DNA of 53,654 bases from an uncultured SAR86 cluster bacterium (lineage in GTDB: Bacteria > Pseudomonadota > Gammaproteobacteria > Magnimaribacterales > Magnimaribacteraceae): the NCBI GenBank assembly GCA_902532675.1, contig CACAIY010000008.1, positions 1 to 53,654 on the forward strand, in the 5' to 3' direction. Positions 1 to 53,654 of the stretch are shown one piece after another. Under the pieces are notes generated by a model, which saw only the letters and a list, made by a program, of their open reading frames with translations, did not search any database and was not told the DNA's origin. The translations under genes were made by a program, and so were the position numbers. Each line of letters starts with the position of its first letter. Positions within the stretch are counted from its first letter, which is position 1.

Positions 1-393
1 GGTTCCAGAGAACCTGAAATATATGGTTCAGTAACCCTTGAAGAAATAGAAAAGAAATTAGACTCTAAAGCATCTGCCAGCGGACAAGAGCTAATATGTT
101 ATCAAAGTAATGCTGAGCATGACCTGGTGGAGCAAATACATCTTGCAAAAAAAGAGGACGTAAAATTTATAATATTTAATCCTGGAGCTTTTACTCACAG
201 CAGCATAGCCATTAGAGATGCTCTCTCTGGAGTTGGCATACCTTTTATAGAAGTGCATATTTCTAATATATATAGCAGAGAAGATTTCAGACAAAAATCT
301 TTCTTATCAGATATTGCTGAGGGGGTTATATCAGGCTTGGGTGTAGAGGGATATGAATTAGCATTAGATTCAGGAATTAAGAAATACTCTTAA
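1..393 (+). CDS. aroQ: 3-dehydroquinate dehydratase type II (5' truncated by window edge)
   Basis: Third step of the shikimate pathway, dehydration of 3-dehydroquinate in the cytoplasm. The open frame runs from base 1 without a start, so only about a dozen N-terminal residues are missing. The visible protein begins just before REPEIYG, which carries the active-site tyrosine. It continues through FNPGAFTHSS with the catalytic His, IRDAL, and EVHISNIYSREDFR, all standard AroQ signatures. An internal GTG at 127 is not the start, because conserved sequence continues upstream of it. It lies 14 nt before accB, the usual gammaproteobacterial aroQ-accB-accC order. The family forms a dodecamer; nothing unusual is seen here. 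Confidence 0.95.
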   Translation, partial: GSREPEIYGSVTLEEIEKKLDSKASASGQELICYQSNAEHDLVEQIHLAKKEDVKFIIFNPGAFTHSSIAIRDALSGVGIPFIEVHISNIYSREDFRQKSFLSDIAEGVISGLGVEGYELALDSGIKKYS

Positions 394-407
394 ATACGAG
401 GTAAGAA

Positions 408-869
408 ATGGACATAAGAAAAGTCAAAAAATTAATAGAAATGTTAGAAAATTCTAATCTTGAAGAAATTGAAATTCAAGAAGGGGAAGAGTCAGTTAGG
501 CTAGTAAAAAGTAATGGAAATATAAAAAATATTTCTTCTTCTCAATCCGTAGCAGTTCCTCAAATGTCTACTTCAGTTACTCCTAAAGAAGAGAGTCAAT
601 CTGAAGAAGAGGTAAACCAAGAATCGGAAGAAGGAAATTTTATTACGTCACCCATGGTAGGAACCTTTTACGCCTCAGCTTCTCCAGGTGCCAAACCTTT
701 TATTAATGTCGGTGATTTAGTCGCCGAGGGAGATGTTGTGTGCATCGTTGAAGCGATGAAGATGATGAATGAAATTAAATCAGAATTTTCTGGCAAAGTT
801 GTCTCTATAAGAGTAGAAAATTCAGAACCCGTGGAGTACGGACAAGCTATATTTGAAATCGCTGAATAA
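408..869 (+). CDS. accB: Biotin carboxyl carrier protein of acetyl-CoA carboxylase
   Basis: Carries biotin between the carboxylase and carboxyltransferase halves of acetyl-CoA carboxylase, the first step of fatty acid synthesis. At 153 aa it has the family's usual length. An N-terminal helical segment (1-35) is followed by an acidic/Ser-Gln linker (about 40-76) and a C-terminal biotinyl domain (about 77-153). The biotinylation motif EAMKM is at 115-119, so Lys118 is the modified residue. The start ATG at 408 follows an AGGT-like ribosome site about 6 nt upstream. The stop codon is immediately followed by the accC ATG, so the two subunits are probably translationally coupled. Confidence 0.97.
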
Positions 870-2207
870 ATGATTAATAAACTATTAATTGCTAATAGAG
901 GCGAAATAGCTCTACGCATTTTAAGGGCTGCAAAGGAACTAAAAATTCCAACAGTAGCAGCTTATTCCGAAGCAGATAAAGATCTCATGCACGTTAAAAT
1001 GGCTGATGAATCAATATGCATTGGTCCGGCAGATTCCTCTCAAAGCTATCTAAATATTCCAGCGATTATTAGTGCCATGGAGTTATCTGGTGCTGACGGT
1101 GTTCATCCTGGATACGGCTTCTTATCTGAAAACCCAGATTTTGCAGAAAAAGTTGAAAAAAGTGGATTTGATTTTGTTGGTCCTCCAGCTGCTGTGATAA
1201 AAATGATGGGAAATAAGGTTTCAGCAAAAGATTTTGCTTTAGAGGCTGGTTTGCCAATAGTGCCGGGTTCAACAGGCCTGATTGAAGAGGATACGCATAA
1301 AAAAGCTGAAGAAATTGGCTACCCTATAATCATTAAAGCCGCTTCTGGTGGAGGTGGCAGAGGAATGAGAGTAGTGAACTCTAAGGAAGACTTAGAAAGT
1401 GCAATAGAACTAACTCAACAAGAATCAGCAATAGCCTTCGGAGATTCAACCGTGTACATGGAAAAATTTCTTGAAAACCCAAGACACATAGAAGTTCAAG
1501 TATTGGCTGATAGGAAAGGTAATGTATTACACCTTGGTGATAGAGACTGCTCACTACAAAGAAGGCACCAAAAAGTTATTGAAGAAGCTCCCGCGATTGG
1601 TATAGATGATGAAAAAAGAGAAGAAATTTACGCTAAGTGCATAGATGCATGTAAGAAAATGAATTATGAAAGCGCAGGAACATTTGAATTCCTGTATGAA
1701 AATAATAATTTTTATTTTATTGAAATGAATACAAGAATCCAGGTAGAACACCCTGTAACGGAAAGTGTTACTGGACTAGATCTGGTCAAACTCCAACTTA
1801 GAATAGCGAGAGATGAGACTCTGACTGTAAAGCAAGAAGACATAGTCATTAAAGGACATGCCATTGAATGCAGAATAAATGCAGAAAACTCTGAAACCTT
1901 TCTTCCCTCTCCTGGAAAAATAATTGAATACCATGCCCCAGGAGGAATAGGCGTCAGAATGGACTCGCATTTATACAAAGATTACGTTGTTCCTCCATAT
2001 TATGATTCATTAATTGCGAAAGTTATTTGTAGAGCTAATGATCGAGAAGACGCTAGAGCTAGACTAGAAAGAGCTCTGGATGAAATGTATGTTCTAGGTA
2101 TAGATACAAACCTTGATATGCATAGGCAACTAGTTAACGATCCAAACTTTATAAAAGGCGGCGTAAGCATTAACTATTTAGAAAATATTAATAAGGACAA
2201 AGAATAA
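870..2207 (+). CDS. accC: Biotin carboxylase subunit of acetyl-CoA carboxylase
   Basis: ATP-dependent carboxylation of biotin on AccB. At 445 aa it is full length. The N-terminal biotin carboxylase domain begins [15 protein letters not shown]. The ATP-grasp domain has the glycine-rich loop SGGGGRGM (about 159-166), then [16 protein letters not shown] and [14 protein letters not shown] with the metal-binding acidic residues and catalytic Arg/Glu. The C-terminal domain includes [11 protein letters not shown]. It starts directly at the accB stop, with no intergenic base. leuS begins 1 nt after its stop, in place of prmA, which often follows accC in gammaproteobacteria. Confidence 0.97.
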
Positions 2208-2208
2208 A

Positions 2209-4656
2209 ATGGCGGATACAGATATTCCTTATGATCCCGCCAAGATAGAAGAAAAAATACAATCATACTGGAAGGAGCACGAGACCTTTTCAGTTACAGA
2301 AGATCCAAAAAAAGAAAAATTCTTTTGCTTAAGCATGTTTCCTTATCCTAGTGGATCTATTCACATGGGTCACGTCAGAAATTACACCATTGGAGATGTG
2401 ATAAGCAGATTTCAACGAATGCTAGGGAAAAATGTTCTGCAACCAATGGGTTGGGATGCATTTGGTCTACCTGCTGAAAATGCAGCCATTAAAAATAAGA
2501 TTCAACCATCGGAATGGACCCGAGAGAATATAAAAAACATGAAAACTCAACTCTCGAGAATGGGATTTGCTTATGATTGGAAAAGAGAGTTTGCTACGTC
2601 GGATGAAGATTATTATAAATGGGAGCAATGGTTTTTCTTGCAATTGGTTGAGAAAGGCCTCGCCTATCAAGAAGAAGCAGAAGTGAATTGGGATCCAGTA
2701 GATCAAACAGTCTTAGCTAATGAACAAGTTATTGATGGTAAAGGATGGAGATCAGGTGCTGATGTAGAAAAAAAGACTCTCAAACAATGGTTTCTGAAAA
2801 TTACTGATTACGCAGAAGAGTTGCTTGAAAGTATAGATAAACTTGAAGGTTGGCCAAACCAAGTAAGGATTCAACAAAAAAATTGGATTGGAAAATCTGA
2901 AGGTATGGAATTTAGTTTTGAAATTGAAGGAACGAAGAAACATATAGAAATTTTTACCACTAGGCCGGACACAATAATGGGAGCCTCTTTTATAGCAATT
3001 TCTACTTCTCATTTTCTAAGTTTGGAAATGGCTAAAGAAAATGAAGAGGTAAAAGATTTTATAAATGAAATTAATAAAGTTAAAACTGCTGAAGCAGACT
3101 TAGCTAAGCAGGATAAAAAGGGTATTGAAACTAGATTTAAAGCCGTTCACCCCTTTACAAAAGAAAAGCTACCTATATGGATTGCAAATTTTGTTCTAAG
3201 TGATTATGGGTCAGGCGCTCTAATGGCGGTACCAGGTCACGACCAAAGAGATTTTGAATTTGCAAAAAAATATAACCTCCCTATAAAACAAGTCATAGAA
3301 GGAAATGAAAAGGATGACATAAATAAAGAAGCTATTCTTGAAAAAAATAAATTAATAAACTCTGATGAGTTTAATGGACTATCTTTTGAAGAAGCCTTTA
3401 AGGCAATAGAAAAAAAAGCAATTGAATTAAATTGCGGTAAAGAGTCTACAAATTTTAGGCTAAGAGATTGGGGAGTATCTAGACAACGATATTGGGGGTC
3501 ACCTATACCGATCCTAAAAGATGAAAAAGGTTTTGTTCCTGCTAAAGATTTACCAGTCAAGCTTCCTTTAGAAGTGAAATTTAAAGGCGTTAATTCTCCT
3601 TTAAAAGACATGAAAGAATTCATAAATATTGAGCAAGATGGTAAATCTCTGAAAAGAGAAACTGATACTTTTGATACTTTTTTTGAATCTTCTTGGTATT
3701 ACGCAAGATTTGCCAGCTTCAATAGCGAAAACTCTATGCTGGATGACAGGGCAAAGTATTGGCTTCCTGTAGATCAATATATTGGTGGCATAGAACATGC
3801 AGTCCTTCATCTTCTCTACTCAAGGTTCTTTTTTAGGTGCTTAAGAGATCTTGGAATAGTTGAAGGAGACGAACCTTTTAAAAACTTACTTTGCCAAGGC
3901 ATGGTGCTTAAGGATGGATCCAAGATGTCTAAATCTAAAGGAAATACTGTTGACCCAGCAGACCTAATTCAAAAGTATGGTGCAGATACAGTTAGATTAT
4001 TTGTTATGTTTGCCGCTCCTCCTGATCAGTCCCTTGAATGGTCTGACCAAGGAGTCCAAGGAGCTTATCGATTTATCAATAGAATTTGGAAACTTGTTCA
4101 TACACATATAAATGCTGAGATCCCAGATACCACTGAAATGAAATCTGAAGATCCAGAAATAAAAAAACTTCGATTAAAAACCCATCAGGTCTTAAAAAAG
4201 GTAAAGGATGATTACCTGAGAAGGCATAGCTTTAATACGGCAATTGCAGCTATTATGGAATTATCTAACAATATACCGAACGAATTCTTGCTTACAGATG
4301 CTGCTACTGACAAGAGAAAAGCAGCCGATGAAGCAATAAAAGCAATCATCCTAATGCTTGCTCCTATAACCCCTCATTTATCTCAACATTTATGGTGGCA
4401 ATTAGATCAAGATAATCTGATTGTAGACGTCCAATGGCCAGAAGCAAAAGAAGAAATGCTTGAAGAGGATATTATGAAAATCGTTATTCAGGTAAATGGC
4501 AAATTAAGATCAGAAATGGATGTGGATCCAGATCTGCAAGAAGAGGAAATCAAAAAAATAGCCCTAGAAGATGAAAATATAAAAAAACATATCTCTGCTT
4601 CAAAAATAAAGAAGATAATTTACGTCCCTCAAAAACTAATAAATATCGTTTTATGA
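2209..4656 (+). CDS. leuS: Leucyl-tRNA synthetase
   Basis: Charges tRNA-Leu with leucine in the cytoplasm. It is a class I synthetase of 815 aa. The HIGH-type motif is HMGH at 52-55 within FPYPSGSIHMGHVRNYTIGD. The CP1 editing domain includes TTRPDTIMGA and GALMAVPGHDQRDFEFA. The KMSKS loop is intact at 572-576. The C-terminal anticodon-binding region ends with VQVNGKLR-like sequence. The ATG lies 1 nt after the accC stop. Its end overlaps the lptE start by 4 nt (ATGA), which preserves the gammaproteobacterial leuS-lptE-holA order. Confidence 0.98.
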   Translation: MADTDIPYDPAKIEEKIQSYWKEHETFSVTEDPKKEKFFCLSMFPYPSGSIHMGHVRNYTIGDVISRFQRMLGKNVLQPMGWDAFGLPAENAAIKNKIQPSEWTRENIKNMKTQLSRMGFAYDWKREFATSDEDYYKWEQWFFLQLVEKGLAYQEEAEVNWDPVDQTVLANEQVIDGKGWRSGADVEKKTLKQWFLKITDYAEELLESIDKLEGWPNQVRIQQKNWIGKSEGMEFSFEIEGTKKHIEIFTTRPDTIMGASFIAISTSHFLSLEMAKENEEVKDFINEINKVKTAEADLAKQDKKGIETRFKAVHPFTKEKLPIWIANFVLSDYGSGALMAVPGHDQRDFEFAKKYNLPIKQVIEGNEKDDINKEAILEKNKLINSDEFNGLSFEEAFKAIEKKAIELNCGKESTNFRLRDWGVSRQRYWGSPIPILKDEKGFVPAKDLPVKLPLEVKFKGVNSPLKDMKEFINIEQDGKSLKRETDTFDTFFESSWYYARFASFNSENSMLDDRAKYWLPVDQYIGGIEHAVLHLLYSRFFFRCLRDLGIVEGDEPFKNLLCQGMVLKDGSKMSKSKGNTVDPADLIQKYGADTVRLFVMFAAPPDQSLEWSDQGVQGAYRFINRIWKLVHTHINAEIPDTTEMKSEDPEIKKLRLKTHQVLKKVKDDYLRRHSFNTAIAAIMELSNNIPNEFLLTDAATDKRKAADEAIKAIILMLAPITPHLSQHLWWQLDQDNLIVDVQWPEAKEEMLEEDIMKIVIQVNGKLRSEMDVDPDLQEEEIKKIALEDENIKKHISASKIKKIIYVPQKLINIVL

Positions 4657-5156
4657 GATTTTTTAAGAAATTTATCTTTTCTTATCTTTTTACAGCTTTA
4701 TTTCTTTTGTCATCATGCGGCTATTCTCTTAGAGAAAGCTCAAGTGAGTTATCGCAACAAGATCTAGTGCTTTTATCTGATAACTCGGACTTAAATCTAG
4801 AATTAATTTCTCAATTAAAAGCTAAAAACAATAAAATCTTTAGAACTAAAAATATTGAAAACGAGAATGGTCTAATAATTAGAATTAAGTTCCATGAATT
4901 AAATAAATTCTCTGGAGCCATAGGAGCAGGCGCTAGAACAACTCAAGCAAGACTAGACTATACAATCTCCTATGAACTCTCTAATAAAAAGAAAATCATT
5001 ATCGAGAAGAATTACAAATCAACTAAATACTTAAGTTTTAACCAATCAGATCTGCTGTCTATGGAAAGAGAAGAGAAGATCTTAGTAAAAAACTTTATTA
5101 ATGATGGTATTAAAAATATGGAATTTCTTTTAGCATCAAAAAATAATGAAGATTAA
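4653..5156 (+). CDS. lptE: LPS-assembly lipoprotein LptE
   Basis: Outer-membrane lipoprotein that plugs and assists LptD during lipopolysaccharide insertion. The 167 aa protein has a lipoprotein signal peptide with lipobox LSSC, acylated Cys22, followed by GYSLR, the typical LptE mature N-terminus. The rest is low-conservation alpha/beta sequence, as expected in this family. It overlaps leuS by 4 nt and holA by 11 nt. The identification rests mainly on the lipobox/GY start and the position between leuS and holA, since LptE sequences diverge strongly. Confidence 0.88.
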   Translation: MRFFKKFIFSYLFTALFLLSSCGYSLRESSSELSQQDLVLLSDNSDLNLELISQLKAKNNKIFRTKNIENENGLIIRIKFHELNKFSGAIGAGARTTQARLDYTISYELSNKKKIIIEKNYKSTKYLSFNQSDLLSMEREEKILVKNFINDGIKNMEFLLASKNNED

Positions 5157-6117
5157 TTCTAAGGACCTTAGAGAGTCAGTTCATAAAGAACTGAATCCGG
5201 TGTATTTATTTTTTGCTGAAGAATCAATACAACTAACTTCTTTAACAGACTTGGTTCTCTTGGCTGCAAAAGATTCTAATTTTGATGAGAAAACAACTTA
5301 TGTGGTTTCAAAAGACATGGATTGGTCTTTCCTTGATTCTAATAATGAAAATTTGGATTTGTTTGGTTCAAAAAAAATAATTGAGATTAAATTGCTTGGT
5401 TCTGGTCCAGGTAATAAAGGCTCTAAAGCAATTAAAGAATATTCCTTGGTTCCTGATCCAAATAAATTACTAATCATTTCAGCTGAAGGCCTGGATAAGA
5501 AATCACAATCTTCAGCCTGGGCTAAGAGCCTAGAAGAAAACGGAGTAATGGTCGTTGAAAACCCTATTCCTCTTAATTCAATGCCTAAATGGATTCAGAG
5601 CCAAGCAAATGATTCTAACGTGCAAATAAAAAATGATGCGGCGCAATTGCTTGCGGAAAAAACTGAAGGTAACCTTTTAGCTGCTACTCAAGAAATTATT
5701 AAGCTTGCTTTACTTTATCCAAATGTAGAGATAGGTTTAAAAGAAATGGAAGATTCCATATCAAACGCATCAAAATATGGAATCTTTGATCTATCAAATG
5801 CATTTGTTTCGGGGAACAAAAATAGAACCTTTCAAATCATTGAATCACTTAAATCAGAAGGAACCCAACCGACTCTTATTTTATGGGCTCTAGCTAAAGA
5901 AATTAATAACCTCTATAAAGTTATGGAAGACAACTCAACAAAAAATATATGGGGGCCAAGGCATTATTTAGAAACTTTGACTAAGAGAGTTAATCAACTC
6001 AATAAAAGGAAATTAAACCAATCATTGTTAGAAATTGCAGAAATAGATGCATCCATCAAAGGTCTTTCATCTAAAAATCCTTGGCAAGCCATTAGAGATC
6101 TAGCAATTACTTTTTAA
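5146..6117 (+). CDS. holA: DNA polymerase III delta subunit
   Basis: Clamp-loader subunit that opens the beta sliding clamp. The 323 aa length fits HolA. Recognisable features are the N-terminal segment LNPVYLFFAEESIQL (AAA+-like domain I), a central region with LLIISAEGLDKKSQSSAW, and the C-terminal collar domain ending GLSSKNPWQAIRDLAI. It starts inside lptE by 11 nt. Its 3' end overlaps the convergent dat gene by 18 nt, so there is no room for a terminator between the two transcription units. Confidence 0.92.
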   Translation: MKINSKDLRESVHKELNPVYLFFAEESIQLTSLTDLVLLAAKDSNFDEKTTYVVSKDMDWSFLDSNNENLDLFGSKKIIEIKLLGSGPGNKGSKAIKEYSLVPDPNKLLIISAEGLDKKSQSSAWAKSLEENGVMVVENPIPLNSMPKWIQSQANDSNVQIKNDAAQLLAEKTEGNLLAATQEIIKLALLYPNVEIGLKEMEDSISNASKYGIFDLSNAFVSGNKNRTFQIIESLKSEGTQPTLILWALAKEINNLYKVMEDNSTKNIWGPRHYLETLTKRVNQLNKRKLNQSLLEIAEIDASIKGLSSKNPWQAIRDLAITF

Positions 6118-6954
6118 GTCTTCTTCTAGGACTTTCAAGGCTTTATGCCAATAATATTCTTCTAATTCTTTTCCTGGTAAAACCATATTATCAACCTGGT
6201 GAACTGGTTGTATTTCTTTGGTAGAGCTGGTTACCCATATCTCATCGGCTTTATTCAAATCTTTTATTCTTACTTCTTTCTCTGTTACGTTGAATCCTTC
6301 TTCTGATAGTCTTTTCAAGAAATAATTTCTAGTTACTCCTAATAGTATATTTTGCTCTTTAGGTGGTGTAACAATTAAGTCTTCAAAAACAAAGAAAACA
6401 TTAGACTTGGATCCCTCATTTATTTTCTGTCCATCATGAAATAAAATTTCGTCAGAATCAGATTCTTCTTCACGATGAAAGGGAATGATATTCGGAAGCA
6501 AAGTTGTTGCCTTTACATCGCATCTCTTCCAACGAATATCCTCTTCAAGTTTTATTTTTAAACCCTTTTTATGAGGATTTTCACGATAAGGGTTGATTTC
6601 TAATTCCGTTGAACTCATAAATAGGGTCGGTACCGTTGTGTTAGCAGAAACGTGTGATCTTTCCGGATCTACCCCTCTTGTTATTTGAATATATATAGCT
6701 TGATTTAAAAATTGATTCTTTTTGAGTAATTCCATCGCCAGTGGGTGTAAATCTTCTAGAGACTCAGGAATAGGAATTTTTGTGATTGATAATGAATTTC
6801 TTAATCTTTCTAAATGTTCATCAAATAAGAAAAGTTTATTGTTGTATGAAGGAATAACTTCGTAAACACTATCACCAAATAAAAAACCTCTATCGAAAGG
6901 AGAAACCCTTACTTCTTCCTTAGGAATGAATTCTCCATTTAGATAGGTCCACAT
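6100..6954 (-). CDS. dat: Class IV aminotransferase, probable D-amino acid (D-alanine) transaminase
   Basis: PLP enzyme of fold type IV, 284 aa. The N-terminus WTYLNGEFIP and the segment VSPFDRGFLFGDSVYEVI match D-alanine aminotransferases. The expected PLP lysine is Lys148 in RCDVKATTLLPNI. The later segment INEGSKSNVFFV is the usual cofactor-phosphate region. Family knowledge gives interconversion of D-alanine and D-glutamate, which would supply peptidoglycan precursors. Its position as last gene after dacA in the cell-wall operon supports that. A branched-chain (IlvE) or 4-amino-4-deoxychorismate lyase (PabC) activity is less likely but shares the fold. Confidence 0.85.
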   Translation of the reverse strand: MWTYLNGEFIPKEEVRVSPFDRGFLFGDSVYEVIPSYNNKLFLFDEHLERLRNSLSITKIPIPESLEDLHPLAMELLKKNQFLNQAIYIQITRGVDPERSHVSANTTVPTLFMSSTELEINPYRENPHKKGLKIKLEEDIRWKRCDVKATTLLPNIIPFHREEESDSDEILFHDGQKINEGSKSNVFFVFEDLIVTPPKEQNILLGVTRNYFLKRLSEEGFNVTEKEVRIKDLNKADEIWVTSSTKEIQPVHQVDNMVLPGKELEEYYWHKALKVLEEDLKSNC

Positions 6955-6965
6955 AAAGTAGTTAG

Positions 6966-8126
6966 TTACTCTTCAATTAAGAATCTATAGGTAAGAAGTT
7001 TAATGTTAGACCACGCTCTACCAAAAAAACCTAAGGAGTTAACTTCTTCCATCGCTATTGCATCTACTATAGCTAAAGATTCTCCATCCAAAAGAAGGTC
7101 TATTTTTCCAACTACCTGGCCTCTACTAATAGGAGCTTGTAAATAATCGTTTAAAGAGATTTTTGGTTCTACTCTTTCGAAATCTCTAGGCGAAAGAGTC
7201 AGATATAGATCTTCTCCAGAAGAAAGGTTAACTTGCTCCTCTTCTCCACCCCACACTTGTTCCTGTAATAAAGATAAATCTCTTGTAAGAATTTTTTTGG
7301 TCCTAAAATATCTAAATCCATAATCTAAAAGCCTTCTATTGTCAGTTAATCTTGCTTTCTCCGAAGCACTTCTAAGAGTAACCGAAATTAACCTAGTATC
7401 ATTTCTTACTCCAGACGAAACTAGACAATAACCTGCGCTCTCAGTATGACCGGTTTTTATTCCATCTATAGAGTCATCTTGCCATAAAAGACTATTCCTA
7501 TTTCTTTGCTTTATTTCATTGAAAGTAAAGTATCTTTCTTTGTAAAGAGAGTAATGATCAGGAAACCTGTTAATTAGATTTGTTGAAAGAATAGCTATAT
7601 CTCTTGCAGAAGAAAAATGCTCAGGATCTGGCCATCCGCTTTCATTTCTAAATTGGGTATTTTTTAAACCCATTTCGCGGGCATATAAATTCATCAATTG
7701 AACAAAACCTTCTTCAGATGCGGCTACGTGTTCTGCAATAGCGCAACTAGCATCATTTCCAGATTGGATAGCCATACCCTTCATAAGATCAGATAGTAAA
7801 ACTCTTGTGCCTTCTCTTATAAACATCTTAGACCCTTGTTTTCTCCAGCAATTCTCACTTATAAGAACTTCATCAGATAGGCTTACAAAACCTTTATCTG
7901 CCTGATCAGCTGCAACATATCCTGTCATAATCTTAGTGATGCTAGCTGGCTCTATTCTTTCATCTGCGCCCTTCTCAGCCAGAACCCTTCCTGAAATAGA
8001 ATCCATTAAAATGTAATTAGTTGCATTTACAGAAGGTGGATCAGGAATAAAACTCTCTTCAGCTAAAGTTGATAGGGATACAAAAAATAAGGTTATTACT
8101 TTGATAAAGTTTAAAGGCTTAAACAT
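6966..8126 (-). CDS. dacA: D-alanyl-D-alanine carboxypeptidase (PBP5/6 family)
   Basis: Periplasmic low-molecular-weight penicillin-binding protein that trims the terminal D-Ala of peptidoglycan pentapeptides. At 386 aa it has a signal peptide (about 1-22, ending TLA). The active-site motifs are SITK (Ser62-Lys65), SGN (122-124) and KTG (224-226). A C-terminal beta-rich domain and an amphipathic tail follow, typical of PBP5 membrane anchoring. A short AGGA ribosome site precedes the ATG. It lies 13 nt downstream of mltB. The rlpA gene often found between mltB and dacA is absent. Confidence 0.95.
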   Translation of the reverse strand: MFKPLNFIKVITLFFVSLSTLAEESFIPDPPSVNATNYILMDSISGRVLAEKGADERIEPASITKIMTGYVAADQADKGFVSLSDEVLISENCWRKQGSKMFIREGTRVLLSDLMKGMAIQSGNDASCAIAEHVAASEEGFVQLMNLYAREMGLKNTQFRNESGWPDPEHFSSARDIAILSTNLINRFPDHYSLYKERYFTFNEIKQRNRNSLLWQDDSIDGIKTGHTESAGYCLVSSGVRNDTRLISVTLRSASEKARLTDNRRLLDYGFRYFRTKKILTRDLSLLQEQVWGGEEEQVNLSSGEDLYLTLSPRDFERVEPKISLNDYLQAPISRGQVVGKIDLLLDGESLAIVDAIAMEEVNSLGFFGRAWSNIKLLTYRFLIEE

Positions 8127-8139
8127 ACTATTATTCCTA

Positions 8140-9129
8140 CTATAAATATATTGATAAGGATCGACTAAATTCTATTACGGCCATAACGTATAACTTACTT
8201 CTATTGTATCTTGATAGGGAGTAATAATTTTCAAAACCCAACCAATGCTCATAACCTTCATCCAACTCAAGAGATATCGGAACAAATTTTAGATTACCTG
8301 AAATTTTTTCTTTAGGTTCAAGGCCTATTTTGTTTAATTCAATTAATGTCATGTAAGGTTTAAATTGCGATTTAAAAGTAGTTTGGTTTGAAACACTTCT
8401 GGCCTCAATTGCTATTGGTGTATTAGGTTTCCAACCACCTTTCTTACTCAAGAAGTTAGCAACACTACCTATTGCATCAACCGGATTAGTTAAAATATCT
8501 CGAACTCCATCTGAATCAAAATCAACTGCGTACTTTCTATAGCTGTCTGGCATAAATTGACCGTATCCCATTGCTCCAGCAATTGAACCTTCTAAAGATT
8601 CGGGGTCAAACCCTTCTTCCCTGCTTAGTAACAAGAATTCTTCAAGCTGAATCTTAAAGAACTTGGATCTTCTTGGGTAGTTAAAAGAAAGCGTCATCAA
8701 AGAATCCAGCACTCTTATATTTCCTGTTATTCTTCCATATCGAGTTTCAATACCGATTATAGAAGCTATTATTTCAGCAGGAACCCCATAAAGATCTTCT
8801 GCCTTGTTTAAATCTTCTTTATGCAATTTTATAAACTCTTTACCAGCAGAGATCCTAGAGTCTGAAACCATCATTTCCTTATATCTAGACCAAGTCATTG
8901 TCCCTTCTGGCTGTCTATTCATTATCCTCACAACTTTTTCTTGATAAACGGCACTCCCTAAAAGTTTTAAAAGTTTGTTACTTTCGAAACCATGCTTGTT
9001 GGATATTTCTTCTATATATTCTTTAACGTCGTCCCTTGAAGAATAGTCAAAACTTTCATTTGAAGAAATCTCTAAGCAAAGCAAGATCACAGAAGCGACT
9101 AGAATTGTTATCTTATTAAAATTAATCAT
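8140..9129 (-). CDS. mltB: Lytic murein transglycosylase MltB family
   Basis: Cleaves peptidoglycan glycan strands to form 1,6-anhydro-muropeptides. It has 329 aa with a hydrophobic N-terminal export signal. The SLT_2-type catalytic domain shows the active Glu at about residue 128 in GIETRYGR, then GAMGYGQFMPDSYR, and DGVRDILTNPVDAIGSVANF near the C-terminus. A Cys is present at about residue 18, but the preceding ILL does not make a good lipobox. It may therefore be a soluble periplasmic or signal-anchored form rather than a lipoprotein. It overlaps rodA by 4 nt. Confidence 0.92.
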   Translation of the reverse strand: MINFNKITILVASVILLCLEISSNESFDYSSRDDVKEYIEEISNKHGFESNKLLKLLGSAVYQEKVVRIMNRQPEGTMTWSRYKEMMVSDSRISAGKEFIKLHKEDLNKAEDLYGVPAEIIASIIGIETRYGRITGNIRVLDSLMTLSFNYPRRSKFFKIQLEEFLLLSREEGFDPESLEGSIAGAMGYGQFMPDSYRKYAVDFDSDGVRDILTNPVDAIGSVANFLSKKGGWKPNTPIAIEARSVSNQTTFKSQFKPYMTLIELNKIGLEPKEKISGNLKFVPISLELDEGYEHWLGFENYYSLSRYNRSKLYVMAVIEFSRSLSIYL

Positions 9130-10259
9130 CTAGAAATCTTTTTCATCGATAAAATTACTCCAAAAGCAAGTAAATGAACCACTATCGAAGTGCCTCCTTG
9201 GCTTATTAAAGGCAGAGGCACTCCTACTACAGGGATTATACCTATAACCATTAATACGTTAATTAAAATAAATAAAAGAAAGATAAATCCCAAAGAGCTA
9301 CAAGTAATTCTCTCAAAATTTGTTTCAGACTGATAACTGATTCTAAATATTCTCCAAATAATGAACCCATATAAAATGAACATTGCCAATATACCTACAA
9401 GCCCTAGCTCTTCAGCTATAACAGAAAAGATAAAATCAGAATGACTTTCAGGAATAAAATCAAGCTGGCTCTGTGTCCCTGATAAATAACCTTTTCCCGT
9501 TAAACCTCCCGACCCAATCGCAGTTTGAGATTGATTTATGTTCCAACCTGTCCCTAAAGGGTCAGCTTCAGGGTTAAGAAGAGTCAATACCCTTTGTCTT
9601 TGGTATTCCAGTAATAAATTAGACCACACATATGGGGCAACAATAGCTAACCCAACTAAATAGCCAAAAATAATTTTATAAGGCAATCCAGCAAGAAATA
9701 TAGGTATTAATCCTGATATAAAAACTATAAGTCCAGTGCCTAAATCTGGTTGTCTAGAGACTAAATAGAAACAAATAAAAGCTGCTATGGTTGTAATAAA
9801 CCAATCAGAGATTCTAGGCCTAGATTCTCTCCTGCATAAGTAAGCTACTAAAGATAAAGGCAAAAGAAGGCGAATGATTTCTGACGGCTGAAAGTTAAAA
9901 AACCCTAAATCAATCCATCTATTGGTTGCATAACCATCGGCCGGATTGATTAATACATAAAATAACAATAACAATCCAAACCAATAAGAATTCATTAATA
10001 TATTCTTATAGGACTCGGGCTTTAACTGCGCAACCAGTAGCATAAAAAACAAGCCCAGAATAATATAAATTAATTGTCTTGATACCATCCCGATGGACTG
10101 CCCACTAGCGCTATAAAGCATAAATAAGCCAAACCCGAGAACAACACAAAGAGATATGAATAGAGGTAAATCTTTAAACAACCCAGAAAACGAATGTGAA
10201 TTATTTGTTAAAGGATTATTGATTTCATAATCAAGAGGAGCTCTCCTAGACATCTTCAA
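9126..10259 (-). CDS. rodA: Rod shape-determining peptidoglycan polymerase RodA (SEDS family)
   Basis: Inner-membrane glycosyltransferase that polymerises lipid II for lateral wall growth, working with PBP2. The 377 aa protein has about ten predicted membrane segments. SEDS signatures are RQPDLGTG, a large periplasmic loop with GYLSGTQSQLDFIPESHSDF, and the final GVPLPLISQGGTS. It overlaps its partner mrdA by 14 nt and mltB by 4 nt, the conserved elongasome order. A short basic/polar cytoplasmic N-terminus precedes the first membrane helix. Confidence 0.96.
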   Translation of the reverse strand: MKMSRRAPLDYEINNPLTNNSHSFSGLFKDLPLFISLCVVLGFGLFMLYSASGQSIGMVSRQLIYIILGLFFMLLVAQLKPESYKNILMNSYWFGLLLLFYVLINPADGYATNRWIDLGFFNFQPSEIIRLLLPLSLVAYLCRRESRPRISDWFITTIAAFICFYLVSRQPDLGTGLIVFISGLIPIFLAGLPYKIIFGYLVGLAIVAPYVWSNLLLEYQRQRVLTLLNPEADPLGTGWNINQSQTAIGSGGLTGKGYLSGTQSQLDFIPESHSDFIFSVIAEELGLVGILAMFILYGFIIWRIFRISYQSETNFERITCSSLGFIFLLFILINVLMVIGIIPVVGVPLPLISQGGTSIVVHLLAFGVILSMKKISR

Positions 10260-12090
10260 GTATCTCCTTTTGATATTGTTCCAATAATTTCATAGCAATC
10301 GGTGCAGCAACTGAACTTCCTGATTCTCCGTTTTCAACAATAACTACTACTGTTAAGTTTGGGTTGGGCAATGGTCCATAGCTTACAAATAATGCATGAT
10401 CTCTATTCTTTTCTATTTTACGAATACCTTCATACTCTTCTTGCACCGTTAACTCTTGATCTACTAAGCTTTTAATTTGAGCTGTACCTGTCTTGCCTGC
10501 AATTTTGAGCCCTCCTTCTTTATAAAGGTTGTGAGCTGTTCCATTCCAAGAGTTAATTACTGCAATCATTGATTTCTCTATAGTTTCCCAATTCTCCTTT
10601 TTATTTAATTCAATCGAAAATAGAAGTTCAGGTTCAATATCTTGATCTCCTAAGCGTTCAACTAATTTTGGTTTAAATATCTTTCCCTTAGTTGCAATAG
10701 CGGAGACAGAAGAAGCTAGCTGGATTGGAGTAACTGCAATATATCCTTGGCCAATTCCCATATTGACGGTATCTCCTACAAACCAAGTCTCACCGATATT
10801 GCCAAGCTTCCAATTCCTGTCTGGTAATATACTTGCAGACTCATTATTTAGGTCTATACCTGTATTTTTACCGAAATTAAATAAGCTTAAGAAATTAGAA
10901 ATTTTATCGATAGTTAGTTTGGAAGCTAATTGGTAAAAATAAACGTCCGAAGATTCGACTATTGCCTTATGGAGATTTACCTCCCCATGACCTTCTTCTT
11001 TCCAGCCTCTATACTTTCTGCCTTCACCATTTATCTGAAAAACTCCCTCATCTTTGATTATTGTACCTGCATCAATAGCTCTTTCTTCTAAACCCAACAA
11101 ACCCAAGAAAGGCTTAATAGTTGAAGCAGGAGGATAAGATCCCGATATCGCCCTATTAAATAAAGGAGCATCCACGTGTTTCTCTTTAGGATAAGGAGAA
11201 CCATTTTCCGTTTTATTTAATATATTTGGATTGTAATCAGGAGAACTAACAAGTGCTTTTATAAATCCTGTATTGGGGTCAATAGCAACTATTGCACCTT
11301 TTCTACCAGATAATTCTTGTCTAGCTAGAGCCTGTAATCTGAGATTTAAAGACAAGAATATATTTAATGGCCTTTCAGGCTGGGTTCTTTCTATTTCTCT
11401 AATCTGATTACCAAAAACATCAACTTCAACTACCCTAACCCCTCTCTTTCCTCGCATTGCGGACTCATATCTTTTCTCAAGACCAACTTTCCCTAAAAAG
11501 GCTCCTTGCTGATATTTTATGCCTTGATTGCGTCTTTTATCTTCTTTAGTTGCTTCTCCTAAATGACCAACAACATGAGAGAAGACATTTTTATGAGGAA
11601 GAAATCTTCTTAGACGAGTTTTAAGCTCTATAGCCGGCCATTTTTCTTTATTAATTTGATATTTAGCTAACTGTTCTGAACTAAGTCCAGGAATTAGAAT
11701 AAGTTCATCTGAACTATCAGTAATTTGCGAAATATTTGATTGAATTTCGAGCTCTGGTTCTAAGAGAACTCTTTGTAAGTCATTAATTTCAGTCGATGAT
11801 TGATCAAATAATGATTTTTTTATTGATAGATCATGCATCACTATATTTTCAGCAATAATCTCTCCATTAGATAATTTAATCAGTCCTCTTGCAGGATATA
11901 CAGGAACATTGATGATTCTATTCTTTTCAGACTCAGTGAAATATTCTTGCCTATCTAAAACTGTAAGCTCAATAATCTTCGACAAACCCACTACCGTTAA
12001 CAAGAATACGAAAAAAAATAAGAGACTTGATCTCCGCTTTAATCTTTCTAAATCATTTACGTTACTTATAAGATCCTGGTCTGTTCTCAT
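10246..12090 (-). CDS. mrdA: Penicillin-binding protein 2 (elongation transpeptidase)
   Basis: Class B PBP that cross-links new peptidoglycan during cell elongation. The 614 aa protein has a single N-terminal membrane anchor (about 22-42) and a PBP dimer (pedestal) region. In the transpeptidase domain the motifs are STIK (Ser323-Lys326), SSD (380-382) and KTG (533-535). It is translationally linked to rodA by a 14 nt overlap, and rlmH ends 2 nt upstream. All three penicillin-binding motifs are intact. Confidence 0.96.
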   Translation of the reverse strand: MRTDQDLISNVNDLERLKRRSSLLFFFVFLLTVVGLSKIIELTVLDRQEYFTESEKNRIINVPVYPARGLIKLSNGEIIAENIVMHDLSIKKSLFDQSSTEINDLQRVLLEPELEIQSNISQITDSSDELILIPGLSSEQLAKYQINKEKWPAIELKTRLRRFLPHKNVFSHVVGHLGEATKEDKRRNQGIKYQQGAFLGKVGLEKRYESAMRGKRGVRVVEVDVFGNQIREIERTQPERPLNIFLSLNLRLQALARQELSGRKGAIVAIDPNTGFIKALVSSPDYNPNILNKTENGSPYPKEKHVDAPLFNRAISGSYPPASTIKPFLGLLGLEERAIDAGTIIKDEGVFQINGEGRKYRGWKEEGHGEVNLHKAIVESSDVYFYQLASKLTIDKISNFLSLFNFGKNTGIDLNNESASILPDRNWKLGNIGETWFVGDTVNMGIGQGYIAVTPIQLASSVSAIATKGKIFKPKLVERLGDQDIEPELLFSIELNKKENWETIEKSMIAVINSWNGTAHNLYKEGGLKIAGKTGTAQIKSLVDQELTVQEEYEGIRKIEKNRDHALFVSYGPLPNPNLTVVVIVENGESGSSVAAPIAMKLLEQYQKEILEDV

Positions 12091-12092
12091 TT

Positions 12093-12560
12093 CTATCTGT
12101 GGTAAGGGTGATTCTGGGTTATAGACCAGACTCTATAAACTTGCTCAATAATTAAAATAGGTACCAATGAGTGAGGAAAGGTTAAGTCCGACAAAGACCA
12201 TGATAGGTGACTCTGTTTTATACATTCAGAACTTAGACCATCAGGTCCGCCTACAAGAAATGAAATATCTTTAGAAGAAGACAACCAATTTTCAAAATTA
12301 TCCTTTAATTTAAGAGTGTCCATGCTTTTTCCTTCTTTGTCCAAGCTTATAATTACATCTTCTTTTTTGGTACTAGATAAAAGTAAGTTACTTTCATCTT
12401 TAATTGTCCTTTCTACATCATAATTCTTATTTCTTTGAATTGGCTTACACCCCTTCCAATTAACATTAATAGATTTATTAAATTTTGATTGATAAGACTC
12501 GAAAGCTTGCCTAGCCCAATCTGGTCTACTGGACTCTATACAAACAATATTAATTAACAT
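12093..12560 (-). CDS. rlmH: 23S rRNA (pseudouridine1915-N3)-methyltransferase RlmH
   Basis: SPOUT-family methyltransferase that modifies pseudouridine 1915 in helix 69 of 23S rRNA. At 155 aa it is the usual size. Diagnostic segments are the SAM-binding knot SFLVGGPDGLS and the C-terminal LTFPHSLVPILIIEQVYR, ending in YHR, as in the family. The rsfS stop codon overlaps its start by 1 nt. Confidence 0.96.
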   Translation of the reverse strand: MLINIVCIESSRPDWARQAFESYQSKFNKSINVNWKGCKPIQRNKNYDVERTIKDESNLLLSSTKKEDVIISLDKEGKSMDTLKLKDNFENWLSSSKDISFLVGGPDGLSSECIKQSHLSWSLSDLTFPHSLVPILIIEQVYRVWSITQNHPYHR

Positions 12561-12883
12561 TACAAATCAGGATCCCATAAACTCTCTAAATCATAAAATT
12601 CTCTAGCTTCAGAAGACATTAAATGAACAATTACATCTCCCGCATCTACAAGAACCCAATCATCGCCACCTTGACCCTCTACTTTCACTTCCTTTATCTT
12701 ATTTTTCTTTAATCCATCAATTACTTTTTCACTAATAGCCGTAATGTGTCTGTTGGAAGTTCCTGAAGCTATGATCATAAAATCAGTCAAAGAGCTTATG
12801 CTCTTAACATTAATTGCTACAGGGTTTACTGCCTTTATGTCTTCCAAACTTTCAATTATTTTATTCTTTAAAGATATAGTCAT
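12560..12883 (-). CDS. rsfS: Ribosomal silencing factor RsfS
   Basis: Binds uL14 on the large ribosomal subunit and blocks subunit joining under nutrient limitation. The 107 aa protein shows DFMIIASGTSNRHITAI, VEGQGGDDWVLVDAGDVIVHLM and REFYDLESLW, all characteristic of the family. It sits between nadD (3 nt upstream) and rlmH (1 nt overlap), the standard gammaproteobacterial order. Confidence 0.96.
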   Translation of the reverse strand: MTISLKNKIIESLEDIKAVNPVAINVKSISSLTDFMIIASGTSNRHITAISEKVIDGLKKNKIKEVKVEGQGGDDWVLVDAGDVIVHLMSSEAREFYDLESLWDPDL

Positions 12884-12886
12884 ATT

Positions 12887-13528
12887 TTATTGGTATAAGT
12901 TCCCTTTATTTATGAGTTCATTGACCTCTTCTAAGAGAAATTCCGAAACATCTGATCCTTTATAGATCTTATTCCTTATGTCAGTAGAAGAAATTTCAAT
13001 TGGTCTAATTTTTAATAATAATATCTTTTCTTTTCCTGAGCTTAGTGAGTCTTTATCTATCGTATGACTCTTCTGTAAAAGTTTATAAGCTTCACTTTCT
13101 ATAGGTATCTCATGATTAGGTCGAACCATTACAATAATATTTATCATTTTTATAAAATCCTCCCATTGATACCAGCTGTCAATCTCGGCGAAGGCATCAG
13201 AACCCATAATCCAAACCAAAGAATGTTCTGGATTTTCTTCAATTATCTCTCTTAAAGTAGAAATTGCGTATGAGGGATCCTTTTTCTTAATCTCCCTGTT
13301 ATCAATTACTACTTTTTCTGAACTTTTAAATGCTGAAGAAACCATCTTAAGTCTCTCTTCTGAACTCACAGATGCTTGTCTATGGGGAGGAATTCCATTA
13401 GGAATTACTATCACTTTATCTAATGGAATTAATTCAAATAAATTCTTTATGATTTCTGTATGGCCCTTATGCACAGGATCAAAAGTACCACCAAAGATAC
13501 CAATAAATTCTGGTTTTGAATTACTCAA
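12887..13528 (-). CDS. nadD: Nicotinate-nucleotide adenylyltransferase
   Basis: Forms deamido-NAD from nicotinate mononucleotide and ATP in NAD biosynthesis. The 213 aa Rossmann-like nucleotidyltransferase has [14 protein letters not shown] near the N-terminus (the HxGH-type motif) and the C-terminal SSTDIRNKI (ISSTxxR motif). [14 protein letters not shown] is the usual GxD/substrate region. It overlaps the upstream proA stop by 4 nt. Confidence 0.95.
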
Positions 13529-14793
13529 GATCCTCTAAGTTGAGAATTACCCTTTACTATGAACTTCTGCGAAGTGAGACCTTCTAATCCTACTGGTCCT
13601 CTCGCATGAATTTTGTCTGTAGATATTCCTACCTCAGCACCTAAACCATACTCGAAACCATCGGCCCAGCACGTAGGTAAATTATGCATTACAGAACTGG
13701 AATCAACTTGGTCAAAGAAAATTTTAACTTTCTCGTTATTTTCTGTAACTATAGAATCTGTATGGTTTGAACCATACTTATTAATATGTTCTATTGCTTC
13801 TTCTAACCCTTCTACAATCTTTAGTGACAAGATAGGTGCTAAATATTCAGTTTGCCAATCCTCTTCATTTGCTTCCTTTACTTCTATAATTTTTTTAGTA
13901 GCTTTACAGCCCCTCAACTCAACACCTTCGGAACTATATTTTTCTAAGAGCTTAGGTAGCACATTAGAAGCTACATCTTTATGAACAAGCAATGTTTCCA
14001 TAGCGCCGCAAATACCGTATCTATAAGTTTTCGCGTTAAAGGCTATGTCTATAGCCTTATCCAACTCACAATCTTGATCTAGATAAACATGGCATATACC
14101 ATCCAAATGTTTAATTACAGGTACCCTAGATTCTTCAGAAATTAGTTTCACCAATCCCTTCCCTCCTCTCGGTATAATGACATCAATCCATTTATCCATA
14201 TGCAGCAAAGTTTTAACGGCCTCCCTATCAATAGTTTCTACTAACTGAACACTGTCTTTAGGAAGTCCTGACTCCTCAAGTCCTCTTTGTAAGCATTCCC
14301 AAATAATTTTGTTTGAAAGAATGGCCTCAGACCCTCCTCTAAGGATGCACGCATTCCCTGACTTTAAGCATAGTGCAGCTGCATCCGCAGTCACATTTGG
14401 TCTGGATTCATAGATAATTCCTACAACCCCTAAAGGAACTCTCATCTGGCTTACATCTATTCCCGAAGGAGTAGGTTTTAATTTAGTTATTTCTCCTACT
14501 GGGTCAGGTAGCTCTGAAACTACTTTCAATCCAGAAATCATTGAATCTATTCGTTCTTCAGTTAATTCCAATCTGTCAATTAGAGCGTCTCCTATTTGCT
14601 TTTTCTTTGCCTCTTCCAAGTCTTTGACGTTCTCTTCTAATATGTCTTGACGCTTTATATCTATTTTCTTAGCAATACTTAATAAGGCATTATTCTTTTG
14701 CTCTTCAGAAGCCTGAGCAAGAATTCTTGAAGCTTTCTTAGCCGAAGCTCCTAAAGAATCCATATAAATATTTATATCTTTACTGTTAGACAT
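13525..14793 (-). CDS. proA: Gamma-glutamyl phosphate reductase
   Basis: Second step of proline synthesis: NADPH-dependent reduction of gamma-glutamyl phosphate to the semialdehyde. The 422 aa protein belongs to the aldehyde dehydrogenase superfamily. The catalytic Cys262 is in [15 protein letters not shown]. Other signatures are [26 protein letters not shown] (cofactor/substrate region, 122-147) and [11 protein letters not shown] near the C-terminus. It is first in the minus-strand cell-wall operon. A TAGAAT-like -10 lies 8 nt before its ATG (14799-14807 region), which suggests a very short leader. Confidence 0.95.
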
Positions 14794-14838
14794 GATGCAA
14801 TATTCTAATGAAACAATAGTTAAAATAAAGATTATAAA

Positions 14839-15444
14839 GTGTTTGAGTTCAATGAAGTAATTTTGTGGTTAAAGGATAATCCTGAATGGATTGCGCTTGG
14901 AGTGTTTGGTGCTGCCTTTATTGAATCTTTTGCCTTAATTGGAGTCGTCATACCTGGAGTTGTCCTGCTTGCAGTTATTTCAGGAATGGCAGTCTCAACC
15001 TTAAACGTATTTGAGCTTGTATTAATAGCTTATGTAGCAAGTTTTTTAGCAGACATTCTAAGCTTCCTGCTTGGAACAAGTATTAGTAAATCTATTGATA
15101 AATTATGGCCCTTTAATAAATACCCTAATTTATTAGTTCAAGGAAGGACTTTTGTGAAGCGTTTTGGAATATTAGGAGTATTCGTAGGTAAATTTATTGG
15201 ACCGATCAGGCCATTACTTCCTCTTACTGCAGGATCTTTAGGAATGAACTTTAAATACTTCTTAATAGTAGAGATATTTTCTTCTTTTTTATGGGCTTTA
15301 CTGTACACAGTTCCTGGTTATTACGCTGGAAAATCAATTCTAGATAGTGAATTTAATCTTAATTGGTTAATAGCAATTATAATTGGAGTTGTTATATTGA
15401 TAATTATAGTAAGATATTTTAATCGTAAATATATTGAGGAATAG
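14839..15444 (+). CDS. DedA/SNARE-associated family inner-membrane protein
   Basis: A 201 aa polytopic membrane protein. [20 protein letters not shown] near the N-terminus and [32 protein letters not shown] in the middle are DedA-family signatures, with the conserved acidic residue (FIES) and the G-x-F-x-GPxRP motif. Members are lipid scramblases/transporters or proton-motive-force factors (established for the family). The exact substrate is unknown here. The start is a GTG with no clear ribosome site, 45 nt from the divergent proA. The 3' end supplies the GAGGA ribosome site of the next gene, so the pair is probably co-transcribed. Confidence 0.88.
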
Positions 15445-15446
15445 CC

Positions 15447-16850
15447 ATGACAGAAGTTTACCCTAGCCATCCTAACCTTGAAGGTAATTACGCTCCATTA
15501 AGGATGGAATGCGATATACAAGATTTAATAATTGAAGGTGAAGTTCCTAAAGATTTGTTTGGAAGTTACTATAAGAATGGACCAGATCCACAGTTTCCTC
15601 CAATGGGAGGACAATACCACTGGTTTGCTGGAGATGGGATGATTCATGCCTTTCATTTTGAAAATGGCAAAATATCTTATAGAAATAGATGGTCACAAAC
15701 CTCAAAATGGAAGCAAGAAAGAAAAGCCGGAAGATCTTTGGTCAATCCCTTAAATCCGATGGAACCAGATCCTATTTATGATTTTGAAAACAGTGACGGA
15801 ACTGCGAATACGAGTATAATTTTTCATGCAAATAAACTTCTTGCCCTAGAAGAAGGCCATCCTCCCTTTGAGCTAGATCCAATAACCTTAGAGTCAAAAG
15901 GGTCTTGGAATTATGAAGGTAAATTGCATTCAGCGATGACGGCGCATCCTAAAATTGATCCCAAAACTGGTGAGATGTTTGGGTTTAGTTATGGATTTGG
16001 AGAAAATAAATTAACTTACTTTGTAATCAATGCTTCTGGTGAGCTAACAACTTATTCAGAATTTGAAACCCCTTATTCAAGTATGGTTCATGATTTTATT
16101 GTTACAACCGAGCATGTAATTTTTCCTATCTTCCCTTTAGTAATAGACTTTAATCTTTTATCAAAAGGACTATCGCCTATTGCTTGGGACTCAAATAGAT
16201 TAAGCCAAATTGGAATTATGCCAAGAAATGGAACCGTCAAAGATATCAAGTGGATCGAAGATGATCCCTGCTTCGTATTCCATCCTATGAATGCATATAC
16301 TGATGGAGACAGAATTGTCGCAGATATGATGCAATTTGAGGAGGCGCCCCTTTTCCCTCATCTAGATGGATCTACACCTGATAATAAAAAAGCAGAAGCG
16401 AAGTTGAATCGTTGGGAAATAGATCTTACTTCTAACTCTGGTTCTATAAAAAAAGATTACCTTGACGAACACAGAGGTGAATTCCCAAGATTGGATGAAA
16501 GATACAGTATGTCTAATTACCGTTATGGCATTTATGCTTCTAACGACGGAAATTCTTCTCAAGGAATTAGTTTTAATTCCATTACCAGATATGACCATGA
16601 GACCGGCAATAAAGAGGTTTTTTCTTTATCAAAACACGATGCAGTAGAAGAACCTATATTCGTACCTAAATCATCTGACTCTAGTGAAGGTGTTGGATAT
16701 ATTATAGCTTTGAGCTATTTAGGAGAAGAGAATCGTTCTGATTTAATGATATTTGATGCTGAGAATTTATCCTCAGGACCAATAGCTAGAGCAATGCTGC
16801 CCCACAGGGTTCCTTACGGGTTTCATGGAAATTGGCGACAAGGAACCTAG
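15447..16850 (+). CDS. Carotenoid oxygenase (RPE65/CCD family)
   Basis: A non-haem iron dioxygenase that cleaves conjugated double bonds of carotenoids, apocarotenoids or stilbene-like compounds. The 467 aa seven-bladed propeller has the four expected iron ligands: His167 (TAHPKIDP), His215 (MVHDF), His279 (FHPMN) and His460 (GFHGNW). A second-shell Glu lies in EEPIFVP (about 401-402). No signal peptide is visible, so it is probably cytoplasmic. It starts 2 nt after the DedA stop with a good ribosome site (GAGGA). Substrate cannot be read from sequence. Lignostilbene-type and apocarotenoid cleavage are both open; it is unrelated to the membrane Blh enzyme that supplies retinal to proteorhodopsin. 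Confidence 0.9.
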   Translation: MTEVYPSHPNLEGNYAPLRMECDIQDLIIEGEVPKDLFGSYYKNGPDPQFPPMGGQYHWFAGDGMIHAFHFENGKISYRNRWSQTSKWKQERKAGRSLVNPLNPMEPDPIYDFENSDGTANTSIIFHANKLLALEEGHPPFELDPITLESKGSWNYEGKLHSAMTAHPKIDPKTGEMFGFSYGFGENKLTYFVINASGELTTYSEFETPYSSMVHDFIVTTEHVIFPIFPLVIDFNLLSKGLSPIAWDSNRLSQIGIMPRNGTVKDIKWIEDDPCFVFHPMNAYTDGDRIVADMMQFEEAPLFPHLDGSTPDNKKAEAKLNRWEIDLTSNSGSIKKDYLDEHRGEFPRLDERYSMSNYRYGIYASNDGNSSQGISFNSITRYDHETGNKEVFSLSKHDAVEEPIFVPKSSDSSEGVGYIIALSYLGEENRSDLMIFDAENLSSGPIARAMLPHRVPYGFHGNWRQGT

Positions 16851-16851
16851 A

Positions 16852-17472
16852 TTAGCCTCCTAATTTCTTAATGATGGACTTTAAGTAGTCAAGTTTCTCT
16901 TTACTGTTCTCAAATTCCAACATGGTTTGCTTTTCTAAAGGAGTCAGGGGAAGCAAGCTTCCAAGAATATAGCTAACATTTATAGCATTCTTAAGGTCTA
17001 TTTCTAGATTTAATTTTTTGATTTCTGGATGGTCACTTATCTCAAGCAACATACTCCATATTTCTTTATAAGAAGGCTCTTCTGATAGGTCTTCACCAAT
17101 TTCTTTTATTTTAGTAATTTTTGCGATTAACAATTCATCGTCTTGTTTCCATCTATCAGAAATCTTAGCTTTGCTTAATCCTTTAACTGTTATACCCAGA
17201 AGACCATTTTGTAGCTGATTAAAGTCTACAATCTCAACGTAAGTGCCTACATCATGGTGATCAGGAAGTCCTTTTACAGATATAGGATCTCCATTCTTAG
17301 TTAAAGCAATACAAAATCCTTCCTCTTTAGCCAAACTGGTCTTGACCATGTCCAAATATCTTGGTTCAAAGATCTGTAAAGGCAAATAAGCTCCTGGGAG
17401 AACATTAATTGATAGAGGAAAAACTGGGCAAGAGTTTATTGCTTCATTTTTATCCATCTTATGTTCTATCAA
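16852..17472 (-). CDS. LON substrate-binding-domain protein (protease-free Lon N-domain)
   Basis: A 206 aa protein made of a stand-alone LON N-terminal domain: FPLSINVLPGAYLPLQIFEPRYLDMV at about 18-44, then GTYVEIVDFNQLQNGLLGITVKG. No AAA+ or Ser-Lys protease domain follows. Such proteins are widespread in gammaproteobacteria, and their biochemical role is not established; substrate or peptide binding is assumed by analogy to Lon. The start overlaps the mpl 3' end by 14 nt. A second Met (MDKNEA, at 17457) is an alternative start lying just past the mpl stop. Confidence 0.85.
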   Translation of the reverse strand: MIEHKMDKNEAINSCPVFPLSINVLPGAYLPLQIFEPRYLDMVKTSLAKEEGFCIALTKNGDPISVKGLPDHHDVGTYVEIVDFNQLQNGLLGITVKGLSKAKISDRWKQDDELLIAKITKIKEIGEDLSEEPSYKEIWSMLLEISDHPEIKKLNLEIDLKNAINVSYILGSLLPLTPLEKQTMLEFENSKEKLDYLKSIIKKLGG

Positions 17473-18808
17473 TTAATTTTTGTGAAAGGCCTTCGAAGTC
17501 AGCGTTCGACATCACAACTACCAAAGTGTCTTGTTCTATACTTTCTAGTATCTCTTTAGAAGTTTCTTCAATTGAGTCAATTAATTTAGACCTATTTGAA
17601 TCTAACTTTATCAATTTATCTAACTGCGCCTTATCTTCACTTTTCCAAAATACCACATCAGCTTCTTTAGTAGCCTTTACCAAAACATCATCGTGATAAC
17701 CTGATTTCATGGTGTTAGACCTTAACTCTATAGCCGCAATAACCTTATGATCCTTATACTTCTGTCTTAAACCTGACAAAGTCATCTCAATAGCAGTTGG
17801 ATGGTGAGCAAAATCTTCCATCACTATAAGATTCTCACTTTCTAAAAGAATATCTTGTCTTTTTGAAACACCTTTGAAATTTGATAAAGCTTCTAAAGAT
17901 TGATTTAAGGATATTCCGTATTTATTTGTTGCCAAGATCGCACTCATGGCATTTCTAGCATTATGCTCTCCTAACATTTGCCATTCTAATTCACCTTCCT
18001 CACTTCCGATTTTAAATTTTAATTTTGAATAATCAGGCAAAATAGCTCTGTAAGTATTTTGAGCTTTATCTCCAAATCCGTAGCTTTCTTTTTTACTCCA
18101 ACAGCCCATGTTTAAAACTTTAGCTATGTTTAAGTCATCAGTAGGAAAGATAATTTCTGCCTTCTCGGGCATTGATCGAATTAAATTATGAAACTCTCTA
18201 TGAATAGCAGAAATATCTTTAAAAATATCAGCGTGATCAAATTCAATGTTATTAACAATCAGAGTGTCAGGATTGTAGTGAATGAATTTTGATCTTTTAT
18301 CGAAAAAGGCCGTGTCGTACTCATCAGCTTCAAGAATAAAAATATCTTCCGAACCTTTTCGTGCAGATTTTTTGAAATCTTTTGGTTTTCCGGCAATTAA
18401 ATAACCTACATCTTTATTTAAAAACTCAAAAATCCAAGCGATCATAGCTGTGGTGGTTGTTTTTCCGTGAGTGCCTGAAACGGCTATAACCTTCTTCTCT
18501 TTAAGTATGAAGTTATATAACCATTGTGGTCCTGAAATAAGATTAGCTTTTCTATTAAGTAATTCTTCTAAAGCAGCGTTTCCTCTTGAGATAGTGTTTC
18601 CAATGACATAAAAATCTGCTTCAGGGATATCAGAAGGATCATAACCAGAAATAATATCAATGCCCATTTCTGATAAATGGTCTGACATAGGAGGATAAAT
18701 ATTTGAATCACATCCGCTTATCTTAAGTCCTGCTTCTTTTCCTAAGATAGCCAATCCGCCCATAAAAGTTCCACATATTCCTAATATATGAATTTTCTCT
18801 TTTGCCAT
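17459..18808 (-). CDS. mpl: UDP-N-acetylmuramate:L-Ala-gamma-D-Glu-meso-DAP ligase
   Basis: Recycles murein tripeptide directly onto UDP-MurNAc. The Mur-ligase family protein has an N-terminal Rossmann domain beginning KIHILGICGTFMGGLA, then the ATP-binding loop SGTHGKTTTTAMIAW, a central domain with EFDHADIFKD, and the C-terminal VMEDFAHHPTAIEMTL. The open frame extends 11 codons further upstream to 18841. I place the start at 18808 (MAKEKIHILG, 449 aa) because known Mpl proteins begin immediately before IHILGICGTFMGG and because a TATAAT box sits 7 nt upstream of this ATG. A LON-domain gene follows with a 14 nt overlap. Confidence 0.94.
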   Translation of the reverse strand: MAKEKIHILGICGTFMGGLAILGKEAGLKISGCDSNIYPPMSDHLSEMGIDIISGYDPSDIPEADFYVIGNTISRGNAALEELLNRKANLISGPQWLYNFILKEKKVIAVSGTHGKTTTTAMIAWIFEFLNKDVGYLIAGKPKDFKKSARKGSEDIFILEADEYDTAFFDKRSKFIHYNPDTLIVNNIEFDHADIFKDISAIHREFHNLIRSMPEKAEIIFPTDDLNIAKVLNMGCWSKKESYGFGDKAQNTYRAILPDYSKLKFKIGSEEGELEWQMLGEHNARNAMSAILATNKYGISLNQSLEALSNFKGVSKRQDILLESENLIVMEDFAHHPTAIEMTLSGLRQKYKDHKVIAAIELRSNTMKSGYHDDVLVKATKEADVVFWKSEDKAQLDKLIKLDSNRSKLIDSIEETSKEILESIEQDTLVVVMSNADFEGLSQKLIDRT

Positions 18809-18821
18809 AAAATTGATTATA
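18809..18821 (-). promoter_or_regulatory. Probable leaderless promoter -10 of mpl
   Basis: Reading the minus strand, a perfect TATAAT (18816-18821) is followed by 7 nt (CAATTTT) and then the mpl ATG. A start of transcription 6-7 nt after the -10 would fall on or next to the A of the ATG, giving a leaderless mRNA. No Shine-Dalgarno-like sequence fits in the space. A -35 is weak: the best match is TTGGAA with only 14 nt spacing. Confidence 0.5.
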
Positions 18822-18871
18822 CCTATCAAGAATGATTCCAAGATAGACTTGTTTTCAGTAACATCACACCC

Positions 18872-20128
18872 ATGAAAGCAAAAAATGCCTTATATGCTCA
18901 ATCTGGAGGTGTGACTTCCGTCATAAACGCTACTGCTTGTGCTGTTATAGAAACGGCCAGAAAGTCTAAAAAAATTAACAAAGTTTATGCAGGAAAAGAC
19001 GGAATAATAGGTATCCTTAATGAAGATTTGATAGATACAAGCATTGAGGAAGTTAAGGAAGTTCAAAAATTAATGCATACTCCTGGAGGAACTTTCGGCT
19101 CATGCAGACATAAACTTCAAGATGCAGAACAAAATAAAAGAGAATATAAAAGGTTAATTGAGGTATTTAAAGCTCATGACATCGGTTATTTCTTTTATAA
19201 CGGAGGTGGTGATTCACAGGATACTTCTAATAAAATAGCAGAATATACTAAAGAAGCTGGATTTCCTGTTACTTGTATAGGTATACCCAAAACTATAGAT
19301 AATGATTTACCTTATACAGACAACTGCCCTGGATTTGGATCAGTTGCTAAATATATAGCTACTTCCACTAAAGAAGCTGCTTTGGACGTCAAAAGCATGT
19401 CCAGCAGTTCGACAAAAGTTTTCATTTTTGAGGTTATGGGAAGACACGCAGGCTGGTTAGCTGCTTCTTCAGGACTCGCGCAATCTAAAAACAGTCCTGC
19501 TCCACACATTATTTTACTTCCGGAAGTTCCTTTCAACGAAAATAAATTCTTGAAGAAAGTAAAAGATTCAGTAAACAAAGACGGTTATTGCGTGATAGTT
19601 GTGTCTGAGGGAACTAAATATAAAAACGGTAAATTTCTTGCTGATGCTGGAACAGTGGATTCTTTTGGTCATAAACAACTTGGAGGCGTCGCGCCTAGAA
19701 TAGCTGAAATAATTAATAAAAAACTAGGACTCAAATACCATTGGGCAGTTTCGGACTACCTGCAACGATCTGCTAGACATATCTCTTCTCAAGTTGATTT
19801 GGATCAAGCTTACGCTGTAGGAAAAGCGGCTGTTGAATTTGCTACTGCAGGAGAAAATGCCATTATGCCAGTTGTTGTAAGGAAAAAGTCTAAGCCATAT
19901 TCTTGGGTAATTGGAAAAGTCAGTTTATCCAAAGTGGCTAACGTAGAAAAGAAAATGCCAAAGAATTTCATATCAAAAGATGGATTTGGAATAACACAAT
20001 CTTGCAAAAATTATCTTAGACCATTGATACAAGGCGAGGCATTGGTTCCTTTCGAAGAAGGAGTTATACAAACAGCTTCTTTAAAGAATAGATTAGTTAA
20101 GAAAAAGCTTAAAAGATTTAAAGTCTAA
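18872..20128 (+). CDS. pfp: 6-phosphofructokinase, probably pyrophosphate-dependent
   Basis: Phosphorylates fructose-6-phosphate in glycolysis. The 418 aa PFK-A superfamily protein has AQSGGVTSVINA at the N-terminus, GGGDSQDT (111-118), PKTIDNDLPYTDNCPGFGSVAK (139-160) and VMGRHAGWLAA. The Lys140 before TIDND is the residue that replaces Gly in PPi-dependent enzymes and blocks the ATP alpha-phosphate site, and the GGGDS loop also differs from the ATP-type GGDGS. PPi as phosphoryl donor is therefore an inference from these residues. A PPi enzyme would be reversible and could serve gluconeogenesis. It is divergent from mpl, 63 nt apart, and overlaps the convergent reductase gene by 4 nt. Confidence 0.9.
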   Translation: MKAKNALYAQSGGVTSVINATACAVIETARKSKKINKVYAGKDGIIGILNEDLIDTSIEEVKEVQKLMHTPGGTFGSCRHKLQDAEQNKREYKRLIEVFKAHDIGYFFYNGGGDSQDTSNKIAEYTKEAGFPVTCIGIPKTIDNDLPYTDNCPGFGSVAKYIATSTKEAALDVKSMSSSSTKVFIFEVMGRHAGWLAASSGLAQSKNSPAPHIILLPEVPFNENKFLKKVKDSVNKDGYCVIVVSEGTKYKNGKFLADAGTVDSFGHKQLGGVAPRIAEIINKKLGLKYHWAVSDYLQRSARHISSQVDLDQAYAVGKAAVEFATAGENAIMPVVVRKKSKPYSWVIGKVSLSKVANVEKKMPKNFISKDGFGITQSCKNYLRPLIQGEALVPFEEGVIQTASLKNRLVKKKLKRFKV

Positions 20129-21303
20129 TTAAGAACTTTAAAATCAATTTCAGCGTTCTTAAGTCTATCTATTAAAACTTCTCCCAATCCTACTGCAGAA
20201 GTTAGAACTCCACCGTATTCATTACCTCCAGGGAGATCATCAGACCTTGCTAAAGCTAGAGCTGATTCACAAACTAATTTTGCAGTTGATTTATATCCAG
20301 GATCCCCAGATCCATACATAGTGCAAATCTTCCTTTCTCCATCTTCAGATTCTGCAACAAAAGTTGATCTGAACCATCCATTATCTTGTTGTTCTTGACT
20401 TGGGCCTTCTCCAGGTTTTGGAAGAAAAGGCCTGACTAAATGCTTTATAGGGGTGCTAATGACCAGAAAAGCCATCAACAGACCGTAAGAAGCTAACCTT
20501 GCCATCCGTTTAGTCGAAAACAAACCATGTTCGGCAAAAGTAAAATTATTTCCATAGGGTTTTTGATTTTGTTCCATTAAGGCAGCGGATCGTCTTACAA
20601 CTCTGGTATTTGCCACGGCCATTAACCCCATTCCAGTCCATCCATCAATTCCCTCTACTTTCTTGATACTGAAACCGTCTTTCGATTTTTCTCTTTGTTC
20701 TACAGAAACTGTTTCCTCTGGATTTAAGACAAAAGGGTCTCTCATTTCTTTATTTAGACCGTCCATCGTAAACATGGTTTCGGTCGTCCCACCTGAAGCC
20801 CCGCCTAGAGCCTCTTGATATACGTCTACTCTTGAAACAGGTTTATTAAACTGAGAGACGGTAAAGTAGGCCCCAATATCGGAAGGTATTGAGTCATAGC
20901 CGCATGAAGGAATAATTCTTGTTCCTTTTGATGCTGCCTCTTCATGATGTTTATCAATTAGACCTCTAACCCAATGATTTTCACCAGTTATATCTGTGTA
21001 ATGAGTTCCATTTTCAACACAAGCCTGAACTAGCAAAGAACCATATCTAGCAAATGGTCCTGCAGTGGACAAGACAACTTTAGTTTGACTTGCTAAAGAT
21101 CTTAAAGACTCTAAATCACCACCATCTGCAACAACAACATCGCATTCAAGGTTAAAATCAGATCTTACCTGAGCTAATTTTTCTTCATTTCTTCCAGCCA
21201 TAGCCCAAACTAGATCTTTATAATTATCTCTTAAATACTTACAACAGATTTGGCCTGTGAAACCAGTAGCTCCGTACACAATTATTTCGTATTTTCTATC
21301 CAT
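20125..21303 (-). CDS. Saccharopine dehydrogenase-like NAD(P)-binding protein (trans-acting enoyl reductase-like)
   Basis: A 392 aa protein with an N-terminal Rossmann motif YEIIVYGATGFTGQICCKYL and MAGRNEEKLAQV, plus a hydrophobic stretch near 274-292 (YGLLMAFLVISTPIKHLV) before KPGEGPSQEQQDNGWF. This layout matches the saccharopine-dehydrogenase-like family that includes mycobacterial trans-acting enoyl reductases and eukaryotic SCCPDH, usually linked to lipids. The substrate is unknown. The start codon shares a base with the stop of the upstream PaaI-type thioesterase gene, implying co-translation and possibly a shared acyl-CoA/lipid substrate. Confidence 0.82.
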   Translation of the reverse strand: MDRKYEIIVYGATGFTGQICCKYLRDNYKDLVWAMAGRNEEKLAQVRSDFNLECDVVVADGGDLESLRSLASQTKVVLSTAGPFARYGSLLVQACVENGTHYTDITGENHWVRGLIDKHHEEAASKGTRIIPSCGYDSIPSDIGAYFTVSQFNKPVSRVDVYQEALGGASGGTTETMFTMDGLNKEMRDPFVLNPEETVSVEQREKSKDGFSIKKVEGIDGWTGMGLMAVANTRVVRRSAALMEQNQKPYGNNFTFAEHGLFSTKRMARLASYGLLMAFLVISTPIKHLVRPFLPKPGEGPSQEQQDNGWFRSTFVAESEDGERKICTMYGSGDPGYKSTAKLVCESALALARSDDLPGGNEYGGVLTSAVGLGEVLIDRLKNAEIDFKVLN

Positions 21304-21710
21304 TATGCTTTTAGTATTTTTCCAACCCCTCCAAAAGTTATTATAGTCTCTCCTTCTACAGTTATATCACCTTCTACGAAACCTATAGATTTTCCTACTT
21401 TAGTAGGTTTGGCCCTTATAAGTAACATGCTACCTATAGGTGCCGGTGCTATAAACTCTGTATGAAAACTTACAGTTGTGACTAAACTATTTCTATCTTT
21501 CATCATTGCAGATGTCGTACAAAAATCAGCCAAGGCCATAAGCGCTCCTCCATGGGCTGATTCATAAAAATTACTATGTTCTTCTTTAGCGAAGAAGATC
21601 ATAAATAATTGATCGTCCTCTTTTTTATAATATCCTGGGCCCATATTTTCAATGTGCTTTTGAGGAATTTTTAGCTCTTTAAAGCCTTCTGGTATTTTTT
21701 GGTCTATCAT
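21303..21710 (-). CDS. PaaI-type hotdog thioesterase
   Basis: A 135 aa single hotdog domain. The segment YESAHGGALMALADFCTT contains the HGG...D motif of PaaI-like acyl-CoA thioesterases. VTTVSFHTEFIAPAPIGSML is the second conserved strand pair. Expected reaction: hydrolysis of acyl- or aryl-CoA to free acid and CoA in the cytoplasm; the chain length is not predictable. It overlaps the following reductase by 1 nt. A TATAAT box lies 6 nt before its ATG, so it may be translated from a leaderless transcript. Confidence 0.82.
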   Translation of the reverse strand: MIDQKIPEGFKELKIPQKHIENMGPGYYKKEDDQLFMIFFAKEEHSNFYESAHGGALMALADFCTTSAMMKDRNSLVTTVSFHTEFIAPAPIGSMLLIRAKPTKVGKSIGFVEGDITVEGETIITFGGVGKILKA

Positions 21711-21716
21711 CTTTAA

Positions 21717-21724
21717 ATTATAAT
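21717..21724. promoter_or_regulatory. Palindromic shared -10 element between divergent thioesterase and esterase genes
   Basis: The 8-base palindrome ATTATAAT reads TATAAT on both strands: 21719-21724 on plus, 21717-21722 on minus. The minus-strand ATG (21710) is 6 nt downstream, so that transcript would be leaderless. The plus-strand ATG (21747) is 22 nt downstream. No strong -35 is visible on either side. The whole intergenic region is only 36 nt. Confidence 0.45.
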
Positions 21725-21746
21725 CCTAGAATCATTTAATTAAATT

Positions 21747-22823
21747 ATGAATATTAAAATTCTTCTTGGTCTAACTGTCTATTTATATTTATTAAGTTCA
21801 AATTTATGGACAGCAGAGTATTTATCTATAAAAAAGGATTGGGAAGGCATAGAGAGAGAATATTTAATTTATCTACCAGATAATTACGAAGAAAATAAGC
21901 TAAAGTCTTTCCCAGTCATATTTGGTCTGCATGGCTACACAGGAACTGCGAGCGGGTTCCAAAAAGAAACCACTAAAGGCATGAATCTGCTTGCGGAAAA
22001 GGAGAATATCATTGCCGTTTATCCTCAAGGTTCTCATTTCAATGCTGTTTTTCAAAATAGATCAACATTTGTAAGTTCTTGGAATGACCTCGTAAGTAAT
22101 AAAGAGCAAGAACCAAGTAAACCGAAAAAATGTAAGTTGGACAGACCCAACTACCCAAAGCCTCCAGAGTGTTCGGAATTTAGTTTTTGTGCCTGGACTT
22201 CGTGCTATGACGATTTGGGTTTCTTAAAATCTGTAATCGAAGAGGTTTCTTCTAACTATCGAATTGATAAAACAAGAAGGTATATGATTGGAATGAGTAA
22301 CGGAGGTGCTATGACTTATAGATTTTCCTGCTTACACCCTGAATTACTAACTGCATCAGTCGCGGTTGCAAGTTCTATAGCAATCTCTAATTCTTGTGAA
22401 AATAAAACTGATCTTCCTTTACTAATTATTTACGGGTCTTCTGACACAACAACCCCTCATGATGGCTCTTCTTCGTCGGATGGTTTTTTTTATGAACCTA
22501 CGTCTGAGTTATTTAATAATTGGGCTAATGCCATGAATTGCAAAGATAATTTAGTTAACTCAGAATTAAGGTTTTCTAAGGCGAAAGGATTAATCTGCTT
22601 AAAAAGAAGTAAATGTGATTCTCCCAATCAAGAAGTCCAAATCTGCGAAATTCCTGAAGGAGGTCATTTTTGGCCAGGCCAGAATGAAAGTGTTGGATTT
22701 TGTAGAGACTCGTTACAGAATAACCATGTTCGATCTTATTATGAATGTAAAAAAGAATACAAAGATCTTAACTGGGGTAATGAACTAATCTGGGATTTTT
22801 TAAAGAAACATAAAAGGACATAA
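21747..22823 (+). CDS. Exported alpha/beta-hydrolase esterase (LpqC/PHB depolymerase/feruloyl esterase-like)
   Basis: A 358 aa protein with an N-terminal signal peptide (about 1-23). The oxyanion region is VIFGLHGYTGTASGF, the nucleophile elbow GMSNGG has Ser184, and a late EGGHFWPG carries the probable catalytic His. About a dozen cysteines, several in closely spaced pairs (for example CAWTSC), suggest disulfides and a periplasmic or secreted enzyme. The family (carbohydrate esterase 1-like) hydrolyses polyhydroxyalkanoate, feruloyl or acetyl esters; which one is not determinable. The following CoA-transferase gene begins 3 nt after its stop, behind an AAGGA ribosome site. Confidence 0.83.
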   Translation: MNIKILLGLTVYLYLLSSNLWTAEYLSIKKDWEGIEREYLIYLPDNYEENKLKSFPVIFGLHGYTGTASGFQKETTKGMNLLAEKENIIAVYPQGSHFNAVFQNRSTFVSSWNDLVSNKEQEPSKPKKCKLDRPNYPKPPECSEFSFCAWTSCYDDLGFLKSVIEEVSSNYRIDKTRRYMIGMSNGGAMTYRFSCLHPELLTASVAVASSIAISNSCENKTDLPLLIIYGSSDTTTPHDGSSSSDGFFYEPTSELFNNWANAMNCKDNLVNSELRFSKAKGLICLKRSKCDSPNQEVQICEIPEGGHFWPGQNESVGFCRDSLQNNHVRSYYECKKEYKDLNWGNELIWDFLKKHKRT

Positions 22824-22826
22824 AAC

Positions 22827-24011
22827 ATGACAAGTATTTTAGAAGGGGTAAAAGTATTAGATTTTGGTAGATATATAGCGGGTCCTTTTTGTGGTGCTTT
22901 GCTTGCTGATTACGGAGCAGAAGTTATCAGAATAGAAAGGGTTGACGGTAGCGAGGACAGGTACCTAACTCCCGTAACTGAGGATGGCCAAGGTGCTATG
23001 TTTCTGCAACTAAATAGAAATAAGTTAGGAATGACACTTAACCCAACTAAGGAAAAAGGGAAAGAAATAGTAAAGAAACTCGTTAAGAATTCTGACATTG
23101 TAATTGCCAACCTTCCTGAATCTACTCTGAAATCAATGGGGCTTGACTATGAAAGTTTAAATAAAATAAATCCAAAGATAATTCTTACTTCCAACACAGC
23201 TTTTGGAACTACAGGTCCTTACGCCGAAAGAGTTGGCTTTGATGGAGTTGCCCAAGCTATGTCTGGGGCAATGGATATGACAGGTAATCCAGATGAACCT
23301 ACCAAAGCTTATGCTCCATATGTGGATTTTTGTAGTGCGTCTTTAGCGGCCTTTGGAACACTTCTTGCTTATATGGATAGAGATAAAACGGGTAAAGGAC
23401 AAAGAGTACAAACTTCGCTCTTGCAAACTGCATTAACAACAACGAATAGCTTACTAATTGAACAAGAACTTCTTAAGGTAAACCGGACAGCTACATTAAA
23501 TAGGTCTCAGACTTCTGGGCCTTCAGATACTTTCAAAACCAAAGATGGATGGATTTTAGTACAAACGGTTGGGCAACCTCTGTTTGAAAGATGGGTGAAT
23601 CTCGTAGGAGAAGAAAAGTGGATTGACGATCCAAGATTTAAAGATGACCTAATAAGGGGAGAGAATGGAACCATAATTAGTGAAAGAATGGCTAAATGGT
23701 GTAGCGAAAGAACAAATCAAGAAGCCATAAAAGAATTAGAAAAATCTAGAATACCTGTGGGCGAAGTTCTGAAAGCTGAAGAAACATTACAGGAACCTCA
23801 TATCATTGAAAAAGAAGCATTTATAAAAATGCAATACCCTACTTTGGATAAAGATTATTCTGTAGCTGCACCAGCTGTAGAATTGTCTAAGAAACCTGGC
23901 AATATACGAACCCGATCTCCACAACTTGGAGAGCATAATAAACAAATACTTTCAGGGCTTGGGTATAGTGAAGACGAAATAGAAGAATTAAAAGAGAATA
24001 GAATAATTTAG
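22827..24011 (+). CDS. CaiB/BaiF family (class III) CoA-transferase
   Basis: Transfers CoA between acyl groups through an aspartyl-CoA thioester. It has 394 aa. The N-terminal VLDFGRYIAGPFCGALLADYGAEVIRIE is the signature CoA-binding region. The catalytic Asp is probably Asp167 in YAPYVDFCSASLAAFG. The C-terminal RTRSPQLGEHN is also typical. It is co-directional with, and 8 nt from, an acyl-CoA dehydrogenase, suggesting that an acid is activated to its CoA ester and then oxidised. Substrate unknown; carnitine, oxalate, formyl and alpha-methylacyl relatives all exist. Confidence 0.88.
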   Translation: MTSILEGVKVLDFGRYIAGPFCGALLADYGAEVIRIERVDGSEDRYLTPVTEDGQGAMFLQLNRNKLGMTLNPTKEKGKEIVKKLVKNSDIVIANLPESTLKSMGLDYESLNKINPKIILTSNTAFGTTGPYAERVGFDGVAQAMSGAMDMTGNPDEPTKAYAPYVDFCSASLAAFGTLLAYMDRDKTGKGQRVQTSLLQTALTTTNSLLIEQELLKVNRTATLNRSQTSGPSDTFKTKDGWILVQTVGQPLFERWVNLVGEEKWIDDPRFKDDLIRGENGTIISERMAKWCSERTNQEAIKELEKSRIPVGEVLKAEETLQEPHIIEKEAFIKMQYPTLDKDYSVAAPAVELSKKPGNIRTRSPQLGEHNKQILSGLGYSEDEIEELKENRII

Positions 24012-24019
24012 GAGACAAT

Positions 24020-25183
24020 ATGGACTTTAAACTTTCAGAGCAGCAACAGGAGCTGCAAGATATAGCAAGGAATTTTGCTCAAAATGAAATGGTTGAGGTA
24101 GCTCTATCCATTGAAGAAACAGGAGAACCTTTATCTAAAGAATGGTTAAAGAAGTATTCTGAAATGGGTTTTTTGGGTATTAACGTTTCAGATAAGTATG
24201 GGGGTTTAGGGCTATCTAACCTAGATGCTTTGTTGGTTATGGAAGAGTTTGCGAAAGTTTCTTCTGCCGTAGCATTTCCCATATTTGAGAGTTGTGTAGG
24301 TCCTGTGAAAGCAATTGAACATTTTGCTTCAGAAGAGCTTAAGGAAAAAGTCATACCGGAAGTTTGTAAGGGTAATATTGTTGTGGCGGTGTCCATGTCT
24401 GAGCCAAATGCAGGATCAGCTTTAACAGACCTTACTACTAAAGCTGAGATTAAAGATGACAAAATTATTTTAAATGGAACTAAAAGATGGTGTTCCGGTG
24501 GAGGGCACTCAGAAGGATACGTAGTTTATTGCAAGATGACTGACGACCCTGGAGCGAAAGGCATTGGAGCAGTCTATGTAGAGAAAGACACTCCTGGTCT
24601 TAGTTTTGGGCAACAAGAAAAACTAATGGGATGGAGTGGGATACCTTCAGCCGATATCTTCTTCGATAACGTAGAAGTTCCTATGGGTAATATAATTGTT
24701 GAAGCAAATGGAGGTTTCCAAAAATTAATGGAAGCCTTTGATCTTGAGAGATGCGGTAACGCCACTATGTGTCTAGGCCAAGCTTCTGGAGCTTTAGAGA
24801 AAGCTTTAAAGTATGTACAAGAAAGAGAACAATTTGGAAAACCTATAGTTGAATTCCAAGCAGTACAGATGAAATTGGCTGAAATGGCCATGAAAGTTGA
24901 GGGCTCAAGATTGCTGATACACAGAGCTGCACACAATGCACAAGAAGGATTTCCAAGCATATTTGAATCTAGTGTGGGTAAATGTTTCTCGAACGAAACT
25001 GCGAGAGAGGTAGTTGCTTCTGCGATGCAACTAATGGGAGGTTATGGTTTCAACAAAGAGTATCCTATGGAAAGACATTACAGAGATGTCTGGGGTTGGG
25101 GAATAGCTGGAGGAACAATAGACATACAAAAAATTAATATTACTTCAGCTATGGTTGGAAAAAGATTTGATCAGAGAAAATAA
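24020..25183 (+). CDS. Acyl-CoA dehydrogenase
   Basis: FAD enzyme forming an alpha,beta-enoyl-CoA, 387 aa. FAD/substrate motifs are VSMSEPNAGSALTDLTT (124-140), GTKRWCSGGG, and EREQFGKPIVEFQAVQMKLAEM. The usual late catalytic Glu (EGT) position reads AGGT here, whereas Glu243 in FDLERCGNA aligns with the catalytic Glu254 position of isovaleryl-CoA dehydrogenase. This points to a branched or atypical substrate (inference). A good AGGAGA ribosome site lies 6 nt before the ATG. It forms an operon with the CoA-transferase. Confidence 0.9.
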   Translation: MDFKLSEQQQELQDIARNFAQNEMVEVALSIEETGEPLSKEWLKKYSEMGFLGINVSDKYGGLGLSNLDALLVMEEFAKVSSAVAFPIFESCVGPVKAIEHFASEELKEKVIPEVCKGNIVVAVSMSEPNAGSALTDLTTKAEIKDDKIILNGTKRWCSGGGHSEGYVVYCKMTDDPGAKGIGAVYVEKDTPGLSFGQQEKLMGWSGIPSADIFFDNVEVPMGNIIVEANGGFQKLMEAFDLERCGNATMCLGQASGALEKALKYVQEREQFGKPIVEFQAVQMKLAEMAMKVEGSRLLIHRAAHNAQEGFPSIFESSVGKCFSNETAREVVASAMQLMGGYGFNKEYPMERHYRDVWGWGIAGGTIDIQKINITSAMVGKRFDQRK

Positions 25184-25666
25184 TTACTTCAAATCTTGAA
25201 TAATATTCTCTAGGTTAGAAACTAACTCTTCCTTTTCTTGTTCATTTAGAAAATCACCTAAAGGAACCCTTTCGCCTTTAGAAGTTACGACTATATGTGC
25301 TGGGTACCAAGGATGCTGAGGTCTTTCAACAGAAATGTAAGACCAAAGACGAAAATATTCCCATACTTGATTAATCTTATAAGTGCCCTTCTCTATTTTT
25401 AGCTTTTCTTTAGATAGAGTTATAACTTCTTGTTGTGAAGTTTTGTTGAGCACTAAATACACACAAATGCCAACAAATAATACCTCTAAGCCAGCAAAAG
25501 GAAGTATTAAAGTAGCACCCACGTAAGCAAATCCTAATCCTATGGTTAAGCATGTAAAAGCAATAACCAATATAAAAACTATGCTTGATTTCCAGCTTAT
25601 TGATTGGTTTGGTCTTATCAATATACGATAAAAATCCTTTTCCTTGTTACTTTCAATTTTGACCAT
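25184..25666 (-). CDS. DUF2244-type small integral membrane protein
   Basis: About 160 aa. An N-terminal RILIRPNQSISWKSS segment is followed by two membrane helices (about residues 30-75) and a soluble C-terminal domain with WEYFRLWSYISVERPQHPWYPAHIVVTSKG. This is the layout of DUF2244 proteins, whose function is unknown; they often lie near respiratory genes. An upstream in-frame GTG at 25690 would add eight residues. I prefer the ATG at 25666 because a TATTAT -10 box (25682-25687) lies between the two candidates and no ribosome site supports the GTG. Confidence 0.75.
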   Translation of the reverse strand: MVKIESNKEKDFYRILIRPNQSISWKSSIVFILVIAFTCLTIGLGFAYVGATLILPFAGLEVLFVGICVYLVLNKTSQQEVITLSKEKLKIEKGTYKINQVWEYFRLWSYISVERPQHPWYPAHIVVTSKGERVPLGDFLNEQEKEELVSNLENIIQDLK

Positions 25667-25686
25667 AGGTTTAGGGTCTCTATAAT
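25659..25686 (+). promoter_or_regulatory. Promoter of argD
   Basis: TTGACC (25659-25664), a 16 nt spacer and TATAAT (25681-25686) form a near-consensus sigma-70 promoter 26 nt before the argD ATG. The -35 hexamer overlaps the start codon of the divergent DUF2244 gene, and the -10 overlaps that gene's own TATTAT. Both promoters share the same bases and probably interfere. Confidence 0.6.
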
Positions 25687-25712
25687 ACACCGCCCTAAAC
25701 GTACAACGCTAT

Positions 25713-26918
25713 ATGAATAACGGTAACGATCAAAATACTAATCTCAAAAGCATTTACGAAGATGTAATGCTGCCTAATTATGCACCTGCAGATTTTATAC
25801 CTGATAGAGCACAAGGTTCGCGAGTTTGGGATAAGAACAATAAAGAATATATCGATCTAGGTGGTGGAATAGCAGTAAATAGCCTTGGTCATTCAAACCC
25901 GATACTAATTAAAGCACTTAATGATCAAGCTAATAAGCTTTGGCACACAAGTAATTATATTTCGAACGAACCTGCGATAAGTCTAGCAAAGAAATTAACG
26001 GAGCTGACTTTTGCTGAAAAAGTTTACTTCAGCAACTCTGGCTCTGAAGCAAATGAAGCAGCTATAAAAATGGCAAGAAAATTTCATCATGATAGAGGAG
26101 AAAACAGAGATGAAATAATTGCATTTGAGAATTCTTTCCATGGCCGATCAATCTTGAACATATCTCTTGGAGGTTCGGAAATTCATAAACAAGGCTTCGA
26201 ACCTTTATTAAGTGGCATTAAGCATGCCAAATATAATGATATTAAGTCCGTAGAAAATTTAATCTCAAATAAAACTGCAGCAGTAATTATCGAACCTGTC
26301 CAAGGCGAAGCAGGAGTTCATGAAGCCAATGAAAAATTTCTAAAATCACTGAGAGATTTATGTAATCAAACTGGAACCCTGCTAATTATGGATGAGGTAC
26401 AAAGTGGCATTGGAAGAATGGGTTATCTATACGGTTACATGAAGTACGAAATAGAGCCAGATATTTTAACGTCAGCAAAAGGTCTAGGTGGAGGAATTCC
26501 AATTGGAGCAACTTTAACAAAGAACGACATAGCCTCTTCCCTCTCAACTGGCACTCATGGTTCTACTTTTGGTGGCAATCCTATGGCTTGCGCAGTTTCA
26601 AATAAAATAATTGAAATAGTTTCTGATCCTAAGTTCTTGATTGAAGTTCAGAAAAAGGAAGAACTAATGATGAACTTATTATTAGAAATCAATTCTGAGA
26701 CAAAAACCTTCTCTGATTTAAGATCTTCTGGTTTATGGATTTGCTGCGATATAAAAAATGCAGATGCTTTTGATTTGTTAGATAAATGTTATAAAAATGG
26801 TTTAATCCTTGTTACTGCAGGAAATAAAGCTTTAAGATTTGCGCCAGCATTAAATATATCGGAAGATGATATTAAACAAGGCTTAGAAAACTTGACTAAA
26901 GCTTTAAATCAATTGTAA
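25713..26918 (+). CDS. argD: Acetylornithine/succinyl-ornithine aminotransferase (class III)
   Basis: PLP enzyme converting N-acetylglutamate semialdehyde to N-acetylornithine in arginine synthesis; many also act in lysine synthesis. It has 401 aa. LPNYAPADFIPDRAQGSRVWD near the N-terminus, GGGIAVNSLGH, and the Lys256-containing SAKGLGGGIPIGA are ArgD signatures. EPVQGEAGVHEA and DEVQSGIGRMG are the cofactor Asp region. The start at 25713 gives an N-terminal extension of similar length to E. coli ArgD. The next gene follows after 9 nt. An ornithine- or GABA-type class III transaminase is a less likely alternative. Confidence 0.9.
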   Translation: MNNGNDQNTNLKSIYEDVMLPNYAPADFIPDRAQGSRVWDKNNKEYIDLGGGIAVNSLGHSNPILIKALNDQANKLWHTSNYISNEPAISLAKKLTELTFAEKVYFSNSGSEANEAAIKMARKFHHDRGENRDEIIAFENSFHGRSILNISLGGSEIHKQGFEPLLSGIKHAKYNDIKSVENLISNKTAAVIIEPVQGEAGVHEANEKFLKSLRDLCNQTGTLLIMDEVQSGIGRMGYLYGYMKYEIEPDILTSAKGLGGGIPIGATLTKNDIASSLSTGTHGSTFGGNPMACAVSNKIIEIVSDPKFLIEVQKKEELMMNLLLEINSETKTFSDLRSSGLWICCDIKNADAFDLLDKCYKNGLILVTAGNKALRFAPALNISEDDIKQGLENLTKALNQL

Positions 26919-26927
26919 GGAAAGGTT

Positions 26928-27896
26928 ATGGAATATAGAAATTTAGGTAAATCAGGACTAAAGGTATCTGAACTCTCTTTTGGGTCTTGGGTAACATTTA
27001 ACAAGCAGGTTGACACGAAATTAGCTGAAAAAATGTTCGGTACTTGCTTGGATGCTGGGATTAACTTCTTCGATAACGCTGAAGGTTATGAAAGAGGACA
27101 GTCAGAAATTGTTATGGGGAAAGCTTTAAAAGCACTAGATAAACCAAGAGACTCTTATTGCGTATCTTCTAAAGTTTTTTTTGGAACCAAGGAAAAACCT
27201 CTACCTACTCAAATTGGATTAAGCAGGAAGCACGTTAGTGAAGCATGTGATCAAGCATTACAAAGACTCCAAGTTGATTACTTGGATCTTTATTTCTGTC
27301 ACAGAGCTGATCCGGATACGCCTATTGGAGAAACTGTTTGGGCAATGCATAACCTAATAACGCAAGGTAAGGTGCTTTATTGGGGAACTTCTGAATGGAC
27401 GGCAGAAGAAATTACGGAAGCATATGATTTTGCTGAAAAGCATCATTTAACTCCTCCAACAATGGAGCAACCTCAATATAACCTTTTAGATAGAAAAAGA
27501 TTTGAAATTGAATATAAACCTATTTTTGAAAAATTTGGTATGGGTACTACTATTTGGTCCCCTTTGGCTTCAGGCGCTTTAACTGGAAAATATCTTGATG
27601 GCATACCTAAGGGCTCCAGAGCTTCTTTGGAAGGTTATGAATGGTTAAAAAAATACATGATAGATTCAGACAGAGGCAAGGCAAGGATGAAGAAAGTTGC
27701 TGAATTAGTGAATATTGCAGAAGAATTAGGAGAAAGCCTATCTAAAATTGCTATAGCTTGGTGCCTGCTAAACGAGAATGTTTCTACAATAATTTTAGGT
27801 GCTTCAAAGATTGAACAGCTTGAAGAAAATTTGAAAGCTCCAGAAGTCTTACCCTTGTTAACTGAAGCAGTGCAAAAGAAGTTAGAATCTATTTAA
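26928..27896 (+). CDS. Aldo/keto reductase, Kv-beta (YghZ/Gpr-like) type
   Basis: NADPH-dependent oxidoreductase with a TIM-barrel fold, 322 aa. The catalytic tetrad is Asp49, Tyr54 (FFDNAEGYERGQSE), Lys82 (SSKVFFGT) and His125 (LYFCHRADPD). The overall sequence resembles potassium-channel beta subunits and bacterial YghZ, which reduce aldehydes such as methylglyoxal. An AGGAAAGG ribosome site lies just before the ATG. It is probably co-transcribed with argD. Its end overlaps the convergent thioesterase gene by 8 nt. Confidence 0.88.
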   Translation: MEYRNLGKSGLKVSELSFGSWVTFNKQVDTKLAEKMFGTCLDAGINFFDNAEGYERGQSEIVMGKALKALDKPRDSYCVSSKVFFGTKEKPLPTQIGLSRKHVSEACDQALQRLQVDYLDLYFCHRADPDTPIGETVWAMHNLITQGKVLYWGTSEWTAEEITEAYDFAEKHHLTPPTMEQPQYNLLDRKRFEIEYKPIFEKFGMGTTIWSPLASGALTGKYLDGIPKGSRASLEGYEWLKKYMIDSDRGKARMKKVAELVNIAEELGESLSKIAIAWCLLNENVSTIILGASKIEQLEENLKAPEVLPLLTEAVQKKLESI

Positions 27897-28356
27897 TTTT
27901 TAATCTCAATTCGAAATCTATATCGCCTGTTTGATTGTGTTCCTCGAGCATACTTTGTAAAGGAGTATAAAACTTTTCAGGCATTATTGATGTCTTTCTT
28001 ACATTCATATCAACATGAGCTAATATATTTTCCGTAAAGGCAGAAACTTCTCCGGACTCATCCAAAATAATGCCTGCATAATGAATTAATTTTTGATTAA
28101 GGTTCACAATTCTAAAGTATGGGTATGCTTTTTCCCCTTCTAATAATTCTTTCAAATAACGGATATCTGTTTCAAGAGTAAAACTAGAATAGCCCTCTTC
28201 AAAATATTCAGCAGTAAAGCCCATATCTGAAAAGAAACCATAACATCCATCTTCAAAAATATGTTGGTAATAAACCACGTTCATATGATTATTTAGATCA
28301 CACATATCTTTAGTAACTACAGCCGATGGACCTTCAATAGGAAATTTATCTTTCAT
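27889..28356 (-). CDS. 4-hydroxybenzoyl-CoA-thioesterase-like hotdog protein
   Basis: A 155 aa hotdog-fold protein. CDLNNHMNVVYYQHIFEDG carries the Asp-x-x-x-H-x-N motif of 4HBT-type thioesterases, with the Asp as likely nucleophile or general base. ETDIRYLKELLEGEKAYPYF is the second conserved block. It probably hydrolyses a medium-chain or hydroxylated acyl-CoA; the substrate is not defined. It lies 20 nt downstream of parC with its own AGGA ribosome site, so it may be read from the parEC transcript. Confidence 0.8.
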   Translation of the reverse strand: MKDKFPIEGPSAVVTKDMCDLNNHMNVVYYQHIFEDGCYGFFSDMGFTAEYFEEGYSSFTLETDIRYLKELLEGEKAYPYFRIVNLNQKLIHYAGIILDESGEVSAFTENILAHVDMNVRKTSIMPEKFYTPLQSMLEEHNQTGDIDFELRLKIK

Positions 28357-28376
28357 ATATATCCTAATTTAAAAAA

Positions 28377-30635
28377 TTAATTTTCTTCTTTATTATTATC
28401 TTTAGTTAAAACTACTTCTACACCGTCAACATTTCTAAAACCTTTTGGAAGCAGATTTCCTCTTCTCCCTCTGTTCCCTATAAAGTTTTCAATATCTTTT
28501 GGTTTGATGGTGAAATGTCTTTTTCCGCTAAGCAACTTTAACTCTCTGCCTTCACCTAGGACAACTATTTCTTTTAAATACTCTTCACCAGAATCAAAAT
28601 TTGCCTTTGGGATGTTTATAATCTTATTTCCTTTCCCCTTTGCTAATTGTGGTAATTCAGTTAAAGGAAAAACCAGCATTCTGCCTTGATTTGTTATGGC
28701 CGCAAGAAGATCTTTTTCAAGATCTTTAATAGATCTGGGGTCTAAGACTTTTACATTGTCTTTTACTCTAATCGCGGCTTTACCAGATTTATTTTTTGTC
28801 TGAAGATCACCCAAATTTGCAACAAATCCATAACCTGCGCTTGAAGCCAGAACAACTTTAGATTCTAAGGTTCCCGAAACAACCCCTGCGAAGGTTTCTC
28901 CTGACTCCGCATTAATTTTTCCGCTTAAAGGCTCCCCTTGTCCTCTTGCAGAAGGAAGAGAATGGCATGCAACCGTATAAGCCTTACCTTTAGAGTCTAA
29001 AAAAACTGCATTCTGATTATTCCTCCCTTTAGCTGAAGCAAAGAAACTATCTCCTTCTCTGTAATTCAAAGATTGTGGCTCGACATCATGACCTTTTGCT
29101 GCCCTAACCCATCCCCTTTCAGACAGTATTACTGTGACAGGATCAGAAGAAATTAATTCAGATTCATCAAATGCCTCTGCCTCTTCCCTAAATACAATTT
29201 GACTGTTTCGTTTATCTCCGTAAATTTCTGCATCAGCTTTTAATTCTTTCTTAATGAGAGTTTTTAATCTTGCTTTCGAACCTAAGAGTTTTTCCAATTC
29301 TTTTCTTTCTGAATCTAGATTACCTTGCTCCTCTTTGATTTTGATTTCTTCTAATTTAGCAAGTTGACGCAATCGTATTTCTAAAATGGCATCGACCTGA
29401 ATAACACTAAGTTTAAATTTCTTTTGTAAAACTTTTTTTGGTTCATCTTCATTTCTAATGATATTTATGACCTCATCTATATTTATAAAAACTGCCAACA
29501 AACCTTCTAATATATGTAATCTATCAAGCACCCAATCTAATCTGTACTGAAGCCTTCTAGTTACTGTCTTTGTTCTAAAAGACAACCATTCTTTAAGAAC
29601 TAGCTTTATATCTCTGGTTTGAGGCTTGCCGTTTAACCCTATTAAATTCATGTTAACTCTGTAATTCTTTTGTAAATCAGTGGTAGCAAAAAGATGATTC
29701 ATAACAGCCTCTTTATCCACACGGTTTGATTTAGGAACTAAAACTAATCTTGTAGGGTTTTGTTCATCACTTTCATCCCTTAAATCAACAATCATGGGAA
29801 GTTTTTTTGATTCCATCTGAGAAGCAATTTGTTCAAGAATTTTAGAGCTTGAAGTTTGGTGTGGGAGAGCAAGAATCACTATTTCTCCATCTTCAACCTC
29901 ATAAGTAGCCCTCATCTTTACAGCCCCCCTTCCTGTCTTATAAATTTCTTTTAATTCTTCCTCAGAAGAAATAATCTCAGCTTCGGTGGGGTAATCAGGA
30001 CCTGGAATTATTTTGTATAACTCTTCAAGACTGACTTTTGGTTCTTCAAGGATCTTAATACAAGCTTTTACAACTTCATTTAAATTGTGAGGGGGTATGT
30101 CGGTAGCCATACCTACAGCTATTCCGGTAGCCCCATTCAACAATAAATTGGGAAGCCTTGCTGGCAAGACTGATGGTTCCAGTAAAGTGCCGTCAAAATT
30201 GCTTGTCCAATCTACAGTACCTTGTCCTAATTCTTCTAAAAGGCTTTTTGCATAAGGCGATAATCGACATTCTGTATATCTCATGGCAGCAAAAGATTTT
30301 GGATCGTCTATAGAGCCCCAATTTCCTTGACCATCTATCAAAGGGTATCTAGTAGTGAAAGATTGAGACAATAGAACCATTGCCTCATAGGCTGCACTAT
30401 CTCCATGAGGATGGAATTTGCCTATCACATCACCTACTGTTCTGGCGCTCTTTTTGTATTTGGCGGCAGCACTTAAACCTAACTCAGACATAGCGTAAAT
30501 TATCCTTCTCTGAACCGGCTTTAAACCATCACCTATATGAGGCAATGCCCTGTCCAAAATTACATACATAGAATAATCTAGATATGCCCTTTCGCTGAAT
30601 TGGCTTAAAGATAATTTTTCTAGTTTTTCAGACAT
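28377..30635 (-). CDS. parC: DNA topoisomerase IV subunit A
   Basis: DNA-cleaving subunit that decatenates daughter chromosomes. It has 752 aa. The active-site tyrosine is Tyr120 in [11 protein letters not shown], identical in number to E. coli ParC. The quinolone-determining region [12 protein letters not shown] has Ser80 and Glu84, the susceptible wild-type residues. The C-terminal domain has beta-pinwheel repeats without the GyrA box, which supports ParC over GyrA. It overlaps parE by 8 nt. Confidence 0.95.
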
Positions 30636-32514
30636 TCGCTAAATTTCCCTTATCTTCTAACCATTCTTTTCTGTCTTGAGAGCGTTTCTTTGATAGCAGC
30701 ATGTCAACTACTTGATTTGATTTATCTCCATTTTTTACAGTCAGTTGCACCAGTCTTCTGGCTCCAGGCAACATTGTGGTTTCTCTTAGTTGAGACGCGT
30801 TCATTTCTCCCAAACCTTTGAATCTTTGGACTTCAATTTTAGTTTTCTTATTTTTCTTTTGTAATTCAGAAACAAGCTTATCCTTTTCAGGGTCATCTAA
30901 AGCGTAATGAACATCCTTGCCCTGATCTACTCTGTAGAGAGGCGGCATAGACACATATACCCTTCCAGCTTCAACTAATGGCCTAAAGTGTTTTAAAAAT
31001 AAAGCACACAGTAAAGTGGCTATATGCAAACCATCGGAATCAGCATCAGCCAAAATACAAACTTTTCCATACCTTAAGCCTTCTAAATTATTGCTGCCCG
31101 GATCAACCCCTAAAGCAACTGCAATATTATTTACTTCCTGAGAAGCTAAAAGTTCACTCACCTCTACTTCCCATGTGTTCATAATCTTCCCTTTTAGAGG
31201 AAGTATGGCCTGAAAGTTTCTATCTCTAGCTTTTATGGCCGATCCTCCGGCTGATTGACCTTCAACTAAAAATAATTCGCTTTCATCTGGGTCGTCGGAA
31301 GTGCAGTCAGTTAGCTTGCCCGGCAGAGCAAGGCCTGAACTAAATTTCTTTCTATCTACCTTTTTGCTATTTTTCTTTCTTGCTTGAGCATTAGATATGC
31401 TTATTTGAGCAATAGCTTCTCCTTCTTCAGTGTGTTGATTCAGCCACAAACTAAAAGCATCTTTAATGATTGCTGAAGCTACACCAGAAAACTCTTTAGA
31501 AGATAATCTTTCTTTGGTTTGGCCAGTAAATTGAGGGTCTCTTAATTTTGCGGAGAGTATAGAACTACAATTCAACCATACATCTTCTGCGGTTATCTTA
31601 ACTCCCCTTGGAATTAAATTTCTGAATTCACAGAACTCTTTTAAAGCTTCTGTTAGCCCAGATCTTAAACCATTTACATGGGTACCCCCTTGGGTTGTGG
31701 GAATTAAATTGACATAACTTTCTGAAATGGGATCGGAAATTCCCTGTACCCATTGCAAGGCCCAAGTTAAGCCTCCTTCGTCATTAACATGCTCGCCCTC
31801 AAAAGGCTCAGCAGGAATTAAATCACCACCTTTATTACTGCTAGCTAGATAGGCAGCTAAACCATCAACAAAGCACCAAGTCTCGGATTTCCCTGACTCC
31901 TTATCCTTAAAAGATATCTTCAGACCAGGAGATAATACTGCTTTCGCTTTCAAAGCAGCCATAAGTTGAGATACAGAAAACTTAACGTTATCAAAATATT
32001 GAGGGTCAGGAAGAAAAGTTACCTTTGTCCCAGTATTCTTTTTACCGACTTTGTCTACCTTGGCTAACTCTTTCTTTTTTTCACTATTTTTAAACTCTAA
32101 GAAATACTTATGCCCTCCTCTTTTAATTTCAGCAGATAAGTTAAGTGATAGAGCATTGACTACGGATACACCCACTCCATGTAAGCCACCAGAGAATTTA
32201 TAATCTTCATCAGAGAATTTTGCTCCAGCATGCAACCTTGTAAATATTAGTTCCACTGCCGGAATACCTTCATCGGGATGTATACCTACCGGCATGCCTC
32301 TTCCGTCATCTTCAACACTTAAAGAACCATCTTTATGTAATTCAACATCAATAGTTGTAGCATGCCCTGCAAGAGCTTCATCGATACTGTTATCAATAAC
32401 TTCTAATGCTAGGTGATTTGGTCTAGAGGTCTCGGTATACATACCCGGTCTTTTTTTAACCGGATCAAGTCCAGAGAGGACTTCTATTGATTCAGCATTG
32501 TATTCTCTAGCCAT
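30628..32514 (-). CDS. parE: DNA topoisomerase IV subunit B
   Basis: ATPase subunit of topoisomerase IV, 628 aa. The GHKL ATPase motifs are [35 protein letters not shown] and [14 protein letters not shown]. The TOPRIM domain has [12 protein letters not shown] (GyrB has EGDSAGG; Gln replaces Asp) and [11 protein letters not shown]. The length is ParE-like rather than GyrB-like, as the extra GyrB insertion is absent. A TATAAT box (32528-32533) lies 13 nt upstream of the ATG, so the leader is only about 6 nt and has no Shine-Dalgarno sequence. Confidence 0.94.
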
Positions 32515-32527
32515 TGAGTTTTAGCTT

Positions 32528-32533
32528 ATTATA
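32528..32533 (-). promoter_or_regulatory. -10 element of parE-parC, near-leaderless
   Basis: TATAAT on the minus strand, with 13 nt between it and the parE ATG; transcription would start about 6 nt before the start codon. I could not find a convincing -35 at 16-18 nt spacing. Confidence 0.45.
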
Positions 32534-32605
32534 CCTTAATTAACAATAATTGATCCTTAAAAAGGCTTATTTCACATACTTTTCACAATATATTCATAAT
32601 ATTTA

Positions 32606-32634
32606 TATACATATATAAATTATATTGATATAAT
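32606..32634 (+). promoter_or_regulatory. Candidate promoter for the 39-codon ORF
   Basis: TATACA (32606-32611, four of six consensus bases), a 17 nt spacer and a perfect TATAAT (32629-32634), lying 32 nt upstream of the small ORF's ATG. The surrounding sequence is extremely AT-rich, so chance matches are likely and this call is tentative. Confidence 0.35.
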
Positions 32635-32666
32635 ATTCTTATAAATTTAACCGTATAGATAAATTA

Positions 32667-32786
32667 ATGAAAAAAATAGAAAAGAAAGCAATCAAGTTTT
32701 ATAAAGCAGCACTTCCTACTATATATCTGTCTCCAGCAGTATTCTGTGCTTATAGCTTTATAACTTTCTTTCAATGGAGCAGCTAA
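32667..32786 (+). CDS. Possible 39-aa single-pass membrane protein
   Basis: A short open frame from ATG 32667 to TAA 32784-32786, preceded by a plausible promoter but no Shine-Dalgarno sequence. The peptide has a basic N-terminus (KKIEKKAIKFYKAA), then a hydrophobic stretch (LPTIYLSPAVFCAYSFITFF) ending QWSS. That layout fits a small inner-membrane protein with cytoplasmic N-terminus. Its stop overlaps the convergent gene at 32783-33232 by 4 nt. I do not recognise a family. It is the only candidate gene between parE and 33232 on the plus strand, and could be chance. Confidence 0.35.
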   Translation: MKKIEKKAIKFYKAALPTIYLSPAVFCAYSFITFFQWSS

Positions 32787-33232
32787 GAATCAGCTTGTTG
32801 AAGTAAGCCTATTAAGTCACTTACTTTCCTGTGACTATGCATTTCTCTTAATAAGTTTAATAATTCTTTTTTAAGTTCAATATCTTCCTTTAAATCTACT
32901 TCTTTGTGAGCTTTAACTAAGATAGCTCTGAGTAACTGATTCTGCTCGTCTAAAATAGTTTGTTCGGCACCCTCTTCCACTTGAATCTCATCAATCTCTT
33001 CTAATAAATCTTTGGTGTAAATTTGTTTCGTCTTTCTTAACCAATTAATAATGCTATCGTTTTCTTCAGCTAAGGAAGAATAGGACTGATTAAATTTCAT
33101 TGCAGAAATTAAAATTAGCGCCCCCCAGGAGTTCAATCTAGATTGTTCATATTCGTCTTCAATTAGAGGTGAAAACCTCGTTAGGATTTCTTGAGCAGCA
33201 TGCATAAGAGCTATATTTATTTCAGGTTTCAT
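32783..33232 (-). CDS. LvaB-like (DUF6285-type) helical partner of the adjacent kinase
   Basis: A 149 aa, mostly alpha-helical, acidic protein without signal peptide or membrane segments. I do not see catalytic motifs. It overlaps the upstream kinase gene by 11 nt. In levulinate catabolism of Pseudomonas putida the APH-type kinase LvaA is followed by, and needs, a small helical protein LvaB. The size, the position and the N-terminal pattern (LMHAAQEILTRFSPLIEDE, then SWGALILISAMKF) fit that role. The assignment is by context and weak resemblance; an unrelated hypothetical protein is possible. Confidence 0.55.
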   Translation of the reverse strand: MKPEINIALMHAAQEILTRFSPLIEDEYEQSRLNSWGALILISAMKFNQSYSSLAEENDSIINWLRKTKQIYTKDLLEEIDEIQVEEGAEQTILDEQNQLLRAILVKAHKEVDLKEDIELKKELLNLLREMHSHRKVSDLIGLLQQADS

Positions 33233-34241
33233 TCAAATCTTCCTCTAAGATGTCCAAAATAATCTCTAAATGGATGTCCCCGGGAATCCAGGGAGAGAAA
33301 AGATTGATAGGATCTACATTCTTTCCTGTTTTAAACTCATTACCTGCAGAAATCCATATTGCCATCCCTTTTACACAAGCAAATAGTTCCCACCATTTAA
33401 GATCATTCTTATCTATAGTTAATCCACTGGAACCCTCCCAAATAGACAAAGATGCTTGTCTATCTAACAGATAAGCTGGTTTATCACGATCTTGCCAACT
33501 CCATATAGGGGAAAGTGCCCAGCCTAAATCTTCTAAAGGATCTCCTATGTGTGCCATTTCCCAATCAAGAATTCCTGTTATTTTATTTTCTTTAAACAGG
33601 AAATTGCCATTTCTGTAATCTCCATGTACCAAACTCTTCTTTTTAGGTTCCTTAGGTGGGTTTTCATACAACTTTCTTATTCCTGCATCTAATATGGGTT
33701 CTATAGATATAGAATCTTCCTTTATAACTTTAATCCATTTATCCAATTCCTTTTTCCAACATGGATCTTCTGTTGCGTTGTCAAACTGATCGATAAAGTC
33801 ATCGTTTATATCTTTCTTAGCAATCTCTCCAAGAATCGACCAAAACTGCTCGCCTAACTCTTCTTCATGAGGTGAATAAGCATCTGGCGTGAAAGGACTT
33901 GCAGCTGCTCCATCTAACTGCTGCATTAGCATAAAAGGAGCACCTAAAGTTCCTTCATCTTCATTTATGTCTATCATAGCCGGAACAGGAACCAAAGTTC
34001 CTTGGTAAGCAGAATATGCTAAATATTCAGTGGATTGGGATGTTTCTATTAAAGAGCTTTCTTGGGTTCTCCTAAGAATCAATTTTTCTTCAGACCCGGT
34101 CTCATCCTTAACTAGTATTCTAAAAGTTTCCCTACTAGCGCCTCCAAAAACTCTTTCAAAAGACAACAAGGATAATTTTTTATTTGTAAATTTAGAGTAG
34201 TAAGAAATGAACTGAGATGATAGTTCTTTGTTAGATTCCAT
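33222..34241 (-). CDS. APH-family phosphotransferase of the ACAD10/LvaA type
   Basis: A 339 aa protein-kinase-like fold enzyme. The catalytic loop is LVHGDYRNGNFLF (HGDxxxGN), followed by the metal-binding ILDWEMAHIGDPLEDLGW, the pattern of ACAD10/ACAD11 kinase domains and bacterial LvaA rather than of aminoglycoside-resistance enzymes. Those relatives phosphorylate the hydroxyl of 4-hydroxyacyl-CoAs as preparation for elimination. The N-lobe includes FERVFGGASRETFRI, and LILRRTQE takes the place of the usual ATP-lysine strand. It overlaps the next gene by 11 nt and follows the 364 aa unknown by 2 nt. An ACAD10/11-type dehydrogenase lies about 14 kb away in the same window. Confidence 0.82.
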   Translation of the reverse strand: MESNKELSSQFISYYSKFTNKKLSLLSFERVFGGASRETFRILVKDETGSEEKLILRRTQESSLIETSQSTEYLAYSAYQGTLVPVPAMIDINEDEGTLGAPFMLMQQLDGAAASPFTPDAYSPHEEELGEQFWSILGEIAKKDINDDFIDQFDNATEDPCWKKELDKWIKVIKEDSISIEPILDAGIRKLYENPPKEPKKKSLVHGDYRNGNFLFKENKITGILDWEMAHIGDPLEDLGWALSPIWSWQDRDKPAYLLDRQASLSIWEGSSGLTIDKNDLKWWELFACVKGMAIWISAGNEFKTGKNVDPINLFSPWIPGDIHLEIILDILEEDLNET

Positions 34242-34243
34242 AA

Positions 34244-35338
34244 TTATTTAGAACCATCTAACAACTCTTCAAATCCACTTGGTGAATGCGGACCTATTAA
34301 TAGCTCCTCTAATACTCCCAAACCTTCTTTTATTTTGTCATCTTCATTCAATGTAAATTTGCATATGGCTTGGATATGTAGAAAAGGAGGATCGTGAGGA
34401 TCTTCATTTAAGTCATAGGAATCATATGTAGACTGATTCTCTCCCTTGAAATGACCGTGGCCCCATTCGGGGTGCATGTATCCTAAGCCGCACATATAAA
34501 TATGATATTTAGGTTCTAGAATCCAAGAGACCTCAGAGCCATCACTTTTTTTCGCACTAAATTTAGCTTCACTAATCCTTCTAGACCCTTTTTTATAAGC
34601 AATCTCTTTTCTTAGATCAGATAACACATCAACTTCGCCATCATGTTGAATAACGCAGTGAGAATGAGTTGGATTTCCTAATGAATCATCTACAAAATAT
34701 AGGTGAGATGTTAGGTCTTCAAAGTTTGCAGGCGCCCACAACCAATAAAATTGAGGTATTTGTAGAGGGGGTAAAAATTGGCTATCAGGAAGACCAACTG
34801 GTCTAACGCCCCACGATCTATCTCTAGAGCCTTTATATTCATCTTTTGAAACTTCGATCTCTCTGTTATTAAAGGAAATCTTACCAATCCAAGTACCATG
34901 CTGAGTCATTCGTGTTGAATCCATTGTAGTTCTAGGTCCATTTTTCATGACCATCCTAGGTTCTTGCATAGGCTCGAACCTGCCAACGAAATTTAAGTCA
35001 ACGTTAAGACCTTTATCAGGATCAATTACTTGTACCTTTAACTCTTTAAGAGGTTCGATGACTTGAACTTTCAAAGATCCAACAGTCGTATCAAGTCTTT
35101 CTTGGTTCAAAATATCTGAATACCTAAAATTATGCTGAATTCCATCAAAGACTAAAACAAAACTGCCATCAATGAGATTAAGATTAGGATAAACACATAA
35201 AGCTGTAGCAAAAAAGATAGTCCCATCCTTGTTATATCCGTTAAAAAAGTACCTATCGTAAAAGTTTCTTTCAGTTCCTACTTCAGCAATAGGAATTGGT
35301 AATTGATGTATGGGGTAATCATCCCCCTTTGTGATCAT
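34244..35338 (-). CDS. Unknown beta-rich protein, possibly CrtC/AttH-like lipocalin fold
   Basis: A 364 aa soluble protein without signal peptide. It is rich in aromatic and beta-strand patterns, with two roughly equal halves. The conserved-looking signature YKGSRDRSWGVRPVG around 168-182 and the flanking HGTWIGKISFNNREIEV recall the tandem-lipocalin superfamily of hydroxyneurosporene synthase (CrtC) and AttH, and DUF7064/7065-like proteins found near kinases and P450s. I cannot assign a reaction. It is embedded between a P450 (directly abutting) and the LvaA-type kinase, so a hydratase, isomerase or lipid-binding role in the same pathway is inference. Confidence 0.5.
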   Translation of the reverse strand: MITKGDDYPIHQLPIPIAEVGTERNFYDRYFFNGYNKDGTIFFATALCVYPNLNLIDGSFVLVFDGIQHNFRYSDILNQERLDTTVGSLKVQVIEPLKELKVQVIDPDKGLNVDLNFVGRFEPMQEPRMVMKNGPRTTMDSTRMTQHGTWIGKISFNNREIEVSKDEYKGSRDRSWGVRPVGLPDSQFLPPLQIPQFYWLWAPANFEDLTSHLYFVDDSLGNPTHSHCVIQHDGEVDVLSDLRKEIAYKKGSRRISEAKFSAKKSDGSEVSWILEPKYHIYMCGLGYMHPEWGHGHFKGENQSTYDSYDLNEDPHDPPFLHIQAICKFTLNEDDKIKEGLGVLEELLIGPHSPSGFEELLDGSK

Positions 35339-36577
35339 TTAGATTGTTACTTTCAATTCTGAAATGCCAGCAAGAAAGTTAGAGGGTACCCTAACTGGGT
35401 CAGAAGTTGAGTGCATATTAGGATACCTTTGTAATAATTCTTCAAATAAAATTCTTATTTGCATATGCCCAAGCCTATTGCCCAAACAAAGGTGCTCTCC
35501 TGCACCAAAAGCTAGATGCTTCTTAGCGTTTGGTCGATCAACCTGGAAAAGGTGTCCATCTTCAAAAACATCCTCATCTCGATTTGCTGAACCATACCAC
35601 ATCACAACCTTGTCGCCTTTCTTTATATCCTGACCTCGGATTTGCGTGTCTTTAGTAGCTGTCCTTCTGAAATAAATAACAGAAGTAACCCATCTCAACA
35701 TCTCATCGGTTGCATTGGCTATTAACGATGGATCTTTAATAAGTTTGTCTCTTTCTTCTGGGTTTTCTGTCAAGGCCATCAATCCACCTGTTATTGTGTT
35801 CCTTGTTGTTTCATTGCCTGCGATAACCATAAGTAAGAAAAACCCGTCTAATAACTCAGGTGGTAATTCACCTCCTTCTACTTTGGTATTAGCAACTACA
35901 CTCATAAGGTCATCTGTAGGGTTCTTTCTTCTTTCTTCAATCATGTCCCTGCCCATTTTGAAAAGTTCCATATAGTTAAACCATACTTGCATAGACTTAT
36001 CAGGATCTGCATTTATAGAAGCGTCAGTTAAATTATTCACCAAATCTCTAATTCTAGGCCTTTGAGAATCTTCAATTCCCATCATCTCACATAAAACCCA
36101 TAAAGGGAGCTGTTCAGATATTTCAGTTACAAAATTGAATTCTCCTTTATCTGAAACGTTATCAAGCAATTCTCTAACTTTCAGTCTCATGTCGTCTTCT
36201 AAACTTCTGATTGCTTTAGGGGTAAAGCTTGGAGCTACCATCTTCCTATAAATTTGATGATCAGGTGGGTCCATGCCAATCATATTTCCAATAATTGCTG
36301 CTACTGCCGCAGGATCTACGACTTCAGGATCTCCCATTGTCATAAGATGTCCACCCACAGCTGAAGAAAATGTTAAAGGATCTTTAGATACTTTAATTAT
36401 GTCTTCATGTTTTGTTAAAGCCCAGAACCCTGGTTCAAATTCAAGACTTTCTTCATGCCAATAAATAGGGGCCTCTTTCCTAAGTCTTTTAAAAGTATCG
36501 AAAGGCTGTCCATTGATAAAGGTTTCCCATTTATCTAACTCGCAAATTTGACCTATATCAAATATTGGCTTTGTCAT
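35339..36577 (-). CDS. Cytochrome P450, CYP124/125/142-like
   Basis: A soluble class I bacterial P450 of 412 aa. The I-helix is AGNETT (253-258), the K-helix ExxR is Glu292-Arg295 (DEMLRW), and the haem loop FGAGEHLCLG has Cys364. GMDPPDHQIYRKMVAPSF is the C-helix region. The GNETTRN sequence and the following RRTATKD and MWYGSANRDEDVF resemble mycobacterial CYP124, CYP125 and CYP142, which hydroxylate terminal or methyl-branched carbons of lipids and sterol side chains. Fatty or branched-chain hydroxylation is thus likely but inferred. No ferredoxin or reductase is encoded nearby. It lies 2 nt after the peroxiredoxin gene and abuts the following gene. Confidence 0.9.
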   Translation of the reverse strand: MTKPIFDIGQICELDKWETFINGQPFDTFKRLRKEAPIYWHEESLEFEPGFWALTKHEDIIKVSKDPLTFSSAVGGHLMTMGDPEVVDPAAVAAIIGNMIGMDPPDHQIYRKMVAPSFTPKAIRSLEDDMRLKVRELLDNVSDKGEFNFVTEISEQLPLWVLCEMMGIEDSQRPRIRDLVNNLTDASINADPDKSMQVWFNYMELFKMGRDMIEERRKNPTDDLMSVVANTKVEGGELPPELLDGFFLLMVIAGNETTRNTITGGLMALTENPEERDKLIKDPSLIANATDEMLRWVTSVIYFRRTATKDTQIRGQDIKKGDKVVMWYGSANRDEDVFEDGHLFQVDRPNAKKHLAFGAGEHLCLGNRLGHMQIRILFEELLQRYPNMHSTSDPVRVPSNFLAGISELKVTI

Positions 36578-36579
36578 AT

Positions 36580-37062
36580 TTAGATTAATTCCAAAATTGA
36601 TTCAGCTGAACTTACATCTAAACCTGGACCTGCCTCAACATTAAGAGCAGAAACTACACCATCATCTACTACCATTGCATATCTTTGAGATCTAGTTCCT
36701 AGACCAAAACCGCTTCCATCCATTTCTAAACCTATTGCAGAAGTAAATTCACAATTGCCATCAGAAAGCATCATAACTTCTTCACCTACTCCTCTATCTG
36801 CTCCCCATGCGCTCATAACAAATGGATCATTCACAGAAATACAGGCTACTACATCAGCACCTTTATCCTTTAAAGCTTGGCTATTTTCAATAAAGCCCGG
36901 TAAATGTTGAACGCTGCAAGTTGGTGTAAAGGCTCCTGGAACAGCGAAAAGAACAACCTTCTTTCCTGAACACAATTCATTAATTGCCATAGGTTTCGGC
37001 CCTTCATCTGTCATTGTAGTTACGTTTACTGAAGGCAAAGTATCTCCTACTTGTATAGTCAT
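36580..37062 (-). CDS. Peroxiredoxin, Prx5 type
   Basis: Thiol-dependent reduction of hydroperoxides. The 160 aa AhpC/TSA-fold protein has the peroxidatic Cys49 in VPGAFTPTCSVQHLPGF, the Prx5 signature, and the conserved Arg in GLGTRSQRYAM. A strong AGGAGA ribosome site precedes the ATG. It leads the operon that continues with the P450. Reducing peroxides near a P450, which can generate them by uncoupling, is a plausible reason for the pairing, but this is inference. Confidence 0.92.
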   Translation of the reverse strand: MTIQVGDTLPSVNVTTMTDEGPKPMAINELCSGKKVVLFAVPGAFTPTCSVQHLPGFIENSQALKDKGADVVACISVNDPFVMSAWGADRGVGEEVMMLSDGNCEFTSAIGLEMDGSGFGLGTRSQRYAMVVDDGVVSALNVEAGPGLDVSSAESILELI

Positions 37063-37138
37063 ATTTTCTCCTAAATTTTAGGTTAAGTATAAAAACTCTT
37101 TTGCGGGTTAACAAATAAAATTTTGGAGAGTTAGAAAT

Positions 37139-37170
37139 AGGTGTTATAGTATAGTAATACACCTAAAGGT
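37139..37170. promoter_or_regulatory. Candidate operator in the divergent peroxiredoxin/tolC promoter region
   Basis: AGGTGT (37139-37144) and ACACCT (37159-37164) form an inverted repeat with 14 nt between arms. The right arm runs into a second short palindrome ACCTAAAGGT (37161-37170). TATAGT and TAGTAT, possible -10 sequences for tolC, lie between the arms, so a bound protein would cover the promoter. No known regulator motif is recognised. Confidence 0.35.
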
Positions 37171-37180
37171 AATTTATCCT

Positions 37181-38518
37181 ATGAACTATAAAAATTTAAC
37201 TAAATATATTATTTTTTCATTATCTCTTTCGTTTGTTTCTACCTTCTTAAAGGCAGAAAATCTTGAAGAAGTTTACGAGTTAGCACTTAAAAATGATCCT
37301 CTCTTAAAAGCTGCTGAGGCTTCTTACAGAGCTGGAAAAGAAAATAAAGTTCAAGGAAGATCTGGTTTGCTTCCTAATTTAAGCGTCTCTGGAAGCACTA
37401 ATTGGAATGAATATAGAGTAATGGATCAAATAATTGATCAATACAATTCTAATAATTATTCAGCTAGATTAACTCAACCAGTATTTAGAATGGATAAATG
37501 GTTTCAATTTAGAAGAGGGAAAGCACTAACACAAAGCGCTGAAGCTGAATTTGCTTATCAACAACAAGAAACTATGATTAGAGTGGCCTCGGCTTATTTT
37601 AATGTCCTAAATTCAATCGATAGCCTAAATGCTGCTAAGGCAGAAGAAAAAGCTATAGGAAGACAAAAAGACCTTGCTAAAAAAAGATTTGAAGTTGGGT
37701 TGGCAGCGATAACTGAAGTACAAGAAACTCAAGCTGCATATGATTTGACTGTAGTATCAAGGATATCTAGAGAAGCTCAATTGGATTCTGCGAGAGAAGG
37801 ATTAACTTCGATAGTTGGAAAAGATATTACTTTACTCTCTCCATTAATAGAGGACTTTGAGATTTCTCTTCCTGACCCTTTAGACAGAGAAAATTGGGTA
37901 ACCTTAGGATTAAAAAATAACTTTCAATTAAAATCTGCTAGATTACAAAGAGATGCGGCTAAACATAGCGCAAGAGCAGCTACTTCAAACCACCTACCTC
38001 AGATAGATATCGTTGGTAGAGCAACTAAAAGCACTTCAAAACAAGGAAAATTTGGTGGTTTTATACAAAATCCATTATTTGGAATAGAACAAGACACTAG
38101 GCAATACGCTATACAAGTCAATATACCTCTATATGCTGGTGGATCTATCAGCTCATCAAGAAGACAGGCCTTTGCTAATTACGATAGAGCCAAAGAACAG
38201 ACTGTTTATACCGAAAGATCTACTATAAGAGATATTAGATCTAACCACTTTGGAGTTCAAACTCAGGTTGCAAATGTAACTGCTAGAAAACAAGCTCTTG
38301 CTTCAGCTGAATCTGCATTAGAGGCAACCCAAATTGGTTATGAAGTTGGAAGTAGAAATACCGTAGATCTTCTTGATGCACAAAAAAGACTTTTTCAAGC
38401 TCAAAGAGATTATGCTAGTTCAAGATACGAATACATCATTGCCATGCTAAGACTTAAAGCTTCTGTAGGTTCATTAAATCCTGGAGATTTAATTTCAATA
38501 AGCAATAGAATGGAGTAA
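37181..38518 (+). CDS. tolC: TolC-family outer membrane efflux channel
   Basis: Outer-membrane exit duct for type I secretion or RND/ABC efflux. The 445 aa protein has a signal peptide (about 1-25, ending LKA) and a mature N-terminus ENLEEVYELALKNDPLLKAAEA, typical of TolC. The two repeated coiled-coil halves contain AAAEEKAIGRQ-type helices and YEVGSRNTVDLLDAQKRLFQAQRDYA. It is followed after 3 nt by a metallo-hydrolase gene rather than a pump component, so the partner pump must lie elsewhere. Confidence 0.93.
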   Translation: MNYKNLTKYIIFSLSLSFVSTFLKAENLEEVYELALKNDPLLKAAEASYRAGKENKVQGRSGLLPNLSVSGSTNWNEYRVMDQIIDQYNSNNYSARLTQPVFRMDKWFQFRRGKALTQSAEAEFAYQQQETMIRVASAYFNVLNSIDSLNAAKAEEKAIGRQKDLAKKRFEVGLAAITEVQETQAAYDLTVVSRISREAQLDSAREGLTSIVGKDITLLSPLIEDFEISLPDPLDRENWVTLGLKNNFQLKSARLQRDAAKHSARAATSNHLPQIDIVGRATKSTSKQGKFGGFIQNPLFGIEQDTRQYAIQVNIPLYAGGSISSSRRQAFANYDRAKEQTVYTERSTIRDIRSNHFGVQTQVANVTARKQALASAESALEATQIGYEVGSRNTVDLLDAQKRLFQAQRDYASSRYEYIIAMLRLKASVGSLNPGDLISISNRME

Positions 38519-38521
38519 ACA

Positions 38522-39580
38522 ATGAAAATAGCTATTCGAATTGCAGTTGCTTCATCAATTCTTGGAATAGCATCCTTCGTTCTAATTCAAGTCCCTTCAA
38601 TTCAAGACAGAATTATGATGTCAGTAGTCTCTGGCATGGTTAATGCTACTGATAATTTACCTAAAGAAGATGCATTAAGTGTTGCAGTGTGTGGATCAAG
38701 ATCTCCCATTCCTAGCCCAGGTAGAGCCGAGACCTGTATGTTAGTTAAGGCTGGACATGAAATATTTATTGTAGATATAGGCGATGGCAGTAATGCTAAC
38801 TTACAAAACTGGGGTATCGATTACGGTTCAATCAATGCTGTTTTGCTAACGCACTTACATTCAGATCACATATCAGATCTTCCTAATCTTCATCAAGGAG
38901 CTTGGATACTTACAGGAAGAAAGGACAAGTTGAAAGTATATGGACCAAAAGGTGTAGCTACTGTTACGCAAGGATTAGAAATGGCCTATGGCCTTGATTA
39001 CGGATTTAGACATGAGCATCACGGTGATGGAATTGCCCCAAGAAAATATGCTGGCTTTGATACTCATACAATTGATCTAGATAAACCAGTGATATATGAC
39101 AATGGAGAGCTGAAAATAACAGCCTTCAAGGTAATCCATGAACCCATTGAACCTTCGTTGGGCTATAAATTTGAATATAAAGGGAGGTCTTTAGTTATTA
39201 CAGGTGATACTTCTTATGCACAGAGTGTTATTGATAATTCTATGGATGTGGATGTGCTGTTTCACGAAGCTCAAGCTAATCATATGGTAGATATTTTACA
39301 AAACTTTGCTGCAGAAAACGGAGCGCCTCTAAGAGCTAAAGTTATGACTGATATAAAAACCTATCACACAACCTTGTTAGAAGCTGCTGAAATAGCTAAT
39401 AAAGCCAATGTAAAGCAATTGGTTTTTTATCATCTAACCCCTGCACCTAGAAATTATTTAACAGAGCTAATATTTGTAAGGGGAGTAGATAAAATTAGAG
39501 ATGACTGGATATTAGCTGAAGATAACTTATTAATTATTTTGCCTGTAAATTCAGAAAAAATAATTCTTTCTAGTATGTAA
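38522..39580 (+). CDS. Metallo-beta-lactamase-fold hydrolase, tRNase Z/arylsulfatase-like, membrane-anchored or exported
   Basis: A 352 aa zinc hydrolase. The metal motif THLHSDH (His111, His113, Asp115, His116) is followed by a GDTS Asp (about 227) and a late FYHLTP His. An N-terminal hydrophobic helix (about 4-24) suggests a signal anchor or export to the periplasm. Relatives include type II arylsulfatases, lactonases and phosphodiesterases, and the substrate cannot be read here. A GGAG ribosome site is formed by the end of tolC, so the genes are co-transcribed. The dehalogenase gene follows after 9 nt. Confidence 0.82.
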   Translation: MKIAIRIAVASSILGIASFVLIQVPSIQDRIMMSVVSGMVNATDNLPKEDALSVAVCGSRSPIPSPGRAETCMLVKAGHEIFIVDIGDGSNANLQNWGIDYGSINAVLLTHLHSDHISDLPNLHQGAWILTGRKDKLKVYGPKGVATVTQGLEMAYGLDYGFRHEHHGDGIAPRKYAGFDTHTIDLDKPVIYDNGELKITAFKVIHEPIEPSLGYKFEYKGRSLVITGDTSYAQSVIDNSMDVDVLFHEAQANHMVDILQNFAAENGAPLRAKVMTDIKTYHTTLLEAAEIANKANVKQLVFYHLTPAPRNYLTELIFVRGVDKIRDDWILAEDNLLIILPVNSEKIILSSM

Positions 39581-39589
39581 ATTTTAGGA

Positions 39590-40687
39590 ATGACATTGAA
39601 TAAAATTTTTAAGATTTGTTTGTTATTTTATTTTTTAACATTTAGTTTTACTGCTATATCAGAAGAAATAAGAGAGGGAGTATTAAGGACTCCGGACGAG
39701 AGGTTTGAAAATCTCGAAGGTTATCCTTTTAGACCTAACTACATGATGATAGATGATCTTAGGATCCACTACCTTGATGAAGGACCTAAGGATGCTAACC
39801 CAATAATTCTTTTCCATGGAGAACCAACCTGGAGTTATTTATTTAGAAAAATGATTCCAGTATTTACTGATGCCGGCCATAGAGTCATTGTTCCAGATAT
39901 GATTGGTTTTGGTAAGTCAGATAAATTTGAATCTAAGCATGACTATAGTTATAAGCATCATGTTGATGTCATGAAAGAGCTTGTTGAAAGATTAGACTTA
40001 AAAAATGCTACCCACTTTGGGCAGGACTGGGGCGGACTTGTTGGTCTAAGGGTTGTTGCAGAAATGCCAGATAGATTTACGCAAGTTATTGTTTCAAATA
40101 CAGGCATGGTTGCAGGTGAAGGTATAAGAGCATGGTTTACTCAGCGTATGGTGGAATTCACAGTCTGGTGGAACGGACCAATTACTTTTGAAGAGCTCAA
40201 AACGGCCGCTCAAGGTGCACTTAACTCCGACAACCCTTCCAGCAGTGATGGCATTTCCATGTTCACTAAATGGATAGCGTATTCTTATTATTCTAAAGAT
40301 ATGGATATAGTAGGAATTATTGAAAACTTTGGTCGATTAAATCTTTCCGAGGGAGAAAAGAAAGCTTACGAAGCACCCTATCCTTCTGGAAGATATAAAG
40401 CTGGAGCTCATGTCTGGCCTTATCTGATACCAACTCAACTCCAAGAAAATGAAAAATACTGGAAAGAGGTTTATGAAGAATGGGACAAACCTTTTCTTGT
40501 AGCTTTTGGAGGTGAAGAAAGAATAACCATCAGAATGAAAGATGATTTTGTAAATCGTATCCCAAATCCAACAGTAATAACCTTAGGTGGTGCTGGGCAT
40601 TTTGTTCAAGAAGAAGTTGGGCCTGAATTAGCTCAAATCATTATTGACTTTATTGAAGGTAAAAAGGTTACTGATTTAATAGAATAA
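39590..40687 (+). CDS. Haloalkane dehalogenase-like alpha/beta hydrolase (HLD-I type), exported
   Basis: A 365 aa protein with a signal peptide (about 1-24). LFHGEPTWSYLFRKM (74-88) is the haloalkane dehalogenase oxyanion region. The nucleophile is Asp146, followed by the halide-stabilising Trp147, in FGQDWGGLVGLR. The cap segment EAPYPSGRYKAGAHVWPYLIPT is HLD-I-like, and His337 is in GAGHFVQEE. The residue at the usual HLD-I catalytic Asp position is Glu310 (AFGGEERIT). The family converts halogenated alkanes to alcohols. Export to the periplasm is uncommon for it. It is last in the tolC operon. Confidence 0.85.
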   Translation: MTLNKIFKICLLFYFLTFSFTAISEEIREGVLRTPDERFENLEGYPFRPNYMMIDDLRIHYLDEGPKDANPIILFHGEPTWSYLFRKMIPVFTDAGHRVIVPDMIGFGKSDKFESKHDYSYKHHVDVMKELVERLDLKNATHFGQDWGGLVGLRVVAEMPDRFTQVIVSNTGMVAGEGIRAWFTQRMVEFTVWWNGPITFEELKTAAQGALNSDNPSSSDGISMFTKWIAYSYYSKDMDIVGIIENFGRLNLSEGEKKAYEAPYPSGRYKAGAHVWPYLIPTQLQENEKYWKEVYEEWDKPFLVAFGGEERITIRMKDDFVNRIPNPTVITLGGAGHFVQEEVGPELAQIIIDFIEGKKVTDLIE

Positions 40688-40694
40688 TATTTTC

Positions 40695-41642
40695 TTATCC
40701 GCCCAATCCTCTTTTTAGAGAAGCTGTAAAATCTTCTCTATAACGTTTTGCCAACTCAGATGTTTCTATTTGTTGAAAAGCATGACATGCTCCAGGGTAA
40801 ACAACTAAGTCGCAAGCTACGCCTGCTCTCATTAATTTCTGAGCATAATCAATATTTTCATCTCTAAATAGATCAAGCGATGCAGTAAACATCCATGCTG
40901 GAGGGAGTCCTTCAAAATTTTCTAATCTTCCGGGTGATTGAGGGGCTTCTCTTGGAGCATCGGCAAGGTAACAGTTCCAAGCATATTGATTAAATGCCCT
41001 TGTCCAAACAAATTCACCTACTAACGGATCTCCCGGATTTTCATCTGTTCCAGTCCTGTCATCTAACATAGGGTAAGTAAGTGATTGCCAGCATACTTGA
41101 TACTCTCCTTCATCTCTTGCTTTGATTGCAAGAGCAGCTGCCAATCCCCCTCCGGCACTTTCTCCCCCTATCCCTATGCGAGACCGATCAATCCCAAGAT
41201 CTTCTGAGTTTTCATGGAGCCATCCGAGAGCAATATAACAATCATCAAGAGGGGCTGGTATGGGGAATTCAGGAGCCAGGCGATAATCAACAGAAATAAT
41301 TACAACACCTATCTCCGAAGCTAATAGTAGATTTTGAGTATCTGAACCTTCTGGCGAGCCTATGATATAACCGCCACCATGTATATGAAGATAACCGGGA
41401 CCTGATAAGTCTTTCCTATCATCAGGGATATAAAGAAGACAGCGCACATCTGGAGCATTATCTTGAGGAATAAAAATCTCTTTTCTTGTTACTTTATAAG
41501 ATTCTGCATCTTCCAAAGGAGGTTTTAAGCTATCGAGAGTTTGTCTTACACCCTCTAAGCTTTCATCGTTTATTTCTGTGATAATTGCCGCATCAGCCAT
41601 TACTTGTAACTCTTGATGCAGTAAGTGTTTAGTTGATTTCAT
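40695..41642 (-). CDS. Alpha/beta hydrolase, hormone-sensitive-lipase (HSL/GDXG) family
   Basis: A cytoplasmic esterase/lipase of 315 aa. The HSL signature HGGGYIIGS (88-96) and the nucleophile GESAGGG with Ser162 are both clear. SVDYRLAPEFPIPAPLDDC is typical of the family, and GACHAFQQIE carries the catalytic His. A GGAGC ribosome site lies 6 nt upstream of the ATG. Substrate unknown; short-to-medium acyl esters are usual. Transcription diverges from mutM across a 133 nt AT-rich space. Confidence 0.88.
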   Translation of the reverse strand: MKSTKHLLHQELQVMADAAIITEINDESLEGVRQTLDSLKPPLEDAESYKVTRKEIFIPQDNAPDVRCLLYIPDDRKDLSGPGYLHIHGGGYIIGSPEGSDTQNLLLASEIGVVIISVDYRLAPEFPIPAPLDDCYIALGWLHENSEDLGIDRSRIGIGGESAGGGLAAALAIKARDEGEYQVCWQSLTYPMLDDRTGTDENPGDPLVGEFVWTRAFNQYAWNCYLADAPREAPQSPGRLENFEGLPPAWMFTASLDLFRDENIDYAQKLMRAGVACDLVVYPGACHAFQQIETSELAKRYREDFTASLKRGLGG

Positions 41643-41720
41643 GACAATTGCTCCTATATGTATTGGATAATTTAAAAGAATATTGTTCTTACTTTATATA
41701 TAAACTTTATGCATTTAAAC

Positions 41721-41759
41721 TAACTTAATGCAATTCTCTTTAGAAACCTCTTTAAGTTA
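41721..41759. repeat. 8-bp inverted repeat upstream of mutM
   Basis: TAACTTAA (41721-41728) and TTAAGTTA (41752-41759) are perfect inverted arms with a 23 nt spacer, ending 16 nt before the mutM ATG. As RNA it would be a weak AT-only hairpin in the mutM leader; as DNA it could be an operator. The remainder of the 133 nt between the divergent genes shows nothing clear. Confidence 0.3.
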
Positions 41760-41775
41760 AAGGTATTTATCTGAA

Positions 41776-42588
41776 ATGCCTGAATTACCAGAAGTAGAGA
41801 CGACCCTTAGAGGAATTGAATCACATATCCTAAATAAGAAAATAACCTCGGTAATTGTGAGACAACCATCTCTAAGATGGCCTGTACCAGCCCGACAACT
41901 TAAAGAGAAGCTAGTTAATAAAAATTTTTCAGGGATTAAAAGACGCGGTAAGTATTTATTACTTGAGAGTTCTGGAGAGTTCTTAATTATACATTTAGGC
42001 ATGTCAGGAAGCTTAAGAATCGCTCAAGAAGAAGATTTAAAGAAGCATGACCACATAGATATAGTGTTCGAAGATAAATCAATCCTTCGTTATTGCGATC
42101 CAAGACGATTTGGCTGTTTCTTATGGACGGACAATATAGATAATCATTTTTTATTAGAAAATCTAGGACCTGAGCCTTTGGGAAATTCATTCAATGGAGA
42201 ATATTTATTTAATCTTTCAAGAAAGAGAAAAGTACCTATAAAAAATTTTATTATGAATTCAAAAAATGTAGTAGGAGTAGGTAATATCTATGCAAACGAA
42301 GCTCTTTTTAAATCTAAGATTAGACCGACGAGGCAAGCTGGAAAAGTTCCTTTAGGAAAATACGAAGTATTATCTAGAGAGATAGTCACGATACTTAAAA
42401 AATCTATTGATCAAGGCGGGACGACTTTAAGAGATTTTGTAGGAAGTGATAATAAGCCTGGTTATTTCAAGCAACAATTGGAAGTTTATGGAAGGCAGGG
42501 CGAAGAATGTAAAATCTGCTCTTCCATACTGAAGAATGTAACTATTGGTCAAAGAAGCAGCGTGTATTGCCCTAAATGTCAGAAATAA
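41776..42588 (+). CDS. mutM: Formamidopyrimidine-DNA glycosylase
   Basis: Base-excision repair of 8-oxoguanine and other oxidised purines, with AP-lyase activity. The 270 aa protein starts MPELPEVETTLRGIE, which places catalytic Pro2 and Glu3. GNIYANEALFKSKIRPTR is the helix-2-turn-helix. The C-terminal zinc finger has four cysteines (CKIC and CPKC). The convergent coaD gene ends at the very next base. Confidence 0.96.
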   Translation: MPELPEVETTLRGIESHILNKKITSVIVRQPSLRWPVPARQLKEKLVNKNFSGIKRRGKYLLLESSGEFLIIHLGMSGSLRIAQEEDLKKHDHIDIVFEDKSILRYCDPRRFGCFLWTDNIDNHFLLENLGPEPLGNSFNGEYLFNLSRKRKVPIKNFIMNSKNVVGVGNIYANEALFKSKIRPTRQAGKVPLGKYEVLSREIVTILKKSIDQGGTTLRDFVGSDNKPGYFKQQLEVYGRQGEECKICSSILKNVTIGQRSSVYCPKCQK

Positions 42589-43065
42589 TTATTTAAAGCG
42601 TTCTTTAAGAGCCTTTTCTATAATTGGATCCACAAAAGAGGAAATTTCTCCGCCCATCGAAGCTATTTCACGCACTAAAGTTGAAGATAAGAAAGAAAAC
42701 TTGGCTTTAGGCGTTAAAAAAACGCTTTCTAAATCAGGAGACATTGCTCTATTCATATTTGCTAACTGGAATTCGTATTCAAAATCAGATACAGCCCTTA
42801 ATCCACGGATAAGGATATTGGAATTTTCTTCCTTAGCTAAATCTACCACCAAACCTGTGAAACCAATCGCTTTGACTTTCTTGTTGCCCTTAAATATTTG
42901 CTCAACATGAGATATTCTTTCTTCTAAGGTAAATACTGGTTTTTTAGATTCACTTGTCGCTATGGCAATAGTTACTTCATCAAATAAATGAAGCGCTCTT
43001 TCTATTATGTCTATATGACCAAGTGTTATAGGATCAAATGTACCTGGGTATAAAGCTTTTGCCAT
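42589..43065 (-). CDS. coaD: Phosphopantetheine adenylyltransferase
   Basis: Fourth step of coenzyme A synthesis. The 158 aa nucleotidyltransferase begins [21 protein letters not shown] with the T/HxGH motif. [23 protein letters not shown] and [11 protein letters not shown] (ISSTxVR-like) are diagnostic. An AAGGAG ribosome site (complement of 43072-43077) sits 6 nt before the ATG and fixes the start. The coaD-mutM pairing is frequent in gammaproteobacteria. Confidence 0.96.
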
Positions 43066-43150
43066 AACTAACTCCTTATTTAATTATATTCTCTCACATA
43101 TACCAAATTCGAATAAACATAAATTTTTGTATATATATTTTTATCTACGA

Positions 43151-43168
43151 TATAAGGTAAATCTTATA
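43151..43168. promoter_or_regulatory. Candidate operator upstream of katG
   Basis: TATAAG (43151-43156), 6 nt, and CTTATA (43163-43168) form a perfect 6-bp inverted repeat about 85 nt upstream of the katG ATG. It does not match the four ATAG/CTAT elements of an OxyR site. The rest of the coaD-katG space (43066-43253) is AT-rich without an ORF; an AGAGGG ribosome site lies before the katG start. Confidence 0.35.
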
Positions 43169-43253
43169 GTAAACCATAGACTAGCTTGTTAATTTATGTA
43201 ATATTTCATTAGCGCTCAAAAATTTTAGTTAAATATTAAAGAGGGAAATATAG

Positions 43254-45386
<2,133 letters not shown>

Positions 45387-45405
45387 TCTAAATAAACATA
45401 AAATT

Positions 45406-45440
45406 AAAAAGGCTATTGCGATCTGCAGTGGCCTTTTTTT
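45406..45440. terminator. Bidirectional rho-independent terminator between katG and the PnuC-family gene
   Basis: The 14-bp stem pairs 45406-45419 with 45425-45438 across the 5 nt loop GATCT, including two G-T wobbles. It is flanked by an A-run on the left and a T-run on the right, so it can terminate both katG (plus) and the convergent gene (minus), whose stop codon begins at 45441-45439. Confidence 0.85.
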
Positions 45441-45975
45441 ATTTCCTTGCCTTGCTCCAAGACCTATAGCCAAAAAAGATAATTACAAGATAACCTGTGA
45501 ATAATAAAGCGGTTAAATTTAAGTCTCTTGATATAAATAAGAATATAGAAATAGAATCAATAACGAACCAATAAATCCAATTCTCAATTAGCTTTTTGGC
45601 AACCATATAGGTTGCAATAATTGCCCCCCATGTTGTCAAAGCATCAAGAAATGGCAAGGCAGCTTCAGTATATGTATCAAGCAGATATCCTGACGATAAT
45701 GTAAGCAGAAGAATCAAACTTATGGCTTTGAAATGACTTAAAGCGCTCCAATTATTTACAACAAATTCTGGTTGCTTAGATTTCCACTGAGACCACCCAT
45801 ATACCCCCATGAATATATAAAAAATTTGTAAAGAAGCCTCCATGTAAAGGCCTGCTGAATACATAATAAATAGGTATAGAAAAGAACTTAGAATCCCAGC
45901 AAGCCAACATAGAATATTCTGCTTAACTGCAAGCACCAGATAAAGTATGGCTAATAAGACTGCTAGAAATTCCAT
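45439..45975 (-). CDS. pnuT: PnuC-family vitamin transporter, probable thiamin transporter PnuT
   Basis: A 178 aa inner-membrane protein with about six to seven helices. WLAGILSSFLYLFIMYSAGLYMEASLQIFYIFMGVYGWSQW and ENWIYWFVIDSIS are PnuC-family signatures. PnuC itself carries nicotinamide riboside. Here the gene lies 11 nt behind a TonB receptor whose leader is a TPP riboswitch, so thiamin (PnuT) is the more likely substrate. The family uses facilitated diffusion and metabolic trapping, so a thiamin kinase or pyrophosphokinase is expected elsewhere in the genome. The substrate is inferred from regulation, not from binding residues. Confidence 0.8.
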   Translation of the reverse strand: MEFLAVLLAILYLVLAVKQNILCWLAGILSSFLYLFIMYSAGLYMEASLQIFYIFMGVYGWSQWKSKQPEFVVNNWSALSHFKAISLILLLTLSSGYLLDTYTEAALPFLDALTTWGAIIATYMVAKKLIENWIYWFVIDSISIFLFISRDLNLTALLFTGYLVIIFFGYRSWSKARK

Positions 45976-45986
45976 TTATTTAAGGC

Positions 45987-48089
45987 CTAAAGATTGTATT
46001 GAAGAGATAAGCCAAAGTGTCTGGGATCTCCATGTCTTTCATACAAAGTATTTTCAAAGTTTGGAGGTTCATTGCCAAAATAAAAACCTCTAACTGAATA
46101 ATACCTGTTAAACGCATTGCGCATCCATAGAGAAACTTCCAATTGATCAAGCTGATATCCTAAACTTAAATTGGTTAATGAATATGACCTTGATTTGTTG
46201 TTATGTGAATCAGAATAATAAAAGTTACTTTTTCCTACAGTATCAATTCTTAAGAAAAAGTTTTGGTTTAGATTCCAATTTAAACCTGCAGCATAACTAT
46301 TTCTTGGGGCATGTGCTTGATCTCGACCTTCCAGATCAGGCCTAGACTTCCAGTTTTTAATATCTGTTTCTAATAAACCAATTCTTGTGTAAATATTTAG
46401 AGAATCATTAATTTCATAATCAACATTTAGCTCAAATCCATAATTAACTCCTTCGGCTGCATTCTTCGTCAAGTAAGAAAAAGTATTTGGGTCTGAAGGG
46501 TCTACCTGAGTTGAGATAAGAACCTGTTGATCTTCTCTGTCAGAATAAAACAAAACTGCAGAAAGACGAATCCTGGAATCAAGACTTTTAGTATTTAGCC
46601 CTACTTCGTAATTTAAAAGGTATTCAGGGTTGTAAATTATATTTGCGTTAGATGAACCTAATCCTAGTCCTAGATTAAAGCCACCCTGTTTATAGCCTTT
46701 AGCAATACTGGCAAATAAATTAGAGTTTTCTGTATTCTTGATTAAAGAAATCTTTCCTCCATTCATCGTATTTGAAGGTCTAAATTCTTCTTCAAAGGTA
46801 TCGTTATAATTTGCTTTCCAATCTTCTCTTCTAAGCCCTAAAGATAATTGGAGAGTATCTGTAAAAGAATAATCTAAACTTCCGAATAGAGAGACATTCT
46901 TAGATTGATAATAACTTGAAGAGGAAGATTGGCTAAAATAAGGCCCAAAAGGGTCACTGGGGTCGCCATAATTACCATCATCTTCCTTAAAATTAGTTTC
47001 CTTTATCTCAGAATAACTAATTCCTAATACCCATTGAATTTTTTTATTGGCCGCTTTCAGGTTCTCATTGGATAATAGTCTAAATTCTTGTGATTTAGTT
47101 TCCCGATTTCTGATCGTCTGAGAGAAATAATCATATACGTACGGATGCCAAGATTCTGCATTTCCCCAGTCCGCATCATAACTAAAAGTTACATCGGTAT
47201 TAGTTGAGCTAGTCAAACTTTGAAAATTGAAATCATCAAGCTTACTAAAAATGTTTAATCCAAATGAATTGGTCTTTTGTGAATCCATGCCAGGTCTATC
47301 AGAAAGAGTATTTAAACTTCCATCAAGAGTCCATATATCGGCTGGATCATTTAAATTAACCCTAGAAAACAATAATTTAACTGAAGTCTTATTGTCTACT
47401 TCCCAATTAACCTTCAATCTACTTGTTAGCTCATCCTTTCTTGAAGTATCAGATTTATTTAGATAAATATTTTTTCTAAAACCATCCTCTTCATGTTTAT
47501 GAAGAGCCAATCTGTAAGTAATATCATCACTAATTTGTAGAGGCCCGCCAACAGCAAGGCCTATACTCTTTCTTCCGTATGAACCTAAAACAACCCTTCC
47601 TGTAGATTCAAATTCTTTTGTGGGACCTTTAGTTCTAATATAAATCAGACCAGCTAGAGCGTTAGCTCCTATTCTAGAGCCTTGTGGACCTCTATGAATT
47701 TCAACTTGATCTAAATCAAAAGTAGTTGCTATTCCTCCTTGACCTGAATAATCAATGTCGTCAATTAAAAAACCGACAGATGAATTAGGCGTACCTTGAT
47801 ATCCTGACCTCTCTCCTATCCCTCTAATTTGAAAATATCGCGCCCTTGAGTCACTTGCTGCAAAATTTAAATTTGGTACGAGATAAGAAAGTTCCTCAAA
47901 GTGATTGACCGCCTGATTATCAATTTCTTTCGAGCCTAATAAAACAATACTTGCATCGTTCTTATCTGGGGATATTTCCTTCCAGTCCCCTAGAACAACT
48001 ATCTCTTCGACACTAGCTAAAATAAAATTGCTACTGAAGAGACAAAGAAAAAAATATATTAAGAATGAAACTTTGCTTAGATTAATCAT
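45987..48089 (-). CDS. TonB-dependent outer-membrane receptor, probably for thiamin
   Basis: A 700 aa TonB-dependent transporter. The signal peptide covers about residues 1-25 (ending ILA), followed by a TonB-box-like EEIVVLG. The plug domain contains RYFQIRGIGERSGYQG and DQVEIHRGPQGSRIGANALAGLI. A 22-strand barrel follows, ending in an aromatic-rich terminus. The TPP riboswitch directly before the ATG indicates that expression falls when thiamin diphosphate is plentiful, so the ligand is probably thiamin or a thiamin precursor. The PnuC-family transporter follows after 11 nt, giving an outer plus inner membrane uptake pair. Confidence 0.9.
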   Translation of the reverse strand: MINLSKVSFLIYFFLCLFSSNFILASVEEIVVLGDWKEISPDKNDASIVLLGSKEIDNQAVNHFEELSYLVPNLNFAASDSRARYFQIRGIGERSGYQGTPNSSVGFLIDDIDYSGQGGIATTFDLDQVEIHRGPQGSRIGANALAGLIYIRTKGPTKEFESTGRVVLGSYGRKSIGLAVGGPLQISDDITYRLALHKHEEDGFRKNIYLNKSDTSRKDELTSRLKVNWEVDNKTSVKLLFSRVNLNDPADIWTLDGSLNTLSDRPGMDSQKTNSFGLNIFSKLDDFNFQSLTSSTNTDVTFSYDADWGNAESWHPYVYDYFSQTIRNRETKSQEFRLLSNENLKAANKKIQWVLGISYSEIKETNFKEDDGNYGDPSDPFGPYFSQSSSSSYYQSKNVSLFGSLDYSFTDTLQLSLGLRREDWKANYNDTFEEEFRPSNTMNGGKISLIKNTENSNLFASIAKGYKQGGFNLGLGLGSSNANIIYNPEYLLNYEVGLNTKSLDSRIRLSAVLFYSDREDQQVLISTQVDPSDPNTFSYLTKNAAEGVNYGFELNVDYEINDSLNIYTRIGLLETDIKNWKSRPDLEGRDQAHAPRNSYAAGLNWNLNQNFFLRIDTVGKSNFYYSDSHNNKSRSYSLTNLSLGYQLDQLEVSLWMRNAFNRYYSVRGFYFGNEPPNFENTLYERHGDPRHFGLSLQYNL

Positions 48090-48172
48090 GTAATTCCTCC
48101 GCCATTATTAAATGGATCAGGTTCAAAGGGTTTCTTCTCAGATCTCAGGCTTAAGCCGCCCCTTCACATATT
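48090..48172 (-). ncRNA. TPP riboswitch (THI element), minimal, overlapping the Shine-Dalgarno sequence
   Basis: On the minus strand the conserved TPP aptamer parts occur in order: GGGGCGGC (48155-48162), a very short P3 (GGC-TTAA-GCC), TGAGA, ACCC, GAACCTGAT, a P5 hairpin CCATT-TAAT-AATGG, and GCGGAGGAA. The last element replaces the usual GCGNAGGGA and contains GGAGG (48096-48100), which lies 6 nt before the receptor ATG and is the only ribosome site. P1 can pair ATGTGA (48164-48169) with TTACAT (48088-48093), whose last two bases are the A and U of the AUG. Ligand-stabilised folding would thus hide the ribosome site and start codon. Confidence 0.9.
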
Positions 48173-48177
48173 AGTCA

Positions 48178-48205
48178 ATCTTATCTTCTTAATTGAAAAA
48201 GTCTA
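48178..48205 (-). promoter_or_regulatory. Promoter of the riboswitch-receptor operon
   Basis: Minus-strand TAGACT (48200-48205), 16 nt spacer, TAAGAT (48178-48183). Transcription would begin near 48171, immediately at the 5' strand of the riboswitch P1 stem, so the leader consists almost wholly of the aptamer. Confidence 0.5.
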
Positions 48206-48235
48206 TAAATGAAAGAATTAACTATTTATCTATTT

Positions 48236-49453
48236 TTATTTTAAAGAATCGTATTTTGAAAGCTCTTCTTTCGCTATGGTTCTTAAGTGAACTTCATCCG
48301 GACCATCGCCTATTCTTAAAAATCTGATAGAGCTATAAAGTCCGGCCAAAGGGGTATCTTGAGAAACGCCCGCCCCTCCATGTATCTGTACAGCCCTTTC
48401 TATAACTCTTACAGCCATACTAGGCACTTCAACCTTAGGTTGAGCTATCTCACTTTTTGCTTTTTTATTTCCTTGAGTATCCATCATGTAAGCTGCCTTT
48501 AATGTTAGAAGCCTACACATTTCTATCTCTATTCTACACTTAGCAATAACATCATAATTCCCTCCTAATTCAGCTATTGCTTTTCCAAAAGCTACTCTAG
48601 TTGATGCCCTTTCACATAATAATTTAAGTGCTGTCTCTGCTGCACCTATAATCTTCATGCAATGATGTATCCTGCCAGGCCCTAGACGACCTTGAGCTAT
48701 CTCAAAACCTCTCCCCTCACCTAAAATCATATTCTCTTTCGGTACTCGAACATTTTCAAAGATTAAATGAGCGTGGCCGCTTGGTGCGTGATCAGCACCA
48801 TAAACAGTTAACATTCTTTTAAGCTTTATTCCCTCAGTGTCTCGAGGAACAATTATCTGAGATTGCCTTTGATGCTTCGGTGCATCCGGATTTGAAACTC
48901 CCATAAATATCATAAAACCACAATCGGGTCTTCCATAACCGGAGGTCCACCATTTTTCTCCATTAATAACGTACTCATCACCATCAGCAACAATAGTGCT
49001 TGATATATTTGTTGCATCTGAAGAGGCTACATTAGGCTCTGTCATTGCAAATGCTGATCTCATGGTCCCATCTAGTAAAGGCTTTAGCCATTTCTCTTTT
49101 TGTTGTTCTGTTCCGTATTTATCTAATACCTCCATATTGCCGGCATCAGGAGCAGAAGAATTAAACACTTCAGAAGTCCAGCCAACTCCCATCATCTCAG
49201 CAAGAGGTGCGAACTCTAAATTAGTTAAACCGTATCCGAGATTGCCTGTTAAAGAAAAATTCCAAAGACCTGCGTCTTTGGCCTTATGTTTTAATTCATA
49301 AAGCACCTCAGGGACACGCCATGGGTCACCCTCAGCCCTAAAAGCTTCCATTTCTTCTGTATACCTTTTTTCAGATGGTCTTATATTTGTATTTATAAAA
49401 TCTGAAACTAGTGCCATTAAATCCTTGGTCTTTTTTGTATGTTCAAAATCCAT
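48236..49453 (-). CDS. Acyl-CoA dehydrogenase, ACAD10/ACAD11 (LvaC-like) type
   Basis: A 405 aa FAD dehydrogenase. [46 protein letters not shown] and the C-terminal [11 protein letters not shown] closely follow the dehydrogenase half of ACAD10/ACAD11. The catalytic-base position is Asp383 (DGP) instead of the usual Glu. In mammals and in P. putida LvaC this subfamily acts on 4-phosphorylated acyl-CoAs made by a partner APH-type kinase. Here the gene stands alone, but such a kinase occurs at 33222-34241. An AGGAAA ribosome site precedes the ATG. Use in ordinary branched-chain or long-chain beta-oxidation remains possible. Confidence 0.88.
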
Positions 49454-49519
49454 AATATTTCCTAACTAATAGTGACCTTCAATCAAACAATGATAATATA
49501 AGAAAAAACGGGGAAAGAC

Positions 49520-50929
49520 ATGGACTTTAGAGATCATTCAATTTCAGAGCTTGTAAAAAAGGTAAAAAATAAAGAGATTTCAGCAAAAGAACTTACTGAA
49601 TCTGCTCTAAGCAATATCGAAAAATATGATGCCGCAATAAATGCATTTTGTGCTTTAAACACTGAAGATGCTATTAAACAAGCCGAAACATTAGATAAAA
49701 AAATCTCTGATGGTGAAGATATAGGTTTATTAGCTGGCATTCCTATAGGAGTTAAAGACCTTGAAGATGCAAAGGGTTTTGTAACAACTTATGGCTCAGA
49801 ACTACACGTTAATGATAATCCTGCAGAGGAAGATTCTATCCTAGTTAAAAGACTAAGGGATCAAGGCTGTGTTGTTTTGGGAAAAACAAATACACCTGAA
49901 TTTGGACATAAAGGTAAAACAGATAATGCTCCTTTCGGGTCTACTAAAAACCCTTGGAATCTTGAATATTCTCCAGGCGGCTCTTCTGGTGGAACGTCAG
50001 CTGCTCTATGTTCCGGAATGATACCTCTAGGTACTGGTTCTGATGGAGGTGGATCGATAAGGATTCCTTCTGTATTAGGTGGCTTAAGTGGTATTAAAAC
50101 TTCACAAGGAAGAATTCCTAATGGAGGCCCTAAACCACCAGGATCAGGTTTATTAACAGTAAAAGGACCCATGGCAAATACTACTGCAGATACAGCACTT
50201 GCTTTAGATGCTTCTGTAGGAGCAGATCCAACAGATATTTTTTCCCTTGAAGGAAGTAATCCTAACTGGTCGAATCAATTGACCGGAAATTTACCAAAAA
50301 CAGCTATATGGTCACCTACGATGGGATTTTCTACGGTAGATAAAGAAGTGCTAGAAATCTGTGAAAAAGCAGTCAAGTCACTAGAAGATGCTGGGGTGAC
50401 TATCATTGAAAAGGATGTAATCTGGGATGAAAACCCTGTGGATGCTTGGATGGTTTTTTGGGCGTGTGCTTGCGCGAGAAGACAGCAACACCTTGTAGGA
50501 ACAGATGAATATGAAAAAATTGACCCTCTTCTAAGAATGTTTATAGAAATGGGCATGAAAATGGACGGAGCGTCTTACGCTTCTTCAATAGATGCTTGTC
50601 ATAAGTTTGGTCTTCAATTAGAAGAGTCCTTTAAAGTATCGCCTTTAATCATTACGCCAGGAACATGTGGCCAAGCACCTAAAATAGAAGGAGACGGAAC
50701 TGTTAATGGAGAGGAAACTCCTTCATGGGTGGACTTTACAATGGGAATTAATATGACTCGTAATCCGGCAGGAACTATTCCTGTGGGGGTAAGTTCTACC
50801 TCTAACATTCCTGTTGCAATCCAAATTATTGGGGGTCAGCGCCAAGACTTAGACGTTCTAAATGCTATGCATGTCTTTGAAAGTGTAATTAACTTTTCTA
50901 ATAGAGCCACAGACCATGAATCAAGCTAA
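49520..50929 (+). CDS. Amidase signature family hydrolase
   Basis: A 469 aa cytoplasmic amidase with the Ser-cisSer-Lys triad: Lys79 (GIPIGVKDLED), Ser155 (SPGGSSGGTSAA) and Ser179 (GTGSDGGGSIRIPS). Members hydrolyse amides, acyl-amino acids or amidated tRNA (GatA). No gatB or gatC lies next to it and the C-terminal half is not GatA-like, so it is a stand-alone amidase. The substrate is unknown. The last 14 nt overlap the following 2OG-oxygenase gene, implying coupled translation. Confidence 0.9.
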   Translation: MDFRDHSISELVKKVKNKEISAKELTESALSNIEKYDAAINAFCALNTEDAIKQAETLDKKISDGEDIGLLAGIPIGVKDLEDAKGFVTTYGSELHVNDNPAEEDSILVKRLRDQGCVVLGKTNTPEFGHKGKTDNAPFGSTKNPWNLEYSPGGSSGGTSAALCSGMIPLGTGSDGGGSIRIPSVLGGLSGIKTSQGRIPNGGPKPPGSGLLTVKGPMANTTADTALALDASVGADPTDIFSLEGSNPNWSNQLTGNLPKTAIWSPTMGFSTVDKEVLEICEKAVKSLEDAGVTIIEKDVIWDENPVDAWMVFWACACARRQQHLVGTDEYEKIDPLLRMFIEMGMKMDGASYASSIDACHKFGLQLEESFKVSPLIITPGTCGQAPKIEGDGTVNGEETPSWVDFTMGINMTRNPAGTIPVGVSSTSNIPVAIQIIGGQRQDLDVLNAMHVFESVINFSNRATDHESS

Positions 50930-51857
50930 TGTACCTACAATAGATTTACAAAAGGCTCGAAACGATGCCTCACAACTAAAGCTTTTAGATTTAGCTTGCA
51001 GAGATCATGGATTTTTCCTTTTGAAGAATCACGGCATGCAAAAGGAAATAGATGCTATGTGGCAAATGTCTAAATGGTTCTTCAATCAACCGAGAGAAGA
51101 AAAAGTAAAGATTATAAGGACAAAGACCATTCCACTTGGTTATTACGATAGAGAATTAACTAAACAAAAAAGAGATTTAAAGGAAGTTTTTGATTTCATG
51201 TACCCCAAGTTAAGTGGAGAAGACCTAAATCAATGGCCAGAAAATAATGAGTTTAGATCTACGATGGAAATTTTCTTTTCAAAAGCATCTCAGATAGCTG
51301 AAGAAACACTTCAACTTATTTTCTTAAACTTAAATTCAAATAATTCTCAACTTCCTAATGGAGAAGGTTCAACTAGTAATGCTAGATTAAACTTCTATCC
51401 AGTAGATGATCCTTTGGAAGAAAGTACTAGAAATAAAATTACCAATCTAGGAGATATGGCCCTACACCATCATACCGATCCAGGAATACTTACTCTGTTA
51501 CTTCAAGATATGACAGGTGGATTACAAACTAAATCGAAAGAATTTGGTTGGATTGATATAGAACCTGAAGCGGATACGATAGTAGTCAATTTAGGTGATG
51601 CTATGCAGGTTTGGACTAACGATAAGTATGTAGCTGCAATTCATAGAGTAACTAAGAGAACAAAAAAAGCTAGATATAGCACTCCGTATTTCTATAACCC
51701 CAAAAGAGATGCCGTAATCCGACCATTAGAGCAAATTTTAGATAAAGATCCTAAGTACATACCTTTCACTTGGAAAGAATACATACAAGGCAGAGTTGAC
51801 GATAACTACACTGACTTAGGGGAAGAAGATATCCAAATAAGCAGGTTTAGAGCTTAG
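50916..51857 (+). CDS. 2-oxoglutarate/Fe(II)-dependent dioxygenase, isopenicillin N synthase-like
   Basis: A 313 aa jelly-roll dioxygenase. The N-terminal VPTIDLQKARNDASQL and CRDHGFFLLKNHGM are DIOX_N-type. Iron ligands are His186 and Asp188 (HHHTDPGILTLL) and His243 (AAIHRV). The 2-oxoglutarate-binding Arg253-x-Ser255 is in ARYSTPYF. The family hydroxylates, desaturates or cyclises small molecules. It starts inside the amidase gene in another frame, so the two probably act on one substrate (for example an amide-containing metabolite); this is inference. It ends overlapping the convergent SDR gene by 4 nt. Confidence 0.9.
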   Translation: MNQANVPTIDLQKARNDASQLKLLDLACRDHGFFLLKNHGMQKEIDAMWQMSKWFFNQPREEKVKIIRTKTIPLGYYDRELTKQKRDLKEVFDFMYPKLSGEDLNQWPENNEFRSTMEIFFSKASQIAEETLQLIFLNLNSNNSQLPNGEGSTSNARLNFYPVDDPLEESTRNKITNLGDMALHHHTDPGILTLLLQDMTGGLQTKSKEFGWIDIEPEADTIVVNLGDAMQVWTNDKYVAAIHRVTKRTKKARYSTPYFYNPKRDAVIRPLEQILDKDPKYIPFTWKEYIQGRVDDNYTDLGEEDIQISRFRA

Positions 51858-52645
51858 TCTTCAAGAATAGCAAGCGTACTGGCATGGTTCCACCAAGCTA
51901 GGTCTGAAAAAGCTCTCAAATCTATCTCATGAGTCCACGCAGATCGATGTTGCTGAGCTAGATGGAAATAGGTTTTAGCTATTTCTTTAGGAAGCAGCAA
52001 ACCATCATGCTCCATACCTTTAGTTTCTCTTAATTGTTGATACATTTCAGGTCCAAGCATCTTTCCCAAAGTATCTGGCGCATCCACCGCGCCATCAACA
52101 ACTATGTGAGCTACATGTATTCCTTTAGAAGCAAATTCAGCATTCAATGACTGACATAACATTCTTCTTGCTCCCATAGCAGCTGCATGAGAGTGTTGTG
52201 TAGCATTACCTCTCATCGCTGCTGTTGCAGAAGTTACTAAAAAGGTCCCTTTTCCTCTTTCAGCCATGAGCGGGCATAAAATCTTAGCAACCCTGAAAAG
52301 TCCGAAACTTGCCATTCTCCATCCCCATTCAAATTCTTTATGGGTAGTCTGACTCAGCAGTTTCATGCCAGTCTGGGCACCTAAGTTATAGACAAGAACT
52401 TCTATAGGGCCTACATCTGATTCTACTTTAGTAATTACTTCCTCTAGAGCATCTTCCTCTATTGCATTCATCAAAGAACCCGAAGCAGATCCCCCAGCAT
52501 CTTCAATTCCTTTTATTAATTTATCTAATCCCTCTTGATCTGATCTTCTGCATAAATAAGAGTGGTATCCTTCGCTTGCAAACTTTGCCGCAACGGTTCC
52601 GCCTATTCCTGCTCCCGCTCCTAATACTAAACATACTGGTTTCAT
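51854..52645 (-). CDS. SDR-family protein with degenerate catalytic motif
   Basis: A 263 aa short-chain dehydrogenase/reductase fold. The nucleotide motif GAGAGIGGTVAAKFASEGY is at 9-27 and Ser139 (VTSATAA) is conserved. The YxxxK catalytic motif is replaced: His153 occupies the Tyr position and Met157 the Lys position (HSHAAAMGARRML). Conventional oxidoreductase chemistry is therefore doubtful; it may bind NAD(P) for a structural or regulatory role, or use a changed mechanism. It lies 25 nt downstream of the PaaI-type thioesterase gene, same strand. Confidence 0.82.
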   Translation of the reverse strand: MKPVCLVLGAGAGIGGTVAAKFASEGYHSYLCRRSDQEGLDKLIKGIEDAGGSASGSLMNAIEEDALEEVITKVESDVGPIEVLVYNLGAQTGMKLLSQTTHKEFEWGWRMASFGLFRVAKILCPLMAERGKGTFLVTSATAAMRGNATQHSHAAAMGARRMLCQSLNAEFASKGIHVAHIVVDGAVDAPDTLGKMLGPEMYQQLRETKGMEHDGLLLPKEIAKTYFHLAQQHRSAWTHEIDLRAFSDLAWWNHASTLAILED

Positions 52646-52670
52646 AATTACCTCTTATTTAAATCTTATA

Positions 52671-53084
52671 TTATTGATTCGGTGCGTCAACAGGCTGAGC
52701 TGTGTGCAGCAATGTGGCTGCGAGCTTATTGTCTCTATTAAAAATCCTTCCTTCAGCCGTAGCACTTCTATTACCCAATTTAATTATTCTTACTTCTATT
52801 CTTGCATCCTCAAGCGGAAGTGGCCTATGAAACAAAACATGTAAATCAGTAGTCATAGGCGCTTTATTATTTTCATACCCTGAAATCATGGCGATCGAAG
52901 TGGCGTCGTCAAGGACAGCAGAAATCATACCTCCTTGTACAAATCCCATGGGGTTGGCGCAAGAACTGGGAAATGAACAAGAAAAAATAATACTATCCAG
53001 GTTTTTCTCGACAAACGTTAAATTAAAAAAATCCTTTGTTGCTCCAAAAAAATCTTTATTTAATTGTTTTAAATTATCTGCCAT
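52671..53084 (-). CDS. PaaI-type hotdog thioesterase
   Basis: A 137 aa hotdog-domain protein. NPMGFVQGGMISAVLDDATSIAM contains the PaaI-like GG...D motif (Gln-Gly-Gly replaces His-Gly-Gly), and TTDLHVLFHRPLPLEDARIE is the second conserved block. Expected to hydrolyse an acyl-CoA thioester in the cytoplasm; substrate unknown. A GGAGG sequence lies 13 nt before the ATG, longer than usual spacing. It leads a two-gene unit with the degenerate SDR. Confidence 0.8.
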   Translation of the reverse strand: MADNLKQLNKDFFGATKDFFNLTFVEKNLDSIIFSCSFPSSCANPMGFVQGGMISAVLDDATSIAMISGYENNKAPMTTDLHVLFHRPLPLEDARIEVRIIKLGNRSATAEGRIFNRDNKLAATLLHTAQPVDAPNQ

Positions 53085-53178
53085 GATTTTTTACAAACCT
53101 CCATAAATTTAAGTTATATAAAATCTCACCTTCTTAAAAAGGCTATTTTTAACAAACCTAACTTCCTTGTATCTTTAA

Positions 53179-53355
53179 CTAATATCGGTCTTCTGAGAAG
53201 CCATAATCTTTGTCGATTAAAGCAACAAGTTTCTCTTCCAACTCTTTAATATTATTTTTTTCCGTTTGTAATTCTTTTTTTAGATCTAGTATCTGCTTAT
53301 ATATAAACAGAAATAAAACTAAAGAAACTAAAGCTACTAACATTAAAGAATCCAT
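53179..53355 (-). CDS. Small membrane protein with coiled-coil tail (58 aa)
   Basis: An open frame on the minus strand from ATG 53355 to TAG 53179. The peptide has one N-terminal membrane helix (about 3-19, LMLVALVSLVLFLFIY) followed by a charged heptad-like region (KKELQTEKNNIKELEEKLV) and a polar end. The layout resembles small single-pass septal or envelope proteins, but I recognise no family. An in-frame Met5 is an alternative start. It fills most of a 400 nt stretch (53085-53484) that otherwise holds only AT-rich sequence with no other feature I can support. Confidence 0.55.
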   Translation of the reverse strand: MDSLMLVALVSLVLFLFIYKQILDLKKELQTEKNNIKELEEKLVALIDKDYGFSEDRY

Positions 53356-53484
53356 AACAAGACTATATCAGAAAAAATTTATATAGATGAAAGAACTATA
53401 TATTTCCCTTTTTTTCACATAGCTTTAATCTTTAAAAGCAATTAATATTCAAACTCCTTATACAAAAAAGATAAATAGATAATT

Positions 53485-53654
53485 ATGGATATAGAACTCA
53501 GTTCAGAAGACTTGGATTTTAGGGATGAAGTCAGGACTTTCTTTGATGAAAATAAAATGAAAGATGGAGAAGACTACTTCTCTTGGCGATTAGGTTGGTT
53601 TAAGAAAGCTAGAGAAAAAGGTGGTTGGGATGTTCCTAAATGGCCTGCAAAATT
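53485..53654 (+). CDS. Acyl-CoA dehydrogenase N-terminus (3' truncated by window edge)
   Basis: The first 56 codons of a gene running off the window. MDIELSSEDLDFRDEVRTFF and WFKKAREKGGWDVPKWP fit the N-terminal helical domain of acyl-CoA dehydrogenases, where a similar FRxEVRxFL and a GWxxPxWP segment occur. The FAD and active-site motifs lie beyond the edge, so the subfamily cannot be given. No clear ribosome site is seen before the ATG. Confidence 0.75.
   Translation, partial: MDIELSSEDLDFRDEVRTFFDENKMKDGEDYFSWRLGWFKKAREKGGWDVPKWPAK

Follow-up and report, generated by a model that had tools for sequence, protein, structure and literature searches.

The window analysed here, a 53,654-nucleotide stretch of DNA, comes from a SAR86 bacterium; relatives of the protein encoded downstream of the element described below were found in named SAR86 cluster genomes at 87–89% and 73% identity. 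Searching the whole window against Rfam returned one match, a full-length TPP aptamer located between an acyl-CoA dehydrogenase gene (48236–49453) and the gene for a TonB-dependent receptor (45987–48089). The aptamer sits 5′ of thiamin-related genes, namely the receptor gene and then a PnuC-type gene that begins 11 nt past the receptor stop codon. The window copy is also the single RF00059 match in the 1.34 Mb assembly, which is 82% complete. Coordinates of the individual features are provided in Table 1.

Table 1 Features of the riboswitch locus in the window.
Feature	Position	Strand	Basis
Weak −35-like TAGACT	48205–48200	−	Sequence
−10-like box TAAGAT	48178–48183	−	Positional conservation in SAR86 copies
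TPP riboswitch aptamer	48077–48173	−	Full-length RF00059 match, cmscan
P1 5′ strand UGUGA	48164–48168	−	Rfam alignment; compensatory change across SAR86
P2 5′ strand GGGG, partner CCCU (48130–48127)	48159–48162	−	Rfam alignment
P3 GGC-UUAA-GCC, 3 bp	48148–48157	−	Sequence and Rfam alignment
Conserved CUGAGA	48143–48148	−	Rfam alignment
P4 5′ strand CCU, partner AGG (48098–48096) of the Shine-Dalgarno sequence	48119–48121	−	Rfam alignment
Shine-Dalgarno GGAGG within the aptamer	48096–48100	−	Sequence; same motif in SAR86 copies
P1 3′ strand UUACA, final base is the A of AUG	48089–48093	−	Rfam alignment; register conserved
AUG start codon of the receptor gene	48087–48089	−	ORF 45987–48089; 6 nt 3′ of GGAGG
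TonB-dependent receptor, 700 aa, thiamin-receptor type (omr1/OMthi-like)	45987–48089	−	PF00593 1e-33, PF07715 9e-11; TPP riboswitch in 19 of 20 non-SAR86 homologues
PnuC/PnuT-type inner-membrane transporter, 178 aa	45439–45975	−	PF04973 6e-48, TIGR01528

A preliminary description of this DNA had proposed a TPP riboswitch that a covariance search with the RF00059 model should recover on the minus strand. The search (cmscan) gave a significant full-length match from 48173 to 48077 on that strand, covering model positions 1–105 at 65.8 bits (gathering score 54.3; E 9e-11). These bounds replace the earlier ones of 48088–48205, since 48174–48205 is promoter-side DNA. All conserved elements were indeed present in about 80 nt as had been stated: the motifs CUGAGA, GAACCUGAU and GCGnAGG were read together with P1–P5, the core of the window copy measures 80 nt from P1 to P1, and P3 consists of three base pairs with a UUAA (TTAA) loop. 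CUGAGA is the pyrimidine-binding element of the TPP family, and the GCG of GCGnAGG lines the pyrophosphate pocket in solved TPP aptamers. The label "minimal" was not sustained. At 97 nt, the hit is of ordinary length compared with 110 other gammaproteobacterial hits (median 99.5 nt, 40 of them 97 nt or shorter), which speaks against miniaturisation of the aptamer. P3 itself varies among SAR86 copies, being capped by a UUCG tetraloop (GGC-UUCG-GCC) at locus L010 and its relatives and nearly gone (GG-AAAAAG-CC) at L027.

The 3′ strand of the aptamer supplies the Shine-Dalgarno sequence of the receptor gene, as previously noted, in the form of GGAGG (48100–48096) placed 6 nt before the AUG. This sequence is part of the family's GCGnAGG, with its first G coming from GCG and its AGG contributing to P4. 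P1 can be extended in the window by pairing A48169 with U48088 of the AUG, and G48087 could form a wobble pair with U48170.

The element was detected in 108 of 203 SAR86-order genomes, and above the gathering score in 100 of the 203; many of these genomes are partial and the copies are related, so that counts do not represent independent events except where a tree was used. Copies were read at 107 SAR86 loci belonging to three families. The layout leaves no room for a separate sequestering helix, in agreement with the earlier proposal, and was kept in all 107 copies: the start codon follows the aptamer AGG by 1–9 nt (+6 in 79 copies, +8 in 26, +1 in one and +9 in one), and the Shine-Dalgarno sequence is GGAGG in 106 and GAAGG in one. 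P1 was paired in 97% of cells, compared with 21–43% when the 3′ strand was slid by 1–2 bases, and the number of paired cells (521) was above the maximum obtained upon partner shuffling (508). Both C-G and U-A occur at the third P1 pair, which switches between them in a repeated compensatory change. On the receptor-protein tree, 8 changes were needed on each side of this pair, and of the 6 independent contrasts available on supported branches, 5 showed co-change and none the opposite (sign test p = 0.06, a value limited by the six contrasts available).

Pairing of P1 with both the A and the U of the AUG, another element of the preliminary description, applies to the window but only in part to SAR86 as a whole. 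Pairing of the next base outward, which is the U of the AUG in +6 copies, is possible in only about half of the copies (52%); the A is therefore the more constant base, and conservation does not extend to pairing of the U. Where the start codon is at +8 (26 copies), the five P1 pairs end just short of the AUG. In a few copies, e.g. L012 and L025, P1 pairing is imperfect or the start codon is displaced. At L012 the start codon is 1 nt past the AGG and P1 is imperfect; the true start there may differ.

No full sigma-70 promoter was found in the window by consensus scan, and the predicted promoter is weak by consensus; conservation of the −10-like box across copies was informative instead. Among the 99 distinct SAR86 copies used for this count, 98 contain a TANNNT box 6–13 nt 5′ of P1, compared with 36% of shuffles and 20–53% in neighbouring bins. 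The TAAGAT box of the window places the predicted transcription start near 48171, which leaves about 3 nt ahead of P1 and puts the start at the edge of the helix. Since the box occupies this position in 98 of the 99 copies, the SAR86 leader probably consists of hardly anything but the aptamer and would measure about 82 nt from the predicted transcription start. No intrinsic terminator was found in this leader.

Folding modelled from the predicted start in the absence of ligand gave a mean P1 probability of 0.22 and a partly formed P4 (0.59). Upon addition of a 9 kcal/mol aptamer bonus as a stand-in for the ligand, the P1 probability was 0.92, a rise that is guaranteed by a bonus of our own choosing. 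Mean computed accessibility of the Shine-Dalgarno sequence and AUG over SAR86 hardly changed with the bonus. In such a model any effect would therefore have to come from P1/P4 stability and tertiary structure, and secondary structure alone is no proof of a switch.

It is very likely that a genuine TPP riboswitch in SAR86 controls how vitamin B1, or one of its vitamers, is taken up, and that it does so by direct translation attenuation, in which the ribosome site is buried in the aptamer core and the start codon lies within 15 nt of the aptamer end (Barrick & Breaker 2007, PMC2258182). In the window the AUG overlaps P1, and the start codon is at +1 to +9 across SAR86; GGAGG lies in the conserved core and overlaps P4; and there is no separate expression platform, neither a terminator nor conserved extra pairing having been found. 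In the proposed mechanism, transcription would begin at the P1 edge and yield a leader that is approximately the aptamer alone. Without TPP, P1 is computed to be mostly open, and the 30S subunit could take GGAGG and the AUG, rivalled only by the short P4. Binding of TPP would lock P4/P5 and P1, so that GGAGG would be held in P4 and the ligand pocket while the spacer and the A of the AUG (in the window also the U) would be held in P1. Initiation on the receptor mRNA would be blocked in this state, i.e. folding of the aptamer probably blocks receptor translation directly, and the PnuC gene 11 nt downstream would probably be shut down as well via translational coupling.

TPP could instead have the mRNA as its main target, through Rho-dependent termination or through decay once translation has ceased, and not initiation itself. 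The translational TPP riboswitch of E. coli tbpA also lowers the mRNA level (PMC11487190), and a loss of mRNA would be compatible with an initiation block as its consequence. The SAR86 leader is without a terminator, however, and the strictly conserved Shine-Dalgarno sequence and start codon within the aptamer point to initiation as the primary target, which makes a primary action on the mRNA rather unlikely. It appears quite improbable that the on and off states are set by an alternative helix, built from sequence 5′ of P1 or from the first codons, with the aptamer not acting as the sole switch. Single-sequence folds do give lower-energy alternatives, such as a helix upstream of and flanking P1 in the window or the pairing of GGAGGAAUU with upstream AAUUCUU at L010. 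Upstream pairing to the Shine-Dalgarno sequence or to codons 2–8, however, did not exceed the level of shuffled sequences (p ≤ 0.05 at 7% and 5% of loci), the SAR86 consensus fold is empty outside the aptamer, and only about 3 nt remain 5′ of P1 from the predicted start; an upstream anti-Shine-Dalgarno helix and a P1 extension into the coding region were seen in single folds only and were not conserved. A relic aptamer that has lost its regulation and retains GGAGG only as a Shine-Dalgarno sequence is scarcely credible: translation alone would conserve GGAGG and its spacing, but P1 covaries, the ligand-pocket motifs are intact, the position at the promoter is conserved in three families, and scores above gathering were obtained in 100 of 203 SAR86-order genomes.

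The SAR86 layout can be set against the arrangement in relatives of the receptor gene. Outside SAR86, a search at E ≤ 1e-60 identified 20 receptor homologues, 19 of which are directly preceded by a TPP riboswitch. The likely start codon lies about 49–99 nt or more past the aptamer in 18 of these 19 (start calls are unsure for L230 and L232). A separate platform is thus the rule outside SAR86, in line with the earlier premise that Gram-negative TPP riboswitches usually use a separate sequestering helix. The one direct homologue has its start codon at +5. On the receptor tree the SAR86 sequences group together as a single clade (support 100); two changes are required for the direct state, one origin also being possible. 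Since a separate platform of at least about 49 nt is retained in 18 of 19 riboswitch-bearing relatives, the SAR86 arrangement is most simply read as a shortened form derived in SAR86. Both the spread of this switch type among SAR86 bacteria and its descent from a longer design have good support.

Among other gammaproteobacterial TPP loci, the direct arrangement was read in about 8 of 110, a rough fraction because high-scoring hits were over-represented in the sample and start-codon calling was automatic; the remainder have longer leaders. The proteins downstream of these roughly 8 direct loci are, as judged by eye, mostly transporter-like (PnuC-like, ABC ATPase, the same receptor). In several non-SAR86 riboswitches (among L228, L231, L234, L235, L236 and L245), the core is followed closely on its 3′ side by GGGACAGG; a CCTGTCC-like stretch comes 35–60 nt later in several of these, which resembles a classical separate platform.

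The short layout had been suggested to fit a streamlined genome, which holds only in part. Every small SAR86 genome with the element has the shortened form, but the direct homologue is encoded in a 4.7 Mb genome and contradicts streamlining as a requirement, although on the tree it may be a separate gain; other direct TPP riboswitches occur in genomes of 1.3–4.7 Mb. A further reading, which we regard as evenly balanced, is that the SAR86 riboswitch is platform-free, with transcription starting at P1, the start codon closing P1 and the whole leader serving as sensor, and that it arose by loss of the platform kept in homologous genes. If true, this loss would provide a natural before-and-after pair for dispensing with an expression platform.

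The genome of the window contains ThiL (TMP kinase) above the cut-off (G000:C26:11300-12214) and gave no ThiC, TPK or ThiE match. In the 40 SAR86 genomes that are at least 90% complete, the riboswitch was present in 18, which gave no convincing ThiE/TenI-family hit, and a strong hit to this family was obtained in the other 22; the two were never found together. The exclusion also holds within one genus, g22 (G182 and G191 versus G190 and G195). Genome G009 combines the riboswitch with a ThiE fragment containing three stops, as if ThiE had been lost recently. No thiamin pyrophosphokinase (TPK) was found in the 41 SAR86 genomes searched, including the 40 near-complete ones. With ThiL present and no ThiE, ThiC or TPK hit, the cell would either import TMP or form it with a separate thiamin kinase. 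Because the riboswitch and a ThiE-type gene exclude each other, the receptor locus would fit the role of the cell's B1 supply in auxotrophic lineages, and it marks SAR86 genomes that appear dependent on imported vitamin B1.

Several known systems resemble this locus. The mechanism class itself is already known: direct translation attenuation was predicted in a survey that found it mostly in Actinobacteria and Cyanobacteria and that refers to a previous comparative study of TPP; according to it, the ribosome site of TPP riboswitches is replaced by their purine-rich 3′ region (PMC2258182). The SAR86 riboswitch likewise has its ribosome site in the conserved core, uses the purine-rich 3′ part as Shine-Dalgarno sequence and has its start codon within 15 nt. 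It differs from the cases of that survey in that the layout is universal among the copies read, the AUG often falls within P1 and a separate platform persists in relatives of the gene; SAR86 is an unusually uniform case with a clear contrast to its relatives. Relative to the TPP riboswitch (THI element) family RF00059, the match is full-length with all conserved elements and a thiamin-transport gene downstream; nothing in the aptamer core is different, and the P3 of the window copy is short. The E. coli tbpA and thiC TPP riboswitches are off-switches on translation initiation, as is proposed for SAR86, but they use an anti-P1 helix that resides in a separate expression platform (PMC11487190). 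Bacteroidetes OMthi-pnuT-tnr3 operons, in a different phylum, have the same order of TPP riboswitch, TonB-dependent thiamin receptor and PnuT, with the regulatory level called uncertain (PMC5613172). In 'Ca. Pelagibacter ubique', a transporter gene is preceded by an intergenic region of 108 nt that contains a TPP riboswitch (PMC2704228), which suggests to us a similar arrangement in that species. Within SAR86, omr1 with a nearby TDP riboswitch was reported in two clusters in 2024, and SAR86 members were cited as B1 auxotrophs (PMC10881298); this outer-membrane receptor with its riboswitch is probably the same locus type, and that paper's passages on omr1 give no regulatory architecture. Added in the present analysis are the layout shared across SAR86, the compensatory change in P1, a leader that is approximately the aptamer, the shortened form relative to homologues and the mutual exclusion of riboswitch and ThiE. 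One gene family thus includes a classical TPP riboswitch with its own platform and, in an abundant uncultured ocean lineage, a form whose aptamer seems to be the entire switch; this contrast makes the question of platform loss directly testable.
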